Under the pieces are notes generated by a model. The model made no database searches, was not told the DNA's origin, and saw nothing but the letters and a program-made list of their open reading frames with translations. This document shows, in pieces, positions 1 to 64,000 of a stretch of 64,000 bases of DNA. This DNA is from Candidatus Electrothrix communis. GTDB taxonomy: Bacteria > Desulfobacterota > Desulfobulbia > Desulfobulbales > Desulfobulbaceae. The stretch covers positions 3,363,501-3,427,500 of the forward strand of contig CP130629.1 of NCBI GenBank assembly GCA_030644725.1, read 5' to 3'. A program made the translations under genes and the position numbers. Positions within the stretch are counted from its first letter, which is position 1. Each line of letters opens with the position of its first letter.

Positions 1-288
1 TAATCCAAATCCAGGGGAGTTGGCAGAATCTTGACAAGGGGGCATGACCTGTGTACTATGATTTTTTGTTGGCAGGATGTTGTCTCATGATGGGGAGACG
101 TGTCGATAAAAATATTTTTTTCTCTCGACATGATAATGCTTTGCATGCCGTTCGTTAGGAAGTGGTGTGCGAGGGGACCTGTAGAGCAGGAGTACTTTGC
201 AGTGGCAGCTTGATGGATAGATCATGAAAAATATCATTTTGGACTTTATCTTGCAAAAAGATAAGTAATTCGAGATAGAGGTGCCATA
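1..288. other. Leader region without a recognisable gene
   Basis: No convincing coding region is seen. It holds a near-consensus sigma-70 promoter at 31-59 and a short GTCTC/GAGAC hairpin around 80-98. It may be the leader of the small gene at 289 or a short non-coding transcript. Confidence 0.4.
31..59 (+). promoter_or_regulatory. Putative sigma-70 promoter
   Basis: TTGACA at 31-36 and TACTAT at 54-59 are separated by exactly 17 bases. It reads toward the small gene at 289, more than 200 bases downstream, leaving a long leader. Confidence 0.45.
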
Positions 289-423
289 ATGAATCTCCGT
301 GATGCTATCCGTATTTTAATGCTGAGTCCTATGTATTTCCGGTTACCGCTCCCTGAGCGGCTCAAACTGGTTAAGGAGTACTGTCAGGTGATGAACAGTA
401 CTAGCCTTTCTCCGCGCCATTAG
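289..423 (+). CDS. Small hypothetical protein (44 aa)
   Basis: A 44-codon frame beginning MNLRDAIRILML and ending SPRH. A GAGG sequence lies 7-8 bases before the ATG. The product is predicted to be mostly helical and basic, with a leucine-rich N-terminal half followed by PERLKLVKEYC, which looks like a folded mini-protein rather than random translation. I do not recognise a family. It precedes the acetolactate synthase-like gene by about 140 bases and could be its short upstream partner, but nothing shows a functional link. Confidence 0.4.
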   Translation: MNLRDAIRILMLSPMYFRLPLPERLKLVKEYCQVMNSTSLSPRH

Positions 424-565
424 ATAAGTACTCCTTGAACGATCACTACGCTTCAGTGCAAGCGGGCTACCTCTCTGGATAATTCTACAAATTCACAGAA
501 ATGATTGCTGTTGTCGGCTTTCCTCTTTTTTCCTCTTTCCACCTCTTTCATGGAGAAGATGTATA

Positions 566-2212
566 ATGAACGGCGCAGAACTCATGGTCAAATGCCTAGA
601 GAATGAAGGAGTTGAATACATCTTCGGTATTCCTGGAGAAGAAAATCTTGCCTTTCTGGAGGCCCTGCGGTCCTCTTCCATTAAACTGATCCTGACTCGG
701 CATGAGCAGGCTGCCGGATTTATGGCAGCAACCTATGGCCGAATCACCGGTAAACCAGGCGTTTGCATTGCCACTCTCGGGCCAGGGGCGACAAATTTTG
801 TCACCAGTGTATCCTATGCCTTCCTAGGCGGCATGCCCTGTCTGTTCATCACCGGCCAGAAGCCAATCAAAAGCTCCAAGCAGGGACGATTTCAGATCAT
901 CAATGTTGTCTCCATGATGGCCCCTATCACCAAGATGACCCGCCAGATCGTCGGGGCCGACTCCATTGCCACCTTGGTTCGCGAGTCGTTCCGGGTTGCT
1001 GTCCAGGAGAAATCCGGGCCGGTTCATCTGGAACTGCCTGAGGATATTGCGGCTGAACAGACCAGGGTCACCCCCTTTCCTCTGACACCCATCCGAAAGA
1101 AACTTGCCTCAAATGAGTCTTTTGAAGAGGTGGCGGAAATCATCAAGAAGGCAAAAAATCCCCTCCTGCTGATTGCGGCGGCCAGTAACAGGCATCATCA
1201 GGCCGGTACCGCGCTTGAGCATTTTATTGAGCAAACCGGGATCCATTTTTTCTCCACCCAGATGGGCAAGGGCGCAGCCAATGAATTCCATCCTCGTTGC
1301 CTGGGAACAGCCGCCCTTTCTGACCATGATTATCTCCACTGTGCTATCGGAAAGGCAGATGTTATCATCAATGTCGGGCATGATATTGTTGAAAAACCGC
1401 CGTTTTTCATGCAAAGAAACGGGCTTGTCGTTATTCATATCAACTACTTTCATGCTGTTTTTGACGAGGTCTATTTTCCGCAACACGAGGTGATCGGTGA
1501 TATTGCGGACTCCATGCAACGTTTAGCTGCTCTTATTACCCCGAACTCCCTTGGTGGAGACGGCTATTTTAATCTCCTGAAGAAAGAGATTGATAAGCAT
1601 GTGTATAAACGCACCTTGCCTGCCACCTTCCCCTATACCCCGCAACAGCTGACTCGGGTTCTGCGTGAACTCATGGATAAGGATTCCATCCTTTCTCTGG
1701 ATAACGGGATGTACAAGATATGGTTTGCCCGCAACTATCGCTCCACGAATTCACATTCCGTGCTGCTTGATAATGCCCTGGCCACTATGGGGGCTGGCCT
1801 GCCAGTGGCCATTGCCGCCAAGATGCTCTTCCCGGAAAAGAAGGTGGTTGCTGTCTGCGGTGACGGCGGCTTTATGATGAATTCCCAGGAGATGGAAACC
1901 GCTATCCGCCTTAAGCTGGATCTGGTCATCCTCCTGATCCGTGATGATGCCTTTGGTATGATTAAATGGAAACAGGGAGGCATGGGCTTACCCGCCTTTG
2001 GACTCGATTTCGGCAACCCGGATTTTGTCAAGTATGCGGAGAGCTACGGGGCACGGGGTTACCGGGGTGTGAATCAGGAGCAGCTTGCGGAAGTGCTGGA
2101 GCATTGTCTCGACACGCCCGGAGTGCATCTGATAGAGTTGCCCATTGATTATGCGGAAAATGAATCCGTATTGACTGAAGAGCTGAAGCGCAAAACCTGT
2201 TTGCTGGGCTGA
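566..2212 (+). CDS. Acetolactate synthase-like TPP enzyme (catabolic AlsS type)
   Basis: Thiamine-diphosphate enzyme of 548 residues, the usual length for an acetolactate synthase catalytic subunit, which joins two pyruvates to form acetolactate and CO2. The N-terminal PYR domain has the activating glutamate in TRHEQAAGFMA (about residue 47). The C-terminal PP domain has GDGGFMMNSQEME, the start of the GDG-TPP motif. Its end (DFGNPDFVKYAESYGA, then LPIDYAENESV) resembles catabolic AlsS/BudB more than anabolic IlvB. The second half of the TPP motif reads RDDAFGM where many relatives have an Asn pair. Start ATG follows a GGAGAAG ribosome site. No ilvN small subunit or alsD decarboxylase is adjacent, so the product could feed either branched-chain amino acids or acetoin; other TPP decarboxylases cannot be excluded. 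Confidence 0.8.
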   Translation: MNGAELMVKCLENEGVEYIFGIPGEENLAFLEALRSSSIKLILTRHEQAAGFMAATYGRITGKPGVCIATLGPGATNFVTSVSYAFLGGMPCLFITGQKPIKSSKQGRFQIINVVSMMAPITKMTRQIVGADSIATLVRESFRVAVQEKSGPVHLELPEDIAAEQTRVTPFPLTPIRKKLASNESFEEVAEIIKKAKNPLLLIAAASNRHHQAGTALEHFIEQTGIHFFSTQMGKGAANEFHPRCLGTAALSDHDYLHCAIGKADVIINVGHDIVEKPPFFMQRNGLVVIHINYFHAVFDEVYFPQHEVIGDIADSMQRLAALITPNSLGGDGYFNLLKKEIDKHVYKRTLPATFPYTPQQLTRVLRELMDKDSILSLDNGMYKIWFARNYRSTNSHSVLLDNALATMGAGLPVAIAAKMLFPEKKVVAVCGDGGFMMNSQEMETAIRLKLDLVILLIRDDAFGMIKWKQGGMGLPAFGLDFGNPDFVKYAESYGARGYRGVNQEQLAEVLEHCLDTPGVHLIELPIDYAENESVLTEELKRKTCLLG

Positions 2213-2255
2213 GCATACCGGGCAGGCACAGGAACCGCCCCTTGTATTATCTGTC

Positions 2256-2328
2256 GTAGGGGTAAACCTGTGTGTTTACCCTTGCCGCCATTCAGAAAAT
2301 AAAGGGCAGACACTGAGGCCTGCCCCTA
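2256..2328. repeat. Palindromic intergenic repeat with two hairpins
   Basis: GTAGGGG at 2256-2262 and CCCCTAC at 2322-2328 bound two stem-loops, GGGTAAAC/GTTTACCC (2260-2281) and GGGCAG/CTGCCC (2304-2325). It lies between converging genes and resembles REP-type extragenic palindromes; a hairpin with the same CCCCTAC edge occurs at 57725-57749. Confidence 0.5.
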
Positions 2329-2393
2329 CAGCATGTACCGAAAACGGGAAACTTATTTTTCCTGCATTCGTATAATAAACCCCTTGTACCTGA

Positions 2394-3200
2394 TTAAAAG
2401 AGCTCTCCGCTGGAATGCCGGATAATCAATTGGTGAAACATTTCCACCATGCCCCGTCCTATCATATACACGGATTCCACATTGGTGTTTTCCGAGACCT
2501 TGCTGTCAAAGAGGATATTCAGCTTTGAGGGGAAGGATTCTTCAGATTCCCAGTAATTGATCAAAAAAGGAACCTTGGGCAAGGGGTAGAGGATACGCGC
2601 CTTGTCAGCCTCGGTTTCCCGGACCTCTTCAGCCTCAAAAAGATCCAGGATTTCAAAAAAAAGTTCTGTGTGTTCATCGACCAGCTGTTGCATGGACTCT
2701 TCGCAGCGATGGGCGAAAAAACGTTCCTTCCCGCCAGCATCCTTGAGAGCTGGAAAGTCAATCCATTCTCCTGCCGGTTGCAAGCCCTTGCTTTGCAGCA
2801 GATAGTGGAGGATGGGAATATGCACCCAATTATTGCAGTGGCATTCCGAAGCCATCCCTCCCTGAGCATCAATCCAGAAATATTTTCCCAGGCATTTTAT
2901 GCCCACGGTTTCTTCTTTGAGGGGCAGGTCCAGCCTGCTGGCAATATCGCTGAGATCGTGTTGGTCGATCTCCTCCTGCAATGAGGCAAGATAGGCGTCC
3001 TGCTCTTCTTTCATGGATTTTTTCTGGACGATCCCGCCAGAAAGATCGTTGATTTTTTCCGTGCTCAGCAGGGGGCAGTCGCTGAGCTTTTTCTGGCCCT
3101 GAATGACGGCAACGGAAAAGGCCATGCAGGAGGGAAGCAGGCAGCGGCGGCAGTTGGATTGGTCCAGGTGTTTATAGAGTTCCAGGGGGGTTTTGATCAT
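2394..3200 (-). CDS. DUF3786 protein with N-terminal Fe-S motif
   Basis: 268-residue cytoplasmic protein. Cysteines 17, 20, 25 and 42 form C-x2-C-x4-C-x16-C, the four-cysteine [4Fe-4S] motif known from corrinoid/Fe-S proteins and RnfB-like subunits. The rest matches my recollection of the DUF3786 family, found mainly in anaerobes, whose biochemical role is unknown; FWIDAQGGMASECHCNNWVH in the middle is rich in possible metal ligands. It stands alone on the minus strand, convergent with the acetolactate synthase-like gene. The ATG at 3200 has only a weak ribosome site. An electron-transfer or corrinoid-related role is inference from the cysteine motif. Confidence 0.65.
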   Translation of the reverse strand: MIKTPLELYKHLDQSNCRRCLLPSCMAFSVAVIQGQKKLSDCPLLSTEKINDLSGGIVQKKSMKEEQDAYLASLQEEIDQHDLSDIASRLDLPLKEETVGIKCLGKYFWIDAQGGMASECHCNNWVHIPILHYLLQSKGLQPAGEWIDFPALKDAGGKERFFAHRCEESMQQLVDEHTELFFEILDLFEAEEVRETEADKARILYPLPKVPFLINYWESEESFPSKLNILFDSKVSENTNVESVYMIGRGMVEMFHQLIIRHSSGELF

Positions 3201-3359
3201 AACGTTATTTTAAAATGATATTTCTCAGCAGAAGCGTCTCTTTATCGGGTACTATCGGCTGCAATCTATGCAGGAGTTCGGCCATAACAGAATCTGTTCA
3301 ATAGGGCCTATTTAACAAGCCCTGTTCAATAAGCCCAGTCAAAAAAGGACATTTTCTCT

Positions 3360-3435
3360 TCAGACAAAGGGCAGTACGATAAAATAAAATCCCAAACCAG
3401 TGGTCACCACGCCTGCCCCCTTCCTGAACCAGCTC
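3360..3435 (-). pseudogene. Duplicated 3' fragment of the ccdA-like gene
   Basis: About 75 bases match the last codons and stop of the CcdA-like gene (6985 to about 7058) in the same orientation, with roughly nine differences including a one-base indel that breaks the frame. Nothing upstream of it continues the gene. It is a non-functional remnant, about 2.6 kb from the intact copy, on the far side of an IS. Confidence 0.75.
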
Positions 3436-3461
3436 GTAATCCGATTTTTGCCCTGTCTCTA

Positions 3462-3491
3462 GGACTCGAACCTGTAATCTCCCTCTGAAAC
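3462..3491. repeat. tRNA-T-arm-like repeat, copy 1
   Basis: Thirty bases containing GGACTCGAACC, the complement of a tRNA T-loop core. They match 4031-4060 at 24 of 30 positions. No acceptor, D or anticodon arm could be folded around it. Confidence 0.4.
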
Positions 3492-3984
3492 ACCCAACAG
3501 AACGTTTTTTTTTGAACTACCTGTAATTACTGCAAGTCACATTATGAGGTTTACGGCGTGAGAGGACGTGAAGGAGAAAGCATTCAGATAGTTTTACCCG
3601 GTTTCCCGCCGCTTGAAACTGATCCGCATTGATTCGTCCGCAGCCCGCAAGCCTGCAATCAGCCTTCTGAACGCGGTTTGATTTTGGTCTGTGATACCGG
3701 CGTGGGTACATTTCATCCTATCGGCAGCATTTTTCTGTTTACTTTTCATTCAATATGGTTAAGTGTTGATTCAGACAGAATGATGACTCTGTTTTTCATG
3801 TATGTCCGTTTAATATCTTGATAAGCGGAAAGAATGCAGGTTGTGAGTAATATAGGGAATATATGGACTTGATTTTCCATGTTTAGTGCTTGAATATCAG
3901 CATAGGTGGAAAATGCGGTAATATATTACTGTCAATATCATGGAAAAGTTTCCACTTATTAATACTGTTATGTGAAATAAAATA

Positions 3985-4020
3985 GGGCTGCCAGCTTATG
4001 CCGGTGGCCCCATTTTTGTT
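3985..4020 (+). terminator. Rho-independent terminator-like hairpin
   Basis: An 11-base stem with one mismatch (GGGCTGCCAGC with GCCGGTGGCCC, loop TTAT) is followed by CATTTTTGTTTT. No gene is recognised directly upstream, so it may end a non-coding RNA or be left over from lost sequence. Confidence 0.45.
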
Positions 4021-4030
4021 TTGGCTGTTG

Positions 4031-4060
4031 GGATTCGAACCTTCGATCCCCCTCTGTAAC
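4031..4060. repeat. tRNA-T-arm-like repeat, copy 2
   Basis: Second copy of the 30-base repeat, with GGATTCGAACC at its start. The neighbouring bases cannot form a T stem, so this is not a functional tRNA gene. Confidence 0.4.
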
Positions 4061-4264
4061 CCGCATGGCTGCGCGGTCTGAAAACGGTCTTTGATACTAA
4101 AGAGGGTACTTCTTTAACGGGTACCAACTTAAGCCGGGACAAAATGAACCTCGTCCCAAAAAATCATAACCTGAAATATCGTTTTTGATTGCCAGAAGTC
4201 TATGAAAAATAAGTTTATTGAAAAAATACTTTAACTGCTCGTAAAAAAATAGCATATTTCCGTT

Positions 4265-5077
4265 ATGAAAGCATTAACGGAAAAAATACGATCTATCGGT
4301 GGCAGAGTTTTTGCGGCTCTGGGGAAGTCAGACAAGCTTACCTACGAACAACTGGCAAAAGAAGCGAATACAAGCAAAAGTAGTGCGTTTCGACAAGTTA
4401 AAGGAATTCAAAGAAGAAATATCTATCCCGAATCTGTTTTGTGGGAACATGAAGAGGGGTATGAGTGGATTCGCAGGCATTTTTTTGCCACCTTGTTGAT
4501 ATTCGGTGTGCAACATGGAATAGGAGCGGACACCCTTTCCGAATATTTCAAGGTGCTTCGACTCGACACGCATATCGGGGTATCACCCACGCCTATACGA
4601 ACCAGACTCTCTCAGCTTCAGGATGCAATTATCAGGTTTCAAAAAGAAGTTGAACAAAATTATAAAGATGTATTCAAAGAGGTGATCGGTGCGGCGGACG
4701 AAACATTTTTCTGCAATGCACTCATTCTGGTATTTATGGACCTGTCATCGGGTTATTTAATTTTAGAGGATGTCGCTGATGACAGAAGTTTTGATACCTG
4801 GTTTAAAATGTTGGAACCACGCCTTGAGGAGTTAGGTGTACACGTTCAGCTGATGGTATCTGATCGAGCTAAAGCGTTAATAAAGTTGGCTGTGGTCGGG
4901 CTTAAATGTGATCACAACGCTGATATTTTTCACGGCTTGCACGATATCAGTAAATGGATGGGCTCAACTTTAGGCCGCCGTAAGAGCACGACGAAAAGAC
5001 AGTTGGATAAGTGCGAGTCAAGTCTTGAAAAAGCTGAAAAAGAGGAGCAAACAAAAAAATTGTGGCCTCCAAAGTGA
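4265..5077 (+). CDS. Transposase frame A of IS copy 1
   Basis: 270 residues. The N-terminal part is a helix-turn-helix-like region (LTYEQLAKEANTSKSSAFRQ, about residues 21-40). GAADETFFCN (D about 144) and VSDRAKAL (D about 200) are the first two acidic residues of a DDE nuclease; the third is in frame B. It ends in a Lys/Glu-rich coiled-coil stretch and a stop just after the slippery site. It starts at an ATG after the left inverted repeat. On its own it would lack the catalytic glutamate and might act as a regulator. Confidence 0.8.
   Translation: MKALTEKIRSIGGRVFAALGKSDKLTYEQLAKEANTSKSSAFRQVKGIQRRNIYPESVLWEHEEGYEWIRRHFFATLLIFGVQHGIGADTLSEYFKVLRLDTHIGVSPTPIRTRLSQLQDAIIRFQKEVEQNYKDVFKEVIGAADETFFCNALILVFMDLSSGYLILEDVADDRSFDTWFKMLEPRLEELGVHVQLMVSDRAKALIKLAVVGLKCDHNADIFHGLHDISKWMGSTLGRRKSTTKRQLDKCESSLEKAEKEEQTKKLWPPK
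5053..5059 (+). promoter_or_regulatory. Candidate -1 ribosomal frameshift site
   Basis: In the zero frame the codons are ACA-AAA-AAA, giving the canonical X-XXY-YYZ heptamer A-AAA-AAA. A slip of -1 continues as ATT-GTG-GCC, exactly entering frame B, and would give a fused transposase of about 542 residues with all three acidic residues. The same site is present in copy 2. Confidence 0.65.
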
Positions 5078-5892
5078 AGCAGGTCGAAGAAGCACGGGCT
5101 CAAGACCAAAAAGCCACGCAAGATCTGGATAACTACCGTGGAACAATAAGGAAAATATCAAAAACGGTGCATCCGTTCAAACTGGACGACAATAAACCGC
5201 AAGATTCTGCAAACGTTGCAAAAGAGCTGCGAGAGCAAGCCAAGAATATTGAAACGCTGGCCTGCAAACAAGGTATTAACGACAATACCGGCGTTATGAA
5301 GAAATTTAAGAATCAAATAAAAGAATTGGTCCCATCAATTGATTTTTGGTGGTTGTATGTGTTCACTAACCTGATAGGGCTGGGAAAGAGGAGCAAGGAA
5401 CTGCTGGATTGGGCAATGTACCATCTTTTGCCTACGGTGTATTGGTACAATCAGGCAAGAAAAACTAAGAACCCAACCCTTCGAAAAGAATATGAAAAAG
5501 TATGGGAAAAAGCTTTGGTCGTCTTTCAGGCGCATGCCTTGACTGGAACATTTAGCGAGGATGAGATTTTCTTTTGGCAAAATTGGGCCGAGGAAATGGT
5601 GGGAAAATTTCATCGAGCTTCCTCTGCTGTCGAAGGACGTAACGGATTCTTGTCACAAATTCATCATAATAATAGAGGATTGAATTCAAATCGTCTCAAA
5701 TCGCTTACCGTTATGCATAATTATTTCACAAAACGCTCAGATGGCAGTACAGCAGCGCAACGATTGTTTGGTGAAAAGCCACCGGACTTATTTGAATGGT
5801 TGCTGCACCAAGTGGGCGAGTTGCCCCTGCCTCGTAAGCCGAGAAAACATGTCAAGAGTAACCCTTTGAATTTACTTTCTGTCCCGGCTTAA
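5062..5892 (+). CDS. Transposase frame B of IS copy 1 (DUF6399-like C-terminal part)
   Basis: 276 residues counted from GTG, which is probably only the frame entry after a -1 shift from frame A because no ribosome site precedes it. It carries [16 protein letters not shown] (about residues 183-198), providing the likely third catalytic residue (Glu) of the DDE triad, and the tail [20 protein letters not shown]. This resembles what I recall of DUF6399-type transposases; the family assignment is from memory. Its stop codon lies in the right inverted repeat. Confidence 0.75.
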
Positions 5893-6962
5893 GTTGGTAG
5901 CCTCCCCTTGTCTGTTTTTTTGAACGGAAAATATTTCTTCCTTATCCAAAGGGCAACATGCACCAAAGCAATCAGTACCGGCACCTCAACCAGCGGGCCG
6001 ATAACAGCAGCAAAGGCTTGGCCGGAATCAATACCAAAAACAGCGATGGCCACGGCTATCGCCAGTTCAAAATTATTGGAGGCCGCAGTGAAGGAGAGCG
6101 TTGCGGCCTGCTCGTAGGTGGCTCCGACCTTCATGGACATGAAAAAGGAGATCAGAAACATGACCAAAAAATAGATAGTGAGCGGAATGGCGATATGCAC
6201 CACATCCAGGGGAAGGCGAACAATATATTCTCCCTTGAGAGAAAACATGACCATGATGGTGAACAGCAAAAAGACCAGCGTCAGAGGGCTGAGTCTGGGC
6301 AGAAGTTTTTCCTGATACCAATCTTCGCCCTTGATTTTGATCCCGATAAAACGGGTGAGCATACCGGCAAGAAAAGGAATACCGAGATAAATAAAGACCG
6401 ATTCCGCAATCTGGCCCATGGAGATATTGACGACCGCGCCTGCAATACCGAACCATTTCGGTAAAACAGTGATAAAGAGCCAAGCATAAACCGAAAAAAA
6501 CAAAACCTGAAAAATGGAGTTAAAGGCTACCAGCCCGGCGCAGTATTCGGTATCGCCTTCAGCCAAATCATTCCAGACAATAACCATCGCTATGCAACGG
6601 GCCAGCCCGATAAGGATCAGGCCCACCATGTATTCATGCTGGTTGGACAGAAACGCAATGGCTAGGCCAAACATAAGCACAGGTCCGACAAGCCAGTTTT
6701 GCACCAGTGACAGGGCAAGTACCTTGAAATTACGGAAGACCTTATGTAATTTTTCATACTTAACCTTTGCCAGAGGAGGATACATCATCAAGATAAGTCC
6801 CACAGCAATAGGGATATTGGTGGTGCCGACCTGGAAGGAGTTGATCACATCTTTGATCTGCGGAAAAAGATAGCCGCTCATAACCCCGATCAACATGGCC
6901 AAAAATATCCAAAAGGTGAGAAAACGGTCAAGAAAGGAGAGTTTTTTATTCAAAGCACTCAT
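5889..6962 (-). CDS. acr3: Arsenite efflux permease ACR3
   Basis: Inner-membrane arsenite exporter of the bile/arsenite/riboflavin transporter superfamily, 357 residues with about ten hydrophobic segments. [12 protein letters not shown] near the N-terminus and [19 protein letters not shown] (with the conserved Cys of ACR3) are characteristic. It is the last gene of a minus-strand arsenic operon, 22 bases after the CcdA-like gene. Its 3' end has been cut by IS copy 1: the final residues RLPT and the TAA stop are encoded by the IS inverted repeat. The loss is confined to the cytoplasmic tail after the last membrane helix ([15 protein letters not shown]), so the protein may still work. Confidence 0.9.
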
Positions 6963-6984
6963 ATGTATTTTCCAATTTCTTTAT

Positions 6985-7686
6985 TCAGACAAAGGGAAGG
7001 ACGATAAAATAAATCCCCAAACCAGTGATCACCACACCTGCCCCCTTCCTGAACCAGATGGTTCCTCGACCGAAGGAGGAATTTTCCAACAACCTTCTTA
7101 CCGTGGCTGTGGAGCTGCCTGCCACAGCGATGGGCAGGCAATGACCGATACCGAAAAGAATGATGAACAGTATCCCGGTGGCAATTTTTTCCTGAACAGT
7201 GATAACAGCGAGAATAGGGGCGATAAAACCAAAAGTGCAGGAGCCAGAGAGTATGCCGTAAACCAGCCCGAGAGTAAGGGCACCGGAAGAGCCCTTTAAC
7301 TGTAATTTCGACATGATGCTATTGCCGGGTATGGAGCATTTTGCCACGCCGAGCATATCAAGGGCCACCCAAAGCAGGATAACGCCGATAAGGATTGTCC
7401 AGTAGGAGCCGATATCACCCAGCATTCTGCCCAGCAGAGAGCAGATAATCCCCACTGCCGCAATGGTGATAAACAGGCCGACACTGAAGAGCACGGCAAA
7501 CTTGACGGCCCGCCTCCCTTCCACCAATTCGTCCTGACCACCCACATAGGCCACGATCAACGGAATTGAAGCGAGGTGGCAGGGGCTGAACAATACTGAA
7601 ACCATTCCCCAGAGCAGACAGCCCAAGGCGGCAATCCAGCCCCCGTTGGTCATCCAGCCGTTGATGGCGAGAAATACGCTATCCAT
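6985..7686 (-). CDS. CcdA/DsbD-type membrane thiol-disulfide transporter
   Basis: 233-residue protein with six predicted membrane helices. The two cysteines typical of CcdA proteins are present, C36 in LFSPCHLAS and C150 in LSGSCTFGF; in the family they carry reducing equivalents from cytoplasmic thioredoxin across the membrane. The ATG overlaps the stop of the upstream thioredoxin gene, so the two are translationally coupled. Being inside the arsenic operon, it probably keeps the exported thioredoxin partner reduced; this is inference. Its last ~75 bases are duplicated at 3360-3435. Confidence 0.82.
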   Translation of the reverse strand: MDSVFLAINGWMTNGGWIAALGCLLWGMVSVLFSPCHLASIPLIVAYVGGQDELVEGRRAVKFAVLFSVGLFITIAAVGIICSLLGRMLGDIGSYWTILIGVILLWVALDMLGVAKCSIPGNSIMSKLQLKGSSGALTLGLVYGILSGSCTFGFIAPILAVITVQEKIATGILFIILFGIGHCLPIAVAGSSTATVRRLLENSSFGRGTIWFRKGAGVVITGLGIYFIVLPFV

Positions 7687-8087
7687 TATTTCGCCTTGGC
7701 CGCTTGCTTGACACCCATCTTGGTTAATTGGCTGACAATGTCCTCTTCAGCCAGAAAGCCTTGGTGGCGATAGACCTCTTCGCCTTGTGCATCAAAAAAA
7801 ATCTGGGTCGGGATGGTGGATATCTTGAATTTCTCCCCTTGGCTCTTATCCTTCCAGACATCTATAAAGATGACGGCGGCCCGGCCTGCATATTCGGCGG
7901 TCATTTTTTTCAGGATCGGAGCCATCATCTTGCAGGGGATACATTTATGGGCACCCAAATCCACCAAGGTGATCATGCCGGGCACCGGAACCTCAGCAGG
8001 AGTATCCGATGCTGTCACCGAAATTGCCGGAAGAAGCAGAGAGAACAGGATCAGGTTGAAACAAATGAGTGAGGACACTCTCTTCAT
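7686..8087 (-). CDS. Exported thioredoxin-fold protein
   Basis: 133 residues with an N-terminal signal sequence or anchor (hydrophobic residues about 5-25, then VTASDTPAE), followed by a thioredoxin fold. The redox motif is C49-I-P-C52 in HKCIPCKMMAPILK, and the cis-proline is in STIPTQIFFD. It is presumably periplasmic and the natural partner of the CcdA-like protein whose gene begins at its stop codon. In the arsenic operon it may reduce thiols of arsenic-handling proteins; the substrate is unknown. Confidence 0.8.
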   Translation of the reverse strand: MKRVSSLICFNLILFSLLLPAISVTASDTPAEVPVPGMITLVDLGAHKCIPCKMMAPILKKMTAEYAGRAAVIFIDVWKDKSQGEKFKISTIPTQIFFDAQGEEVYRHQGFLAEEDIVSQLTKMGVKQAAKAK

Positions 8088-8102
8088 AGCGTTTTTACTC
8101 TT

Positions 8103-9236
8103 TTAAATAATGAGGTTAAATAAAAAGCCAGTGAGTAGGATGCCGCCGCCTACCACGGCGATAAACACCCCTATAAGCTTAGGCTTCAGCACCTTGCGAA
8201 GGATCACTATTTCCGGCAGGGACAGCGCGATAACACTCATCATAAAGGCCAGCACCGTTCCGAGAGCAGCCCCTTTGCCGAGCAGGGCTTCAACGATAGG
8301 TACAATGCCCGCCGCGTTGGAATACATCGGGATACCGATCAAGACCGCTCCAGGCACCGACCACCAGGCATCCTTCCCCATAACAGCGGCCATGAAGTCT
8401 TCAGGCACATAGCCGTGGATGGTCGCTCCTACCCCGATACCGGCGATGACATAGGGCCAGACCTTGCCGACAATATCCCGCACTGCTTCTTTACCCTGCT
8501 CAATGCGATCTGTCCAGGTAAGCTTCATACCCATGTTCGGCTGTTCTCCAGCCCGTATTTCCCGTACCCAGTCTTCAATAGAGGATTCCATATTAAAACG
8601 ACCGATAACCCATCCGGAAACAATGGCCACAGCAAGACCTGTCATCAGGTAAAGCCCAGCAATCTTCCACCCCAAGAGGCCGTAAAGGAGAACCAGCCCG
8701 ACCTCATTGACCATAGGGGCGGCGATGAGAAAAGACAGGGTGACGCCCAAGGGTACTCCTGCCTGGACAAAGCCGATAAAAAGCGGCACTGCGGAGCAGG
8801 AACAAAAGGGGGTAACAATCCCCAGACCCGCTGCCATGACATTACCGGTTACTTCTCTTTTTCCGGCCAGCAGGTTACGGGTTTTCTCCGGGGTAAAAAA
8901 ACTGCGAACTATCCCGACCGTGAAGACAATCAGGAGCAGGAGCATCATAACCTTGGGGGTGTCATAGACAAAGAATTGGACAGCCTCGCCAAGATGACTG
9001 CCCGGAGCAAGACCCAGTAGGCTATAGGCAAACCAATGGGAAAACGGCAGAAGTTGCTTGTACAGGATAAACCAGAGGGCGATCCCGAAGATGCCCCATG
9101 CGACCCGTTTTATCTTCTGTTCTTTTTGCTCGTTGCACTCGTTATGCTCATTTTGCTCGCTTGGCGTTTTCTCACCAGTCTCCTGGTGGAGTTCAGAATC
9201 AGCTCCGCAGCAGTCTGTCGGTTTAATGGGTTCCAT
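8103..9236 (-). CDS. ArsP/DUF318-family permease
   Basis: 377-residue membrane protein of the ArsP_1 (DUF318) permease family. The hallmark is TPFCSCSAVPLFIGF (C145, C147) after the third membrane segment, and GAPMVNEV-like AAPMVNEVGLVL follows. The family includes exporters of trivalent organoarsenicals, but many members have unknown substrates. A 40-residue polar N-terminal extension starts with a Cys pair (C9, C10) and a further Cys (C34), possibly an arsenic-binding tail. It sits between the small thioredoxin and the exported thioredoxin in the operon. Confidence 0.8.
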   Translation of the reverse strand: MEPIKPTDCCGADSELHQETGEKTPSEQNEHNECNEQKEQKIKRVAWGIFGIALWFILYKQLLPFSHWFAYSLLGLAPGSHLGEAVQFFVYDTPKVMMLLLLIVFTVGIVRSFFTPEKTRNLLAGKREVTGNVMAAGLGIVTPFCSCSAVPLFIGFVQAGVPLGVTLSFLIAAPMVNEVGLVLLYGLLGWKIAGLYLMTGLAVAIVSGWVIGRFNMESSIEDWVREIRAGEQPNMGMKLTWTDRIEQGKEAVRDIVGKVWPYVIAGIGVGATIHGYVPEDFMAAVMGKDAWWSVPGAVLIGIPMYSNAAGIVPIVEALLGKGAALGTVLAFMMSVIALSLPEIVILRKVLKPKLIGVFIAVVGGGILLTGFLFNLII

Positions 9237-9259
9237 GTTGTCTTCCCGGCGTTATCTTT

Positions 9260-9490
9260 CTATGCAATCCAAGATAAAATTTCTTTTTTAGAGGGAGCTT
9301 TACCCACACATTTCACCTGACCGTCAATAATGACCGCTGGCGTAGACAGCACCCCTAATTTCGCCATCTCGGCAAAATCAGATATTTTTTCAATCTCGAC
9401 CTCAAGCCCGGCCTCGGCAACAGCTTCTCGTACTGCTTCAGTAGCCTGCTCGCATTTTTTGCAACCGGGTCCGCAAATCTTAATGTTCAT
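9260..9490 (-). CDS. Small thioredoxin/glutaredoxin-like protein (76 aa)
   Basis: Compact thioredoxin-fold protein of the TM0996/MTH895 type. The motif CGPGCKKC holds the redox pair C10-x2-C13 plus an extra Cys at 6, and STPAVIIDG supplies the cis-proline. The start was set at the ATG at 9490, preceded by AAGGAGAAC, rather than at an upstream in-frame codon that would overlap arsR. This family often accompanies ArsP-like permeases and ArsR regulators, as here. It probably acts as a cytoplasmic reductant or metalloid chaperone; inference. Confidence 0.82.
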   Translation of the reverse strand: MNIKICGPGCKKCEQATEAVREAVAEAGLEVEIEKISDFAEMAKLGVLSTPAVIIDGQVKCVGKAPSKKEILSWIA

Positions 9491-9506
9491 TCTGTTCTCC
9501 TTTAGA

Positions 9507-9851
9507 TTAGGCGGCGCAGATCCGTTCCCGATCAACTTGGGGCAATCTGGCCAAAATTTCCTGAATTTGACGATCATCGTCCAACCAACCCGCAAGATTG
9601 TTCAGCATGGTTTCGGCATAGACTGATTCCTCCCCTGCGGCGAGCCGGTAATTCACCCAGGAACCTTCCCGGCTTGATGCAACCAGTCCGGCATCTTCAA
9701 GATTCTTCAGATGCTTGGACACTGTCGGCTGAGCCAGTCCGAGCAACGCGGTAAGCTCGCAGACACAAAGTTCTTTTTGTTTCAGAAGCTTGATGATTTT
9801 TACCCTGTTCGGATCGGACAACGCCTTCATTATACGTATAAACGTTTTCAT
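9507..9851 (-). CDS. arsR: ArsR-family arsenic-responsive repressor
   Basis: 114-residue winged-helix repressor, first gene of the operon. KELCVCELTALLGLAQPTVSKHLKNL contains the classic As(III)-binding Cys pair (C29 and C31, the ELCVC signature) at the start of the recognition helices, so in the family it releases DNA when arsenite or antimonite binds. The start at 9851 has AAGGAG six bases upstream; a longer start five codons earlier lacks one. The operon promoter and an inverted repeat overlapping its -10 lie just upstream, consistent with autoregulation. Confidence 0.92.
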   Translation of the reverse strand: MKTFIRIMKALSDPNRVKIIKLLKQKELCVCELTALLGLAQPTVSKHLKNLEDAGLVASSREGSWVNYRLAAGEESVYAETMLNNLAGWLDDDRQIQEILARLPQVDRERICAA

Positions 9852-9879
9852 ATAACTCCTTGTCAAATAGCTAGATGTG

Positions 9880-9915
9880 AATATGACTATATTGCTAAAT
9901 CACTTCTTTTGTCAA
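9880..9915 (-). promoter_or_regulatory. ars operon promoter with overlapping operator
   Basis: Reading on the minus strand, TTGACA (9910-9915) and TATAGT (9886-9891) are 18 bases apart. AATAT-AGTC-ATATT (9880-9893), a perfect inverted repeat, covers the -10 and is a good ArsR operator candidate. Confidence 0.65.
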
Positions 9916-10069
9916 GGGTTGATTTTGGCTTATGTTGTCATGAGCCATGCATCTGGAAAACTCCATCCGTTTTTTCAACGTGCACCGTTGCATTATTCCT
10001 CTTGACTAGGCGTGCGTAATAGCGTACGTTTTGTATGGGTACTCCGAAAAAATATTTACGAGGTGAATT

Positions 10070-10312
10070 ATGCCGACGTTAACTGCTACTCAGGCACGTT
10101 CGAAACTCTATCGTCTGATAGATGAGACTGCCGCTTCACATCAACCTGTGACAATTACCGGAAAAAGAGGAAATGCTGTGCTGATTTCCGAAGAAGACTG
10201 GATAGCTATACAGGAAACACTTTACCTGATGTCTGTTCCGGGTATGAGGAAGTCGATCAAGGAAGGGCTGGCCGTTCCTCTCAGCGAGTGTGAAGAGGAC
10301 ATTGAATGGTGA
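10070..10312 (+). CDS. yefM: YefM/Phd-family antitoxin
   Basis: 80-residue antitoxin. The N-terminal DNA-binding fold begins MPTLTATQARSKLYRLIDE, typical of Phd/YefM proteins, and VTITGKRGNAVLISEEDW is the family core. The acidic tail (SECEEDIEW) would wrap the toxin. A GAGGTG ribosome site precedes the ATG. The last codons overlap the toxin start, so the pair is translationally coupled. It should repress its own promoter together with the toxin. Confidence 0.88.
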   Translation: MPTLTATQARSKLYRLIDETAASHQPVTITGKRGNAVLISEEDWIAIQETLYLMSVPGMRKSIKEGLAVPLSECEEDIEW

Positions 10313-10572
10313 TATGGAAAATTTTCTATACGAAGCAGGCATTGAAAGATGCCAAAAAACTTTCTGCCTCCGGGTTGCGAAAAAAAGCTGAAAAGCTGCT
10401 GGACGTTCTTCGGAGCAACCCTTATCAGACACCTCCCCCGTTTGAGAAGCTCGTAGGTGATTTATTCGGTGCATACTCCCGACGAATCAATATTCAGCAC
10501 CGGATAGTCTATCAGATTATTGACAGTGAAAAGACCGTCAAAGTTATCCGCTTGTGGACTCATTATGAATGA
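10306..10572 (+). CDS. yoeB: YoeB/Txe-family mRNA interferase toxin
   Basis: 88-residue RelE-fold toxin. The residues expected for YoeB catalysis are present: Glu in PFEKLVGD, the Arg in YSRRINIQHRIVYQI, and the C-terminal His-Tyr in LWTHYE. In the family it cleaves ribosome-bound mRNA. The gene overlaps the antitoxin by seven bases. It looks intact and functional. Confidence 0.88.
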   Translation: MVIWKIFYTKQALKDAKKLSASGLRKKAEKLLDVLRSNPYQTPPPFEKLVGDLFGAYSRRINIQHRIVYQIIDSEKTVKVIRLWTHYE

Positions 10573-10601
10573 CAGCGGATCGTCAGAAAAAGAGGTGAAA
10601 A

Positions 10602-10892
10602 ATGCCGATAGTCAGAGAATATAAAGAAACCATCAAGGAACGGGCTCAACGCGAGCCTGAATTTGCCTCCGCTCTGCTTGACGAGGCTGTTACCTTGTTT
10701 CTTAACGGTGAGCCGGACACAGCAAGACTAATCCTGAGAGATTTGGTAAATGCTACAGTAGGATTCGAAGCATTAGCGACCGAAACGACAAAACCCAGCA
10801 AGAGCCTTCACAGAATGCTGTCAGCCAAAGGCAATCCCACTATGGACAACCTAGCAGCGATCCTGAAGGTTCTCCGGCAGCACAATCAATAG
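10602..10892 (+). CDS. HigA/addiction-module antidote-like HTH protein
   Basis: 96-residue protein with an Xre-like helix-turn-helix in the C-terminal half (TKPSKSLHRMLSAKGNPTMDNLAAILKVL), as in the 'putative addiction module antidote' family that normally pairs with a HigB/RelE-like killer. The N-terminal half is helical (ERAQREPEFASALLDEAV). A ribosome site (AGAGGTG) precedes the ATG, 29 bases after the yoeB stop. No matching toxin follows, so it is either an orphan antidote or an extra regulator of the yefM-yoeB operon. Confidence 0.7.
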   Translation: MPIVREYKETIKERAQREPEFASALLDEAVTLFLNGEPDTARLILRDLVNATVGFEALATETTKPSKSLHRMLSAKGNPTMDNLAAILKVLRQHNQ

Positions 10893-10942
10893 GGTCAGAC
10901 TCGATTGATTTTGTCAAGCCGGGTATGATGCACGCACTCCTT

Positions 10943-11055
10943 ACCCCAACGGGGTTATATATAACCAGCCCAGGGTAACACCCTGGGCAAATAACATGAG
11001 TCGTTTTCTCGGGGTGTTACCCCGAGCTGATTGTATACAGCCCCTTTGGGGCATG
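10943..11055. repeat. Cluster of palindromic hairpins
   Basis: Three near-perfect stem-loops in about 110 bases: GCCCAGGGT/ACCCTGGGC (10968-10988), CTCGGGGT/ACCCCGAG (11008-11026) and CCCCTTTGGGG (11041-11051), plus CCCCAACGGGG at 10944. This looks like a REP-type repeat; the rest of the gap to 11200 shows no gene. Confidence 0.55.
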
Positions 11056-11200
11056 GTGGTGGTGACGCAGTCAGGGAGAATAATAGGGGACGTACCAGAG
11101 AACAAGTCGCATAATGTGTTTTATGTGTAATAAGTTACCCCTACTTTCCAGTGGTCGCCTGTAAAAGTTGCCCTTAACAATTCATCGGCCTAAACTGGAA

Positions 11201-11299
11201 ACGTCAAAAGCATGACCCTCCCACCCATATAGCCAAACTAATGCAGCGGGCATGTCTACAAATCCCGCTGTTTCCCGTAAACAATCCCCAACTTCTTCA
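11201..11299. repeat. Direct repeat left of the vapB-like gene
   Basis: About 97 bases are repeated with roughly 85 % identity at 11616-11712 on the other side of the antitoxin gene. Each copy contains a hairpin (here CAGCGGG/CCCGCTG with a 13-base loop). Confidence 0.65.
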
Positions 11300-11406
11300 T
11301 GCGGTTCCTCAAAATATTTAATCGTGTCCCTGACTTACCTCCTTCTCTTTACTTTACACAAAAAAAAGAACTATATTATGTGTAACTTTTACATGGAGGT
11401 TTACAC

Positions 11407-11607
11407 ATGGCTACAAATCTCGCTATTGACGACTGGCTTATTGAAGAAGCAAAAAATCTTGGCAAGCACCGCACCAAAAAAGGTGCTGTAATAGAGGCTT
11501 TGCAAGAATATATTCAGAGAAGAAGAGAAATGAAGATATTAAATATTTTTAGCACAATAGAGTACGAGCAAGACTATGACTACAAGAAGCAGAGACTTGT
11601 AAAATAA
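11407..11607 (+). CDS. VapB-like orphan antitoxin
   Basis: 66-residue protein with the N-terminal ribbon-helix-helix pattern of VapB/DUF2191 antitoxins (TNLAIDDWLIEEAKNLGKHRTKKGAVIEALQEYIQRR). A ribosome site (ATGGAGGTTTAC) precedes the ATG. In complete systems a VapC PIN toxin follows directly, but here only a repeat and the next gene's promoter follow. It is therefore an orphan, flanked by direct repeats of about 97 bases. Confidence 0.7.
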   Translation: MATNLAIDDWLIEEAKNLGKHRTKKGAVIEALQEYIQRRREMKILNIFSTIEYEQDYDYKKQRLVK

Positions 11608-11615
11608 AAGTTGAC

Positions 11616-11712
11616 ACGTCAAAGGTGTAACCCTCCCGCCCATATAGCCAAACTAATACAGAGGCATGCCTACAAATGCCGCTGTTTCCCGTAAAAAATT
11701 CCCATCTTCGTA
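11616..11712. repeat. Direct repeat right of the vapB-like gene
   Basis: Second copy of the repeat at 11201-11299, same orientation; the hairpin is less perfect here (GGC/GCC plus partial stem). Confidence 0.65.
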
Positions 11713-11729
11713 TCGGACATAAACACACC

Positions 11730-11768
11730 TTGACATCACCCAAGAATAATAGTTAGCTTACTAAGTAA
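11730..11768 (+). promoter_or_regulatory. Promoter and likely MarR box
   Basis: TTGACA at 11730-11735 is followed after 17 bases by TTAGCT (11753-11758). The perfect palindrome TTACT-A-AGTAA at 11758-11768 overlaps the expected transcription start, a good operator for the MarR protein encoded next. Confidence 0.5.
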
Positions 11769-11813
11769 AAGAAGACTTCCCACACAACGTCCACACACAA
11801 CTACAATATTCTC

Positions 11814-12242
11814 TTGAAACTTGACCCTTATGAAAGTATAGGTTTTCATTGTAATCTCACAACGAAGACCTTTCTTAGCGTGTTGGGCGAAAAGCTCCAA
11901 GGCAGCGGTATCAGTCCGGGGCAATTTCTCGCCCTGGCCAACCTGACCGCCCTTGGCCCGCTTTCCCAGTCTGAGCTGGCTGACCGTCTTGCCATTACCG
12001 GCGCAACCACGGCCCGACTCATCGACCGAATGGAACGGGATGAATGGGTGAGGAGGGAGCGAGCCCCTGAAGACCAGCGGGTCAAGATGATCATTCCCAC
12101 AGAAAAAGCCGCGAGAACCTGGGCAGAGATTTCTACCGCCGGTCGGGCAGTTCTTGATCAGGCCTACCAGGGCATCAGCAAAGAAGAGTTGGAGACCGTG
12201 AAACAGATCTTGCAAAAAATCCGCAATAACCTCGATAGATAA
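11814..12242 (+). CDS. MarR-family transcriptional regulator
   Basis: 142-residue winged-helix regulator. The helix-turn-helix reads LSQSELADRLAITGATTARLIDRME and is followed by the wing with ERAPEDQRVKMIIPT, which has the D-x-R pattern common to MarR proteins. The start is a TTG without a clear ribosome site; it was chosen because the N-terminal helix typical of the family (DPYESIGFHCNLTTKTFLSVL) begins immediately after it. It is the first gene of an apparent operon with an RND exporter and a LolA-like protein, and probably represses it until a hydrophobic ligand binds. Confidence 0.85.
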   Translation: MKLDPYESIGFHCNLTTKTFLSVLGEKLQGSGISPGQFLALANLTALGPLSQSELADRLAITGATTARLIDRMERDEWVRRERAPEDQRVKMIIPTEKAARTWAEISTAGRAVLDQAYQGISKEELETVKQILQKIRNNLDR

Positions 12243-12267
12243 CACACCTTTTCCGGAGGAACATCCG

Positions 12268-14691
12268 ATGAATCGTATCAGAGAACGTATAGAAAACAAA
12301 TTTGCCGCTGCAGCGCGTCTGTTCTATCGGCATAACATCATCACCCTGCTTGTGCTGGCAATCTTTACCGGCGCACTCCTCTCGCAGCTCCCCAACCTCA
12401 CCTTGGATACCTCTACCGAAGGCTTCCTGCATGACCAGGATCCTGACTTGCTGGCATATAATGATTTTCGGGACCAGTTCGGCAATACCGAGATGGTCAT
12501 CGTGGCTGTCAAAAGCAAGGACATCTTTGCTCCGGAATTTTTGCAGAAGTTACAAAAAATGCATGTGGAACTGCGAGATCAGGTTCCCTATGTGGATGAC
12601 ATCAACAGCCTGATCAATGCCCGTAGCACCAGGGGTGATGGGGACCGGCTGATTGTCGAAGACCTGCTGGAAAACTGGCCGAAAACACCGGAAGAGCTGG
12701 CCGCTGTGAAGGAACGGGCCTTGGCGAATCCCCTGTATAAAAATATGCTCATTTCGGAGAAAGGAGATTTTACCGCCGTTGTTCTCCAGACGCAGGCCTA
12801 CTCCTCTCAGGGCGAAGAGGTTGATGATGTACTGGCCGGTTTTACAGAGGATACCGAGACAACTGCGCAGGAAGAGCGGATCTTTCTCACGGATGCGGAA
12901 ACCAGCGAGGTGGTTCAGGCCGTGACCAGCATTGTTGATACCTACCGTGCCCCGGATTTTGAGATCTATGTTGCCGGAGGCCCGGTGGTTACCGACTTTC
13001 TTAAGAAAGCCATGATGAAGGACATGAGAAAGTTTATGCTGCTGGTCGGCCTGACCATTGGTACCTTTCTCTTTCTGATGTTCCGGCGGGCTTCAGCTGT
13101 TTTCCTGCCTTTACTCGTGGTCGCATTCTCGCTCCTCTCTACCTTGGCCCTGATGGCCATCTTTGGTACGGCGATAAAGCTCCCTACTCAGATTCTCCCC
13201 TCTTTCCTGATGGCGGTTGGGGTGGGTGACTCGGTCCATATCCTGGCGATTTTCTTTCATCGTTTCCGCAAAAACAAGGGTGACAAAGCCGAGGCCGTAG
13301 AATACGCAGTCGGCCATTCCGGGCTTGCTGTCTTCATGACCTCACTGACCACGGCAGGTGGCCTGCTCTCCTTTTCCACTGCGGATGTGGCACCTATTGC
13401 CGATCTGGGAATCTATGCTGCTGCCGGGGTTATGCTGGCGCTGCTCTACACCATTGTTCTCTTGCCTGCTCTTCTTGCTCTGATTCCTCTGAAAGATCAA
13501 AAGGAAAAGACTTCTCAACAGACCACTTCTCGGCTCGATAATATTTTGTCCACAATCGGGCATGTTGCCACTGGCAATCCCAAGGCAATTTTGGTCATCA
13601 CGGCCCTGATTTTTATTGTGTCTATCGTCGGTATTACCCGAGTCAAGTTTTCCCATGATGTTGTTCGCTGGTATAAAAAAGACTCTCCCATTCGTATTGC
13701 CTCGGAAATTATTGATGAGGAGATGCGGGGCTCAATCGCCTTGGAGATTATCCTGGACACGGGTAAGGTCAATGGCCTATATGATCCGGATCTCCTGCAA
13801 CGAATAGATAACTCGGTCGGGTACGTAGAGCAGTTGAAGAAAGGAAAGATATTTGCGGGCAAGGCCTGGAGCATCACCACCATCCTGAAGGAAATCCATC
13901 AGGCCTTGAACGAAAATCGACCGGAATTCTATGCGGTCCCTGATAATCCCGACCTGATTCCCCAAGAGTTTCTCCTCTTTGAAAACAGCGGCTCCGATGA
14001 TCTGGAAGACGTAACAGACAGCCAGTTTTCCAAGGCCCGGTTCACCATCAAGGTGCCGTTCCAGGATGCTGTGGCCTATACTGATTTTATTCAGACAGTG
14101 AACGAACATTTTCAGCAGACCTTTCCTGAGCTGAAAATTACCACCACCGGTATGACCTCCATCCTCTTTCAGACTATGGCCCGGGTTATCCGCAGTATGG
14201 CCAAGAGTTACACCATTGCCCTGATCGTCATCACGCTGTTGATGATCCTTTTGATCGGTAAAATGCGGACCGGGCTGCTGAGTATGATCCCCAACCTCTT
14301 CCCCATTATTCTCACCTTGGGCATTATGGGCTGGTTTCATGTCCCTCTGGATCTCTTCACTATGCTGATAGGGAGTATCTCCATTGGCTTAGCTGTGGAT
14401 GATACGATCCATTTTATGCATAATTTTCGCCGTTATTTTGAGCAAAGCGGTGATGCCAAACAGGCGGTCATGGAAACTCTGCATAGTACGGGCCGGGCCA
14501 TGCTGATTACCACCTGTGTCCTGTCTCTTGGTTTTTTTGTCTTTATGTTTGCTTCCATGAACAACCTGATTAATTTTGGTTGGCTCACCGGTTTTACCAT
14601 TATTATGGCTCTGTTAGCAGATTATTTCATTGCCCCGGCCCTGATGGTACTGGTGAATCGGCCCAAACGGGTTTCCGCCCCTTCTGCTTAA
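12268..14691 (+). CDS. HAE3/MMPL-type RND transporter 1
   Basis: 807-residue inner-membrane protein with two repeats of a large periplasmic loop plus six helices, as in the MMPL/SSD-like hydrophobe-amphiphile exporters (HAE3; HpnN is a relative). MAVGVGDSVHILAIFFHRFR in the first half and SIGLAVDDTIHFMHNFRRYF in the second are the paired TM4/TM10 motifs with acidic proton-relay residues. These transporters move lipids or hydrophobic compounds; the substrate here is unknown. It lies 25 bases after marR with GGAGG before the ATG, and 11 bases before a LolA-like gene. A paralogue is at 17316. Confidence 0.88.
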   Translation: MNRIRERIENKFAAAARLFYRHNIITLLVLAIFTGALLSQLPNLTLDTSTEGFLHDQDPDLLAYNDFRDQFGNTEMVIVAVKSKDIFAPEFLQKLQKMHVELRDQVPYVDDINSLINARSTRGDGDRLIVEDLLENWPKTPEELAAVKERALANPLYKNMLISEKGDFTAVVLQTQAYSSQGEEVDDVLAGFTEDTETTAQEERIFLTDAETSEVVQAVTSIVDTYRAPDFEIYVAGGPVVTDFLKKAMMKDMRKFMLLVGLTIGTFLFLMFRRASAVFLPLLVVAFSLLSTLALMAIFGTAIKLPTQILPSFLMAVGVGDSVHILAIFFHRFRKNKGDKAEAVEYAVGHSGLAVFMTSLTTAGGLLSFSTADVAPIADLGIYAAAGVMLALLYTIVLLPALLALIPLKDQKEKTSQQTTSRLDNILSTIGHVATGNPKAILVITALIFIVSIVGITRVKFSHDVVRWYKKDSPIRIASEIIDEEMRGSIALEIILDTGKVNGLYDPDLLQRIDNSVGYVEQLKKGKIFAGKAWSITTILKEIHQALNENRPEFYAVPDNPDLIPQEFLLFENSGSDDLEDVTDSQFSKARFTIKVPFQDAVAYTDFIQTVNEHFQQTFPELKITTTGMTSILFQTMARVIRSMAKSYTIALIVITLLMILLIGKMRTGLLSMIPNLFPIILTLGIMGWFHVPLDLFTMLIGSISIGLAVDDTIHFMHNFRRYFEQSGDAKQAVMETLHSTGRAMLITTCVLSLGFFVFMFASMNNLINFGWLTGFTIIMALLADYFIAPALMVLVNRPKRVSAPSA

Positions 14692-14702
14692 GGAGAATTT
14701 TT

Positions 14703-15521
14703 ATGAGATATTTTATACTGTCAACTTTGCTGTCCTGCTCTTTGCTGGCTGCTGCCAGCCCGGCGCTTACAAAGGATAATCCCAAGGACGACCCCAAAGC
14801 TCGGGCAATCATGGAAAAGGTCGAAGACAGGGAGGACGGTGATAATCAGGAAAGCGATATGACCATGATCCTGATCGACAAGAATGACAGCGAGCGGGTC
14901 AGAAAGATCCATTCCTTTACCAAGGATTTCGGTGAAGATACCCATCGGATGATGTTTTTTGTCCATCCACCGGATATCAAGGATACCGGTTTTCTCACCT
15001 ATGATTATGATGATGAGGCCAAGGACGATGACCAATGGCTCTTTCTGCCTGCTCTGCGCAAGACCAAGCGCATTGCCACGGATGATAAGAGTTCCAGCTT
15101 TATGGGCTCTGATTTAAACTATGCCGATATGACCTCTCGTGATCTGGCGGATTACGATTTCACCCTGTTAAAGGAGCAGGAGGATAACGGTCATAAGGTT
15201 TGGTTGATCCAGGCCTTGCCCCGCAGGCCGGAGGTGATCGACGAGACCGGGTACGAGAAGTCCATCGTCTTTATTCGGCAGGATAATTATTACGTGGTCA
15301 AGGCCGTGCATTGGGTGCGGGATGGTGGGTATCTCAAGTATTTTGATGTGAAGAAACTGGAGCAGATTAACGGCATTTGGGTGGCTACTGAAACCCATGT
15401 GACCAAGAAAAAAGGCAAGGCTGTCGAGCATAAGACGGTCCTGAAATTGGACAATGTCGTGTTTAAGGATGCAATGGATAAGGATATCTTTACGGTGCGG
15501 CGGCTGGAGAAGGGAATGTAG
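14703..15521 (+). CDS. LolA-like periplasmic outer-membrane lipoprotein-sorting protein
   Basis: 272 residues with an N-terminal signal sequence (hydrophobic residues 3-19, then AAASPALTK). The mature part matches the LolA-like family (PF17131) that accompanies RND exporters: FFVHPPDIKDTGFLTYDYDD, LFLPALRKTKRI and MTSRDLADYDFTLL. Members are thought to carry a hydrophobic cargo across the periplasm. The start at 14703 has AAGGAG seven bases upstream; an earlier in-frame start inside the RND gene is a shadow. The last ~90 bases are duplicated at 22396-22485. Confidence 0.85.
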   Translation: MRYFILSTLLSCSLLAAASPALTKDNPKDDPKARAIMEKVEDREDGDNQESDMTMILIDKNDSERVRKIHSFTKDFGEDTHRMMFFVHPPDIKDTGFLTYDYDDEAKDDDQWLFLPALRKTKRIATDDKSSSFMGSDLNYADMTSRDLADYDFTLLKEQEDNGHKVWLIQALPRRPEVIDETGYEKSIVFIRQDNYYVVKAVHWVRDGGYLKYFDVKKLEQINGIWVATETHVTKKKGKAVEHKTVLKLDNVVFKDAMDKDIFTVRRLEKGM

Positions 15522-15673
15522 TTATGGGAAATAGGGGAAAGATCACGTTTTTATGTCCGACCGGATACGCCATTATATTCCGGCAGGATTGCCTCCCCCA
15601 CGGCAAATGCGTGATTTTTGTTATGAATTCATCCGTTTATTTCCCGTTGTCACTAGGAGTGAAAATAAATATG
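15522..15673. other. Intergenic region after the RND/LolA operon
   Basis: No gene seen. It separates the LolA-like stop from the promoter of the next RNA leader; no strong terminator hairpin was found. Confidence 0.4.
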
Positions 15674-15701
15674 TTGTTAATTCTCAATGTTAAGCTATAA
15701 T
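15674..15701 (+). promoter_or_regulatory. Promoter of the first GEMM-like leader
   Basis: TTGTTA (15674-15679) and a perfect TATAAT (15696-15701) with a 16-base spacer. It reads into the structured leader at 15790. Confidence 0.55.
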
Positions 15702-15789
15702 TAAAATTCTGTGCAGAAAAGTGGGGTTGGAAAGGTGTATTATAGCGCTGGAGAGTATTTTATGTAAGGTAGAATTATTGGGATTAGAA

Positions 15790-15860
15790 AAGTGCCACAG
15801 CCGTCGTGAGGCGGTGTCGGAAAGTTGCGGGTCTTCTTGTTGAAGATAGCCGGGCCGCCT
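15790..15860 (+). ncRNA. GEMM-like (c-di-GMP-I type) riboswitch candidate, copy A
   Basis: A CCGTC-GTGA-GGCGG hairpin with a GNRA loop is followed by TGTCGGAAAG, then a second helix ending in GATAGCCGGGCCGCC. Order and sequence of the second half (GAAAG, GCGGGTCT...AGCCGGG) resemble GEMM/c-di-GMP-I aptamers, but the usual GCAAACC before the first hairpin is missing. The 31-base core at 15794-15824 recurs inverted at 17069-17099. A promoter precedes it and a terminator plus small gene follow, the arrangement expected of a transcriptional riboswitch. The ligand is not established. Confidence 0.45.
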
Positions 15861-15904
15861 GTCTCTTCTTGTTTTAATATCATATAGTATCTTGTTGTTT
15901 TTTA

Positions 15905-15938
15905 GGGACAGGCCTTTTTAAAGGTTTGTCCTTTTTTT
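15905..15938 (+). terminator. Terminator in the leader of the 16011 gene
   Basis: A stem made of GGACA..CCTTT and AAAGG..TGTCC-like arms (15906-15931) is followed by seven T. It lies between the aptamer-like RNA and the gene, so it probably is the expression platform. Confidence 0.6.
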
Positions 15939-16010
15939 ATTTTCAGTGAGTTGGACAATGAAAACCCGTGAAGAATCAAGGAAGTTGGATCACTTGAGAG
16001 GATATGTGAC

Positions 16011-16361
16011 ATGTTTGCAAGAGAGTTGTGTGTGCGTTTGCGGGAGAATCTTATAGTTGAGGAGAAGGGAAACAGCTGGGTGAAAGAAAATCGTAAGGAG
16101 TATGTTGCCGGTGAGTGGCTTTTCGGTTGTTTTATTGAGGTTGATAATCGTCGTGTTTTTAGAAGCGGGAATTTATTTTTGAGTTTGTCATATTTTGACA
16201 GAATGAAATTTTCAGCGTCTGGCAGGGGGGGTATTGGAAAGGATGAATTGGATGAATTGTTGAATTTTTTTTCCGACGTTGATCAGGAAGATTCTGATGA
16301 TATAGAAAAGGGAAGATCACGCATGTACGAAGAGGCCGAAGGAATGGTTGGATCGCCGTGA
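16011..16361 (+). CDS. Hypothetical protein (116 aa) behind a GEMM-like leader
   Basis: No family recognised. The protein is hydrophilic, with a mixed N-terminal part (ELCVRLRENLIVEEKGNSW), an aromatic middle (GEWLFGCFIEVDNRRVF) and an acidic C-terminus (FFSDVDQEDSDDIEKG). No signal sequence or membrane helix is evident. The ATG at 16011 follows a GAGAGGATATGTGAC stretch with a GAGAGGA-type ribosome site. It is the only gene downstream of the copy A leader and terminator, and it converges on the 16604 gene across a two-way terminator. Expression control by the leader is inference. Confidence 0.55.
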   Translation: MFARELCVRLRENLIVEEKGNSWVKENRKEYVAGEWLFGCFIEVDNRRVFRSGNLFLSLSYFDRMKFSASGRGGIGKDELDELLNFFSDVDQEDSDDIEKGRSRMYEEAEGMVGSP

Positions 16362-16417
16362 CGATGAGGGTTGAGGGCTGCTTTTTTTGTATTTGTTTTT
16401 TAGTGGGAAATGAAAAG

Positions 16418-16450
16418 ATAAGGGAGCAGGCATGATGCCAGCTCCCTTAT
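16418..16450. terminator. Bidirectional terminator
   Basis: Perfect 10-base stem ATAAGGGAGC/GCTCCCTTAT, with a further GGCAT/ATGCC pairing inside the loop, followed by TTTATTT on one side and preceded by an A-rich run on the other. It sits between two convergent genes. Confidence 0.8.
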
Positions 16451-16603
16451 TTTATTTCACCTGACATCTGCGACCTTCCGACCAACTGAATATAAATGAG
16501 TGGGACGCAAGGGTGAGCACGTTTTGTAAAAACGGCAACTACCGTATCGAAGCTTAATTGCTTCGTATTATAAGACGTTGCTGTGTTTTTTCTTCTTGGT
16601 TGG

Positions 16604-16870
16604 TTACGAGATGCTGTAGCGTGTCCAAGGGATTCGTGATGGATTAATATTAGCAAGATAATTCACAATATCTTTTCTGCCTTGATATTTAAATTGATCT
16701 CGACTTTGTTGAAAAGCAAGTATAATTGGTACCCCTTGAAAATCGTGGCTGGTTGAGCACCTCGCTCTTATTCTATCTGCAACAGCCGTATTTTTCATTA
16801 CGTATGATTTAACGGTAACTATGGCGAAGGTAACGTCCTGCTCTTTGACTATTGCGCCGTTTATTTGCAT
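16604..16870 (-). CDS. Hypothetical protein (88 aa) behind a GEMM-like leader
   Basis: Small soluble protein. It begins MQINGAIVKEQDVTFAIVTV and later has FQGVPIILAFQQSRDQFKYQGRKDIVNYL, alternating strands and helices that suggest a compact alpha/beta fold. I recall similar unnamed proteins in Deltaproteobacteria but no function. AGAGGA lies seven bases before the ATG. Upstream on the minus strand are a promoter, a GEMM-like element and a terminator, the same order as for the 16011 gene that faces it. Confidence 0.65.
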   Translation of the reverse strand: MQINGAIVKEQDVTFAIVTVKSYVMKNTAVADRIRARCSTSHDFQGVPIILAFQQSRDQFKYQGRKDIVNYLANINPSRIPWTRYSIS

Positions 16871-16921
16871 AATAATCCTCTTAATGGTTGGAGTTGAGTT
16901 TTTTTTCTGACCGGATAAGAG

Positions 16922-16950
16922 GAAAAACGGCAGCAGGAAAGAAGGCTGCC
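16922..16950 (-). terminator. Terminator in the leader of the 16604 gene
   Basis: GGCAGC/GCTGCC stem (16929-16950) followed on the minus strand by GTTTTTCC. A neighbouring hairpin AGGGGA/TCCCCT at 16957-16973 could compete with it. Together they look like a riboswitch expression platform. Confidence 0.55.
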
Positions 16951-17033
16951 AATGTGAGGGGAGGTTGTCCCCTGACGGGATAATTTTTCTGTAAAAATCA
17001 TAAACTACTTTCCGGTACTCAGAAGTAAAAGAA

Positions 17034-17103
17034 GGTAACCCGGCGATCTCCTTCAGGGAGATCCGTGGCTTTCCGACACCGCCTCACGACGGCTGTGGCT
17101 TTA
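17034..17103 (-). ncRNA. GEMM-like riboswitch candidate, copy B
   Basis: Minus-strand counterpart of copy A. The 31-base core (17069-17099) is identical to copy A in reverse complement, while the flanks differ. The second helix reads GCCACGGATCTCC...GGAGATCGCCGGGTTACC, closer to the GEMM consensus (GCCACGGGTCT...AGCCGGGTTGCC) than copy A. Sequence identity limited to the core helix is what conservation of an RNA aptamer predicts. Confidence 0.48.
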
Positions 17104-17167
17104 TCAACTTTCCGGCTTCGACCAGAAAGTAAAGAAATCAGCTCGTTAAATGAGCTTAATTATAATT

Positions 17168-17196
17168 AAGATAGATACTGGTGACAGTCTTGTCAA
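17168..17196 (-). promoter_or_regulatory. Promoter of the second GEMM-like leader
   Basis: On the minus strand TTGACA (17191-17196) and TATCTT (17168-17173) are 17 bases apart, reading into the copy B aptamer. Confidence 0.6.
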
Positions 17197-17274
17197 GTTT
17201 CTTTATAAAAAAACAGGATGATATGAATAATAATCATTTTTACTGAGACAGAGGCAAACAAGGAGGAGGGCAGC

Positions 17275-17307
17275 ATGGCTGATAAAAAAGGATACTTGGT
17301 CGTATAG
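17275..17307 (+). CDS. Ten-residue mini-ORF before the second RND gene
   Basis: AAGGAGGAGG lies directly before an ATG that opens MADKKGYLVV and stops eight bases before the start of the second RND gene, which itself has almost no ribosome site. It may be a leader peptide that delivers ribosomes to the RND gene by coupling, or the stub of a lost gene. Confidence 0.35.
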   Translation: MADKKGYLVV

Positions 17308-17315
17308 AGCTTTCG

Positions 17316-19706
17316 ATGAGCAAAATATACAAAAAAAGCGAAACCCTGTTCAGGGCGTTCACCGCCTTTGTCTACGAGCGAAAATACGCAGCCCTGATCC
17401 TGATGTTGCTGTGTACCGCCGGGCTGGCCAGCCAGCTGGGCAAGCTCACGATCGACACCCGGGACGAGAGTTTATTCCATGCAACCGATCCCGCCCTGAT
17501 CGCCTATAATGACTTCAAAGAACGCTTCGGTCAGGACGAAATTTTTATCGTTGCTCTCCAACCTGCGCAGGGACTGGATAAAGATTTTTTCGCCACCTTG
17601 CGACGGCTGCACCAGGAACTTGAAAATACGGTGCCGTACATTGACGAGATCACCAGCCTGGCCAACGCAAGGGTGGTTCGGGGGGATGCGGACACCCTCT
17701 CTATTGAAGAACTGTTTGAGCATCCGCCACAAACCGATGAGGAAGCAGCAAGGATCAGAAAACTCATTGATCATTACCCACTCTATGAAAATTTCCTGGT
17801 CTCCCGTGACCGCTCAACGGTTTCCGTTATTATCAGGCCACTGGCCCTCAAGGCCGAGCCAGAGGATGTGTTGGCGGGTTTTGAGCAGGAAGAGGTGGAG
17901 GAGGAAGATGCCGCTGACCGGTATCTGAGCAATGCGGAAAGTATGGAGATCACCGAGGCAATTCAGAAGGTCATCGGTAAATACCAGGACCCGGATCTGA
18001 AAATTTTTTTTTCCGGCAGCCCAGCTGTGATAGTTACGCTTAATGACAGCATTAGAAGAGACCTAACTCTCATGCTGCCCCTTTCCCTGTTGGTGATTAT
18101 TTTTTTTCTGACCCTGCTCTACCGGCGACTTTCAGGTGTTGTCTATCCCGTCCTGATCGTGGTGCTCTCCCTGCTCTCCACCCTCGGTTTCATGGCCCTG
18201 TTCAATATCCCCATCACCTCGGCCAGTCAGATCCTGCCCGGCTTTCTGGTCGTTGTCGGGATTGCCGACGGGGTTCATATCCTCACCATCTTTTATCGAA
18301 ATTTTAACCGTTGTGGCGATAAGAAACAGGCTGTTGTCGATGCAGTCGGATTCGCTGGCCTGCCCGTGCTGATGACCAGCGTAACCACGGCCTGCGGCCT
18401 GCTCTCCTTTGTCTGGGCCGATATAGCCACGCTGGCCCAGTTTGGCTGGATAGCGCCCATGGGGGTGCTCATGGCCTTTGTCTACACGGTTATCCTTCTA
18501 CCGGCACTTATAGCGATCTTTCCGGTACGGCAGGGCAGAGGCGGAATCGTTGCAATTGATTCGCAAACAGATACGCTGTTCAGCCGGATAGCCGCAATAA
18601 CAACAGGTCGTCCTATCGCGGTTATCGCCGTTTTCGGGCTTATCGCCATTATCTCCTTATACGGTGTTTTAACACTGCGCTTCTCTCATGATGGCATATC
18701 CTGGTTTCCTGAAGACGCACCTATCCGAATCGCCACGGAACGACTTGATGCGGTGAACGGCGGCACCACGATACTGGAGATACTGATTGACTCGGGTCGG
18801 GAAAACGGTCTCCATGACCCTGATTTCCTCCACCGCCTGGATCTGGCTGTTGCTCGGATCGGCAAACTTGAGGCTGCCGGGATCAGGGCCGGAAAGGTTA
18901 TGGCGCTCCCTGATGTGCTGAAAGAGACCAACCGGGCCTTGCATGCTGATCAGGACGAGGCCTATATCGTGCCGGAGACCCGTGAGCTCATAGCTCAGGA
19001 GCTGCTTCTTTTTGAAGCAAGCGGCAGCGACGATTTGGAGGGTTTCACCGACAGCACCTTCCAGACGGCCCGAATTTCCATACTCGTGCCTTTGGGTGAT
19101 GCTGTCCTCTATGCCAAGTACATGGAGAAAACAGAGGAATATCTCAAGGAATTGTTTTCGGACGCCTCTGTGACCATGACCGGAAAAATGCCCCTTTTGG
19201 TTCAGATAATTAAAAATTCGATAACAACCATGACCAAGAGCTACACCATTTCTTTGGTGATTATAACCCTGCTGATGATCGTCTTGGTGGGCCAAATCCG
19301 CATCGGCCTGATGAGTATGGCGGCCAATGTGGTCCCAATTCTCTGCGTCATGGGAATGATGGGCATAGTTAATATTCCTCTTGATCTGGGCACAATGATA
19401 ATTGGTAGCTTGGTTTTGGGTATCGTGGTGGACGACACCATCCATTTCCTTCACCATTTTCGCCGGGCCTTTGAAGAAACAGGGAATGTGGAAACAGCAG
19501 TCCGTGAAACCCTGCTCAGTACCGGCAGGGCCTTGTTTATCACCAGCATGGTGCTCAGCGGCGGTTTTTTTATCTTTACGGTGGGTTACATGGTCAGCAA
19601 TGTCCGCTTCGGTGTTATCTGCGGTTTCGCGGTGCTCTTTGCCCTGGTGGCTGATTTTTTTCTGGTTCCGGCTTTGCTCACCCTTGTGTATCGAAAAGCA
19701 GCATAA
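17316..19706 (+). CDS. HAE3/MMPL-type RND transporter 2
   Basis: 796-residue paralogue of the 12268 transporter with the same two-fold layout. The paired core motifs read VVVGIADGVHILTIFYRNF and VLGIVVDDTIHFLHHFRRAF. The two proteins are clearly related along their length but well diverged, so this is an old duplication or a separate acquisition. Its ATG lies eight bases after a mini-ORF. A LolA-like partner should follow, as for copy 1, but only its first codons remain at 19784 and its last codons at 22396. Confidence 0.87.
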   Translation: MSKIYKKSETLFRAFTAFVYERKYAALILMLLCTAGLASQLGKLTIDTRDESLFHATDPALIAYNDFKERFGQDEIFIVALQPAQGLDKDFFATLRRLHQELENTVPYIDEITSLANARVVRGDADTLSIEELFEHPPQTDEEAARIRKLIDHYPLYENFLVSRDRSTVSVIIRPLALKAEPEDVLAGFEQEEVEEEDAADRYLSNAESMEITEAIQKVIGKYQDPDLKIFFSGSPAVIVTLNDSIRRDLTLMLPLSLLVIIFFLTLLYRRLSGVVYPVLIVVLSLLSTLGFMALFNIPITSASQILPGFLVVVGIADGVHILTIFYRNFNRCGDKKQAVVDAVGFAGLPVLMTSVTTACGLLSFVWADIATLAQFGWIAPMGVLMAFVYTVILLPALIAIFPVRQGRGGIVAIDSQTDTLFSRIAAITTGRPIAVIAVFGLIAIISLYGVLTLRFSHDGISWFPEDAPIRIATERLDAVNGGTTILEILIDSGRENGLHDPDFLHRLDLAVARIGKLEAAGIRAGKVMALPDVLKETNRALHADQDEAYIVPETRELIAQELLLFEASGSDDLEGFTDSTFQTARISILVPLGDAVLYAKYMEKTEEYLKELFSDASVTMTGKMPLLVQIIKNSITTMTKSYTISLVIITLLMIVLVGQIRIGLMSMAANVVPILCVMGMMGIVNIPLDLGTMIIGSLVLGIVVDDTIHFLHHFRRAFEETGNVETAVRETLLSTGRALFITSMVLSGGFFIFTVGYMVSNVRFGVICGFAVLFALVADFFLVPALLTLVYRKAA

Positions 19707-19783
19707 ACGGAACAAAACGCTGTCTAAGAAACCTGAGTAGCAGCAAAGAGTACCCTTACCGACTTTGCCCAAGGAGGATTGTC

Positions 19784-19915
19784 ATGGAATACCTTAGGCT
19801 TTTCATTCTGCTGGCTGCTACCAGCCCGTCGTTTCTTCGGGGGAGAAGACGCCATCAGGCGGGGCTGGGTTTTCTAAAGAGTTCAGCTCCTGCTTTAATA
19901 TGCCTATATAAATAG
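19784..19915 (+). pseudogene. 5' stub of a LolA-like gene
   Basis: A strong AAGGAGG site and ATG open a frame that begins like the LolA-like signal sequence (LLAATSPS against LLAAASPA, with TGCTGGCTGCT and CCAGCCCG shared at DNA level), then turns into unrelated sequence and stops after 43 codons. Its position directly after the second RND gene is where the partner gene should be. Confidence 0.55.
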
Positions 19916-20012
19916 AATTTGATTCATAAAGAGCCGCGTGTGTTGTTTCAGCATAGTAAATCTTGCTCTTTAATTCATTAATACTATCTTGTTTTGTTGC
20001 CTTATTATTCAT
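19818..20012 (-). CDS. Possible small coiled-coil protein (64 aa)
   Basis: An ATG at 20012 is preceded by GAGGGG eight bases upstream. The product (KQDSINELKSKIYYAETTHAALYESNSIYIGILKQELNSLEN) is predicted helical with heptad-like leucines and isoleucines, then a short Pro-rich tail. The tail overlaps the 5' LolA stub on the other strand. I do not recognise it; it may be a real accessory gene or chance. Confidence 0.3.
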   Translation of the reverse strand: MNNKATKQDSINELKSKIYYAETTHAALYESNSIYIGILKQELNSLENPAPPDGVFSPEETTGW

Positions 20013-20632
20013 AACAGCCCCTCGCTTGTAACGATTTATTTTTGGATTTTTCCTTTGTCAGGACAAGATATTAGAAAAAACCATCAATTGCTGCATAATG
20101 CATAATATTATTAATATTTATCAAGCATAAATTGTTCCAAGAAAAGAATGGAATCTCTTGAGGGGGCGGTGTTCAAATGATAGGTAGCCAAAATGAGACT
20201 TGATAGAGATAGGTAGTTACTTTAATTGTATGTAAATTTTTCCGCTATCCCCTCGCAACGCCCACATGATTAAACAATAAAGCGAGTTCCAAATTAAAGT
20301 CTTTATGACCGTTGCCTGTTCCTTAATTTATTATTTTTGTCGAGTAGAGAGCAGGATGAGAAAAAAAATAATACATTTGGTCATATGCTAAAGACTTTTT
20401 ATACAGCTAATAGAGTAAGCTGTGTGATAAATAGTCAGATTTCATGATGATAAAATGGGCTGTTTATGTTCTGCCATAATATGGCGTTTATCATGCCTCT
20501 GCGCAGGACGGAAGAGGCTGGTAGCAAATGTATTTACATATCTGTTTACACACGTTTTTAAATAGTTATATTATTTCAAATGGTTACCCTTGAACCTGTA
20601 ACCGTCAGAAGATTTTTTTTGAGAGATACTAA
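20013..20632. other. AT-rich intergenic region
   Basis: About 600 bases without a supported gene. The sequence is noticeably AT-richer than the flanking operons, suggesting inserted or decayed DNA between the broken halves of the LolA-like gene. Confidence 0.4.
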
Positions 20633-22336
20633 ATGGCTCGCATAACCAACAGAACTTTTTTCTTTTTTATTGTTCCGACTACATGCTTTCTTCTTTTTTT
20701 CCTCGGCACTTATTTAATGCTCAGCGGACATCAGGCAGAGGCGGAAGTGGTGCCACAACCTTCGGTATCAACACCTGCCAATGATACGTTACAGCAGATT
20801 ATTCTGGCAAAACAGACCCTGAAAAAGAAATTATCAGAAGAAGAGAAAAACCTCAAAAAAGAGAAGACCGAGGCCCGGCAGGAGGCTATCCGAGCAGATA
20901 TCCAGGAAATAACTTCTCGCCTTCAGGCTCTGGACAGTGATTTTGAAAGCATTGTTTCCGGGGTGGATCCAGCAGAGTTTTCGGTGATTACGGAAAACGT
21001 TGACTGGCAACAGGAGCTACGGGACCTGCTCAGTCCGATTCTTGAAGAAATGAAAAGGATGACGGCCCGCCCCCGTGAGATGGAATCCCTGCGTAAGCAG
21101 GTGGCTCTTTACCAGAAACGCATCAATCTGACAGATAATGCGATAAAGAATATTCAACAGCATCTTGACGGTGCCGATTCCGAGACAATGAAACAGGAGT
21201 TGAAGCCCCTGATTCTCTCCCGGCAGCAGCACTACGATGAACTCAAGGCCCGCCTAGCGGCTGCGCAGCAGCAACTGACTGAAAAAGAACAGAAAAAGGT
21301 TTCGATTTTAAGTTCAATCAGGGCGATTTTCCGGGAATTTTTCAAGAGCAGAGGACTGAATTTCATCCTTGCCCTGTCAGCCTTTTTTATTGTTTTTCTT
21401 CTGATGCGAGAGACCCAGCGGCTTGCCCATAAGAAAACACGCTTGGGGCGACTGGGAGAGCATCGTTCTTTTCTTTTACGCCTAGCGGTCATTGTCTATT
21501 ATGTATTGACCTTCCTGATCGCGATCACCGCCTTTATCCTGGTGCTGTATCTTTCTGGAGATTGGGTCCTGCTCGGCCTTGCCTTCCTTCTCCTGTTCGG
21601 CGTTGCCTGGACCAGCAAACAAACCCTGCCCAAATTTTGGGAGCAGGCTAAACTCCTGCTCAACCTGAGCACAGTGCGCGAGGGAGAGCGCATTATTTAT
21701 CAGGGGCTTCCCTGGCGAATTATGGCCTTGAACCTCTATACCCGGCTCCATAATCCAGACCTTCGGGGCGGCATGATACGTCTCCCCTTATCCGCCCTTG
21801 TCGGACTCGAATCACGACCATTTTATACGGATGAACCTTGGTTCCCGACCAAAACCGGTGATCTGGTCGAGTTATCTGACGGCACTATAGGCACCATCGC
21901 CCTACAAACCCCGGAGCAGGTGGTACTGGAGACACGGGGCGGAAGGCATAAAACCTATGCAACCCTGACCTTTCTCGGGCTCAACCCGATCAACTGCTCC
22001 ATCAACACCTTTGCTGTTTTTACTGACTTCGGTATTGATTACGCATGCCAACCGGATATCATCCAGACCATTCCCGACCTTCTCCATGCGCATATCAGCA
22101 AGGCGCTGGAAGAAAAAGAGTATGGCCCGGACCTGATCGAGCTTGTGGTGGAGTTCAAAGAGGCAGCTGCTTCTTCATTGAATATCCTGATTTTTGCCAA
22201 ATTTCCCGGCAGTCAGGCAGAGAATTACTTTGCTCTTTCCCGCTTTCTTCAACAGGCTGCTGTTGATGCCTGCACCGAATACGGCTGGGGTATTCCCTTT
22301 ACCCAGGTTACTTTGCATCAGGCAGGTCAGGCGTGA
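20633..22336 (+). CDS. MscS-like mechanosensitive channel family protein
   Basis: 567 residues. An N-terminal hydrophobic segment (about 10-32) is followed by a long coiled coil (about 50-230; QTLKKKLSEEEKNLKKEKTEARQ), then three or four membrane helices (about 238-330), and a C-terminal soluble domain with GGMIRLPLSALVGLESRP and PTKTGDLVELSDGTIGTIALQTPEQVVL. That last part resembles the beta domain and following alpha/beta domain of MscS channels, although the usual pore helix pattern is not obvious. It probably senses membrane tension. It lies between the two halves of the broken LolA-like gene, so it may have arrived by insertion. Confidence 0.6.
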   Translation: MARITNRTFFFFIVPTTCFLLFFLGTYLMLSGHQAEAEVVPQPSVSTPANDTLQQIILAKQTLKKKLSEEEKNLKKEKTEARQEAIRADIQEITSRLQALDSDFESIVSGVDPAEFSVITENVDWQQELRDLLSPILEEMKRMTARPREMESLRKQVALYQKRINLTDNAIKNIQQHLDGADSETMKQELKPLILSRQQHYDELKARLAAAQQQLTEKEQKKVSILSSIRAIFREFFKSRGLNFILALSAFFIVFLLMRETQRLAHKKTRLGRLGEHRSFLLRLAVIVYYVLTFLIAITAFILVLYLSGDWVLLGLAFLLLFGVAWTSKQTLPKFWEQAKLLLNLSTVREGERIIYQGLPWRIMALNLYTRLHNPDLRGGMIRLPLSALVGLESRPFYTDEPWFPTKTGDLVELSDGTIGTIALQTPEQVVLETRGGRHKTYATLTFLGLNPINCSINTFAVFTDFGIDYACQPDIIQTIPDLLHAHISKALEEKEYGPDLIELVVEFKEAAASSLNILIFAKFPGSQAENYFALSRFLQQAAVDACTEYGWGIPFTQVTLHQAGQA

Positions 22337-22395
22337 GCAGAAAAGGACGTACCGTTAATTCGCCGTTTCAACGGCGGATAAACCTCTCTACAAGG

Positions 22396-22485
22396 AAGAC
22401 TGTCCTGAAGTTGGACAATGTCGTGTTTAAGGATGCAATGGATAAAGATATCTTTACGGTGCGGCGGCTGGAGAAGGGATTATAG
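22396..22485 (+). pseudogene. 3' fragment of a LolA-like gene
   Basis: Ninety bases match the end of the intact LolA-like gene (15432-15521) at about 93 %, in frame up to the stop (ends RRLEKGL instead of RRLEKGM). No start or upstream coding sequence accompanies it. It lies 56 bases before IS copy 2. Confidence 0.85.
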
Positions 22486-22541
22486 GTATAATCGGTCAAA
22501 GCTTGCATTCTGCAATATATCCATTGTACCATACAAAATAA

Positions 22542-24324
22542 GGGTACCAACTTAAGCCGGGACAAAATGAACCTCGTCCCAAAAAATCATAACCTGAAAT
22601 ATCGTTTTTGATTGCCAGAAGTCTATGAAAAATAAGTTTATTGAAAAAATACTTTAACTGCTCGTAAAAAAATAGCATATTTCCGTTATGAAAGCATTAA
22701 CGGAAAAAATACGATCTATCGGTGGCAGAGTTTTTGCGGCTCTGGGGAAGTCAGACAAGCTTACCTACGAACAACTGGCAAAAGAAGCGAATACAAGCAA
22801 AAGTAGTGCGTTTCGACAAGTTAAAGGAATTCAAAGAAGAAATATCTATCCCGAATCTGTTTTGTGGGAACATGAAGAGGGGTATGAGTGGATTCGCAGG
22901 CATTTTTTGCCACCTTGTTGATATTCGGTGTGCAACATGGAATAGGAGCGGACACCCTTTCCGAATATTTCAAGGTGCTTCGACTCGACACGCATATCGG
23001 GGTATCACCCACGCCTATACGAACCAGACTCTCTCAGCTTCAGGATGCAATTATCAGGTTTCAAAAAGAAGTTGAACAAAATTATAAAGATGTATTCAAA
23101 GAGGTGATCGGTGCGGCGGACGAAACATTTTTCTGCAATGCACTCATTCTGGTATTTATGGACCTGTCATCGGGTTATTTAATTTTAGAGGATGTCGCTG
23201 ATGACAGAAGTTTTGATACCTGGTTTAAAATGTTGGAACCACGCCTTGAGGAGTTAGGTGTACACGTTCAGCTGATGGTATCTGATCGAGCTAAAGCGTT
23301 AATAAAGTTGGCTGTGGTCGGGCTTAAATGTGATCACAACGCTGATATTTTTCACGGCTTGCACGATATCAGTAAATGGATGGGCTCAACTTTAGGCCGC
23401 CGTAAGAGCACGACGAAAAGACAGTTGGATAAGTGCGAGTCAAGTCTTGAAAAAGCTGAAAAAGAGGAGCAAACAAAAAAATTGTGGCCTCCAAAGTGAA
23501 GCAGGTCGAAGAAGCACGGGCTCAAGACCAAAAAGCCACGCAAGATCTGGATAACTACCGTGGAACAATAAGGAAAATATCAAAAACGGTGCATCCGTTC
23601 AAACTGGACGACAATAAACCGCAAGATTCTGCAAACGTTGCAAAAGAGCTGCGAGAGCAAGCCAAGAATATTGAAACGCTGGCCTGCAAACAAGGTATTA
23701 ACGACAATACCGGCGTTATGAAGAAATTTAAGAATCAAATAAAAGAATTGGTCCCATCAATTGATTTTTGGTGGTTGTATGTGTTCACTAACCTGATAGG
23801 GCTGGGAAAGAGGAGCAAGGAACTGCTGGATTGGGCAATGTACCATCTTTTGCCTACGGTGTATTGGTACAATCAGGCAAGAAAAACTAAGAACCCAACC
23901 CTTCGAAAAGAATATGAAAAAGTATGGGAAAAAGCTTTGGTCGTCTTTCAGGCGCATGCCTTGACTGGAACATTTAGCGAGGATGAGATTTTCTTTTGGC
24001 AAAATTGGGCCGAGGAAATGGTGGGAAAATTTCATCGAGCTTCCTCTGCTGTCGAAGGACGTAACGGATTCTTGTCACAAATTCATCATAATAATAGAGG
24101 ATTGAATTCAAATCGTCTCAAATCGCTTACCGTTATGCATAATTATTTCACAAAACGCTCAGATGGCAGTACAGCAGCGCAACGATTGTTTGGTGAAAAG
24201 CCACCGGACTTATTTGAATGGTTGCTGCACCAAGTGGGCGAGTTGCCCCTGCCTCGTAAGCCGAGAAAACATGTCAAGAGTAACCCTTTGAATTTACTTT
24301 CTGTCCCGGCTTAAGTTGGTAGCC
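22542..24324 (+). mobile_element. Insertion sequence, copy 2 (1783 bp)
   Basis: Same element as 4119-5902 with identical terminal inverted repeats. It is flanked by a perfect 8-bp target duplication, CAAAATAA at 22534-22541 and 24325-24332. One T is missing from a run of seven (here 22903-22908), which breaks transposase frame A. Confidence 0.95.
22688..24314 (+). pseudogene. Transposase of IS copy 2, frameshifted
   Basis: Frame A stops after 77 codons because of the missing T; the rest of frame A resumes at 22888 and frame B at 23484 with the same A-AAA-AAA slip site. The protein parts are otherwise as in copy 1. If the T-run difference is not a sequencing error, this copy cannot make full-length transposase except by a second slip. 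Confidence 0.8.
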
Positions 24325-24419
24325 CAAAATAACTACATAAATGAGTCTGTTGATTAAGCCACCAAGGCGCTGCCCCGCCTTAACTGTCTGAAATAATGCT
24401 ATTTGCTTATGAAAAACTC

Positions 24420-24449
24420 TTGACAACCCAACTGGTGACATGTTATATA
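24420..24449 (+). promoter_or_regulatory. Transposase promoter
   Basis: TTGACA at 24420-24425 and TATATA at 24444-24449 (18-base spacer), inside the left end of the IS1182-type element. Confidence 0.5.
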
Positions 24450-24492
24450 CGATTGATATCAGATGATTAATTCATAATCAGGTAAAGTCAAC

Positions 24493-26271
24493 ATGTTCAA
24501 AAAAACAAGTCCCCAATTAACTCTCACAGAACCAGCTTTTCAGATGGCGGGTATTTTGCCAAAAGACGACTGGTCGTTTATCTACAAAGATAAAATTTGG
24601 CCTCTCATAGACGAAAACCAGTTCAAGCATCTTTATTCGAAAGAGGCCGGGGCACCGAATATTTCAATCAAGCTGAAAGTATCCCTGCTCATTTTTATGG
24701 CTCTGGAACAACTCAACTGGCGGCAGGTTGAGTTTATGTTTATGCGCAGGATCGATTGGATCAATGCGACATATTCAGAATTTGGACAAGCCTTTATCGA
24801 CCATACCACGTTATTCAAGTTTTATCAGCAAATCGAAGATGATAAAGCCACTTACCAACTCTTTGTCGACCTCACCAATAACTTTATCAAAAGCTGTGGG
24901 GTTTCAAAGAAGAAACAGCGCGTTGATTCTTTTTTCATGCTTGGATGGCTCGCGACACTTTCCCGTTATGGATTATTCAAGGAAACCATCAGGGGGTTTC
25001 TTCAAGCACTACGAAAGCATAAGCCCGGACTGTATGCAGAGGTAAAAGACGAACTTTCCCTTGATTACCTACAGGATAATTTTGATTTAACAGAAAAGGA
25101 TAAAGATAAGGCCAGAGGTCGAATCAAGGAAATGGCCAAGGATCTTTACCTGCTGAAAACATCTTTTGAACATCATCATCAAGTGGGCCATTACCAGACA
25201 TTTAAGACATTAGCCCAAGTGTTTGATCAGCAGTGTGCTGTTAAATCTGAAAATGACCTTTCTTCTTCTCCTGCTGATGTTGACTCTGACAAAGAACTCG
25301 TTGAAGCTGCAAGGAATACCGCTCCGGTTGACTCTGAAGAGGAAATATCGTCTGGCAACATGACACCTGCTGATGAATCAGCTGACAGTACAAAAAATAT
25401 TGTTCCTGCTGAACCTGAGATAGAAATGCGGGCGAAGCCGGTGGGTGATAAAATCATATCCACTCCGCATAATACCGATGCTGAATATACGCGTAAAAGG
25501 AACCAAACGGTTGTTGGTCATAAAGGATTTGTTACCGAAACTTGCGATCCTGATAACAAAGTTCAATTTATTACTGATGTAAACCTTGAAGCCGCAACTC
25601 ATGCTGATGCAACAGAAATATCTTTTATAGAACAACGACTTGAAGAGAACAATCTGAAACCAAAAGAACTGAATGCGGATGCTGGTTTTGTCAATGGACA
25701 GTCAATCCTGGAAGCGGCAGCAAGGGGTATAGACTTGGCAGGTCCCAGTTCAGGACGATCACAGAGTATAGAAGGGTTTGCTGACATAGACCGCCCTCTT
25801 GATATTGCTGACTTTAAGGTTCAAATTAATGATGAGACGAAAGAGCTTTCTGTTTTGTCCTGCCCGAAAAATCAAGTTCCGATCGATCAGCCTCGCAGTG
25901 AGAAAACCGGCAAACTCCTGGTTCATTTCAACAGTGATGTTTGTAGAGCTTGTGGCGTCTGTGACCGTTGTCCGGTTAAAATTGGTGTTAAAATAGCAAC
26001 ATTAACTGTGGACGAGGCACAATATGCTGGAGCCGCTCGCCATCATCAGTATATGGGTGATCCAGAATACCGCAGGAAATGTGGTATCCGTGCAGGAGCC
26101 GAAAGTCTTGTAAACGAAATTGCCAATGCACACGACGGCAGGCAATCACGTCATCGAAATGAAAAAGGATCCCGGCTACAGTTAGTGATGGCTGGAATAA
26201 GTTGTAATGTGAAGCGATTTATCCGTTTTACGCAGAACTCCGTCCAAAATCCATCAAATGTGGTCGCATAG
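24493..26271 (+). CDS. IS1182-family transposase
   Basis: 592 residues, usual length or slightly longer for the family. The N-terminal DUF772-like domain includes IKLKVSLLIFMALEQLNWRQVEFM. The DDE residues probably lie in RVDSFFMLG (D about 144), ELNADAGFVNGQS (D about 396) and RAGAESLVNEIANAHDGRQSR (E about 538). A Cys cluster CRACGVCDRCPVK precedes the last block, as in IS1182/DDE_Tnp_1_6 proteins. A low-complexity acidic insert (about residues 255-315) with repeated 'PADxDSxxE'-like phrases is unusual. The frame is complete, so the element may be active. Confidence 0.85.
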   Translation: MFKKTSPQLTLTEPAFQMAGILPKDDWSFIYKDKIWPLIDENQFKHLYSKEAGAPNISIKLKVSLLIFMALEQLNWRQVEFMFMRRIDWINATYSEFGQAFIDHTTLFKFYQQIEDDKATYQLFVDLTNNFIKSCGVSKKKQRVDSFFMLGWLATLSRYGLFKETIRGFLQALRKHKPGLYAEVKDELSLDYLQDNFDLTEKDKDKARGRIKEMAKDLYLLKTSFEHHHQVGHYQTFKTLAQVFDQQCAVKSENDLSSSPADVDSDKELVEAARNTAPVDSEEEISSGNMTPADESADSTKNIVPAEPEIEMRAKPVGDKIISTPHNTDAEYTRKRNQTVVGHKGFVTETCDPDNKVQFITDVNLEAATHADATEISFIEQRLEENNLKPKELNADAGFVNGQSILEAAARGIDLAGPSSGRSQSIEGFADIDRPLDIADFKVQINDETKELSVLSCPKNQVPIDQPRSEKTGKLLVHFNSDVCRACGVCDRCPVKIGVKIATLTVDEAQYAGAARHHQYMGDPEYRRKCGIRAGAESLVNEIANAHDGRQSRHRNEKGSRLQLVMAGISCNVKRFIRFTQNSVQNPSNVVA

Positions 26272-26440
26272 GAGGGCTTTGGCCTTGTTTTCTCCTGTTT
26301 TGGGTAAAAAATGCTGGAAATATTGTTTTACGAGAATTTTTTTTCGGAATAGGCCACGAAATCATTACTGTCTGAGAATCACTACTGACTATAGTCGATT
26401 ATAGTTGGTTTTGCTGACCGCATTTAATCAACAGGCTCAT

Positions 26441-26585
26441 AAATAATGTATACTCTCATTGTCAGCAATCCATTGCTGACGGAAATTTTATCCGATAGAT
26501 TGACTGCGTTGAGCACACGGTCTTTTGCTCGGCCGCCTTGAGTCCAGCAACGTGTTGCAGAACCTTCTTTTCCCCGGTGAATACA
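26441..26585. other. Short gap before the hybrid kinase
   Basis: No gene or strong promoter seen. A TTG-initiated extension of the kinase frame begins at 26538 but has no ribosome site. Confidence 0.4.
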
Positions 26586-29500
26586 ATGACTTTTTCTTGC
26601 AAACTCTTTGTGTCATTTTCCTTAGTAGGACTCATCGCTCTTTCTTTATCAGGAGGATCATCCTATATATGTACAAAGGATAGATTGAGACAGGACGCAG
26701 TTGATCGACTCACTGCCATTCGCGATAACCGGGCAAAAATTGTAGAATACTATTTTTCCCAAAAACGTTCTCAGGTACAGCTCCTGGCCAAGAACGTGGA
26801 GGTTGTGCAAGCATCTGAAAACTTTGGAATCGGTTTTCATATACTGGAGCAGGAGCTGAATCTCAGCGATATTACCCGAAAAAAAATGAACACGACTCTC
26901 AGTGGTCGTTACACCGAGATAGCTGAAAAACATCCGGTCCACAGTCGTAACAAGGATAACAAGGAGCATCGTCACGATTATTCCGTTCAGCCCCGAATGC
27001 TTCCCGATTCAACAGAAGGAAAAATTTTACAGGCGATTTACAACAGTTTTGGATCAAGCCCAAACGATATGAATCATGCGGAAGAAGAAAGATTTTCCGC
27101 GACAACCTATAGCCAAACGCAAGAAAAATATCATCCTCTCCTCCAGAATTACCTGAAAGAATTCCGATTTTATGATTTTTTCATTATTGATTCTGAAACA
27201 GGCGTTATTACCTACAGCGTAAAAAAAGAAATCGATTTCGGAACAAGCCTGCTTACCGGTCCGTACAAAGACTCGAACCTGGCAAAACTTTTTGTTCAAG
27301 TACAACGTTCCGAAAAGCCAGCCGTTCTTTATGCCGATTTTGAACATTATGTTCCTTCCGCAGATCTTCCTACCTCATTTTTCGCATATCCGATATTCCT
27401 CAATAACAAACAGATAGGAGTTTTTGCAGCGCAACTTTCTGTTGAAGAACTCAACGAAGTCCTCACAGACAACCGACAATGGGCTACTGCCGGTCTCGGA
27501 GAAACCGGAGAGACCTATTTGGTCGGTTCTGACCGTCTGATGCGGAATGATTCTAGATTTCTTCTCGAAGCACTTGATGACGACGTGCAGCACGGCAAAA
27601 AAAAGAAAATATCCCATTATGTATGGGAAGAACTTCCGCCCGAAAAAACAACTATTCTTCATCAGAATGTGCATTCGGATACTTCGGAGCAGGCATTTTC
27701 CGGTAAGACCGGAATTGATATCTCAATTGATTATAGAGGGGTAAAGGTTGTTTCTGCATTTCGTCCAGTCGACATTCCAGATGTTGACTGGATTCTTCTT
27801 GTAGAAATGGATACAGAAGAAGTCTTTCATGTTTTATATACGTTTAAAATTCGTATGATTATCATCATGATTGCTCTTTTGTTGTTTGTTGTTCTCTTCA
27901 GTTATTATATGGCACGTTTTTTTTCCCGACCGGTTAAACAACTCGTTACGGATATACAAAAATTCGGTCCCAATGCTCTTGATTGCAGAATCAGCCTCTC
28001 CGGTAAAGGTGAGTTTTCCGATATAGCAAACGCTTTTAACGAGACAGCCGAACGGCTGCAAAACAAAACGGTTTCCCTGGATTACTTTGATATGATTATC
28101 ACCTCGATGACCGATATGCTGTTGGTGATCAATATTGACAATCATACGAAGCGACCGATTATTCAAGATGCAAATCTGGCGGCCTGCAAGTTGCTCGGAT
28201 ATGATAGAGATGAAATCATAGGGATGCGTTTCGAAAAAATACTTGTCAATCCGCAGGAGACGGAATTTTTCGGTGGTGAGAAAATGGAAAATCTTACCAA
28301 GATTTGTTCCATTCGCGGGATAGAACAGAGTTATCGTACCAAGGCCGGTAATGAACTGCCTGTTCTTTTTTCTTTTTCAGCACTTGTACCGAGAAAAGAA
28401 GGCGCTCAGGAAGGAATCGTTGCGATTGCTCAAGAAATCAGCGAGTTAAAGTCGGTTCGTCTTCGATTGGAGGAGCAGGTTAGCTTCCTTTCTCTTGCCA
28501 GTGATATCAGTATGGCCCTGATCCAAAAAAATAACTTACAGGAAATGCTGCATCAATGCTGTGCCCTATTGGTGAGTCATCTGAATATCTCCCTTGCCCG
28601 TGTTTGGCTAATTGATAAAGATACGCTGACTATGCAGGCCAGTGCAGGTATCTATCCAAATACAGACGGGGAAGAACGTGTCAAAGATATTTATGATAAT
28701 GATCGAATAAGCAGTATCGCCTTAACCGGGGATCCACAATTAAGAAATATTGTTTCGAAGAATAAATATATACATGATCAGGAATGGTTAATAACAGAAT
28801 ATTCGACAGTTTTTGCGGGATATCCTCTATTGGTTGAAGATGAAATTATCGGCGTAATCGCTCTATTTTCAGAAAATATCTCATCTGAGACAGCAATTAC
28901 ATCAATACGAGGAGTGGTTAACGAAATTGCGTTAGGTGTACAGAAAAAAAGAACAGAGTCTTCGCTTCTTGACAGTGGAAGAATGCACAAAGAAGCCCAG
29001 AGGATAGCCAAGATCGGTCATTGGGATTTATCTCTTCCGACAAACGAATTGAGATGGTCTGATGAATTATTTAATATTCTTGAAATTAACGCTGAAGATC
29101 GGGGGGTAGTTTCGTATGATTTTTTCCTTGAGAAGGTTCACCCTGACGATAGAGACTTTCTCAATAAGGCATATAGTGAATCGGTAAAAAACAGGATGGG
29201 ATACGATCTCACCCATCGAGTCCTTTTTGAGGACGGGCGGATAAAGTATCTCCATGAAAAATGCAAAACAGAATACGATGAAAACGGCAATCCTTTACGT
29301 TCCATAGGAACCGCACAGGATATCACGGCATTGATGATGGCGGAGATTGAAAAGGAAGAAGTTGAGGGACGATTTCGGCAGGCACAGAAAATGGAAGCCA
29401 TTGGCACGCTTGCAGGTGGAATAGCGCATGATTTCAATAATCTTTTAAATGCGATTATCGGTTACTCCGATATTTTGCTTCTGGAGTTATCTGAGAGTAG

Positions 29501-30545
29501 TGAAACCCATCAATATGCCCATCAAATTAATAACGCTGGCAATCGGGCGACAAAACTTGTTCGCCAGATTCTAACCTTTAGCAGACGAACAGAAGAGGAA
29601 CGCCAACCCATACAAATTCATTTAATCGTGAAAGAGGTGATAAAACTCCTGAGAAGCTCTTTCCCTGCCACCATTGAGATTCGTCAGAATATTAACGATT
29701 GCGGTTTTGTGACTGCCGACAGTACACAGCTTCATCAGGTAATAATGAATCTCTGTACAAACGCATTTCATGCCATGCAGGAAAGAAAAGGTGTGCTTGA
29801 AGTAAGATTAGAGCAGGTCCATTTTGATCAGGATGTATCTTTACTGGCAGGAAATCTTCCCGAAGGAAGATATATCTGTCTCACTGTCAGCGATACAGGA
29901 TATGGGATAGATAAGATAACGATGATTCGCATTTTCGAGCCCTATTTTACCACCAAAAAGAAAGGTGAAGGGACCGGGCTTGGTTTGTCCACAGTTCACG
30001 GTATTGTTTTAAGTCATGGAGGTGGTCTTGCTGTGGAGAGCGAGGTCGGCCAAGGGACGACCTTTAAGGTTTTCCTGCCGATTGCCGAAACCGATTCTGT
30101 TCTTCCTTTTGAAAAAGAAGTTGTTAGAACAAGACCGAAACTCTCTGGACGGATTTTATTTGTTGATGATGTCGAATTCAATGTCCAACTTGGTACGCAT
30201 GTCTGCCAACGTATAGGGTGCAGCGCAAAAGGCGTAACCAATAGTCTGGAAGCGCTTGCTCTTTTTCGAGAGGCTCCTGAAGATTTCGATATTATTATTA
30301 CTGACCAGACTATGCCGAATTTGACCGGTTTCGAGCTGGCTGTTGAGATGATGAAAATTCGTTCTGATATTCCAATCATCATGGTAACAGGCCATAGTGA
30401 TACCGTTGACGAGCAAAAAGCAAAAGAGATGGGCATCAGAGAATTTCTCACAAAACCTTTGGATATGAATATCCTTGCAGAAGCAATCGACAGAATAATT
30501 TCTTCACAGGTAAATACCGTACAGCGGCTGGAAAAAGGCTTGTAA
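26586..30545 (+). CDS. Hybrid sensor histidine kinase with dCACHE-like, PAS, GAF and receiver domains
   Basis: About 1319 residues. Order: N-terminal membrane helix (5-25); large periplasmic sensor, dCACHE-like (about 30-415); second membrane helix (IIIMIALLLFVVLFSYYMARFF, about 420-440); HAMP; PAS (about 500-620); GAF (about 635-790); PAS with PAC (about 805-930); HisKA with the phospho-accepting H948 in GGIAHDFNN; HATPase (N box NLCTNAFHAM, G boxes DTGYGI and GEGTGLGLS); receiver with D1240 in IITDQTMPN and TKPLD. It autophosphorylates and relays to its own receiver; the output is not evident since no DNA-binding regulator is adjacent. Start set at the ATG at 26586 rather than a TTG 48 bases upstream because the membrane helix begins right after it. 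Confidence 0.88.
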   Translation: MTFSCKLFVSFSLVGLIALSLSGGSSYICTKDRLRQDAVDRLTAIRDNRAKIVEYYFSQKRSQVQLLAKNVEVVQASENFGIGFHILEQELNLSDITRKKMNTTLSGRYTEIAEKHPVHSRNKDNKEHRHDYSVQPRMLPDSTEGKILQAIYNSFGSSPNDMNHAEEERFSATTYSQTQEKYHPLLQNYLKEFRFYDFFIIDSETGVITYSVKKEIDFGTSLLTGPYKDSNLAKLFVQVQRSEKPAVLYADFEHYVPSADLPTSFFAYPIFLNNKQIGVFAAQLSVEELNEVLTDNRQWATAGLGETGETYLVGSDRLMRNDSRFLLEALDDDVQHGKKKKISHYVWEELPPEKTTILHQNVHSDTSEQAFSGKTGIDISIDYRGVKVVSAFRPVDIPDVDWILLVEMDTEEVFHVLYTFKIRMIIIMIALLLFVVLFSYYMARFFSRPVKQLVTDIQKFGPNALDCRISLSGKGEFSDIANAFNETAERLQNKTVSLDYFDMIITSMTDMLLVINIDNHTKRPIIQDANLAACKLLGYDRDEIIGMRFEKILVNPQETEFFGGEKMENLTKICSIRGIEQSYRTKAGNELPVLFSFSALVPRKEGAQEGIVAIAQEISELKSVRLRLEEQVSFLSLASDISMALIQKNNLQEMLHQCCALLVSHLNISLARVWLIDKDTLTMQASAGIYPNTDGEERVKDIYDNDRISSIALTGDPQLRNIVSKNKYIHDQEWLITEYSTVFAGYPLLVEDEIIGVIALFSENISSETAITSIRGVVNEIALGVQKKRTESSLLDSGRMHKEAQRIAKIGHWDLSLPTNELRWSDELFNILEINAEDRGVVSYDFFLEKVHPDDRDFLNKAYSESVKNRMGYDLTHRVLFEDGRIKYLHEKCKTEYDENGNPLRSIGTAQDITALMMAEIEKEEVEGRFRQAQKMEAIGTLAGGIAHDFNNLLNAIIGYSDILLLELSESSETHQYAHQINNAGNRATKLVRQILTFSRRTEEERQPIQIHLIVKEVIKLLRSSFPATIEIRQNINDCGFVTADSTQLHQVIMNLCTNAFHAMQERKGVLEVRLEQVHFDQDVSLLAGNLPEGRYICLTVSDTGYGIDKITMIRIFEPYFTTKKKGEGTGLGLSTVHGIVLSHGGGLAVESEVGQGTTFKVFLPIAETDSVLPFEKEVVRTRPKLSGRILFVDDVEFNVQLGTHVCQRIGCSAKGVTNSLEALALFREAPEDFDIIITDQTMPNLTGFELAVEMMKIRSDIPIIMVTGHSDTVDEQKAKEMGIREFLTKPLDMNILAEAIDRIISSQVNTVQRLEKGL

Positions 30546-30684
30546 GGCAGGCCCGAACACGTTGATCAGGCAAAGGATCGGCTTATTGCTTCACGTGCAA
30601 CACACCAAGTCGCCAGGGCCGCCACGGTCGTCGTCTCATTTGTCAATCAGTCAGTCCGCTGACATTGCAGAAAGGAGAAAAAAT

Positions 30685-31380
30685 ATGATGGAAATTATCA
30701 AAGCGGCAGATCGTCATTTTTCCGATTTTGGGTGGTTACAAACCTATTGGCTTTTCTCCTTCTCCAATTACTATGATCCCCAAAATGTCCAGCTGGGCGC
30801 GTTAAGGGTTTTTAATGATGATATCGTTAAACCTGAGGGCGGGTTTGCAACCCATCCCCATGAGGAGATGGAGATTATAACCATTGTTTTGCAAGGTGAG
30901 ATAACCCATGAAGACAGCATGGGCAATAAAACCGTTATCAAGGCAGGCGATGTGCAGCGGATGTCTGCGGGCACCGGCCTGACTCATTCAGAATATAATC
31001 TTGGCAAAGAAGCGGTCTTTTTTTATCAGATTTGGATTTTGCCGGATACAGCAGGGCTGGAACCAACCTATGCCCAGAAAACCTATGATGCCAGCCAATG
31101 GTGGAACAGGTTATTGCCGGTGGCATCTGGGCAGGATATTCCAGAGGCTGTCATCTTTCATACTGATGCCACCATCTATCGTTGTCAACTGGATATGGGG
31201 AAAGAGGTGGTTTATGATTGCGCTGCTGAGCGCGGTGTCTTTCTCTATCTGACCGAGGGTAGTCTTTCTATTAATGGTCAGGAGGTGGCAGCAAGAGATC
31301 AGGTCCGTGTTAAAACGACAGAGCCGCTTGTCATCAAGGCGCAGGAGCTGTCCGATTTTATATTGATTGATGTTCAGTAA
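30685..31380 (+). CDS. Pirin-family protein
   Basis: 231-residue bicupin. The metal ligands of the first cupin are visible in FATHPHEEMEII and GTGLTHSEYN, matching pirin/YhhW/YhaK proteins; YhhW-type members oxidise quercetin, but other pirins are regulators, so the reaction here is open. GAAAGGAG lies directly before an ATG-ATG pair. The upstream extension of the frame (from 30562) has no ribosome site and is not needed. A long inverted repeat follows the stop codon. Confidence 0.88.
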   Translation: MMEIIKAADRHFSDFGWLQTYWLFSFSNYYDPQNVQLGALRVFNDDIVKPEGGFATHPHEEMEIITIVLQGEITHEDSMGNKTVIKAGDVQRMSAGTGLTHSEYNLGKEAVFFYQIWILPDTAGLEPTYAQKTYDASQWWNRLLPVASGQDIPEAVIFHTDATIYRCQLDMGKEVVYDCAAERGVFLYLTEGSLSINGQEVAARDQVRVKTTEPLVIKAQELSDFILIDVQ

Positions 31381-31383
31381 AAA

Positions 31384-31458
31384 GGGGACAGATTTATTTT
31401 TCTTTTCCAAGAGCCCCATTTCGTCACCAGATGGCAATTGAAAAATAAATCTGTCCCC
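31384..31458. repeat. 19-bp perfect inverted repeat (MITE/REPIN-like, terminator)
   Basis: Arms at 31384-31402 and 31440-31458 are perfectly complementary (GGGGACAGATTTATTTTTC), with a 37-base loop and flanking A and T runs. GGGGACAGATTT-type ends are widespread in environmental proteobacterial genomes and are often linked to IS200/RAYT-type transposases, none of which is in this window. It can also terminate the pirin transcript. Confidence 0.6.
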
Positions 31459-31493
31459 CTTTTTTCCTAAATTATAAGAGGAACAGGGGAGAT

Positions 31494-34244
31494 ATGAAAG
31501 CAATACCCGAGGAGCAATGGCACCGGTTAGAGGCAGATACAATTCTTTCCCTCTTGCAGGCCGATAAGGAACAAGGGCTGGCCCAGCAGGAGGCGGAGCA
31601 ACGGCTCGCCCGTTTCGGCCCCAACGTCCTGACGACAAAGGCGGGCAAGAGCAAGCTGGTGCGCTTTCTGCTCCAGTTTCATCAACCCTTGATCTATATC
31701 CTGATCGCATCCGGTATTATCACGGCCCTGCTCCAGGAATGGGTGGATTCTGGAGTTATTTTCGGGGTGGTGCTGGCCAACGGCATTATCGGCTATATCC
31801 AGGAGGCCAAGGCGGAGAACAGTTTGGCTGCCCTTGCCCGGACTATGGTTGCCGAGGCCACGGTTTTGCGCTCTGGAGGGAAACAGCGCATAGCTTCGGC
31901 GCAGTTGGTTCCAGGTGACCTGGTGCTGCTCACGGCCGGAGACCGGGTTCCGGCGGATATGCGGCTAATCCATTGCCGGGATTTGCAAGTGGCTGAATCC
32001 GCCCTGACCGGCGAGTCTCTGCCAGTGGCCAAGGATATCGTTCCTCTGCCTGAAGAAACGGTCCTGGCGGAACGAATCAATATGGCCTATGCCTCCACGA
32101 TGGTCACCTATGGTCAGGCAAGCGGACTCGTGACTGCAACCGGCGATCAGACCGAAGTGGGCCGTATCTCCCGCCTGATGTCTACAGCGCAAGACTTAGC
32201 CACCCCACTCACCCGCAAGATTGCTGAGTTCAGCCAGGTGCTCCTCTATGCCATCCTGTTTTTAGCCGCCCTCACTGTTGGAGTGGGCCTGCTCCGGGGC
32301 CAACCCCTGTTTGATTTGTTCATGGCTGCGGTTGCCCTGGCTGTGGGAGCTATTCCAGAAGGCTTACCAGCAGCGGTCACCATCACCTTGGCCATCGGGG
32401 TTTCCAGGATGGCTAAACGGCAGGCCATTATCCGTAAATTGCCAGCTGTGGAAACCCTGGGCAGCACCACGGTGATATGTTCGGATAAGACCGGCACTCT
32501 GACCGAAAATCAGATGACCGTCCAGGCGATCATTGCTGGTCAGGAGGAGTACCAGGTCAGCGGTTCTGGCTATGCACCCCAGGGGACGATTACTCGTCAG
32601 TCTGAGCATAAATCGGGTCAACAAGTAAATACTCTCTCCGAGCAGGAGGCTCCTGCCTTGCACCGTTGCCTCCAGGCCGCTGCCCTGTGCAATGATAGTG
32701 TGTTGAAAGAAAACGAGGAAGGCTGGCAGGTCCAGGGCGATCCCACTGAGGGGGCCATGCTTACGGTTGCCGAAAAGGCGGGTTACCCCGTTCAGGAACT
32801 TCACGCCCAATATCCTCGCCTGGACAGCATTCCCTTTGAATCCCAGCACCAGTTCATGGCCACTCTGCACGATACAGATCCCGCCGATACATCCACGGTC
32901 TACACCATTTGCATCAAGGGAGCAGTGGAGCAGATTCTTGCCAAATGCGAGAACTGCCTGACCGCTACCGGGGAGACAGTTCCGCTGGACCAGGAACAGA
33001 TCCATGATGATGTGGCCCGGCTGGCGGCACGAGGGCTGCGGGTACTGGCCTTTGCGGAAAAAAATCATACTACAACAACAGGAGCGGCAAGCGCAACAGA
33101 TATCAGGGAAGAGGATGTACAAGGCGGCTGCACCTTTCTCGGCCTGATGGGCATGATTGATCCACCCAGGGCCGAGGCCGTGGCAGCAGTCAGGATCTGT
33201 CGTCAGGCCGGGATCCGCATCAAGATGATCACCGGCGATCATCCGGCGACGGCAGCGGCTATTGCTGCCCAGATAGGGCTTAAAGGCGAGGAAAACGGAA
33301 CAGAGCAGCCTGCGGTGCTGATAGGCAGTGAGCTGGAGAAAATTTCCGATCAGGACTTGATTGCCGCTGCTGCTGACACCGATGTCTTTGCCCGAGCCAC
33401 GCCGGAACAGAAGATCCGCCTGGTGCGAGCACTCCAGGCTACGGGTAATGTGGTGGCCATGACCGGTGACGGGGTCAACGATGCCCCGGCCTTGAAGCAG
33501 GCTGATATCGGGGTGGCAATGGGCATCACCGGCACAGATGTGTCCAAGGAGGCTGCGGACATGGTGCTGACCGATGATAATTTCAGTTCCATTGAAGCGG
33601 CGGTGGAAGAAGGGCGGGCCGTGTTTGATAACTTGACCAAGTTCATTGTCTGGACCCTACCTACCAATCTCGGGGAAGGGCTGGTCATCATGGCGGCCAT
33701 CTTTTTCGGCCTCACCTTGCCCATCCTGCCGGTGCAGATTCTCTGGATCAACATGACCACTGCCGGTTTCCTCGGTCTGATGCTGGCCTTTGAACCCAAG
33801 GAGCCGGGCATTATGCTGCGCAAGCCCCGTGATCCTGATACCCCGATTTTAACTAAGGAGCTGATTATCAGAATTATCCTGGTGGGCACCTTGTTGTTGA
33901 TCGGTTCTTTCGGCCTTTTTCAATGGGAGCTGGCACGAGGGGCCTCCCTTGATGCGGCCCGCACGGTTGCGGTCAATGTCTTTATTGTGATGGAGCTGTT
34001 CTATCTCTTCAACTGCCGGTCTCTGAGCAAGAGTGTCTTTCAGCTCGGTTTTTTTAGCAATATCTGGGTTTTTGTCGGGGTGGCTGCTATGCTGCTCATT
34101 CAGATGGTGTATACCTATGTCCCGGTTATGCAGCAGCTCTTTCACAGCACGTCCATCGGTTTCGGCTCCTGGGCCCGGATTATGCTGGCTGGGGCAATTG
34201 GTTTTTTGATTGTTGAGGTGGAGAAGAAGTTGCGGGCTGGGTGA
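31494..34244 (+). CDS. P-type cation-transporting ATPase (P2/Ca2+-ATPase-like)
   Basis: 916-residue inner-membrane pump with ten expected helices. Actuator motif LTGESLPVAK (about 166), helix M4 with AIPEGLPAAVT, phosphorylation site D331 in CSDKTGTLTENQ, hinge TGDGVNDAPALKQADIGVAMG (about 660) and the C-terminal block of helices with LWINMTTAGFLGLMLAFEPKE. The M4 PEGLP motif and overall length fit the P2 (SERCA/PMCA/Na-K-like) subgroup; bacterial relatives move Ca2+ or Na+ and K+. No soft-metal binding CPx motif is present, so it is not a heavy-metal pump. It has its own ribosome site (AGAGGAACAGGGGAGAT) and appears monocistronic. Confidence 0.88.
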   Translation: MKAIPEEQWHRLEADTILSLLQADKEQGLAQQEAEQRLARFGPNVLTTKAGKSKLVRFLLQFHQPLIYILIASGIITALLQEWVDSGVIFGVVLANGIIGYIQEAKAENSLAALARTMVAEATVLRSGGKQRIASAQLVPGDLVLLTAGDRVPADMRLIHCRDLQVAESALTGESLPVAKDIVPLPEETVLAERINMAYASTMVTYGQASGLVTATGDQTEVGRISRLMSTAQDLATPLTRKIAEFSQVLLYAILFLAALTVGVGLLRGQPLFDLFMAAVALAVGAIPEGLPAAVTITLAIGVSRMAKRQAIIRKLPAVETLGSTTVICSDKTGTLTENQMTVQAIIAGQEEYQVSGSGYAPQGTITRQSEHKSGQQVNTLSEQEAPALHRCLQAAALCNDSVLKENEEGWQVQGDPTEGAMLTVAEKAGYPVQELHAQYPRLDSIPFESQHQFMATLHDTDPADTSTVYTICIKGAVEQILAKCENCLTATGETVPLDQEQIHDDVARLAARGLRVLAFAEKNHTTTTGAASATDIREEDVQGGCTFLGLMGMIDPPRAEAVAAVRICRQAGIRIKMITGDHPATAAAIAAQIGLKGEENGTEQPAVLIGSELEKISDQDLIAAAADTDVFARATPEQKIRLVRALQATGNVVAMTGDGVNDAPALKQADIGVAMGITGTDVSKEAADMVLTDDNFSSIEAAVEEGRAVFDNLTKFIVWTLPTNLGEGLVIMAAIFFGLTLPILPVQILWINMTTAGFLGLMLAFEPKEPGIMLRKPRDPDTPILTKELIIRIILVGTLLLIGSFGLFQWELARGASLDAARTVAVNVFIVMELFYLFNCRSLSKSVFQLGFFSNIWVFVGVAAMLLIQMVYTYVPVMQQLFHSTSIGFGSWARIMLAGAIGFLIVEVEKKLRAG

Positions 34245-34416
34245 GTTGGTGGGTTGTGGCGGGTGATGTCGGGAAGCTGCGGATTTTTAGTTGCTTTTTT
34301 GTTGGGAGCGGTGGTAGGGTTTTGGTGTTGTGAGAGGAAAGCTTGTTTTTTGTCGCAATATTTGGGTAAGAGGATGTTTGCAAAAGACATATAAAATCAT
34401 TGTACTAAGGTGTATC
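34245..34416. other. G/T-rich spacer
   Basis: No gene; strongly G/T-biased sequence after the ATPase stop, without a clear terminator. It marks the left edge of the accessory island. Confidence 0.35.
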
Positions 34417-34659
34417 ATGAAAGGGAAGGTGGCGTTAATAAATCCCAAGCGAGGAATGGCCTCACTAATTACCGTAAACGAAGAATACACAACATTTGTA
34501 TCTCTTGGTCACCATGTTGATATCGGAGATATTATTTCTGGAGATCTTGAGTCTCTCGGTGGAGAAACCTGGTATAATGAGACCCAGATGGAGGGAATTG
34601 ATGTATTTGTTGAAGACATATACGGGGCAAAAGCAACAGCTTTAAAAATTATTTCTTAA
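34417..34659 (+). CDS. Small hypothetical protein (80 aa), OB/S1-like
   Basis: The frame from the ATG at 34417 (AAGGTG upstream) encodes KGKVALINPKRGMASLITVNEEYTTFVSLGHHVDIGDIISGDLESLGGETWYN, a strand-rich pattern with GDII followed by a short loop that resembles a cold-shock or S1/OB-like beta barrel. No catalytic motif. It opens the accessory island, 69 bases before the HEPN-like gene. Nucleic-acid binding is a guess from fold pattern only. Confidence 0.55.
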   Translation: MKGKVALINPKRGMASLITVNEEYTTFVSLGHHVDIGDIISGDLESLGGETWYNETQMEGIDVFVEDIYGAKATALKIIS

Positions 34660-34728
34660 CCCTCATCGTTTTTCTCAACCTTTTTGTAACTCAACTCCAC
34701 GTTAGCCTTTTTATCGAAATCATGAACT

Positions 34729-35847
34729 ATGACAGCGATTGAACACTTAAAGCGTCGCTTAAGGGACTTTTCCCCATCGCTACCCGACGCACCCAATTTA
34801 TCCTGGGAAAATAATGGCGAACGCTGCACAATCGATGCGAAGCAATTTCCAGTACCAAACTTACTGTTGTACCTGCTTTGCGAAGTTTGTGAATTCCCTC
34901 TTGGCGACCGCAGCGACAAGACGCATTGGATCGTTCCTTTTACTTACAAAGGCGTGAACTATTCAGTCTCTCATGAAAAGTTTGGTCTGCGTTTTTATGT
35001 AGAGAAAGATAGCGATTCGAAACCGGACGAAGTTTTGGGTAAAATTCAGAAGGCGGTTGAGTCAGCAGAAAAGTATATCCTAAGTGATGTTGCAAAGAAG
35101 CAAATCGCGAAAGGGAACGTCACTATATGCAACCGATTCAATAGCCTGAATAATCGGTATAACTATTTCAGGCAATGTGCAAATTCAGCTTATTCCCCAA
35201 AGAACGATTCAAAAGAAAACGAAGACTTCTTGGGTTTGAACAATAAATTTAGTGCAAGTAGGGATGGTGGCTACAACGCATTGGCGATGATTGACGCTTA
35301 TTTCAGCAGGCTTGAGCATTTCCTGGTGTTGGCGTTTCCATTTGTTGATTATAATCGAGACAGTGATGACTTGTCTAAATTTATCGGTTCATTATGGTCT
35401 GATAAGTTCCGCAGGATTTTCGAACTCCAGGATAAGGAAGTTCAAAAACATTACGATGTATTGGTAGGTATTAAGGAGAAGTATCGAAATACGTTCGCTC
35501 ACGGCGGCTTCGAAAAAAATGGCCAGTCGTTTTATTTTCACCTTGATAAATTTGGTGCCATACCAGCGAGTATGTCGGGTCTGCGAGACAGCGTACACTT
35601 TAGCTTCTTCCCGATAGATAAAGACGGGTTTGAAAGTGTCTGCTCCTTGTTTGATAGTTTCGATACCTATCTGTCAAATACGGCCTTACCGAAGGTATGG
35701 AAATTCGCTGAAAGCGGTCTTGACCTTACTCTCGACGAGGCGAACTTAACCGAACTTCTATCTGCTACCGAAGATGCTGAAGTATACGATGTTTGGATAA
35801 AAAATCAGTGCGACTTGTCCGATATATATGTCAATGCTGATTACTAG
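34729..35847 (+). CDS. HEPN-like protein (372 aa)
   Basis: No family recognised over the full length. The C-terminal half is helical and contains R253-N-T-F-A-H258 in KEKYRNTFAHGGFEK, the R-x4-H motif that marks HEPN ribonucleases, placed at the end of a helix after an Asp/Lys-rich helix as in that fold. The N-terminal 130 residues are mixed alpha/beta (ENNGERCTIDAKQFPVPNLLLYLL). HEPN proteins commonly serve in toxin-antitoxin, abortive infection or CRISPR-ancillary roles. The start lacks a strong ribosome site (AATCATGAACT). It is on the plus strand with three other unknown genes. Confidence 0.6.
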   Translation: MTAIEHLKRRLRDFSPSLPDAPNLSWENNGERCTIDAKQFPVPNLLLYLLCEVCEFPLGDRSDKTHWIVPFTYKGVNYSVSHEKFGLRFYVEKDSDSKPDEVLGKIQKAVESAEKYILSDVAKKQIAKGNVTICNRFNSLNNRYNYFRQCANSAYSPKNDSKENEDFLGLNNKFSASRDGGYNALAMIDAYFSRLEHFLVLAFPFVDYNRDSDDLSKFIGSLWSDKFRRIFELQDKEVQKHYDVLVGIKEKYRNTFAHGGFEKNGQSFYFHLDKFGAIPASMSGLRDSVHFSFFPIDKDGFESVCSLFDSFDTYLSNTALPKVWKFAESGLDLTLDEANLTELLSATEDAEVYDVWIKNQCDLSDIYVNADY

Positions 35848-36048
35848 ACACGGGATAATCAGGGGCACCGGCTGGTCGATTTCCCGTTGCAACTCCTGTA
35901 CGTTATCTGCGCAACCCATCGGTCATATTTTTACTGCTGAAAATAATTCTCATAGGTAGTATGAATTTTTTTTGGCATCCTATATCCTAACGCAGCAGGT
36001 CTAGCACTGTTCGGCTAAAAGTAACCTACTTGAAAGACAAAGAATAAT
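35848..36048. other. Spacer within the accessory island
   Basis: No gene. A weak inverted pair CCTAAC/GTTCGG at about 35987-36014 was noted, too short for an integron attC site. Confidence 0.35.
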
Positions 36049-36480
36049 ATGACTAATTCAAAGACGGAATATTTTCGGCGTGATCAAGCAAAGGGGATAA
36101 CAGCTCCTGACCTTTCCAAGGATTGCACCTATGCTGAACATATTGTGCGGGCAAGAGGAAAACGAACTCGATTTACAAGTGTGTCGCTTGATAAAGCTAA
36201 AATCGACGACTTCGGACCGCAACTCTTTTCTTTGCTGAGAGATTCGGTAGATGATGACGGGCATGGAGTTGTAGAACACGAAGAACTCATGAAGAGCCTG
36301 AGAGAAACGGCACTGTCGAGTGAGAAAGGTGAACGAGCCAGAGCTATACAGGCTCAGAGATATGCAAAGCGACGCCTCGAATGCTTGGTAAACTGGAACT
36401 GTTCAATTGATAACATAGAGAAAAAGAGCCTTATTACTTGGGCATTCAACTATATTCAGAAATATTTTCGGAAGGCATAA
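36049..36480 (+). CDS. Hypothetical protein (143 aa)
   Basis: Basic, helical, soluble protein without a recognised domain. It begins MTNSKTEYFRRDQAKGI and has a long central amphipathic helix (ERARAIQAQRYAKRRLECLVNW), ending in FNYIQKYFRKA. The next gene starts two bases after its stop, so the two are almost certainly one transcription unit and probably one functional pair. An adaptor or nucleic-acid-binding role is possible given the charge, but nothing proves it. Confidence 0.55.
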   Translation: MTNSKTEYFRRDQAKGITAPDLSKDCTYAEHIVRARGKRTRFTSVSLDKAKIDDFGPQLFSLLRDSVDDDGHGVVEHEELMKSLRETALSSEKGERARAIQAQRYAKRRLECLVNWNCSIDNIEKKSLITWAFNYIQKYFRKA

Positions 36481-36481
36481 A

Positions 36482-37294
36482 ATGGATAAACTCTATAGCT
36501 GCCGAAATTGCATTCACAATGGCGGACAAAGTTTATTGATCGGCAGGGGTGATGGCTTTTGCATAAAGCATGACTCCGTTATATTTAAGCCTTCGCAAAC
36601 GACCTGCAAGTATCTCCACAGAAAAGACCTTCCTTATCTCGTCGTGGACGAGGGGCTGCGGGAGCATGCAAGTGAGTTTGCTGGATTCTCGGCAATGGCT
36701 GATTTGATAACCCATGAGCCGATTCCTCGCCTTCGCTATAGTGAAAAGTTTGCATGGGAACGACGACAATTTGATGCAGTCAACCAAAGTCTGGCGCAGT
36801 ACCACAAAACAAAACCAACCTGGATTTTTCTGCAAGCGATGTCCGGCGGGATAGATGGTCGACGCAGTCTGGCCCATGCATCCGTTGTCAGGCGATATAT
36901 GGACAACTGCGGTACATGGGTAAGCTCATATCGTTTCATTCTCGGGATTATCCAAGAACTTTCAGTCAGCCCGTTTTTTAACGATACAGATCTCAATGAT
37001 GAAGAGGAAGACGTCGGGGAGTATCTTCACGAAGAGGCTGGTTGGGATGTGTTTTTTACGCGGCTGGCCGGAATCCAGGAATATGGTTTCCATTCCGGCA
37101 TAGAGGATCTTATGTGGGCTTCGGATCAGCTGAATGGCGCGTTGGTCAATTTAGACTGGTTGGAATTAAAAAATGAATTGAATGAACGCACTGGGGAGTG
37201 GACCAATATGGTCATTGAGCATGCAAGCAAGGAGGGTAAGTTTTTCACTGTGGATGAACCTCTTGGAGTACCGGAGGAACAGCCTCAATTTTAG
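36482..37294 (+). CDS. Hypothetical protein with N-terminal Cys4 motif (270 aa)
   Basis: C7 and C10 (CRNC), C27 and C42 form a probable zinc or iron-sulfur site at the N-terminus. The rest is helical without a family I recognise; YMDNCGTWVSSYRFILGIIQELS and RLAGIQEYGFHSGIEDLMWASDQLNGALV look like packed helices. It begins two bases after the 36049 gene. Together with the HEPN-like gene it could be part of an uncharacterised defence or stress module; this is inference from context only. Confidence 0.55.
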   Translation: MDKLYSCRNCIHNGGQSLLIGRGDGFCIKHDSVIFKPSQTTCKYLHRKDLPYLVVDEGLREHASEFAGFSAMADLITHEPIPRLRYSEKFAWERRQFDAVNQSLAQYHKTKPTWIFLQAMSGGIDGRRSLAHASVVRRYMDNCGTWVSSYRFILGIIQELSVSPFFNDTDLNDEEEDVGEYLHEEAGWDVFFTRLAGIQEYGFHSGIEDLMWASDQLNGALVNLDWLELKNELNERTGEWTNMVIEHASKEGKFFTVDEPLGVPEEQPQF

Positions 37295-37337
37295 CTTGCC
37301 ATCTCCGCCCAGCCAAACGTTCATCATTCAACAACCT

Positions 37338-37368
37338 TTGTCTGATTTTGTTGCACTCAATTTGACCT
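37338..37368. repeat. Direct repeat left of the hydrolase gene
   Basis: 31 bases starting TTGTCTGATTT match 38369-38399 at 25 positions, all six differences being transitions. The pair brackets the hydrolase gene. Confidence 0.45.
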
Positions 37369-37430
37369 ACGCAACTGCACAACTGGTGAGCTTGGCCTTA
37401 AACCCCACACCAAGAAAAGGAGGTTTCCAA

Positions 37431-38357
37431 ATGAAATTAGACACCGATTTTGTCACCACGACAATTGAACTTGCTCCAGATTATGAAGGAGAAGTCGTTG
37501 CTACTTTAATTGCCTCAAGGCTCAATACAGGAAGCAGGAAAAGTGTACTTTATGTGCATGGATACATTGATTACTTCTTTCACCCTCATATGTGTGAAAA
37601 ATTCCATGAGCATGGGTTTGATTTTTATGCTGTAGACTTACGTAAATACGGACGTTCTCTGTTGCCACACCAAAAGCCCAACTATTGTGAAGATGCCTCT
37701 GAATACTATGAAGAAATCACAGCGTCCATCAAGGCAATACAATCAAACAGCAGTGACGATATTTACCTGTTGGGGCACTCAACAGGAGGCTTGATAGCCT
37801 CTTGCTATATGAATTGTGGTGAAAAGAAAAATGATATTAAAGCACTCGTGTTGAATTCACCATTTTTAGATATGCGTGAACCGTTTATTGTAACCAAGAT
37901 GAATTATGGACTGGCTAAATTCGTATCTGTAATTAAAAAAGACTGTAAAAGAGATAAAGCGATTTCTCCAGTTTATGCTGAAAGTATCCACAAAGACTAT
38001 CATGGCGAATGGGATTTTAATTTAGCATGGAAGCCTATTAATGGGTTCCCAGCGTATTTTAAGTGGTTTGTCGCAATTGTTGATGCGCAACGGAGTCTCA
38101 AAAAATCTCATATTAAGGTTCCCATTCTGTTATTGCACTCTTCAAAATCATTCGAACCAAAAAAATATTCTCCCGAAGCGAAACAGGCCGATATTGTTCT
38201 TGATATTGAAGATATGAAGAGAATTGGTCCCAACTTAGGGAACAAGGTACAATTAATTTCGATTGATAATGGGCAGCATGATTTGTTTCTTTCTGCCAAA
38301 GAAGTTCGAGAGAGAGCTTTTGAAGAAATGTTTTCCTGGTTAAAACCTCAAGAATAA
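37431..38357 (+). CDS. Alpha/beta hydrolase (serine aminopeptidase/lysophospholipase-like)
   Basis: 308-residue soluble enzyme. The nucleophile elbow is LLGHSTGGLIAS with S117, the oxyanion region is YVHGYIDYFF, and the catalytic His lies in IDNGQHDLFLS near the C-terminus. This layout fits the hydrolase_4/S33 group (lysophospholipases, monoglyceride lipases). A strong AAAGGAGG site sets the start at 37431; the longer frame upstream overlaps the preceding gene and is a shadow. A 31-base direct repeat brackets the gene, suggesting it came as a cassette. Confidence 0.8.
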   Translation: MKLDTDFVTTTIELAPDYEGEVVATLIASRLNTGSRKSVLYVHGYIDYFFHPHMCEKFHEHGFDFYAVDLRKYGRSLLPHQKPNYCEDASEYYEEITASIKAIQSNSSDDIYLLGHSTGGLIASCYMNCGEKKNDIKALVLNSPFLDMREPFIVTKMNYGLAKFVSVIKKDCKRDKAISPVYAESIHKDYHGEWDFNLAWKPINGFPAYFKWFVAIVDAQRSLKKSHIKVPILLLHSSKSFEPKKYSPEAKQADIVLDIEDMKRIGPNLGNKVQLISIDNGQHDLFLSAKEVRERAFEEMFSWLKPQE

Positions 38358-38368
38358 TAACCTCTTAT

Positions 38369-38399
38369 TTGTCTGATTTCGTTGTGCTTAATCTGGCCT
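38369..38399. repeat. Direct repeat right of the hydrolase gene
   Basis: Second copy of the 31-base repeat at 37338-37368, starting 12 bases after the hydrolase stop. Confidence 0.45.
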
Positions 38400-38442
38400 G
38401 TAAACTACGAACCGATTTGTCTCACAATTTGAATATAATTGA

Positions 38443-40023
38443 ATGATGCACGATACAAAAAACAACCTGTTCTCGAGAAAAGCAACAATCCTTGCAGCCC
38501 TGCTCGCTGTCCCTCTCTTTCTCTCCCCATTCCCCGCAACCGCCCAACCCGACAGCACCCCCAGTGAACTGGATGCCGTCCTTGAAGGCTTTGAAGAGGA
38601 GGCAACAGAGCAGGCACCTGTGAATGAGCTGGATGCAGTGCTGGATGGCTTTGACGATGAAGCTGGTGACCAGCCCGCTGAGGCCTCGTCCGACCAGGCC
38701 CTTGATGCAGTACTCGATGGCTTTGGAGGAGAGGAGCAAGCCGATGTGCAAACCGATGTGCAGAAGGAAGCTGAAAGCACCTCTTCCCGGCTTCCCGCCT
38801 GGCTCAGCATAGACGGCTGGCTCCAGTTAGGCACCACCTATACCATCGCCCATGACGCACCGGCAGACGGGGAAACCGACTGGCGTGGTTTTTCCAAGGC
38901 CCGCACTGATCTCCAAATCGACCTTGATGCCCGCTTCTCCGATTCCTGGTCAGCAAAGCTGGGAGCAAAAGGCTTTTACGACGGGATTTACTCGATTCAA
39001 GGCCGGGATGAATATACCGGCTCCGTCCTTGATGAGTATGAGGATGAGTTGGAATTGCGCGAGGCCTATGTGCAGGGGAAGCTCACCTCCAAGCTGGACC
39101 TCAAGGCAGGACGTCAGATTGTGGTCTGGGGCAAGTCGGATAATATTCGGGTCACTGATGTGCTCAATCCCTTAGATATGCGCGAGCCCGGCATGACCGA
39201 TATTGAAGATCTTCGTCTGCCTCTGGCCATGACCAAGCTGGATTATTATTTCGGCAACTGGGAGCTGTCCGGTATGGCCGTCCACGAGATCCGTTTTAAC
39301 AAGATGCCGGTGTACGGGTATGACTTCTACCCGGCTGACGAGCCCATGCCCCCGGCAGATGAACCGGATAACTCCCTGGAAAACACCGAATGGGCACTTT
39401 CCCTCAGCGGTATTTTTAGCGGCTGGGATCTTGATCTCTATTATGCACGGGTATTCAACGATACCGCCCATCTGGAATATGTGCTGTTCGACGACGATTC
39501 CACAGAGATACAGCAAAAGCACGAACGTCTGCATATGTTCGGCTTCGCCTATAATAAGGCCTTGGGCAACTGGCTGTTGAAAAGTGAAGGGGCTATACTG
39601 AACAGGGTGCATTACACCAACCGGCCCGGCACCGGCTATACCCGCCTTGATCTGCTTGCGGGAGCAGAGTATTCCGGGTTTAACGAGACCACCATTGGCC
39701 TGGAGATTGCCAATCGCCATGTCAATAATCACAGACCCTACCTGGAAAAATACCCGGACGGCGTGCTCCAGGATATGTATCAGCTGGCTTTTCGCTATAA
39801 TCGGAATTTCCTCAACAACACCTTGAGCCTCAGCCTGCTGGTGATGCTCTATGGTCCTTCTGATGCTGACGGCGCCTTTGAGCGGCTGGCCCTGGATTAT
39901 GATCTGACCGATACCATCACTGTGCGCGGTGGGGCAGTGCTGTACCAATCAGGTGATCTTTTGACCATGCAGGAGGTCGGAAATAATGATCGGCTGTTTG
40001 CCGAGCTTCGCTATTCGTTTTGA
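38443..40023 (+). CDS. DUF1302-like outer-membrane beta-barrel protein
   Basis: 526 residues: signal sequence (about 8-33, ending TAQP), a repetitive acidic segment (about 36-105) with three copies of LDAVLxGF, then an antiparallel beta-strand protein from SIDGWLQLGTTYT to the terminal FAELRYSF, whose final Phe is the outer-membrane sorting signal. GRQIVVWGKSDNIRVTDVLNPLD is characteristic of the DUF1302 group. In pseudomonads DUF1302 proteins occur with RND exporters and LolA-like/DUF1329 proteins, so it may be an outer-membrane partner of the RND systems at 12-20 kb; that link is inference. The start has only a weak ribosome site. Confidence 0.72.
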   Translation: MMHDTKNNLFSRKATILAALLAVPLFLSPFPATAQPDSTPSELDAVLEGFEEEATEQAPVNELDAVLDGFDDEAGDQPAEASSDQALDAVLDGFGGEEQADVQTDVQKEAESTSSRLPAWLSIDGWLQLGTTYTIAHDAPADGETDWRGFSKARTDLQIDLDARFSDSWSAKLGAKGFYDGIYSIQGRDEYTGSVLDEYEDELELREAYVQGKLTSKLDLKAGRQIVVWGKSDNIRVTDVLNPLDMREPGMTDIEDLRLPLAMTKLDYYFGNWELSGMAVHEIRFNKMPVYGYDFYPADEPMPPADEPDNSLENTEWALSLSGIFSGWDLDLYYARVFNDTAHLEYVLFDDDSTEIQQKHERLHMFGFAYNKALGNWLLKSEGAILNRVHYTNRPGTGYTRLDLLAGAEYSGFNETTIGLEIANRHVNNHRPYLEKYPDGVLQDMYQLAFRYNRNFLNNTLSLSLLVMLYGPSDADGAFERLALDYDLTDTITVRGGAVLYQSGDLLTMQEVGNNDRLFAELRYSF

Positions 40024-40071
40024 GGGGGTGCCTCTGCTCGGGGCATCATCAGGAGATGCCCCGCTGCCTGC

Positions 40072-41106
40072 TCAGTCCGCTGCTCCTGCAAGCGGAATAT
40101 CCCTTATCGCCGGATAACAGTTCAGTATATTTTTGAGCCGTTTTTTTCCGTAGAGCATGGGTTCGATAGATCCCCGGCAGCTTGTCCAGCAGCCGGAGCA
40201 CTCGGACCGTTCAAACTGCCAAAGCAGATTTCTTTGTATTGCAGCTACCTCATCAGTAAAAATATTTCCGGCAATATCATCCAGGCAGTCGATACAGCGC
40301 GTGACATTCCCCTGGCTGTCGATGTTACAAAGATTTTTCCCCGCATAACACGGTTTGATGCCGTCATGTGCCGCAGCTTCGGAGAATTTCTCCAGATATC
40401 CGGGGAGAGAGACGAATTCAGGATATCTTTTCCATAATGCGGTCAGATGTTCGCTGATGCTGTTCTCGGCTGAGACTCTGTTCTCTTTGTTCCCTCGGCC
40501 GTTGCTGTACAACGTGACAAGGTAGGTCACGCCGATTTCGTTTGCCAGCTGAATCAACGCTTCAATATCGTCAATATTATCGTCCATAACCACGGATATC
40601 ATGTGGACTCTTTGATGGGGGCTGATGCGCTGCTCATTGAGCATCCTCAATGCATCCACAGCCCGTGCAAAAGCGCCTTCAACCCCTCTCTGTCTGTCAT
40701 GTCTGTCGGGATCAATATAATCCACGGAAATACTGACTTCATACATCCCGGCCTGCCAGAGTTCCCGTGCTTTTTCCGGGGTCATGAACCAGCCGTTGCA
40801 GATCATAACCGGGAAGTTGTCCTTTGCCAAAACGCGCACGATTTCCGGCAGCTCGGCATGCAGCAGGGGTTCTCCGCCGCTGATTGAAATAACCTGCGGA
40901 CCGAAATATTTTATTTTTTCAGCAATAATTTTGACCTGATCAAGGCTGAGACTCGGATAGCTCCTATGCGGTTCTTTCCAGAAATCACAGATAGTGCAGG
41001 TGAAATTACAATGGTAGAGAATCTGGAGATTCAGATGAACTAGGTCTTTTTTGAAGAAAGAGAAGAAGTATTTGGATTTTTTAGCTATATCGTGATGAAA
41101 GGGCAT
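40072..41106 (-). CDS. Radical-SAM/SPASM protein
   Basis: 344 residues. The [4Fe-4S] site for SAM cleavage is C33-x3-C37-x2-C40 in YHCNFTCTICDFW, followed by the SAM-binding SISGGEPLL. The C-terminal part (CYAGKNLCNIDSQGNVTRCIDC...CSGCWTSCRG) is a SPASM-like domain for auxiliary clusters. Such enzymes abstract a hydrogen from peptide, sugar or lipid substrates; the substrate here is unknown. Last gene of the minus-strand operon, 12 bases after the preceding radical-SAM gene. Confidence 0.85.
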   Translation of the reverse strand: MPFHHDIAKKSKYFFSFFKKDLVHLNLQILYHCNFTCTICDFWKEPHRSYPSLSLDQVKIIAEKIKYFGPQVISISGGEPLLHAELPEIVRVLAKDNFPVMICNGWFMTPEKARELWQAGMYEVSISVDYIDPDRHDRQRGVEGAFARAVDALRMLNEQRISPHQRVHMISVVMDDNIDDIEALIQLANEIGVTYLVTLYSNGRGNKENRVSAENSISEHLTALWKRYPEFVSLPGYLEKFSEAAAHDGIKPCYAGKNLCNIDSQGNVTRCIDCLDDIAGNIFTDEVAAIQRNLLWQFERSECSGCWTSCRGSIEPMLYGKKRLKNILNCYPAIRDIPLAGAAD

Positions 41107-41118
41107 GTTTTCAGTTTT

Positions 41119-42483
41119 TCATTTTTGAAAAAATACATTCTGCGCACACATGGGCACAAGCCGGTCACCTGTCTGCGGATAGGGATTGCAGCATTTTTGC
41201 AGTCGGGCAAAATCCATTGTATGCACATCCATAAAATTATGGATAAAGACGGCCTTCATATTTGCAATACCGAGGTTCAGTTTCTCTTTGCGGGAAAGTC
41301 CCTGAGTTGATATGAGCCGCAAAATATCTTTGACCCGCTCAAGCACCTTCTCGTTGGAAGCACTGTAATCCGCTGCCGACCAGAGATCATAGATCCTGTT
41401 TTTTATGAGGTCGTATCCCTCGCTGTCCAGACCGGGCAAGGTTTTATTGGCAATGATGTTCAGAAAATCTTCTTTGCCCAGGAATTTTTTCAGACTGTAG
41501 ACCTCGCCGTCCTCAAGGGTGAAATAGTAGGACAGGGCAAAACAGGAGAAATGGGAGCAGGGCAGGGGGTTGAAGTCGCCCTTGTCGGCAAAGGCGGATT
41601 GCTCAATATGATGGACAATATCAGCCACTGTGAGCCTGTGCCGCTGTTCATCAATCGCTGCTGCATTTCCTGTGAAGACAAGCGGCTGAAACATCAGGGT
41701 GAGCGCCTTTGAGCGGAAAAAGAAGTCGCTGATCGCCTCGATCTCATCGTCATTCACCCCTTTTGCCGCAGCAGCAACCAGCGAGTAGGGCAGCTCCTCC
41801 TTTTCAAAAAGTTCAATCAGTTCCAGTTTTTTTGCAGACAGATCAGCTCCTCGTAAAAATATATACGTGCTGCTTTGAAACCCGTCAAACTGGAGTGCCG
41901 CCACTACTCCCTTTTCTTTGAAAAACCGTCTGAGTTCAGCATCCTTCAGCAGCGTCAGGCCGTTGGTGGAGACAGAGATCTGGGTGATGCCCTTTTCAAG
42001 CGCAATCTCGATGAGTTCTTTAAACTGCGGGTGCAGGGTGGGTTCGCCTCCTGAGATATTAATCACATCCACACAACCTTCAGTTCGGATGAGGTTGTCG
42101 ATAATGCCTGTAAACTCTTCCGCAGTTAGAGCGAAAGGTGCAGCAAATCGCTTCATGCAGATGGGGCATTGCATATCACAATGGGAAAGGATCTCGATCA
42201 CCGGCAGGCAGACATGCTGCTGATGCTCCGGGCAATACCCGCAGGAATCCGGGCAGTCGGTAAACTCGGTAATATTTCGCATGAGCGGCTGCTGTCCCGG
42301 CTTGATATAGTGCTGGCTCTCTTCATACCACGCCACATCTGAGGAGACCAAGGCCTTGGTTGCGCCGTGTTCCGGGCACATTTTTTCAAGATAGATTGCC
42401 CCATCCCGTTCAATAATTCGTGCAGCAACCTTTTGTGTGCAGATTGAGCAGAGTCCTGTGGTGTGCGAATAGATTTTAGCCAT
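41119..42483 (-). CDS. MJ0619/tetraether-synthase-like radical-SAM enzyme A
   Basis: 454 residues. Cysteines come in the order typical of MJ0619/Tes-type enzymes: an N-terminal CSIC and a later Cys in EKMCPEHG, a second set in CPDSCGYC, and then the radical-SAM motif CDMQCPIC followed by INISGGEPTLHP. The C-terminus ends with CCNPYPQTGDRLVPMCAQN. Archaeal Tes joins two lipid tails by radical carbon-carbon coupling, so chain coupling or functionalisation of an unactivated acyl carbon is plausible. The ATG at 42483 overlaps the acyltransferase stop by eight bases; a TTG further up is less likely. Confidence 0.8.
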   Translation of the reverse strand: MAKIYSHTTGLCSICTQKVAARIIERDGAIYLEKMCPEHGATKALVSSDVAWYEESQHYIKPGQQPLMRNITEFTDCPDSCGYCPEHQQHVCLPVIEILSHCDMQCPICMKRFAAPFALTAEEFTGIIDNLIRTEGCVDVINISGGEPTLHPQFKELIEIALEKGITQISVSTNGLTLLKDAELRRFFKEKGVVAALQFDGFQSSTYIFLRGADLSAKKLELIELFEKEELPYSLVAAAAKGVNDDEIEAISDFFFRSKALTLMFQPLVFTGNAAAIDEQRHRLTVADIVHHIEQSAFADKGDFNPLPCSHFSCFALSYYFTLEDGEVYSLKKFLGKEDFLNIIANKTLPGLDSEGYDLIKNRIYDLWSAADYSASNEKVLERVKDILRLISTQGLSRKEKLNLGIANMKAVFIHNFMDVHTMDFARLQKCCNPYPQTGDRLVPMCAQNVFFQK

Positions 42484-43045
42484 GTTTTTTCTCAATATTT
42501 CGTGAGACAACCTTGTTTATCGGGACGGTAACATCTTTGCCTATACTGACACCTCTACGGAGAGTTGCAAAGCCGCCGACAACGGTTCCTTCACCGATCA
42601 TGACTCGGCCAAGAGTATAGGTCGCATCCGAGAATTCATGGGTGAATATCCGTGCGCCGTGGCCGAGGACGACGTAATCCTCTATTTCTATAAGATGAGG
42701 AAAATGCACATCAATCACAACATCGGAGGAGATAAACACGCCTTTGCCGATCTTCACCCCGATGACCCGGTAGATAAGGCATTTAATAGGTGAATAGTCT
42801 GTGAAGTAGGCGATTCTGGAGAAGAAATATCTGAGGTAAAACCGTTGTTTCTGCCAACCAGGAAAAATAACGCTGTATATATACTTAATCCGCTCACTCA
42901 GGGGACATTCAACTGCAAAGGAGAATTTCTGTTCATTGCCTTGCATGAATTCCTCCAGAGCATCTCGGCTTTTTTGGATCTCCTCTATATGCTCTGGATT
43001 CTTCACAGCCTTACTCCTCTCCAGATTCCTTCCAGAATCTTTCAT
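42476..43045 (-). CDS. Hexapeptide-repeat acyltransferase
   Basis: 189 residues with a left-handed beta-helix in the C-terminal two-thirds: the isoleucine-rich hexads KGVFISSDVVIDVHFPHLIEIEDYVVLGHGARIFTHEF and RVMIGEGTVVGGFATLRRGVSIGKDVTV. The catalytic His of this family probably lies in HGARIFTHEF. Members transfer acetyl or acyl groups to sugars, amines or alcohols, so it may acylate the pathway product. Its start overlaps the end of the upstream radical-SAM gene by 35 bases and its stop overlaps the next gene, indicating tight coupling. Confidence 0.8.
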   Translation of the reverse strand: MKDSGRNLERSKAVKNPEHIEEIQKSRDALEEFMQGNEQKFSFAVECPLSERIKYIYSVIFPGWQKQRFYLRYFFSRIAYFTDYSPIKCLIYRVIGVKIGKGVFISSDVVIDVHFPHLIEIEDYVVLGHGARIFTHEFSDATYTLGRVMIGEGTVVGGFATLRRGVSIGKDVTVPINKVVSRNIEKKHG

Positions 43046-44429
43046 CCTGCTGCCGGTAGAAAAGATTATAGGAACAGGCAGGGATCATTTTACCTGACTC
43101 ATCCGGGACAAGGTCGCCGCAGCGCGAGACCCGGTCGATATCAAAATTATCTTCATCCATATGCGGATGGATAGAGATCATTCTGGTCATTTTTTCTATT
43201 GTTTCTCTGCGCTGTTGAGGTGTTGCTGTTCCGTCGGCCGGGTATAATTCCCGCACTGTTTTTTTCAGCGTCATGATCACCTCTTCATCCTCGCCTTCAG
43301 CCCAAAGCCTGTTCAGTCCTGCAAGGAAATCCCTTGAAAAGTTTGCGTCCGGCTCTAAAAGATACGATCCAACGGAACCGGTTGTCAGAAAATCTTTTCC
43401 GAGGATTTTGGTCAGTGGTATAAGCCGGTCCTGCACAAAGACGTAATAGGCCACAGAATAGCAGAGCGGATGATACGAGCCCAGGGGGAAAAAATCATCC
43501 TGAGAAAATTCATCTTTCTGTGCAAGCAGTTCCTCGACTTCGTCGATGGTGATATGTTCTCTGGGCTGGAAGCGGCTGCCGTTCAGACCGGTATAGGTCA
43601 TATTTTGTATGGTGATGCTTTTCACAAAGTCCTTTTTGATATACTTAGCTGTAATCTCGGCCACCTCCTCCTCATTGACCCCTTTGATACAGACCAGTAG
43701 CAGGGTGGTGGGGATTTCAAGCTGTTCAAGGACCTCCAGGGCCTTTTTCTTTTGAGCAATAATATCTTTTCCGTAAATGGCGATGCTGTTCTCAGCCGAG
43801 AGGGTATCCATGGAAAGCACCGGCTGAACCCCTGCCTCCTTGAGCTGCTGGGCAAAGGCCCTGTCCGTTGCTATGCGTAAGCCGTTGGTGTTCACGGTGA
43901 TGCGCTCGATTCCCTCTTCCCGGCACACCGCGATCAGATCAAAAAGCCCCGGATGCAGGGAGGGTTCCCCGCCGGTCATGTTGATCAGCTGGACGTTCGG
44001 CTGCTGCTCTTGAATATGGCGGATTATTGTCCGTGTTTCCTCAACAGTTTTATAGTATTTTTTATCGGGTCTGTTATAGGTAAAGCATTTAGGACAGTTG
44101 AGGTTACAGTCGTTGGTGATGGAAAATACCGGCAGGTGCAGCCCTGTTGAGTGCCACTCGCAGACACCGCAGTCAAAGGGGCAGCCGCGACGGCTCTTTT
44201 TTCTGTGAGGAATTTCTTCGATCTGCATGGGTTTGCCGACCCGCTCCATGTACCAGGAAAAACTTGCCGCAATCCTGGTGCGCACCGCGCCGGTTTCCTT
44301 GCAGATCCTTTCCAGAAACACCCCGTTCCGGGCCGCTACAACCCGTGCCGTCTCAACTTTTCCGCATCTGGAACACCAGGCCCTAGTCGCATGGATGAAG
44401 GTAGATCCCTGGTGCGCGATCCTGTTCAT
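43011..44429 (-). CDS. MJ0619/tetraether-synthase-like radical-SAM enzyme B
   Basis: 472 residues, paralogue of the 41119 enzyme with the same cysteine plan: C19-x2-C22 and C43, then CPFDCGVC (83-90), the radical-SAM motif CNLNCPKC (108-115) and INMTGGEPSLHP. The C-terminus has the matching RVSRCGDLVPDESGKMIPACSYN. Having two such enzymes in one operon with an acyl carrier protein suggests two successive radical steps on an acyl chain. The start codon region overlaps the SDR stop by four bases (ATGA). Confidence 0.82.
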   Translation of the reverse strand: MNRIAHQGSTFIHATRAWCSRCGKVETARVVAARNGVFLERICKETGAVRTRIAASFSWYMERVGKPMQIEEIPHRKKSRRGCPFDCGVCEWHSTGLHLPVFSITNDCNLNCPKCFTYNRPDKKYYKTVEETRTIIRHIQEQQPNVQLINMTGGEPSLHPGLFDLIAVCREEGIERITVNTNGLRIATDRAFAQQLKEAGVQPVLSMDTLSAENSIAIYGKDIIAQKKKALEVLEQLEIPTTLLLVCIKGVNEEEVAEITAKYIKKDFVKSITIQNMTYTGLNGSRFQPREHITIDEVEELLAQKDEFSQDDFFPLGSYHPLCYSVAYYVFVQDRLIPLTKILGKDFLTTGSVGSYLLEPDANFSRDFLAGLNRLWAEGEDEEVIMTLKKTVRELYPADGTATPQQRRETIEKMTRMISIHPHMDEDNFDIDRVSRCGDLVPDESGKMIPACSYNLFYRQQDERFWKESGEE

Positions 44430-45148
44430 ATCCCGCCGTCCACCGTGATATTCTGCCCGTTGATATAAGAGGATCTGTCCGAGGCGAGAAAGCAGACAAG
44501 CTCGGCAACATCTTGATCGGTTCCGGCTCTTCCCCGTGTGTTATGTCGAACAAAATCAGCACGAAGATCATCAGGAATCCCCTTGGCGACGCCAGCTTCC
44601 ATCATGCCCGGCTGGACTGTGTTGACTCTGATATCAAAGCGTTTCAGTTCAGCGGCAAGGGCATGGGTCATGCCCGGCAGGGCCGCCTTGGTCATGGCGT
44701 AGGTCAGCGGCACATCCAAGATCCTCTGCCCGGCAATGGAGCCGATGTTGACAATCGCGCCGTGTTTGTTGCGGATCATGCCGCGCACCACGGCCTTAGT
44801 GACAAAGATGGTGCCCTTGATGTTGATATTGAGCACAAGATCCACATCCTCTTCTTCAAGCATGGCAAAGGGCATAATCTGGCTTATCGCGGCATTATTG
44901 ACCAGGGTGTCTATGACAGGCTCCTCTTTGTAGAGCGCCTCAATCTTTGCTGTTATATCCTGCACGTTGTTCAGGTTCATCTGCATGGCCTTTGCCCCCG
45001 GCAGCTCCTTGACAAGGGCCTCGGCCTTTTCCGCATTACGGTTATAGGTAAAGATGACCTTTGCGCCGTATTCCGCCGCTCTTCTGCATATTCCCCTGCC
45101 GAGATAACCTGTTCCGCCGGTGATAAAAACGGTTTTTCCTTTAAGCAT
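44426..45148 (-). CDS. SDR-family reductase (FabG-like)
   Basis: 240-residue Rossmann enzyme. NAD(P)-binding TGGTGYLGRGI at the N-terminus, NNAAISQ, the catalytic Ser in NIGSIAGQR and Tyr-x3-Lys in PLTYAMTKAALPGMT. This matches 3-oxoacyl-ACP reductases, which reduce beta-ketoacyl-ACP to beta-hydroxyacyl-ACP; immediate overlap with the ACP gene (eight bases) supports an ACP-bound substrate. Another SDR alcohol dehydrogenase activity is possible. Confidence 0.85.
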   Translation of the reverse strand: MLKGKTVFITGGTGYLGRGICRRAAEYGAKVIFTYNRNAEKAEALVKELPGAKAMQMNLNNVQDITAKIEALYKEEPVIDTLVNNAAISQIMPFAMLEEEDVDLVLNINIKGTIFVTKAVVRGMIRNKHGAIVNIGSIAGQRILDVPLTYAMTKAALPGMTHALAAELKRFDIRVNTVQPGMMEAGVAKGIPDDLRADFVRHNTRGRAGTDQDVAELVCFLASDRSSYINGQNITVDGGI

Positions 45149-45527
45149 GATCAGCGGCCTCAGTCTTTTTCATGTCGATTATCCGGGCGAGGTCGCCCAC
45201 TGTAATTGCCGAGAACAGTTCGATCTTGGTCATGTCCTCTTTGTACCTTTCAGCTGCGTCAGGAAGCTGTTTCCTGATCAGGGCTTCCCCCTCTTTGGAG
45301 AGCCTACCGTCTATCAGAAGATCTTCCGAGCTGATACCGGCGGCAATCATCTCGTCGGTTTTCAGGATCACCCCGAATTTTTGTTCAATCTCATAGATCA
45401 TCTCGACAAAATCAATACTGTCCGCCCCCAGATCTTTGATAAGCGAGTGGTTTTCATGCACCTCGTCAACAGAATCGAGTCCGAGCACAGGGAGTAGTAT
45501 TTCACGTAGGATGTCGATTGTACTCAT
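45141..45527 (-). CDS. Acyl carrier protein, long form (128 aa)
   Basis: Carries a phosphopantetheine attachment serine, S37 in KDLGADSIDFVEMIYEIEQ. The protein is longer than housekeeping ACP (about 80 residues): an insert of roughly 35 residues (about 72-110, LSKEGEALIRKQLPDAAERYKED) separates helix III from the usual end. This dedicated carrier is probably the platform for the enzymes of the operon. It overlaps the SDR gene and starts four bases after the nitroreductase stop. Confidence 0.88.
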   Translation of the reverse strand: MSTIDILREILLPVLGLDSVDEVHENHSLIKDLGADSIDFVEMIYEIEQKFGVILKTDEMIAAGISSEDLLIDGRLSKEGEALIRKQLPDAAERYKEDMTKIELFSAITVGDLARIIDMKKTEAADHA

Positions 45528-45530
45528 TGA

Positions 45531-46112
45531 TTACCTCTCATACCCGGCAGGAATAACAGCCCCGATGGACCTGCCCGGTTGTATCTTTAACAGGGGGATA
45601 ATGTCTTGTTCAGCTATCAGCGGGCCGGTCATGTAGCATGTTTGTATATCGAGACTTTCAGCGGCAAGCAATATAAGGGTGGCAACAGCGGAGATGGATT
45701 TTGTGTAGGCGTCGCGTTCCCATTCAGCAATTGTATTATCCGGATCCTCCATCATGAACGAGACAGACTTGGATACGCGGAAAATCGGAATAAAGAGTAC
45801 CGGTGCCTGTTCAAAGAAGGTGAAGTTTTTTGTATACTGTAGGAATCCTTCCCGGAAATCCTCCCTGAACTGTTCCGCATGGGCTGTGATCCAGCTCCGG
45901 GTTGCCTCGGCAATCTTTCGGATGGTCTCCTTATCCTGAACCACCAGAATATCCCAGCGTTTCCTCCCTGAGGCAAAGGGAGAGGTCTTTGCAATAGCAA
46001 GGATTTTTTCTATATCGTCATCAGCAACCGGCCTGTCGGAATAGCTTCTGGTGCTTCTTCTTGTTTCTGCGATTTCTTTTAATATGCTGTATCTGCTCAT
46101 ATTCAATCTCAC
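45531..46112 (-). CDS. Nitroreductase-family flavoprotein
   Basis: 193 residues. The N-terminal ETRRSTRSYSDRPV is the FMN-phosphate-binding signature of the nitroreductase family, and AVATLILLAAESLDIQTCYMTGP is the typical central helix and strand. Despite the name, these proteins act in many pathways as enoyl or alkene reductases, dehydrogenases or azoline oxidases, so oxidation or reduction of the acyl intermediate is likely. Its start overlaps the ketosynthase remnant by four bases. Confidence 0.82.
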   Translation of the reverse strand: MRLNMSRYSILKEIAETRRSTRSYSDRPVADDDIEKILAIAKTSPFASGRKRWDILVVQDKETIRKIAEATRSWITAHAEQFREDFREGFLQYTKNFTFFEQAPVLFIPIFRVSKSVSFMMEDPDNTIAEWERDAYTKSISAVATLILLAAESLDIQTCYMTGPLIAEQDIIPLLKIQPGRSIGAVIPAGYER

Positions 46113-46918
46113 TCATATCTTTTCAGGACAAAGGCCGTGTTCTGGCCGCCGAAGGCCGAATTCAGCTTCAGCACATACCTGACAACCCGTAACGGCACCT
46201 CTGGATCAGGGGTGGTGAAGTTACAGGTGGGCAGCAACTGCTGCTCCTGAAGGGAATAAATAACCCCGAGCATCTCCATTGCCCCGCAGGCCCCGATGAG
46301 ATGGCCGATATGGCCTTTGAGGGAAAACACCGGGATTTCCTTGAACCGTTGCCCGAAGATAACCTCCAGAGCCCTTGCTTCGGAAAGGGCGTTTTTCAAG
46401 GTGCCTGTACCGTGAAGATGAACACAGTCGATATCCTGCGGCGAGATTTTAGCCTGTTCAATCGCCTCTAGGGCAGCTTGAGCTAAATATTTTCCTTCAG
46501 GATGCGGTTCCGTCACGCGAGTCGTACCCGCCGGTAATAATCCGCTCCTTCCCACCGTCCCGAATCAATCTGAAGGCAAGTCCCATAGTCCCATGGCCTG
46601 GGTGGAAGCGACGCAGGCGGAAACGTTGGTGCTGTGTCCCCCCCTGATTCTGTATTTTTCCGCAAGCTGATCTATGGATGCATTGGCATGGGGACAGTAT
46701 GCCTGCCATTTCCCCTGCCCGGAGTCATCACTGCCGATATAGCTCACAAGGTCGAAATAATCGATCCCGGTTCCCACATGCATGGCCATTTTTTCCGGAT
46801 CAATTGTCCTGCCCTGTATCAGCTCGGCAACAGCGGTTCTGATGAACAGGTCTTTCCTGTCCACAGCCCGATTTTCCTGGTCGTTCCCGGAGCCCCCGGA
46901 AGCCTCGGCGGTCACTTC
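46109..46918 (-). pseudogene. Broken beta-ketoacyl synthase (KAS I/II type)
   Basis: Remains of a condensing enzyme. The active-site Cys is in STNVSACVASTQAMGL and the two catalytic His are in VHLHGTGTLKN and SLKGHIGHLIGACG, but they are in different frames. The first break is a tandem duplication of ATGGGACT near 46590; removing one copy restores AMGLAFRLIRDGGKERIITGGYDS. After that, about 80 residues expected before VTEPHPEGKYL are missing, with another frame change. The first ~60 residues of the enzyme are also absent, replaced by a membrane-protein remnant. The gene cannot make an active enzyme. Confidence 0.78.
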
Positions 46919-47191
46919 CTGACCGATGAAAAGAAGACCTGAGAAAAAGGCAAACAGGGCCACGGCCTGATGCAGGAAGTTCCTGTTGAGTACCTTATGT
47001 TTTCTGCGGAGAAGGATAAAGGCGAGCATGAGCAGATTCTGCACAGTAAAGGAAACCTCGACAAAATCAAATCGGCCTTCCTGCCATGTACGGTAGCCGC
47101 TCCATACGCAGTATCCGGCAATATTGAGGAATATATAGATATTCAGGAGCAGTTACCAGTTGTTCCGAGCGAATTCCTTGAGTTTCTTCAA
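46919..47191 (-). pseudogene. Remnant of a membrane protein, fused to the ketosynthase remnant
   Basis: A perfect AAGGAGG site precedes a TTG that opens MKKLKEFARNNW and then hits TAA; the same frame continues as LLLNIYIFLNIAGYCVW...NLLMLAFILLRRKHKVLNR, two or three membrane helices. It runs without stop into the ketosynthase fragment. The LLRRKHK... pattern recalls the N-terminal half of isoprenylcysteine-methyltransferase-like proteins, which is a weak guess. Confidence 0.55.
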
Positions 47192-47257
47192 ATCCCCCTC
47201 CTTCTTTAATTGCGGAACTATTGATGATTGACGGGGGAGATCAACGGGCAGGAAGAA

Positions 47258-47488
47258 TCAGAGCATCTTTTTGGCGTCATCCAGGTACTTCTTGATGGCG
47301 ATAATATCGTCAGCGGTTACCTGGAAGGCATAATTACATCCACTGCATTTTATGTGGCTGTCCGGGCTCAGCTCCTCTGACGGGATCTTTGTTGCCGTTG
47401 AACAATTGCCGCATGATATGACGAGAGCTGCGTTGGCATCATCATCTATTTCAAAGTCAATTTTTGGTTTTGCAGTCTCATTTTCCAT
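47258..47488 (-). CDS. Small zinc-ribbon protein (76 aa)
   Basis: Two CxxC-type knuckles, CGNC and CSGC, separated by about 20 residues form a probable zinc ribbon; the flanks are acidic (KIDFEIDDDANAA) and helical (DIIAIKKYLDDAKKML). AAGG precedes the ATG. It lies between the REC-TIR gene and the decayed start of the radical-SAM operon, on the same strand as both. Function unknown; it could be a regulator or a chaperone for the adjacent operon. Confidence 0.65.
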   Translation of the reverse strand: MENETAKPKIDFEIDDDANAALVISCGNCSTATKIPSEELSPDSHIKCSGCNYAFQVTADDIIAIKKYLDDAKKML

Positions 47489-47531
47489 TAAAGATACCTT
47501 GAGTTGAGATTGAGTCGTTTCGAGGGAGAAA

Positions 47532-48392
47532 TTAATTTACCGATGTTAAAATCTTTTTCATGGAAAATATAAGAGAGCGAATTTGATCAGCTCTGTTATT
47601 TGCAGAGGTGATATCTACACAATGCATGGAACTAATTTGGCGAGGGACCTCGTGTGGTTTTACATTATACAAAATAGGAATAATAAAAAACCTGTTTCCA
47701 TCGCGTTTTTTCTTGTTAAAAGCTTGGATAATTTCTTGCTTCATATAATCAGATTGCAGGGTGTCATGGGTGAACATCAAAATAAATATTTTGCACGTAT
47801 TGATCGCTTCTGTCAGGACAGGACGCCATATATCATCTGCTAACAACTCTGCGTTTTCACAGCATGATCCTATATTGTTTTTCATTAATTCATTGCTGAA
47901 AAACGAAGCTAATTTTTCATTTACTGATAAAGAGCTTATAAAGACAGCTCTCTCTTGCACTTTGATTTTTGCCAGTGGCATATTGTTGTATTTTGGGATA
48001 TTTCGAGCAATATTGATATGTCTTTTTACTGAAGACATGAAAATTTCTTCGGAAAAAGGTTTAAGCAGGTAGCTGTCAGCGCCTTTCGAGTAAAATTCTG
48101 CGAATTCATCAGACGATAAACGGCCTGACATGACGATCACTTGCGTTCGCTTTCTTTCCTTTGTTAAAAAATCCAGCAGCTCAATACTCTCGTCCTTCGT
48201 ACCATCCTGTAAGTAGATGTCGAGTAACACAAGATCTACTTCCCGTCCTTGAAAGGGAAAGGCATCCATGGCTTGTTTCGCTTCTTCCGCAGAAGTGAAA
48301 AAGTGGACATCAAAAAGCTTTGGGTCAAAAAGCTTTCCAATAATTTTGTGCATGAATTTACTGTCATCAACTGCAACGACTACATATTTCAT
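47532..48392 (-). CDS. Response-regulator receiver fused to a TIR domain (REC-TIR)
   Basis: 286 residues. The receiver (3-125) is complete: acidic pair D9-D10, phospho-acceptor D58 in LVLLDIYL, switch Ser in VMSGR and K111 in LLKPF. From about 147 follows a TIR fold: RAVFISSLSVNEKLASFF, DDIWRPVLTEAINTCKIFILMF, then E220 in SDYMKQE, at the position of the NADase catalytic Glu, and FFIIPILYNVKP. TIR effectors cleave NAD+ or bind partners; a phosphorylation-gated TIR would be unusual. The start at 48392 has GAGG upstream; an in-frame TTG or ATG upstream extension has none. No cognate kinase is adjacent. Confidence 0.75.
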   Translation of the reverse strand: MKYVVVAVDDSKFMHKIIGKLFDPKLFDVHFFTSAEEAKQAMDAFPFQGREVDLVLLDIYLQDGTKDESIELLDFLTKERKRTQVIVMSGRLSSDEFAEFYSKGADSYLLKPFSEEIFMSSVKRHINIARNIPKYNNMPLAKIKVQERAVFISSLSVNEKLASFFSNELMKNNIGSCCENAELLADDIWRPVLTEAINTCKIFILMFTHDTLQSDYMKQEIIQAFNKKKRDGNRFFIIPILYNVKPHEVPRQISSMHCVDITSANNRADQIRSLIFSMKKILTSVN

Positions 48393-48880
48393 TGACGCCT
48401 CACTGTTATGGATTCCCGTGAGCATACGTTTCGGATGTTTCCGATAGCTTTTAAAGAAATTGAGTGCCTTGCGCATCTATTGGTCTTCAAAGACTAAAAT
48501 GCTGGGCCTGAAAAGTAAACAGGAAATATTGCTTATGGTGGAAAAAAGGGGGGATGTTGAGGGGAAAGAAAGAAAAGTGCGGCTATGACTTTCTTTTTTT
48601 TCAGCTTAAAGCCTTATATTTCGTTGTTGTTTCTTGCCATCTGGCTTGGATAAATGGATGATCATTTTGAACTTGCAACTAATCAATATTATGCCTTTTT
48701 CATAGAGTAAAAACAGATGCGCACTGACGGACTTTTTAGAGCAGGCTCCCAGAGTTAACCATACAGAAAGAACAAACCACGCGGTTTTCCCTTGAAATAC
48801 CCGAGCACATGAGCTAGGAAAGTGCAGGTTCCTGTTTCAGGAACAGGAATCCTTCCTCTCGGCAGCAGGAACATGCATTC
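48393..48880. other. Divergent intergenic region
   Basis: About 490 bases between the REC-TIR gene and the ABC transporter. No gene seen. The only clear element is the hairpin at 48828-48844; promoters for both directions presumably lie here but none is close to consensus. Confidence 0.4.
48828..48844. promoter_or_regulatory. Palindrome upstream of the ABC operon
   Basis: GTTCCTG-TTT-CAGGAAC, a perfect 7-base inverted repeat, followed by a partial third CAGGAA. It lies 36 bases before the ABC gene start and may be an operator. Confidence 0.35.
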
Positions 48881-49654
48881 ATGAAGATAAGCGCAGAAAA
48901 AAAGCTCGACAGCCCGGCCCTCCTGGCCCGCTGCTTATGCAAGCAGTATAAAGGAGCTGCATCCCCGGCTTTGCACGATTTTAACCTGGAAGTAGGCAAA
49001 GGAGAGTTCTTCGGCCTGCTCGGTCCCAACGGGGCTGGGAAAACAACCGCCCTGTCCATTTTCAGCGGTCTCTTCCCCCCGGACAGCGGCACCCTCCAGA
49101 TTGCAGGTAAACAATTTTGCAAGCAGGCCAAGGCGATTAAACAGATTTTCGGCCTTGTGCCTCAGGAAATCGCCTTGTATGATAACCTGACCGCGCAGGA
49201 GCATCTGATCTTTTTCGGCAAATTGCACGGCCTGAGCAGGGAACGACTGCGTAAGCGGGTTACCAGCTGTCTGGAAATTGCCGGATTGGTTGACCGGGCC
49301 TCCCGGCTAGTGAGTACCTATTCCGGCGGCATGAAACGACGCCTGAACATTGCGGCGGCCCTGCTCCATGAACCGCAGATCCTTTTTCTTGATGAACCCA
49401 CTGTCGGTGTTGACGCCCAATCACGCAATATGATCCATGAGCAGTTGCAAGAGGCCAACCAAGGCGGAACAACGATTATCTACACCAGTCATTCTATGGA
49501 CGAGGCCCAAAAACTCTGCACCCGCATCGGCATTATCGAGCAGGGAAGTATTGTCAGGCAAGGTGTACCTGCAAGCCTAATTGCGGAGAGCGGCCTCAAT
49601 AATCTGGAAGAGCTCTTCCTCCATCTCACGGGCAGGCAGCTTCGGGACGCATGA
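48881..49654 (+). CDS. ABC transporter ATP-binding protein
   Basis: 257 residues with Walker A GPNGAGKTT (about 49), Q loop LVPQEIAL, signature YSGGMKRRL and Walker B ILFLDEPTVGVD, then the switch His in TSHSMDEA. It matches the ABC-2 (CcmA/DrrA-type) exporter subfamily, which drives lipid, antibiotic or polysaccharide export. Its stop overlaps the permease start by four bases. It is the first gene of a plus-strand operon that continues with an ACP, a radical-SAM enzyme and a KAS III, so it probably exports their product. Confidence 0.88.
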   Translation: MKISAEKKLDSPALLARCLCKQYKGAASPALHDFNLEVGKGEFFGLLGPNGAGKTTALSIFSGLFPPDSGTLQIAGKQFCKQAKAIKQIFGLVPQEIALYDNLTAQEHLIFFGKLHGLSRERLRKRVTSCLEIAGLVDRASRLVSTYSGGMKRRLNIAAALLHEPQILFLDEPTVGVDAQSRNMIHEQLQEANQGGTTIIYTSHSMDEAQKLCTRIGIIEQGSIVRQGVPASLIAESGLNNLEELFLHLTGRQLRDA

Positions 49655-50940
49655 TGTTGAAGCTCTTTGCCGCTGTTATCAAGGAACTCCTGCTGCTCAA
49701 GCGGGATCGGGCAGGTCTGGCAGTCCTCTTTCTCATGCCGGTTATCCTGGTGGTGGCGATTACCCTGGTGCAGAAAAACGTCATGGAACTGACCGGGCAG
49801 AGCAAGACCCGGCTGCTTATGGCGGATCTGGACGGAGGCAGCCTCGGCAAGACCTTGTCTGATTCGTTAGAGGAGGGTCATATTGAGATTATCCGGCGCA
49901 ATGACGAAAAAACAGATCTGGAGGATATCCGAGCCGCAGTCCTCGACGGTGATTTTCAGGTCGGTATCGTGATTCCTGCTGGTTCTTCAGAGCGACTGCA
50001 TAAGGAAGCTGTCGCCATATTTACCGAGAGCGGGCAGGATGCCCCGGAGGTCAAGCCTGCTCAGATCCCGATTGCTCTTTTTTTTGATCCTGCTGTTATG
50101 CCCGGTTTTCGGACCGGCCTGACAGCCCAGCTGCGTATGTCCCTGGAAAGGGTAGCCATGCAGGCCAAGGTAGAGCAGCTGCAAAGGAAAATGGACGAGC
50201 AGTCCAGTATCATGCTCCCTTGGCCCGGCTCATCCCGGTTTTCAGGAGAGCGTATTGCAACCGTCTTTGATCAATCCCTGTTTAAGCTCAACAGCCCGGC
50301 CTCCTCAGAAGAAGGCACTGATGCTTCGGAATATAATCCGGTGCAGCAAAATGTCCCGGCCTGGGCCTTATTCGGCATTTTTTTTACAGCCATCCCCATT
50401 GCAGGCGGGCTCTTACAAGAGCGGCGAAGCGGTATCCAGCTTCGTTTGACCACTCTGCCGGTTTCTCCTTTTCTTCTCCTCACAGCTAAGGTTCTGGCCT
50501 ATCTTGCGGTTTGCTGCTGTCAGTTTTTCCTGATCACCCTGATCGGGGCCCACCTTTTTCCCTTGCTCGATCTTCCAGCCTTTTCTCTTGGTCAGGATGT
50601 CTTGTCCGTCGTCGCAGTTGTCCTGTTGACTGGCCTAGCCGCCTGCGGTTACGGTATCTTGCTCGGAACCGCCTGCCGAACCTATGAGCAGGCCTCCACC
50701 TTGGGATCAACCACGATTGTGGCAGCAGCAGCCATCGGCGGGGTGATGGTGCCGGTGTACGCCATGCCTCAGATCATGCAGCGGATCAGCATTATCTCTC
50801 CTTTAAACTGGGGCCTGACAGCCTTTCATGATATATTATTACGGGGAGATTCGCTGGACATGGTGCTGGATGATCTGCTCCGTTTAGGATGCTTTTTTCT
50901 TTTGAGCGTCCTGTTGGCCTGGAAATTGACCCGTCCCTGA
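49651..50940 (+). CDS. ABC-2 type transporter permease
   Basis: 429 residues. One N-terminal helix (AGLAVLFLMPVILVVAITLVQ, about 22-42) is followed by a large extracytoplasmic domain (about 45-235) and five C-terminal helices beginning with VPAWALFGIFFTAIPIAGGLLQERRSG. This is the ABC-2 membrane layout of YhhJ/DrrB-type exporters. Coupled by overlap to the ATPase gene. Followed after 68 bases by the ACP gene. The substrate is unknown. Confidence 0.85.
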   Translation: MMLKLFAAVIKELLLLKRDRAGLAVLFLMPVILVVAITLVQKNVMELTGQSKTRLLMADLDGGSLGKTLSDSLEEGHIEIIRRNDEKTDLEDIRAAVLDGDFQVGIVIPAGSSERLHKEAVAIFTESGQDAPEVKPAQIPIALFFDPAVMPGFRTGLTAQLRMSLERVAMQAKVEQLQRKMDEQSSIMLPWPGSSRFSGERIATVFDQSLFKLNSPASSEEGTDASEYNPVQQNVPAWALFGIFFTAIPIAGGLLQERRSGIQLRLTTLPVSPFLLLTAKVLAYLAVCCCQFFLITLIGAHLFPLLDLPAFSLGQDVLSVVAVVLLTGLAACGYGILLGTACRTYEQASTLGSTTIVAAAAIGGVMVPVYAMPQIMQRISIISPLNWGLTAFHDILLRGDSLDMVLDDLLRLGCFFLLSVLLAWKLTRP

Positions 50941-51008
50941 GCTTATATTTGGGCCTGTATGTGAAGCCCATCCTTGGCAAGGGACTTATTTTAACGGTAT
51001 AGTGAAGT

Positions 51009-51305
51009 ATGATAACTGATGCTTTTGAAAAAGAACTGCTTGATCTGATTTGCAGGACCTGCAAGCTTGATGATATTGACCCGAACACGGTTGCCAGCAC
51101 CGATCCTCTGATCGGGCCGGAGTCACCTCTGGGCATTGATTCCATTGATGCCCTTGAAATCGCGGTGACCGTGCAACAAGAATACGGGGTGCGGATGGAT
51201 TCGGAAAATACCAGCAGGACAGTCCTTGAATCCTTGGTCACGCTGGCAGACTATATCCGGCAAAACGACGGAGTAGGCCGCACAACAGCTGTCTTGGAGA
51301 GTTAA
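51009..51305 (+). CDS. Acyl carrier protein 2 (98 aa)
   Basis: The phosphopantetheine serine is S45 in PLGIDSIDALEIAV. Four-helix ACP pattern; different from and only distantly similar to the 45141 carrier. The last base of its stop is the first base of the next gene's ATG, so it is coupled to the B12 radical-SAM enzyme, which probably acts on its cargo. A possible earlier role in fatty-acid synthesis is unlikely, since no fab genes other than the KAS III are adjacent. Confidence 0.85.
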   Translation: MITDAFEKELLDLICRTCKLDDIDPNTVASTDPLIGPESPLGIDSIDALEIAVTVQQEYGVRMDSENTSRTVLESLVTLADYIRQNDGVGRTTAVLES

Positions 51306-52609
51306 TGAATATTTTGCTTATTAACCCGCCTAATTGTGGGAGGAGTATTCCAGAAGAGCGCTATGGGATCACCTCCATTAAACAGATTTTTAGGGGGGAG
51401 CCCCTTGCCCTGGAGGAGTTGGCAGGGAACCTGCCAGAGTACGATGTTCGGATTTTGGACCTGAAGGTGGACCCGGATGGTTTAGAGCCAATGCTGACAG
51501 ATTTCAGGCCTGATTTGGTCGGGATCACCGGGTTGACCTGCGAGGCAAACACCATGCTCGCTCTTGCCGGGCAGGTTAAGGAGCATGGGCAGCCGCTGGT
51601 GGTTGTGGGTGGGATCCACGCGAGTAATGATCCGGCTTTTTTTAATCAGGCGAGTGTTGATTATATCATTATCGGTTTGGGCAAGAAGACCTTTGCCGAG
51701 CTTATCGCCTATCTGATCCGTGTGGAACAGGCTGTCAGTCCCGGTGTCATCCCCGGTGTTATTCCCACCAATCCCGGCGGGGCAATCCAGGTCCCGACCC
51801 GACGCTGCACAGCTGCTGATATTGTGGAGGAGAGACCGCCAGCCTATGATAAGGTGCAGCAGTACCGTTCCTCTTATATTTTGGAAAAGCTCAAGGTCAC
51901 GATGGGCTTTGTTGCCTCGGCCTACGGTTGTCCCCATCGCTGTTCCTTCTGCTCCATCAAGGGCCAGACCAATGGCAGCTACCTGACCAAATCCATTGAT
52001 GCGGTCTTGCGGGAAATCCGACTCCTCCCCGATATCCCGGTTATCCGCCTGGTGGATGCCAATACCTTTGGTGATATTGATCGGGCCAAGGCCCTGGCTG
52101 AGGCTTTGAAAGCCTCCAATCTGGGGAAACAGTATCTTGCTGATATCCGCTCCGACACCGTTGTTCGTTACCCGGAGCTGCTGAAGAGCTGGAAAGAGGC
52201 CGGTCTGCGCGCCGTGGTCATCGGCTTTGAGGAGACTGATGATCAGCGATTGACAGCCATGAACAAGGCCAATCAGGCGAACATCAATACCCAGGCTGTT
52301 ACTGTGCTCAATGAGCTGGGCATCACCGTGGTCGGTGATTTTATCATTGACCCCCAGTACGAGGAGCAGGATTTTCTCCGTCTTGACGAGTATCTCGGGA
52401 AGGTCCAGATTGATTTGCCCATGATCACGGTGATGACCCCTCTGCCAGGCACAGAGCTCTATGAACAGCAGCAGGATCGAATCACCAACCATGATCTTGA
52501 TTATTACACTTTGACCAATGCCGTCACTGAGACGCGGCTTGCGGAAAAGAAATTTTATACACTTTATGCGGCGCTTATCCGAAAAAGTCATGAACATGCG
52601 AAGATATAA
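51305..52609 (+). CDS. B12-binding-domain radical-SAM enzyme
   Basis: 434 residues. N-terminal cobalamin-binding Rossmann domain (1-140; LLINPPNCG, LVVVGGIHASNDP), then the radical-SAM core with C209-x3-C213-x2-C216 in YGCPHRCSFCSIKG. This BchE/HpnR-type class catalyses methylations, cyclisations and ring oxidations on lipids, tetrapyrroles and polyketides. Its place between an ACP and a KAS III gene suggests it methylates or rearranges an ACP-bound acyl chain. It does not carry the D-x-H-x2-G ligand motif, as is usual in this class. Confidence 0.85.
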   Translation: MNILLINPPNCGRSIPEERYGITSIKQIFRGEPLALEELAGNLPEYDVRILDLKVDPDGLEPMLTDFRPDLVGITGLTCEANTMLALAGQVKEHGQPLVVVGGIHASNDPAFFNQASVDYIIIGLGKKTFAELIAYLIRVEQAVSPGVIPGVIPTNPGGAIQVPTRRCTAADIVEERPPAYDKVQQYRSSYILEKLKVTMGFVASAYGCPHRCSFCSIKGQTNGSYLTKSIDAVLREIRLLPDIPVIRLVDANTFGDIDRAKALAEALKASNLGKQYLADIRSDTVVRYPELLKSWKEAGLRAVVIGFEETDDQRLTAMNKANQANINTQAVTVLNELGITVVGDFIIDPQYEEQDFLRLDEYLGKVQIDLPMITVMTPLPGTELYEQQQDRITNHDLDYYTLTNAVTETRLAEKKFYTLYAALIRKSHEHAKI

Positions 52610-52612
52610 AGG

Positions 52613-53755
52613 ATGAATGCGTTTATAACAGCGATTTCTGTCTTTCTGCCCGGTGAGCCAGTGGGAAATGATGCCCTGGACGAGTATCTGGGAAAGACAG
52701 ACAGAATATCAGCCAGAACCCGACAGATGATCCTTGCTGGCAACGGTATTCAAACCAGATATTATGGCATTGATCCGGCAACAGGAAAAACCAGTTTTAC
52801 CAATGCCTGCATGGCAGCAGAGGCTGTGCGTGGTTTAGGGCTTAAGGATAACGAACAACGACTGGAGTGCCTTTGCTGCGGCACTTCTTCAGCGGATCAA
52901 CTTCTTCCCGGCCATGCCTCAATGGTGCATGGTGAGCTGGGAGGTGAATCCTGTGAGGTTATCTCTACCAATGGAATTTGCCTCAGTGGTATTACTGCGA
53001 TGAAGCATGCTGTCATGTCAGTAGCTCTTGGAATGACGAAGAATGCAGTTGCTACGGGTTCCGAGCTGGCCTCTACCTTTATGCGGCAGGATTTTTTTAC
53101 TGCCACGTCTGGGAAAAAGAAAAAAGAGGAAGCAGGAGCACATCATTCAGCCTTTTCTTTTGAGGCTGAGTTTCTTCGTTGGATGCTTTCTGATGGAGCA
53201 GGGGCTATGCTCATCGAACCCAAACCAGTCCCTGATAAACTGAATCTTCAAGTCAACTGGATCAAGCTCACTTCGCATGCTCATCAGCTGGAGACCTGTA
53301 TGTACGCCGGTGCGCTTAAACAGGAGGACGGGAGTCTTGTAGGCTGGCGTGATTGCCTCCGGGCAGGTCATCAGGAAGGCGTTTTTACCGTCAAACAGGA
53401 TGCCCGGCTACTGAATAGTGAAATTATTAGAATTATAGTTGAGGAAAGTCTTCCGTTGGTGCTTGAACAATACGCTCTCAAACCGGAAAATATTGACTGG
53501 TTCCTACCTCACTACTCTTCGGAGTTTTTTCGAAAGCCGCTTATGGAGAAGTTTCGCGAAACAGGTTTTCCTTTACCAGAGGAAAAATGGTTTACCAATC
53601 TTCGCACCAAGGGTAATACCGGATCAGCCTCATTTTATATTATGTTGGAGGAACTCTTTTCTTCTGGAAAATTACGGAAAGGGGATCGTATTTTAGGGAT
53701 GATCCCAGAGAGCGGTAGGTTCTCTGTGGGTTGGATGTTGCTGACAGTGGTGTGA
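52613..53755 (+). CDS. Beta-ketoacyl-ACP synthase III-like enzyme
   Basis: 380 residues of the thiolase fold. The catalytic triad Cys-His-Asn is complete: C123 in STNGICLSGITAM, H300 in WFLPHYSSEF and N335 in TKGNTGSASFY. It therefore differs from the broken ketosynthase of the opposite operon and could be the condensing enzyme of the whole pathway. KAS III enzymes couple an acyl-CoA or acyl-ACP to malonyl-ACP; secondary-metabolite members (e.g. dialkylresorcinol type) take unusual acyl donors. It starts four bases after the B12 radical-SAM stop. Confidence 0.85.
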   Translation: MNAFITAISVFLPGEPVGNDALDEYLGKTDRISARTRQMILAGNGIQTRYYGIDPATGKTSFTNACMAAEAVRGLGLKDNEQRLECLCCGTSSADQLLPGHASMVHGELGGESCEVISTNGICLSGITAMKHAVMSVALGMTKNAVATGSELASTFMRQDFFTATSGKKKKEEAGAHHSAFSFEAEFLRWMLSDGAGAMLIEPKPVPDKLNLQVNWIKLTSHAHQLETCMYAGALKQEDGSLVGWRDCLRAGHQEGVFTVKQDARLLNSEIIRIIVEESLPLVLEQYALKPENIDWFLPHYSSEFFRKPLMEKFRETGFPLPEEKWFTNLRTKGNTGSASFYIMLEELFSSGKLRKGDRILGMIPESGRFSVGWMLLTVV

Positions 53756-54136
53756 GATGCTCTGCTACAGAGCACATACGATAATAAAATCTGTCGTAGG
53801 TAAAGAATACCCATCTCTAAGAAAAAGCAAAGCAGGTGTTTCAATTTCACGAGGAAAGAAACTTACTCTTTCCCTCTTTATCCTATTGGAAAAAGAGATA
53901 TTTTTTATATCGAACCCGACCTCGCTCAATGTTTGGTATCGTTTTTGCAGGATAAATATTTGAGGTCTCAAAGAGCCAGGAAAATTTTTATGGCGTAACG
54001 GAAAATTTATTGTGTTCTGACAAGTGGAACAGTGAGGTAAAGGGAGTTTTATTGTAGCCTGACAGAGGCTTGTCTTTTTTTCTTAGCAAGATGAAGACCT
54101 TTATCAAAAAAACCGAGGCATGAACCAGAACCAGTT
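53756..54136. other. Intergenic region after the KAS III gene
   Basis: About 380 bases. Small frames on both strands lack ribosome sites and family features, so none is called. A weak 5-base hairpin with a T run at 54056-54082 could be a terminator. Confidence 0.4.
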
Positions 54137-54979
54137 GTGAAACCAGATAGGATGCATGACGGCGTTTTTATGCTTTCAGATGCAAAGAAACGTTTTCTGA
54201 AAAAAATAGGTATGTTTCTTCGCGCCTGCTTATCGCGGTGTCGTCTTCTTCATGCCAAGGAAGTTTGCTGCTCAGCAGGTTCCTATACAATAGTTGCGCC
54301 AGTGAGTATGGTCAGAGTTGGGGGGCATCATCATTCGCAACGGGTGCATATTTTAGTTTACGGCAGAATTGTCCCGGCCCACCCTGGTGTCACCGTACAG
54401 GTGACCTTTCAAGGGCATCAACTGGACCATGACTCTGTAGACAGTGGTCAGGTCAGGCCTGTAACGGCCTTGTCTGATCAAGCAGGAGAGTTTGTTGTTG
54501 ATGAGAATTTTATCTGCGGACCGCAGGTGAAATTCATTACCAGTGTCACCTCACTTCCTGGTACGGATGCCCCCACAGTTATTGCGTCATTGCGTCTGGA
54601 AAAAGAAGCAAAATCTTGCTGTAAAAAAGACAGTGCTCGGGTAAACAGGGAGCCCTTGCCCACTGCCACCATTACGATAGACTTCGAATCACATTGTCAG
54701 AAACATGTTACCTGTTGGTTTGAAAATCCTTATAAAAAAACAACCATCTCTCGGACAACGGAAATCTCCTACAGTCCCACAGAATCATCTGCTCTGTATC
54801 TCAAACTTTGTCCTTACAAGGAAGAGTATTCGAGTATAATTGATGTTTTTACAATGACCGAGGAACATCCAATTCCCCGGTATCAACGAGTGCATACTCA
54901 AATTACGGATGAAGAATTTACCCGTATTGCTCTATTCGATCCTGAATCGACCTTGAAGTCCGCCCTCATTCTCGTGTAA
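54137..54979 (+). CDS. Hypothetical protein (280 aa)
   Basis: I do not recognise a family. The middle is strand-rich (VSMVRVGGHHHSQRVHILVYGRIVPAHPGVTVQVTFQGHQLD), with two internal Cys pairs (VCCSAG, KSCCKKD) and a single CGPQVKF. The C-terminus has SSIIDVFTMTEEHPIPRYQRVHTQITDEEF, helical. No clear signal peptide, although the first 40 residues are basic with a short hydrophobic run. The real start may be a later ATG (MLSDAKKRF). It lies alone between the acyl pathway operon and a PilZ gene. Confidence 0.5.
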   Translation: MKPDRMHDGVFMLSDAKKRFLKKIGMFLRACLSRCRLLHAKEVCCSAGSYTIVAPVSMVRVGGHHHSQRVHILVYGRIVPAHPGVTVQVTFQGHQLDHDSVDSGQVRPVTALSDQAGEFVVDENFICGPQVKFITSVTSLPGTDAPTVIASLRLEKEAKSCCKKDSARVNREPLPTATITIDFESHCQKHVTCWFENPYKKTTISRTTEISYSPTESSALYLKLCPYKEEYSSIIDVFTMTEEHPIPRYQRVHTQITDEEFTRIALFDPESTLKSALILV

Positions 54980-55187
54980 ACGAATATTTCCCCTTGTTTT
55001 TTCTTTTGTTTTTCCAGTAAATAGGATAAGATTTTACACCTTTATTTAAAATGTCGGGCAGGATCATGCAGGAGAACAGGTTCCTTATGCAGGAAACGCA
55101 CATCGAATACTCCGACTGAACTATCTGGCCGGAAAGTTTTTTTGTGAATATCCCCCTCTTGTTGTTGAGATTATTTGACCTGGGCCT

Positions 55188-55976
55188 ATGGATGCAAATA
55201 ACGGTATACTTTGCCCGATTCCGGAAGATGAACGAACACCGTTCGTTGATGTATTATTGAAGTTTATTGACTGGCAGAAGGTGCGTATTGAAAATGCGGA
55301 AGGCGAAAATAAAAAGTTGAAAGAAAGACTTGCCCAATTAGAACAGAGAGTAAAGCACAAAAATTCTGAGAGGCCAGAAGCAACAAGGGCGAGAGAAAAC
55401 GGGGGTGGGGAAAAACAAATAAGGCGCAGGAAGATCGTTGATATCCTGAAAGTTCCCCATAAAGGAGCAGTAGGTCCAGAGAATATTCAACGGGTGTTAG
55501 TGCAGAATATTCAAAATCTCTTGATTAATATCGGTAATAGAAATCAACGACAATTTACCCGATTAGCTGTGCCAGGAGATGCTAATCTCGATTTCGGGGC
55601 AAAAGAATATTATAAGCAGGAAATTAAGGATATCAGTCTCTGCGGGATGTATGTCAAGGGGAGCTTTGACCAACGGGCAGGGGATATCTGCAGCGTTATC
55701 CTTAATCCAGCAGAAATTGATGTGGATCTTGAAATCCATGCCGCCTGTACGAGTATCAGGGTGGATCAGGACGGTATAGCCCTTGAGTTCATCTCAATGC
55801 GATTAAAGGACTTCTGTTTTCTACAAACCGTTCTCCTCAATGAGGCTGATGATCCCTTTGTTCTGGGGACAGAATTTGTTAATAATGCCGACCTGGAGCT
55901 TGAGGAGGATCTTATCATCTGTCAGCGGCATCGGCCCCCTCCCCATGAGATAGGAGAGCTGGGAGGAGCCTGTTAA
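55188..55976 (+). CDS. PilZ-domain protein with N-terminal coiled coil
   Basis: 262 residues. A coiled coil (about 33-62: VRIENAEGENKKLKERLAQLEQRV) precedes a PilZ domain (about 120-230) with the c-di-GMP-binding R-x3-R in NQRQFTRLAV and the D-x-S-x2-G in DISLCGMYVKG. It is a likely c-di-GMP receptor that acts through protein contacts. No partner is evident nearby. The stop overlaps the folK stop on the other strand. A c-di-GMP output fits the presence of GEMM-like leaders elsewhere in the window, if those sense c-di-GMP. Confidence 0.75.
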   Translation: MDANNGILCPIPEDERTPFVDVLLKFIDWQKVRIENAEGENKKLKERLAQLEQRVKHKNSERPEATRARENGGGEKQIRRRKIVDILKVPHKGAVGPENIQRVLVQNIQNLLINIGNRNQRQFTRLAVPGDANLDFGAKEYYKQEIKDISLCGMYVKGSFDQRAGDICSVILNPAEIDVDLEIHAACTSIRVDQDGIALEFISMRLKDFCFLQTVLLNEADDPFVLGTEFVNNADLELEEDLIICQRHRPPPHEIGELGGAC

Positions 55977-56509
55977 TCTGTTCCTTCTTCCTGCCAGCAT
56001 ATCTGCTCAATCCCCTCTCTGCCGCCTTTCCGGTTTTGCTCCAGCAGTTCGGCAACCGTTTTTTTCAGTACAGGATGATTTATGTGAGCTCCGATCTCCG
56101 CTAAAGGAATCAGTACAAAGAGTCGCTCATGCATTGCCGGATGGGGCAGGATGAGCCGCTCGCTTTGTATAATGCTGTCGGCAAAGAGGAGGAGGTCGAG
56201 ATCAAGGGTCCTGTCCTGGTACCCTTCCAGCTCCGGATGACGAACTCTCCCGAATTTCTGCTCTGTTTCCAGGAGGAGATCAAGAAGAGTCTCCGGGGGC
56301 AGGGTGGTATGGAGGCGACCGACGGCATTAACAAACCAATGGCTGCTCTCCATCCCCACAGGTCGGGTCCGATAGGGGGAGGAAAGGGCCCGTAAGCTCA
56401 CCTCGGGATACTGATCAAGGCCTTGCCAAGCCTCCTGGAGCAGGGTGCGGGATTGACCGAGATTGGAGCCGAGGCCGATGTAGGCGGAAGCAGAGAGAGG
56501 CATGCTCAT
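55973..56509 (-). CDS. folK: 6-hydroxymethyl-7,8-dihydropterin pyrophosphokinase
   Basis: 178-residue folate-pathway enzyme that transfers pyrophosphate from ATP to hydroxymethyl-dihydropterin. YIGLGSNLGQS at the N-terminus, the HPPK signature DRTLDLDLLLFAD and LPHPAMHERLFVLIPLAEI are all present. Start set at the ATG at 56509 with AGGA upstream; a 19-residue extension in the same frame is improbable. It is downstream of dapB on the same strand (95 bases) and overlaps the PilZ stop. Confidence 0.9.
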   Translation of the reverse strand: MSMPLSASAYIGLGSNLGQSRTLLQEAWQGLDQYPEVSLRALSSPYRTRPVGMESSHWFVNAVGRLHTTLPPETLLDLLLETEQKFGRVRHPELEGYQDRTLDLDLLLFADSIIQSERLILPHPAMHERLFVLIPLAEIGAHINHPVLKKTVAELLEQNRKGGREGIEQICWQEEGTD

Positions 56510-56603
56510 CGCGATTATCCTGAAGAGGAGAAGCGTCAGTCGATGAGACCGGGTACCGGAACTCATCGACGGGGAAGAATTTTTTTGCCGTTACCTAGGA
56601 AAA

Positions 56604-57416
56604 TCAGAATTCCGACAAGCCCAGAACATCGAACATGGTGTAGAGCCCCTTGGGCTGGCTGACTACCCAAGCGGCTGCTTTGGCTGCTCCTCCAGCAAAG
56701 TTATCCCGACTGTGGGCCCGGTGGGTGATTTCAATCCGCTCGCCAGGACCGGCAAAGTAGGCAGTATGTTCACCGACAATGTCTCCGCCCCGAATGGTCT
56801 GGATACCGATTTCCTTATCAGTTCGTTCGCCGATGATGCCGTTGCGCTCAAAGACTCCGACCTCGGCCAGGTTTCTTCCCAGTCCCTTAGCGGCCATTTC
56901 TCCGATCTTCAGGGCTGTTCCAGAGGGAGCATCCTTTTTCATCCGGTGATGGGCTTCAACGATCTCCACGTCATAGGCATCGCCGAGTACGGCAGCGGCC
57001 TTTTCCACCAGCTTAAACAGAACATTCACGCCCACAGCCATGTTTGGGGCCTGGACGCAGGGGAAAGACGCTGCTGCGGTCTCCCGGAGTACGGTCAGGT
57101 CATCGGCGCTCAAGCCGGTGGTCCCAATCACCATGGCCCGGCCATGCTTGGCCGCGATCTTAACGAACGACATGGTGGCCTTGTGAAAGGTAAAGTCAAT
57201 GATAACCTCGCCCTGATCAATCACCGCTTCTAGGCTGTCAGCGATGGTTACGCCTGCGTTGCCAATGCCTGCTATTTCTCCGGCGTCCTTGCCCACATTA
57301 GGGCTACCAGCCTGTTCAAAGGCTCCGGCCAGGGTAAGATCAGGGTGCTGATGCACCATATAACAGATACGTTGTCCCATTCGACCGGAGGCTCCGGCTA
57401 CAATTACTTTGGTCAT
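56604..57416 (-). CDS. dapB: 4-hydroxy-tetrahydrodipicolinate reductase
   Basis: 270 residues, normal length. It reduces hydroxy-tetrahydrodipicolinate with NAD(P)H in lysine and meso-diaminopimelate synthesis. The N-terminal VIVAGASGRMGQRI binds the nucleotide; the signature VEAHHRMKKDAPSGTALKIGE (about 150-170) carries the catalytic His and Lys. The start ATG overlaps the stop of the fragment at 57413, and dapA and dapF lie upstream on the same strand, forming a dap cluster. Confidence 0.93.
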   Translation of the reverse strand: MTKVIVAGASGRMGQRICYMVHQHPDLTLAGAFEQAGSPNVGKDAGEIAGIGNAGVTIADSLEAVIDQGEVIIDFTFHKATMSFVKIAAKHGRAMVIGTTGLSADDLTVLRETAAASFPCVQAPNMAVGVNVLFKLVEKAAAVLGDAYDVEIVEAHHRMKKDAPSGTALKIGEMAAKGLGRNLAEVGVFERNGIIGERTDKEIGIQTIRGGDIVGEHTAYFAGPGERIEITHRAHSRDNFAGGAAKAAAWVVSQPKGLYTMFDVLGLSEF

Positions 57417-57625
57417 GATTCTCTCTTGGTCTTGATTATATTGTTTCTGAAATTGGTTTGGTTTTTTTGAGCGGGATGCATTCTGGTGAAGCGAGAAAGT
57501 TTAAAATTTGACTTCAAACAAGCTTCAATAGACGCTCTATGATATTTTGCAGCCGCTGATTCTGTTGTTGTGGCTTTCAGTTTGTCATGAAATTTTTTAA
57601 ATCCTTGCTCAATTGAGCGGGGCAT
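57413..57625 (-). pseudogene. Fragment resembling the N-terminus of a CBASS-type nucleotidyltransferase
   Basis: 70 codons. The first ~50 residues (SIEQGFKKFHDKL, TESAAAKYHRASIEACLKSNF, LSRFTRM) fit the N-terminal helices of SMODS/CD-NTase proteins as I remember them, in which a GSFGNGTSI-type catalytic motif should come next. Here it is replaced by HPAQKNQTNFRNNI and a stop at the dapB start. It looks like a truncated remnant inserted in the dap operon. It may still be translated and couple dapB translation. Confidence 0.45.
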
Positions 57626-57719
57626 GTGCCTACTTTCTAAAATTTCATATTTTTTTGCATCTAAAAGGATTGTAAAAAACAGCTATTATAGAAGCCTGTT
57701 ATAAAGGCCTGCGTATTAC

Positions 57720-57749
57720 AAAAAGGGCGATCGCAAGGATCGCCCCTAC
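57720..57749 (-). terminator. Hairpin terminator/repeat after dapA
   Basis: GGGCGATC/GATCGCCC stem (57725-57745, loop GCAAG) followed on the minus strand by CTTTTTGT. The edge CCCCTAC matches the repeat at 2256-2328, so it is probably a REP-type element serving as terminator of dapA. Confidence 0.65.
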
Positions 57750-57754
57750 GCAAC

Positions 57755-58651
57755 TTAAATCAACTCAACTGCTTTCATCTCAGTGATCAGCTTATTCAGC
57801 GAAGACTCGTCCATTTCCGTCATGGGCAGGCGAATTTCAGGGGTGCCGATTTTACCCATCAGGTGTAATCCCTTCTTGGCCGGGGCCGGGTTGGGATAGC
57901 AGAACATGGTCCCCATCAGAGCAAAGAGCTTGTAATGGATCTCATTGGCCGTGGCCAAATCACCTTTAAGAGCCGTTTCCATCAGCTCGGCCATGGCCTT
58001 GGGAGCGACATTGGAGGTCACGGAGATAACCCCTTTGCCGCCGATGAGCACGGTGGGCATGCAGGTGAAATCGTCACCGGACAGGACAACAAAATCCTTA
58101 GGGCAAAGACGAATCACTTCAGAAATCTGATTGAGGCAACCGCAGGCCTCTTTAATACCGATAACGTTGGTCAGCTGGGCCAGACGGGCTACTGTGGCCG
58201 GGGCCATATTGGTTACTGTACGGCTCGGGACATTATAGAGCACCATGGGGATATCCACGGCCTCGGTAATGGCTTGAAAATGCTGATACAGGCCTTCCTG
58301 GCTCGGCTTATTATAATAAGGAACCACGGAAAGCACCGCGTCAGCGCCACTGTCCTTGGCTGATTCGGTCAGCTCAATGGCTTCTGCTGTGCTGTTAGCA
58401 CCGGTTCCGGCAATGACCGGTACGCGTTTGTCAACCACCTTAACAGTGATATCAATGACGCGTTTATGCTCGTCAAAGCCCAGGGTCGCGGACTCCCCTG
58501 TGGTTCCGCAGGGCACCAGGCCGTGGATGCCGTTGTCGATCTGAAAATTAATCAGATCGGTCAAACTTTGTTCATCAACCTTGCCATCCCGCATAGGGGT
58601 GACAATAGCGGTAAAAGCACCTTCGAGGTTTTTTCCTGTTGTCGTCATCAA
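57755..58651 (-). CDS. dapA: 4-hydroxy-tetrahydrodipicolinate synthase
   Basis: 298-residue TIM-barrel aldolase that condenses pyruvate with aspartate semialdehyde. Signatures: VPCGTTGESATLGFDEHKRVI, the Tyr of VLYNVPSRTVTNM and the Schiff-base Lys in IGIKEACGC. Normal family length. The start is one of two adjacent ATGs; an AAGGAGAAGG site lies upstream. It follows dapF by 78 bases; the terminator hairpin behind it suggests that dapB has its own transcription. Confidence 0.94.
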   Translation of the reverse strand: MMTTTGKNLEGAFTAIVTPMRDGKVDEQSLTDLINFQIDNGIHGLVPCGTTGESATLGFDEHKRVIDITVKVVDKRVPVIAGTGANSTAEAIELTESAKDSGADAVLSVVPYYNKPSQEGLYQHFQAITEAVDIPMVLYNVPSRTVTNMAPATVARLAQLTNVIGIKEACGCLNQISEVIRLCPKDFVVLSGDDFTCMPTVLIGGKGVISVTSNVAPKAMAELMETALKGDLATANEIHYKLFALMGTMFCYPNPAPAKKGLHLMGKIGTPEIRLPMTEMDESSLNKLITEMKAVELI

Positions 58652-58729
58652 CCTTCTCCTTTGTAATCTTTATATTAAAGACCGGCTTTCATGTTTTGTT
58701 GCTCCGGCCTACTGGACCGGAATGGGAGT

Positions 58730-59584
58730 TTAAAGCAAAGCCTCAGCGTCGAGTTCTCCCGAATAAATGGTATGGGCCGGTCCTTTGAGAAAAACATTAT
58801 AAACAATATTATTGTCTCCACTCACCTTCTCCTTCTTGAGATCGAACAAGATAGTCAAACGATCATTGCCCGAGGTAATGATGTCCACCGGTGAGGCGGC
58901 CTGATCCAGGAGTGCGGCAATGATGGCACAGGCCGCAGCTCCAGTACCGCAGGCCAGGGTTTCATCTTCCACGCCCCGTTCATAGGTTCTGACCTTGATG
59001 GCATCCCCTTGGCGTTGGGCGAAGTTGACATTGGTCCCGGCAGGCATGAAGGCCTCATGATGGCGGATGCGACTGCCCAAGGCACGGACATCTGTCTGGT
59101 CGATATCATCGACAAAGACGACAGCATGAGGTACGCCGGTATCAATGCTGTGAACCGTATATTTTTTCCCCTCCGCCGTAATGGGCTGATGCATGTTCAG
59201 GCCAAACGGATCAGTCATCTTGACCGCAACATCTTTCTCCGACACGCTGGCCTCGATAATTCCGGCCAAGGTGGCAAAACGCATTTGTGCCGGAGCAATC
59301 CCCTGTAGAAAGGCAAAGCGGGCCGCGCAACGGGCCCCGTTCCCGCACATTTCCGCAACCGAGCCATCCGCGTTGAAAAAACGCCATTGAAAATCCGCTT
59401 CGGAAGAATCCTCGATAAGGATCAGGCCGTCGGCCCCTGCGGAAAATTTTCTCCGACAGATTTTGGCGGCGAATTCGGCCATAGCTTCTGGAGCAAGGAG
59501 TGGTTTGCGGTGGTCAATAATGAGGAAATCATTGCCTGTGCCGCTCATCTTAACAAAGGGGACAGGAAAGTCAGGTGTCTGCAT
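58730..59584 (-). CDS. dapF: Diaminopimelate epimerase
   Basis: 284 residues. Converts LL- to meso-diaminopimelate, for peptidoglycan and lysine. The two catalytic cysteines are in EMCGNGARCAARF and LACGTGAAACA, and the N-terminus FVKMSGTGNDFLIID is typical. Intact and normal in length. First gene of the dapF-dapA(-dapB-folK) run on the minus strand. Confidence 0.94.
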   Translation of the reverse strand: MQTPDFPVPFVKMSGTGNDFLIIDHRKPLLAPEAMAEFAAKICRRKFSAGADGLILIEDSSEADFQWRFFNADGSVAEMCGNGARCAARFAFLQGIAPAQMRFATLAGIIEASVSEKDVAVKMTDPFGLNMHQPITAEGKKYTVHSIDTGVPHAVVFVDDIDQTDVRALGSRIRHHEAFMPAGTNVNFAQRQGDAIKVRTYERGVEDETLACGTGAAACAIIAALLDQAASPVDIITSGNDRLTILFDLKKEKVSGDNNIVYNVFLKGPAHTIYSGELDAEALL

Positions 59585-59737
59585 CGTCGTTGTCTGTTTT
59601 TGTCGGTGAGGAAGTCTATCTCTATGAAAAAGTGTTTATTAAAAAGCCACTATAGTGATTTCCCAATGGTCTATCAAGGATAAATCTCTTTTTATAGCCT
59701 TTGCCCGCTTTCCTCAATGCAAATGACAGGTGCGGGA

Positions 59738-59774
59738 TAAAAAAAATGCCGCACCCCGGGAAAGGGATGCGGCA
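59738..59774 (-). terminator. Rho-independent terminator
   Basis: TGCCGCAxCCC/GGGxTGCGGCA stem (59747-59774) followed on the minus strand by seven or more T. It ends the transcript of the secreted-protein gene at 59867. Confidence 0.85.
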
Positions 59775-59866
59775 GGAAGAGAGGTTTTCAGCTTCAGTTA
59801 TCAGGTTTTCTTTGCAAGTAAGAAAAGCAACGTCTTGGAATACATAGATAACCAGTCTGAGCTCGG

Positions 59867-60325
59867 CTATTGTTGCGGGAAAGAGCATCTCCACCCGCAG
59901 GGATCGCCTGCCGGATTGCCATACCCTCTACAGCCCGAACAAGGGTAGTCTTCAGTGATAATCCTTCCGTTGGACCACTCCTGAGTACAGCGGACAATAC
60001 CGGGCGCTTGACAACGATCATAGGACCGGGTGACATATGACTGAGGCGGGGGAACCGGATGAGGCGTAGGAGGGGGATAAGGAGTATTGATGATATCACA
60101 ATATGCATCCCGGTAAAAATGAGGCTCCCGATACTTTAAATTCCGTAATTTGCTGTTACAGCGGTTACTGACTGCACTGCAATTTGATCCGGTAAAGATA
60201 TCAATGATTATCCCGCCGCGTCCGCTCATTAGTTGGGCTTTGCATTGCTGAGCAAATGCTTCGTTAACGGCAAACAAACCCGAACAGGCCAAGACTAAAC
60301 CTAACAGCAAGAGTTTGAATTTCAT
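59867..60325 (-). CDS. Cys-rich secreted protein (152 aa)
   Basis: Signal peptide MKFKLLLLGLVLACSGLFAVNEAFAQ, with cleavage probably after AFA. The mature part has about ten cysteines, a Pro-rich linker (TPYPPPTPHPVPPPQ) and a Gly/Cys tail (PCSGCRGYGNPAGDPCGWRC), suggesting a disulfide-stabilised exported protein in two small modules. No family recognised. The start at 60325 has CAGGAG upstream; the longer frame is a shadow. Monocistronic, between the ThiC-like gene and its own terminator. Confidence 0.7.
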   Translation of the reverse strand: MKFKLLLLGLVLACSGLFAVNEAFAQQCKAQLMSGRGGIIIDIFTGSNCSAVSNRCNSKLRNLKYREPHFYRDAYCDIINTPYPPPTPHPVPPPQSYVTRSYDRCQAPGIVRCTQEWSNGRIITEDYPCSGCRGYGNPAGDPCGWRCSFPQQ

Positions 60326-60452
60326 AAATTTTCTCCTGTTAATTGAGTTTTTCCGGCTATAAAGCCTCAAATAAATCCTCTGCTTTTCCAATATAATGGG
60401 AAATGGCAGGAAATGCATCTTTTATTCTTTATCTTCCTCGAACTCTAGCGAC

Positions 60453-61772
60453 TTAGGTCGTTGGGGTAATCTTGTCTCCTGCAATATCATCTTTAAACAC
60501 CTCAGTCCCCTTTTTCATAGCGCAGAAATCGCCGCACATCGTGCAGGTGTCGCTTTTTTCCGGCATTCTCTCTTGGCGCAGTTCTTTAGCAATTTCCGGA
60601 AAGAGCAGGTATTGCTCAAGATCCTTCCAGCGCATATCCCGTCGAGCCATAGCTGCTGCTTTTTCGTTATCCCGACGATCCGGATACTTGGCAATATCTC
60701 CAACTCGAACCGCCAAGCGGGTTGCCCGAACCCCTTCACGCACCTCATCTTCATCGGGCAGGGCAAGATGCTCTGCCGGGGTAATATAGCAGACCAGATC
60801 TGCACCGTGGCGGGAGGAGTTGGCTGCACCGATGGCGGCGGTGATATGATCATATCCTGCGCCGCTGTCCAAAGGCAGGGGGCCGAGCACATAATAGGGT
60901 GCATTGCCGCTCATCCGTTTTTCCAGCATGATATTGCCCGCGATTTCATCCAAGGGAACATGACCCGGTCCTTCTACCATCATCTGGCATCCCATCTCCC
61001 GGCCTAACTCAGCCAGCTCACAGTTGATGATCATCTCCGCCATCTGGGCCCGATCATGGCTGTCATGGATAGCCCCGGCCCGGATGCCGTTACCCAGGGA
61101 AAGGATAGCATCGTATTTTTTCATCAGGCCGCAGACCCTATCAAACTGTTCGTACAGTGGATTTTCTTTGCCGTTGATATCCATCCAAGCCACCATAAAG
61201 GTGCCTCCCTTAGATACCAGTCCGCCGTAGCGGTAGCCTTGCTTGCGCAGCCGCTCAATTGTATATTGATTGATTCCGCAGTGGATGGCCATAAAGCTGA
61301 TGCCGTCGGCCAGCTGTTTTTCAATTAGGTCAAAGAGATATTCCGGGTCCATTTTGCCCGGATTGGCATATCTGCTCGTGGTTTCTTTAAAGGCCTGATA
61401 AAGGGGGACTGTGCCCACAGGCAGGTTGGTGGCCGCAAGAACCGCCTGCCGGATAGCATCAAAATCACCGGCAGCTGAGAGCTCCATCAGGGTGTCGGCT
61501 CCTTCCTCTTCAGCGATTTTCGCCTTGCGGACCTCCATATCGATATCGCAGATATCAGAAGATGTGCCGATGGAGGCGTTGACCTTGGTCCGCAACCCTG
61601 TGCCGATACCGACAATCTTCTGTTGCGGGCGCAGGGGATGGTTGGCGATAACGATCTCTCCGGCAGCTACCCGGCTTCTGATAAGCTCCGGGGCAAGGCC
61701 TTCATTTTGGGCAACGGTTTTGATCTGTTCTGTTATCTGTCCGGCGCGGGCCAGTTCCAATTGGGTCTGCAT
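60453..61772 (-). CDS. ThiC-family radical-SAM enzyme, probable 5-hydroxybenzimidazole synthase (BzaF-like)
   Basis: About 439 residues of the ThiC fold, e.g. SIGTSSDICDIDMEVRKAKIAEEEGAD and VEGPGHVPLDEIAGN. The C-terminal cluster motif reads CTMCGDFCAMKKG (CX2CX3C), one residue shorter than the CX2CX4C of well-studied ThiC. ThiC makes the thiamine pyrimidine from aminoimidazole ribotide; its paralogue BzaF turns the same substrate into 5-hydroxybenzimidazole, precursor of the B12 lower ligand. A cobalamin riboswitch (not a TPP one) precedes the gene, which favours BzaF. Start at 61772 after GAGG; an ATG 12 bases upstream is possible. Ordinary ThiC remains the alternative. Confidence 0.75.
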   Translation of the reverse strand: MQTQLELARAGQITEQIKTVAQNEGLAPELIRSRVAAGEIVIANHPLRPQQKIVGIGTGLRTKVNASIGTSSDICDIDMEVRKAKIAEEEGADTLMELSAAGDFDAIRQAVLAATNLPVGTVPLYQAFKETTSRYANPGKMDPEYLFDLIEKQLADGISFMAIHCGINQYTIERLRKQGYRYGGLVSKGGTFMVAWMDINGKENPLYEQFDRVCGLMKKYDAILSLGNGIRAGAIHDSHDRAQMAEMIINCELAELGREMGCQMMVEGPGHVPLDEIAGNIMLEKRMSGNAPYYVLGPLPLDSGAGYDHITAAIGAANSSRHGADLVCYITPAEHLALPDEDEVREGVRATRLAVRVGDIAKYPDRRDNEKAAAMARRDMRWKDLEQYLLFPEIAKELRQERMPEKSDTCTMCGDFCAMKKGTEVFKDDIAGDKITPTT

Positions 61773-61806
61773 TGTGTACCTCATTGTCTGTTCGCCCTGC
61801 CGGAAT

Positions 61807-61850
61807 AAAAAAAGGGTGCCGGCAGAGCAATTGCTCTTCCGGAACCCTTT
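61807..61850 (-). terminator. Attenuator terminator between riboswitch and ThiC-family gene
   Basis: On the minus strand, GGGTTCCGG-AAG-AGCAATTGCT-CTG-CCGGCACCC forms a long stem followed by eight T. It lies between the cobalamin aptamer and the start codon, so the switch probably acts by transcription termination. Confidence 0.85.
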
Positions 61851-61877
61851 ACCATCGCGTTCCATATTCGTAGGATC

Positions 61878-62024
61878 TTCAGTTCGTCTTCTGGCTTCCC
61901 CTCTCTCGTGCAGCGGCCTTCCCGTTTCCGGTGAGAAACAGTGACCATGAATGTGCAGGATGTATATAGGGGTTACAGCATCGGGTATGCCACGGATTTG
62001 CACCGTGTTCCGTTAACTGAACAT
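61878..62024 (-). ncRNA. Cobalamin riboswitch
   Basis: Minus strand. Outer helix TTCAGTT/AACTGAA (62017-62023 with 61879-61885), the core GGTGCAAATCCGTGGC (61990-62005) followed by ACCCGATGCTGTAACCCC, and the 3' box GGGAAGCCAGAAGAC (61886-61900). These correspond to the conserved blocks of the B12 aptamer. The expected TPP element (CTGAGA, ...CTGATCTGG) is absent. Confidence 0.85.
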
Positions 62025-62101
62025 CGTATGTTTTTTGCGGCTTGCTATATCGCAGTGCCGGGGTAGTATAAACTGCTTTTTTGTCGTTGGCAAGATTGAG
62101 A

Positions 62102-63796
62102 TTATTTTGACTTGCCTTGGGAGGAAAGGTGTTCTCCCTTCCAAACCTCTTCTCGCCAGAAGGGAAGGTCGCCAAAATCACCGTGCTTTTGTGCTGTGGG
62201 GTAGAGGCAGTCCTTATCTTTTTCGCATTCTTCAGGAAATTCATCAAGGTTGCTATCTGAATTCATAAAGGTTTTCGTATCATATGGTTTTCGTTCTTGG
62301 ATGCCAAAGATGGTGAAATGCATCTGTCCTTTGATATTATTTCGATTAGGCTCATCTCCTGGCACAGGCGGTATAAGTTCAATCGCTCGTGTCATGTTAT
62401 CCCATCTACCGGAACGTTTATCTAAGACTGTTTTGGGTACGGTATACATATTGTCTATCCAGGTTAGCAGGCTTCCACTGGGGATAAATCCCCCGCCGCT
62501 TGTTTCTCGGTTTTCATTATCAGGGTGTAGGTGAAGACTGTAGAAGTTTACCGGGTTGTTTTCATCTTTTTTCCCTTTATTTTTTTCTTTACCCTCGTTT
62601 TTCTCTCCCCCCATATTGCATGTTCCTTCAAGGCTGCAATCAATATAGGGCACTACTTTATTCAGTAGATTTTCTATCGAATCGGCAGAGGCCATGTGGA
62701 CAATATTTTTATAGATAAGGTCAAGACCGAGGTTAACTATCTGATTGACAATAATGGCACCCATGCTATGACCAATAAGGGTAATTTTCACCTTTTTTGA
62801 TGCTTCGGTTTTTTTTTGGTCTGTTTCTAGGGCTGAAAGAAAACGATATAAGGATCCGTTGCCATTTTTCAACTTTATTGGCTGCATAGACCACGTTATC
62901 ACAGATCTTTCTGCTTCACACTCTTCGTTATCTGATGGATTTTTTTTCAAATCCTCACAGGTATAAAAGAGCGTGCTTGTACGCCGGAGCATGATGTCCC
63001 ATGCCGGTTTTGCCAAGGTGTAGGTAAAGGGTGTTGTGATGATTTTGCTCGGAATGGTTATTAACCATTGCAGCTTCCGTGAGAGATTGAAGTCAATCTC
63101 GCTTTCTCTGGAATGAACAAGTTCTCTTTCTGGATGGTTATAGAGCTTATTATGCCTTGCCTGTTGAGCGCAAAGCTCTTGGTCAGCATTCTTCTTGGAC
63201 TTGAGTGAGTCAAACCAATGTATCCCTGTTACGGTCCATGCTTTTGGCGCATTAACCAGTGAGTTTCCAATATCGCTCAAAAAATAAATTGGGGAGGTTG
63301 CCCATGCAGTATCAGACTGTTCTCCTTGCCGGATATGCGCTAAATGAGAACCATAGGAGCGAAGTCCCTCTGAATTCCAATTAATGAAAAGCGGGTACTT
63401 ACCACTTGCTCTGATTAATCGATAGGTTTGCATGGCCCTTTTGAGCGCAGCAGCTTCATTATTGAGCCCCCCGTGGATATAGATGAGCAGCTCAGGTTCA
63501 GCGTCAGTTGTATCCTTGGCATATTCTTGAATCTGGTTGACTATATTCTTCAGGTAATATTCAGAATCTGACCTTTCTTGACCTGTTATAGGGTCTCTCA
63601 ATTCGCCATATTTTCCTATGGCGATGACATGATTTTCGATTTCCTTCTTATGTTGTTTTATTTTGTCTTTATATGCCTCTGTTCCCTTTGGAATATCTTT
63701 TGAGATTGGGTAGTCATTAGGACTTAATGGTAACCCTGTACATCCTGAAAGAAAAAATAGAGCAATCGAGCCGAGCAAATAATGTTTTTTAAACAT
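62102..63796 (-). CDS. Outer-membrane or periplasmic lipoprotein with alpha/beta-hydrolase fold
   Basis: 564 residues. The start at 63796 has AGGAGG and is followed by a lipoprotein signal MFKKHYLLGSIALFFLSGC (lipid-carrying C19). The hydrolase part has an oxyanion strand (LLIYIHGGLNNEAAALKRAM, about 120-140) and the nucleophile elbow LIGHSMGAIIVNQIV (Ser about 370). A low-complexity Lys/Glu/Gly stretch (EKNEGKEKNKGKKDE) is inserted near residue 425. An esterase or lipase acting at the cell surface is likely, substrate unknown. No partner gene is seen. Confidence 0.75.
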   Translation of the reverse strand: MFKKHYLLGSIALFFLSGCTGLPLSPNDYPISKDIPKGTEAYKDKIKQHKKEIENHVIAIGKYGELRDPITGQERSDSEYYLKNIVNQIQEYAKDTTDAEPELLIYIHGGLNNEAAALKRAMQTYRLIRASGKYPLFINWNSEGLRSYGSHLAHIRQGEQSDTAWATSPIYFLSDIGNSLVNAPKAWTVTGIHWFDSLKSKKNADQELCAQQARHNKLYNHPERELVHSRESEIDFNLSRKLQWLITIPSKIITTPFTYTLAKPAWDIMLRRTSTLFYTCEDLKKNPSDNEECEAERSVITWSMQPIKLKNGNGSLYRFLSALETDQKKTEASKKVKITLIGHSMGAIIVNQIVNLGLDLIYKNIVHMASADSIENLLNKVVPYIDCSLEGTCNMGGEKNEGKEKNKGKKDENNPVNFYSLHLHPDNENRETSGGGFIPSGSLLTWIDNMYTVPKTVLDKRSGRWDNMTRAIELIPPVPGDEPNRNNIKGQMHFTIFGIQERKPYDTKTFMNSDSNLDEFPEECEKDKDCLYPTAQKHGDFGDLPFWREEVWKGEHLSSQGKSK

Positions 63797-64000
63797 ATCA
63801 GACCTCCTTTTTTGTTTGATATGATTTATCACTAAGTATAAAATATTATATATCACCGTGCGGTGGTCGCTGTCAAAGGAATAATGCTAAGTTGTTGATA
63901 GTGGGTGACCCTGGTTGTTGCGTACGGGCTTGTTCTGAAATGCTTTATGGATGAAGTGTAAAGGAAACTGTATTCCATCAAAGATCAAGTATTGACAGGA
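63797..64000. other. Upstream region of the lipoprotein gene
   Basis: No gene seen. It should hold the promoter for the lipoprotein gene; nothing close to consensus was found. Confidence 0.35.

Follow-up and report, generated by a model that had tools for sequence, protein, structure and literature searches.

Two radical-SAM proteins of the tetraether synthase superfamily encoded beside an acyl carrier protein in Candidatus Electrothrix communis, with a possible role on carrier-bound chains

What do two radical-SAM proteins that resemble the archaeal tetraether synthase, Tes, do in a bacterial operon with its own acyl carrier protein (ACP)? The operon lies in a window (the whole stretch of DNA analysed, 64,000 nucleotides; contig CP130629.1, positions 3,363,501 to 3,427,500) from Candidatus Electrothrix communis. 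The ORF listing of the window has seven open minus-strand ORFs tightly packed between 40072 and 46112, adjacent ones overlapping by 4 to 35 bases or separated by spacers of 3 or 12 bases. All seven were assigned to gene families with Pfam and NCBIfam, in agreement with an earlier note on this DNA that had described seven intact, overlapping or nearly overlapping genes. They are given here in order of transcription, followed by two remnants and a divergent block:

45531..46112 (-), NTR, nitroreductase-family flavoprotein, 193 aa (Pfam)
45141..45527 (-), ACP, 128 aa (Pfam PF00550)
44426..45148 (-), KR2, FabG-like SDR ketoreductase (Pfam/NCBIfam)
43011..44429 (-), Tes1, radical-SAM protein of the Tes/TrsS superfamily (PDB match, fold and tree)
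42476..43045 (-), AT, hexapeptide-repeat acyltransferase (Pfam/NCBIfam)
41119..42510 (-), Tes2, like Tes1 a radical-SAM member of the Tes/TrsS superfamily; N-terminal rubredoxin-like ribbon, TTG start
40072..41106 (-), rSAM3, a further radical-SAM protein of 344 aa that resembles SPASM-type models of NCBIfam
46112..46930 (-), damaged ketosynthase that covers residues from about 60 to 181, then 255-398
46910..47191 (-), what is left of a membrane protein of PEMT/ICMT-like type: some 90 residues from the N-terminus, with one in-frame stop
48881..53755 (+), divergent neighbour block of ABC ATPase, ABC-2 permease, second ACP, HpnR-like B12 radical-SAM protein and DarB/StlD-like ketosynthase

The ACP exceeds an ordinary ACP in length and contains a PP-binding domain (PF00550, 41 bits against a cut-off of 20.8), with a phosphopantetheine serine, S37, that is invariant in the 11 aligned sequences. 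The presumed catalytic His136 of the acyltransferase is kept in 18 of 18 sequences, and the C-terminal tail is shorter in the window than in most relatives. A KR2 relative with 45% identity adjoins the Tes pair of another genome (G054). Homologues of the nitroreductase are found at 20, and of rSAM3 (phmmer E <= 1e-40) at 15, of the 39 cluster loci described below, the window counted in both cases. The earlier description of rSAM3 as a SPASM protein holds as a likeness only, since the protein matches several SPASM-type NCBIfam models, all under their cut-offs, and a Pfam search of it returned no SPASM domain.

The interval treated in the earlier note extended to 47191, and the note did not report that 46112-47191 is broken. 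Here, the N-terminal part of a PEMT/ICMT-like protein is joined by a deletion to a damaged ketosynthase that has a frameshift near 46586 and has lost about 73 residues from its interior; the ketosynthase alignment may be extended as far as 46930, and it then overlaps the methyltransferase remnant. An intact member of the PEMT/ICMT-like family was also annotated. CLF, DH and KR1 had no match within the window. With its condensing enzyme broken, the operon is incomplete in this genome. Sequence searches indicate that the divergent plus-strand block is probably not part of the Tes1-Tes2 system: none of the other 38 cluster loci gave a match (E 1e-10) to its permease, ACP or DarB-like ketosynthase, and its ABC ATPase and B12 protein had weak matches (43 to 81 bits) at four and one of the 38, respectively.

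Solved-structure matches and predicted folds assign Tes1 and Tes2 to the Tes superfamily. PDB 7TOL is the best solved-structure match for both (E 2.2e-43 for Tes1, 3.8e-54 for Tes2). The predicted fold of Tes1 aligns with Tes over 431 residues (Z 39.6, rmsd 2.5) and that of Tes2 with 7TOM over 434 residues (Z 47.2, rmsd 3.1); the next fold scores Z below 20 in either case, and the Tes fold with its full domain order spans the whole chain of each protein. Neither protein passes the family models, however. The Tes model NF045702 (cut-off 450 bits) scores Tes2 at 232.9 and Tes1 at 208.7, and the TrsS model NF045646 (cut-off 490 bits), which is the top NCBIfam match for each, scores them at 238.6 and 220.4; two class relatives exceed the TrsS cut-off with 681 bits each. 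Tes1 (38 rows) and Tes2 (33 rows) form clades of their own with SH-aLRT of 100 and 98, and MJ0619 groups with TrsS-like rows outside both, in a quick tree with SH-aLRT as the only support measure, no bootstrap, an undefined root, MJ0619 as a single partial row and bacterial Mss left out. Loci repeating another one, nearly identical rows, matches shorter than 400 residues and rows scoring less than 110 bits were excluded beforehand. Among the rows with the label T2 is L003 (G013, locus L128), a lone gene that lacks a surrounding cluster and lies on a long branch. The comparison of structure and phylogeny proposed in the earlier note thus divided its claim of a Tes-like pair: the fold and the superfamily were confirmed, and the placement of both proteins in the MJ0619/Tes clade, taken in the narrow sense, was not supported.

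The metal sites are conserved. The RS CX3CX2C motif, the Cys3-His site of [4Fe-4S]N and the rubredoxin Cys are kept in 38 of 38 Tes1 and 33 of 33 Tes2 sequences, except that one Tes2 row is gapped at C33; the sites are retained in the window copies, and rubredoxin His36 is variable in Tes1. At the position of the labile Met439, which belongs to [4Fe-4S]C, all 38 Tes1 and all 33 Tes2 sequences have His, as does the pair of genome G625, whereas Met is found in 34 of 35 TrsS-like rows. This His is not an exclusive marker of the system, since L166 and L156, which by score belong to neither group, carry it too. One of the two Tes1 scan patterns spells His at 439, such that Tes1 rows lacking it could be missed. 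Tes2 was never used as a pattern, and the Tes1 rows of G054 and G625 were found without patterns; both have His, and G625 mismatches the pattern at that site.

A further 38 loci, which their record titles assign to about ten phyla, carry Tes1/Tes2, with neighbours mostly alike in kind. All 37 loci of the pattern scan are metagenome-assembled, and phylum names may therefore be wrong in places. In a second phylum search, which covered 198 genomes, the only Tes1 scores over 600 bits came from two genomes that had been found before. Over the 39 loci, Tes1 was called at 37 and Tes2 at 32, and many loci lack one or more cluster genes, partly from contig ends. Some of the missed calls are explained by short contigs and by stretches that overlap; L051 and L079 do hold Tes1-like stretches. 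Neighbours at the 30 loci of at least 12 kb (window excluded) comprise KR at 27, Tes2 at 26, KS at 22, ACP at 21, DH and NTR at 19 each and AT at 16, compared to one KS, one ACP and no KR, NTR, AT or DH at eight control loci of 18-19 kb (seven TrsS-like and one lone Tes2-like gene). Since the HMMs were built from the counted loci themselves, these counts are not independent. G625, which was outside the training, is independent evidence and has rSAM3-ICMT-DH-CLF-KS-KR-NTR-ACP-NifS-Tes1-Tes2 in one run. Tes1 is followed by Tes2 on the same strand, at most 2.7 kb away, at all 30 loci with both called (window included). The distance matrices of the two proteins correlate (r 0.87, 31 loci, 0 of 2000 permutations), which shows co-inheritance, not function. 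A chance neighbourhood is ruled out by orthologues in the same order in other phyla. The survey that the earlier note had suggested thus recovered the same kinds of genes and the Tes1-Tes2 order elsewhere, and its assignment of the genes to one pathway is well founded, because the neighbours are conserved together across loci and in G625.

Full clusters combine one or two ketoreductases, a long ACP, a nitroreductase, an acyltransferase and a third radical-SAM protein with genes that are additional to the intact set of the window: a ketosynthase and a KS-like partner, dehydratases (FabZ plus a FabZ-like protein without the FabZ motif), a PEMT/ICMT-like methyltransferase (12 of 39 loci, window remnant counted) and often NifS, in most cases as a fusion with a rhodanese domain. 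The clusters of L047 (Pelobacter) and L080 look complete or almost complete. The ketosynthase residues Cys-His-Lys-His are invariant in the seven that were aligned. The partner is chain-length-factor-like; inspection by eye of L073 and L021 showed no Cys, and the one partner tested for domains has the N-terminal KS domain alone. A type II KS-CLF set (KS, partner without Cys, KR, DH, ACP) is present in relatives but not in the window, and no enoyl reductase was recognised among the cluster families annotated. One locus, L078, is named Kuenenia but was rejected as evidence from anammox bacteria, as its GC content of 65% (against about 41% for K. stuttgartiensis) suggests that it is misnamed; a family-level search around it covered that genome alone. 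Searches of open-licence literature yielded no description of this gene set or parts of it; the earlier note, too, knew of no described pathway with it. The cluster is widespread and, within the literature searched, undescribed, and its hosts are uncultured and probably anaerobic.

The reading that we favour, at somewhat less than even confidence, is that the seven genes represent the downstream portion, still intact, of a widespread biosynthetic cluster that acts on carrier-bound chains by radical bond formation. A dedicated type II synthase, with an ACP of its own, would extend the chain on that carrier and partly reduce it. Tes1 and Tes2 would then act in turn on the ACP-bound chain, each cleaving SAM and taking hydrogen from an unactivated carbon. 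The carbon radical would be held as a C-S bond on the C-terminal auxiliary [4Fe-4S], as in archaeal Tes, where the available excerpts of PMC9433317 describe a C-S intermediate on [4Fe-4S]C, and a C-C bond would finally be formed, joining two chains or two carbons of a single chain. The His that replaces the labile Met of [4Fe-4S]C may tune this step; as Met439 is reported to be fully conserved in archaeal Tes, the step may also end differently here. The acyltransferase and the methyltransferase would serve in release or capping of the product. We infer both chemistry and product, and several observations count against this reading: archaeal Tes acts on saturated phospholipids rather than on an ACP-bound chain, both proteins fall outside the MJ0619 clade and under the Tes and TrsS cut-offs, many loci lack one or more cluster genes, the window has no CLF, DH or KR1 and only a damaged KS, and none of seven same-genus genomes has a Tes1 match at E 1e-30. 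The proposal that Tes1 and Tes2 constitute a new two-enzyme radical machine, by which unactivated carbons of ACP-held acyl chains are joined or sulfurated to give undescribed cross-linked or sulfur-bridged lipids, must be considered doubtful.

Because the ketosynthase of the window is broken, the pair would either draw its chains from a different synthase in the cell or be a decaying remnant. There is a substantial chance, if well short of even, that the operon is functionless and decaying, the condensing enzyme and the methyltransferase having broken first and the rest not yet. Several lesions in these two genes, the absence of DH, CLF and KR1 from the window and the lack of a Tes1 match at E 1e-30 in all seven same-genus genomes are consistent with decay. 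However, all seven downstream genes are open, the metal sites of Tes1 and Tes2 are retained, and the source genome has ten ketosynthase matches, of which eight remain when the two window fragments are set aside. Relatives are distant, at most 59% identical. A different outcome of the radical chemistry, which we regard as unlikely, is sulfur insertion, in which the C-S intermediate is released to give a thiolated or thioether-bridged acyl-ACP, as by lipoyl synthase, and a NifS-rhodanese protein rebuilds the cluster. In its favour, a NifS-family gene (14 of 39 loci) or a membrane protein family (12 of 39) occurs at 25 of 39 loci, the two together at one locus only. A rhodanese domain was found in 6 of 8 NifS-like proteins and 4 of 4 membrane proteins tested, the desulfurase loop Cys is visible in 10 of 13 NifS-like slices shown, and the NifS-family gene of G625 lies between ACP and Tes1. 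The Met-to-His change also falls on the very cluster that, in the excerpts cited above, carries the C-S intermediate of archaeal Tes. On the other hand, the window has neither gene, and the only match of the source genome to the NifS-rhodanese fusion covers the NifS part alone. Of 11 membrane proteins, six have a length of just 272-332 aa (one of these is truncated where its locus ends) and may have no rhodanese domain, a NifS homologue is also present at two of eight control loci, and sulfur transfer may serve only in iron-sulfur cluster repair.

Tes1 and Tes2 could also perform another radical reaction on the chain, e.g. C-methylation or desaturation, as might be suggested by the methyltransferase-like gene of the clusters and by the former view of MJ0619 as a methylase; this is improbable, as Lloyd et al. 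could not corroborate that view (PMC9433317, available excerpts) and the PEMT/ICMT-like neighbour, a methyltransferase of ordinary type, could itself explain methylation. Synthesis of membrane-spanning lipids from phospholipids, with the ACP genes merely supplying special chains, agrees with the Tes fold and its full domain order, and hundreds of bacterial Tes homologues have been suggested, in the parts available of PMC8941075 and PMC11868695, as makers of branched tetraethers (branched GDGTs), which serve as climate proxies. We nevertheless consider it quite improbable, given the dedicated ACP that adjoins the pair, the separation of both clades from Tes, and the fact that archaeal Tes is one enzyme, not two. 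It is very improbable that the cluster is the ladderane or polyunsaturated-hydrocarbon (PUHC) cluster of Kuenenia and Desulfotalea, in spite of the common style of FASII genes with several radical-SAM proteins and noncanonical ketosynthases (PMC2649909, available part). The source genome has two further clusters (L143, L145) that look more ladderane/PUHC-like, with short radical-SAM proteins that are absent among the 7 of 13 Tes1 matches listed for the genome. The described clusters contain phytoene-desaturase-like genes, the gene table of PMC4790861, as far as available, has no nitroreductase (an oxidoreductase is mentioned in a figure legend of PMC2649909), and the locus named Kuenenia is the likely misnamed L078.

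If the two large bacterial branches work with an assembly line that is ACP-bound, tetraethers could not be deduced from the presence of a Tes homologue in a bacterium. The change from Met to His helps to separate the groups, with the caveat that His is also found in two rows outside them. Should Tes1 and Tes2 make C-C or C-S bonds while the chains are carrier-bound, they would provide a new tool for cross-linking unactivated carbons, and uncultured bacteria of about ten phyla would contain an undescribed class of cross-linked or sulfur-bridged lipids.

The characterised superfamily member that we found is archaeal Tes (GDGT-MAS; MJ0619, 7TOL, 7TOM), with which Tes1 and Tes2 share the whole fold, the domain order and the rubredoxin Cys, [4Fe-4S]N and RS Cys3 sites. 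They differ from it in being two paralogues below the model cut-off, in clades of their own and with ACP and FASII neighbours, in having His for Met439 and, in Tes1, in the loss of Cys456. TrsS (NF045646) is of the same superfamily, but its cut-off of 490 is not reached, and TrsS-like proteins retain Met at 439 and, at the seven control loci, mostly lack FASII neighbours. Ladderane/PUHC clusters (Rattray 2009) share FASII genes, extra ketosynthases, ACP and radical-SAM proteins; the gene set, as far as described, differs, and the source genome seems to have clusters of that type separately. As to orthology with the radical-SAM proteins kuste3342, 3343, 3608 and 2803, TIGR04072 is absent among the 25 matches listed of 48 families for Tes1 and of 35 for Tes2. 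As we understand aryl polyene and other type II KS-CLF systems, they have in common with this cluster a KS and KS-like partner, KR, two DH-like proteins and ACP. The nitroreductase and the Tes pair are extra here, and we know of no radical-SAM pair in aryl polyene clusters. Lipoyl synthase, LipA, attacks unactivated carbons of a carrier-bound acyl chain by radical chemistry with an auxiliary cluster. Tes1 and Tes2 are not of the same family, and sulfur insertion by them would be conjectural, but a similar radical attack on a carrier-bound chain is what we propose for them.

The earlier note described seven intact minus-strand genes that overlap or nearly do so. This holds from 46112 down to 40072, where ORF calling in the window gives seven head-to-tail reading frames joined by overlaps of 4 to 35 bases or gaps of at most 12 bases; the rest of the interval it quoted, 46112-47191, is broken. 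Its family names were matched by Pfam and NCBIfam, except for the SPASM label of the third radical-SAM protein (rSAM3), in which Pfam found no SPASM domain. The region contains:

46112 down to 40072, minus strand: nitroreductase (NTR), ACP (128 residues), SDR ketoreductase (KR), Tes1, hexapeptide acyltransferase (AT), Tes2 and rSAM3
46112-47191: broken genes
47258-47488, minus strand: small ORF of ~76 codons with, by eye, a CxxC...CxxC zinc-ribbon look
47532-48476, minus strand: response-regulator receiver domain joined to a TIR domain
48881-53755, plus strand: divergent operon of ABC ATPase, ABC-2 permease, ACP (PRK09184-like, 62 bits, cut-off 70), B12 radical-SAM protein (HpnR-like, 160 bits, cut-off 650) and ketosynthase (KS; DarB/StlD-like, 520 bits, cut-off 450)

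The small ORF separates the broken genes from the receiver-TIR gene. The divergent operon is a second ACP and radical-SAM module adjoining the cluster and is not common to other cluster loci.

Read against intact relatives, 46112-47191, which the earlier note missed, is a wreck. What is left of a PEMT/ICMT-like membrane protein, some 90 N-terminal residues interrupted by a single in-frame stop, is joined to a KS remnant consisting of residues ~60-181 with a frameshift, a gap of ~73 residues, and residues 255-398. In the relative G625, whose cluster was found without the pattern scan described below, the order is rSAM3, methyltransferase, dehydratase (DH), KS-like partner, KS, KR, NTR, ACP, NifS, Tes1, Tes2. 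The simplest reading would be a single deletion in the window, from inside the methyltransferase gene through DH and partner into KS, with further damage later. The window copy of the cluster is incomplete.

The earlier note took the two central radical-SAM proteins for enzymes like archaeal tetraether synthase (Tes, MJ0619). By fold and best solved match they are: PDB 7TOL is the top structure for both (Tes1, E 2.2e-43; Tes2, E 3.8e-54), with MoaA and others far behind, and the predicted structures (mean pLDDT 89.6 and 86.6) superpose on Tes with Z 39.6 over 431 residues (rmsd 2.5) for Tes1 and Z 47.2 over 434 residues (rmsd 3.1) for Tes2, the next folds having Z <20. By family they stand apart. 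Both score below the NCBIfam cut-offs for TrsS (220 and 239 against 490) and Tes (209 and 233 against 450), as do four Tes1/Tes2 members tested from other loci and a lone Tes2-like gene. The TrsS cut-off is passed by two TrsS-like proteins that were tested. A 107-row tree sets apart the 38 Tes1 rows by one branch (SH-aLRT 100) and the 33 Tes2 rows by another (SH-aLRT 98), and the remaining 35 bacterial rows group with MJ0619 (SH-aLRT 99). Placing the pair outside the Tes clade is thus a fair reading of the tree but not a final one, because MJ0619 is one partial row and the tree is unrooted. The lone Tes2-like gene (L128, G013:C35, 8887-10317) comes from the window's own family and has a long branch; none of the cluster genes occurs within the 19 kb fetched around it.

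That the neighbours travel together is seen in other genomes. An alignment (A1) of the Tes1 proteins of the window and G054, a relative with the pair, was used to scan a genome contig collection of 84,980 species. It gave 37 loci, all metagenome-assembled, which by record titles and tree span Actinomycetota, Thermodesulfobacteriota, Pseudomonadota, Elusimicrobiota, Muiribacteriota, Myxococcota, Riflebacteria, Planctomycetota, Nitrospirota and Aminicenantes; G054 and the window bring the total to 39. Not counting the window, 30 loci reach 12 kb; among these we found KR at 27, Tes2 at 26, KS at 22, ACP at 21, DH and NTR at 19 each, AT at 16, NifS at 12, and rSAM3 and the PEMT/ICMT-like gene at 11 each, counts that partly repeat themselves since the family models were trained on the same loci. 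By contrast, eight control loci of 18-19 kb (seven with a TrsS-like gene and one with a lone Tes2-like gene; the class has 31 genomes with such a match, of which these are only some) had no KR, DH, NTR, AT or rSAM3, one KS, one ACP and two NifS. The G625 locus, outside model training, carries rSAM3, methyltransferase, DH, two KS, KR, NTR, ACP, NifS, Tes1 and Tes2; no AT and no second KR were called at that locus. At all 30 loci with both Tes1 and Tes2 called, window included, Tes1 lies ahead of Tes2 on the same strand and at most 2.7 kb away. The original observation is sound, and it matters more than an oddity of one genome would, since it points out a cluster that crosses phyla and holds two unnamed Tes-superfamily subfamilies.

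The metal sites were compared using the ligand list of Lloyd et al. (PMC9433317). The three rubredoxin cysteines occur in 38/38 Tes1 and 32/33 Tes2 (one gap). The histidine of that site is retained in 30/33 Tes2; in Tes1 the commonest residues are Cys (18), His (10), Gly (5) and Thr (3) of 38, the window having Thr. In the C-terminal auxiliary cluster, Cys338 is present in all Tes1 and Tes2, Cys455 and Cys470 in 37/38 Tes1 and 33/33 Tes2, and Cys456 in 32/33 Tes2 and no Tes1. According to that paper, the substrate carbon of Tes bonds to one of this cluster's sulfurs, and 1000 archaeal homologues all have the labile Met439. Met is found there in MJ0619 and 34/35 TrsS-like rows. The position is His in 33/33 Tes2, which never served as scan pattern, and in 38/38 Tes1, a count biased by the His in the A1 pattern; G054 and G625, whose rows were found without a pattern, also have it. 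His at this position is also seen in two Tes-like proteins (L166 in G338, L156 in G303) of another group, distinct from both Tes1 and Tes2.

The KS of relatives has Cys162, His302, Lys334 and His339 in 7/7; one KS-like partner tested matches the N-terminal KS domain only, and two read by eye have no cysteine at the site. One DH of the cluster is FabZ-like, and 34 dehydratase-family proteins divide into 17 with the FabZ motif, one close variant and 16 without it. The ACP serine is present in 11/11, and 22 clustered ACPs are 126-178 aa long.

Gene set, gene order, fold, metal-site residues and the broken window KS are shown, and from them a tentative scheme may be drawn. A dedicated type II synthase would build a partly unsaturated chain on its own ACP, Tes1 and Tes2 would in turn attack unactivated carbons of the chain, C-C bonds would form via a cluster-bound intermediate, and acyl and methyl transfer would finish the product. 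The chemistry suggested in the earlier note, a putative radical coupling or functionalisation of a carrier-bound acyl chain, is plausible; the whole scheme falls a little short of an even chance. A serious rival, if an unlikely one, is sulfur insertion, that is, carbon-sulfur chemistry instead, in view of the sulfur genes and the carbon-sulfur intermediate of Tes (PMC9433317). A NifS-type protein or a member of a membrane-protein family occurs at 25/39 loci, both together at one. The former, a PLP protein, is a desulfurase of the NifS type with a fused rhodanese domain in 6/8 tested; the membrane family has a rhodanese domain in 4/4 tested, though 6/11 members are short. Other rivals for the chemistry are less probable still. 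Beside the cluster, L072 (13593-17638) and L076 (16177-20170) carry a NifS-like protein, a class III aminotransferase and a radical-SAM protein; in L076 the NifS-like protein is rhodanese-fused and the radical-SAM protein has a SPASM domain.

It is quite possible, if rather less than probable, that in the window's organism the cluster is a decaying remnant, which is compatible with either chemistry. Close to home it is rare. In 57 genomes, the window's own among them, and in 257 class genomes, Tes1 matches above 400 bits came from the window genome and G054 only, and none of seven same-genus genomes had a match at E 1e-30. Among 395 phylum genomes, three exceeded 600 bits with the Tes1 model: the window's, G404 (the genome of locus L073) and G625. 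Sequences from Aminicenantes, Aquicultor and Pelobacter are nearest in the tree to window Tes1 and also to window Tes2. The patchy spread across phyla and the shared nearest relatives point to the pair having been transferred horizontally as one unit, unless the picture is distorted by binning errors. The Tes1 and Tes2 distance matrices agree (r 0.87, 31 loci, 0/2000 permutations), which shows common inheritance, not function. One scan locus, L078, lies on a contig recorded as Candidatus Kuenenia stuttgartiensis, yet has 65% GC, and is probably misnamed or misbinned.

The earlier note knew of no described pathway with this gene set, and our search agrees: among open-licence papers it turned up no text naming the set or a Tes pair with an ACP. 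In the literature, bacterial Tes homologues are candidates for branched tetraethers (PMC8941075; PMC11868695), FASII clusters with radical-SAM genes occur in Kuenenia and Desulfotalea (PMC2649909; PMC4790861; PMC9821293), and antiSMASH 'ladderane' calls extend across many phyla (PMC9902471). The window's genome (G000) has at least two more FASII-radical-SAM clusters:

C1:3246000-3265500 (L143): KS, B12 radical-SAM protein (99 bits against TIGR04072, cut-off 360), short radical-SAM genes, FabZ-like protein, ACP
C1:3572000-3586000 (L145): ACP, fused KS, B12 radical-SAM protein, CrtI-like protein (by eye)

Both look like the ladderane/PUHC type described in Rattray 2009.
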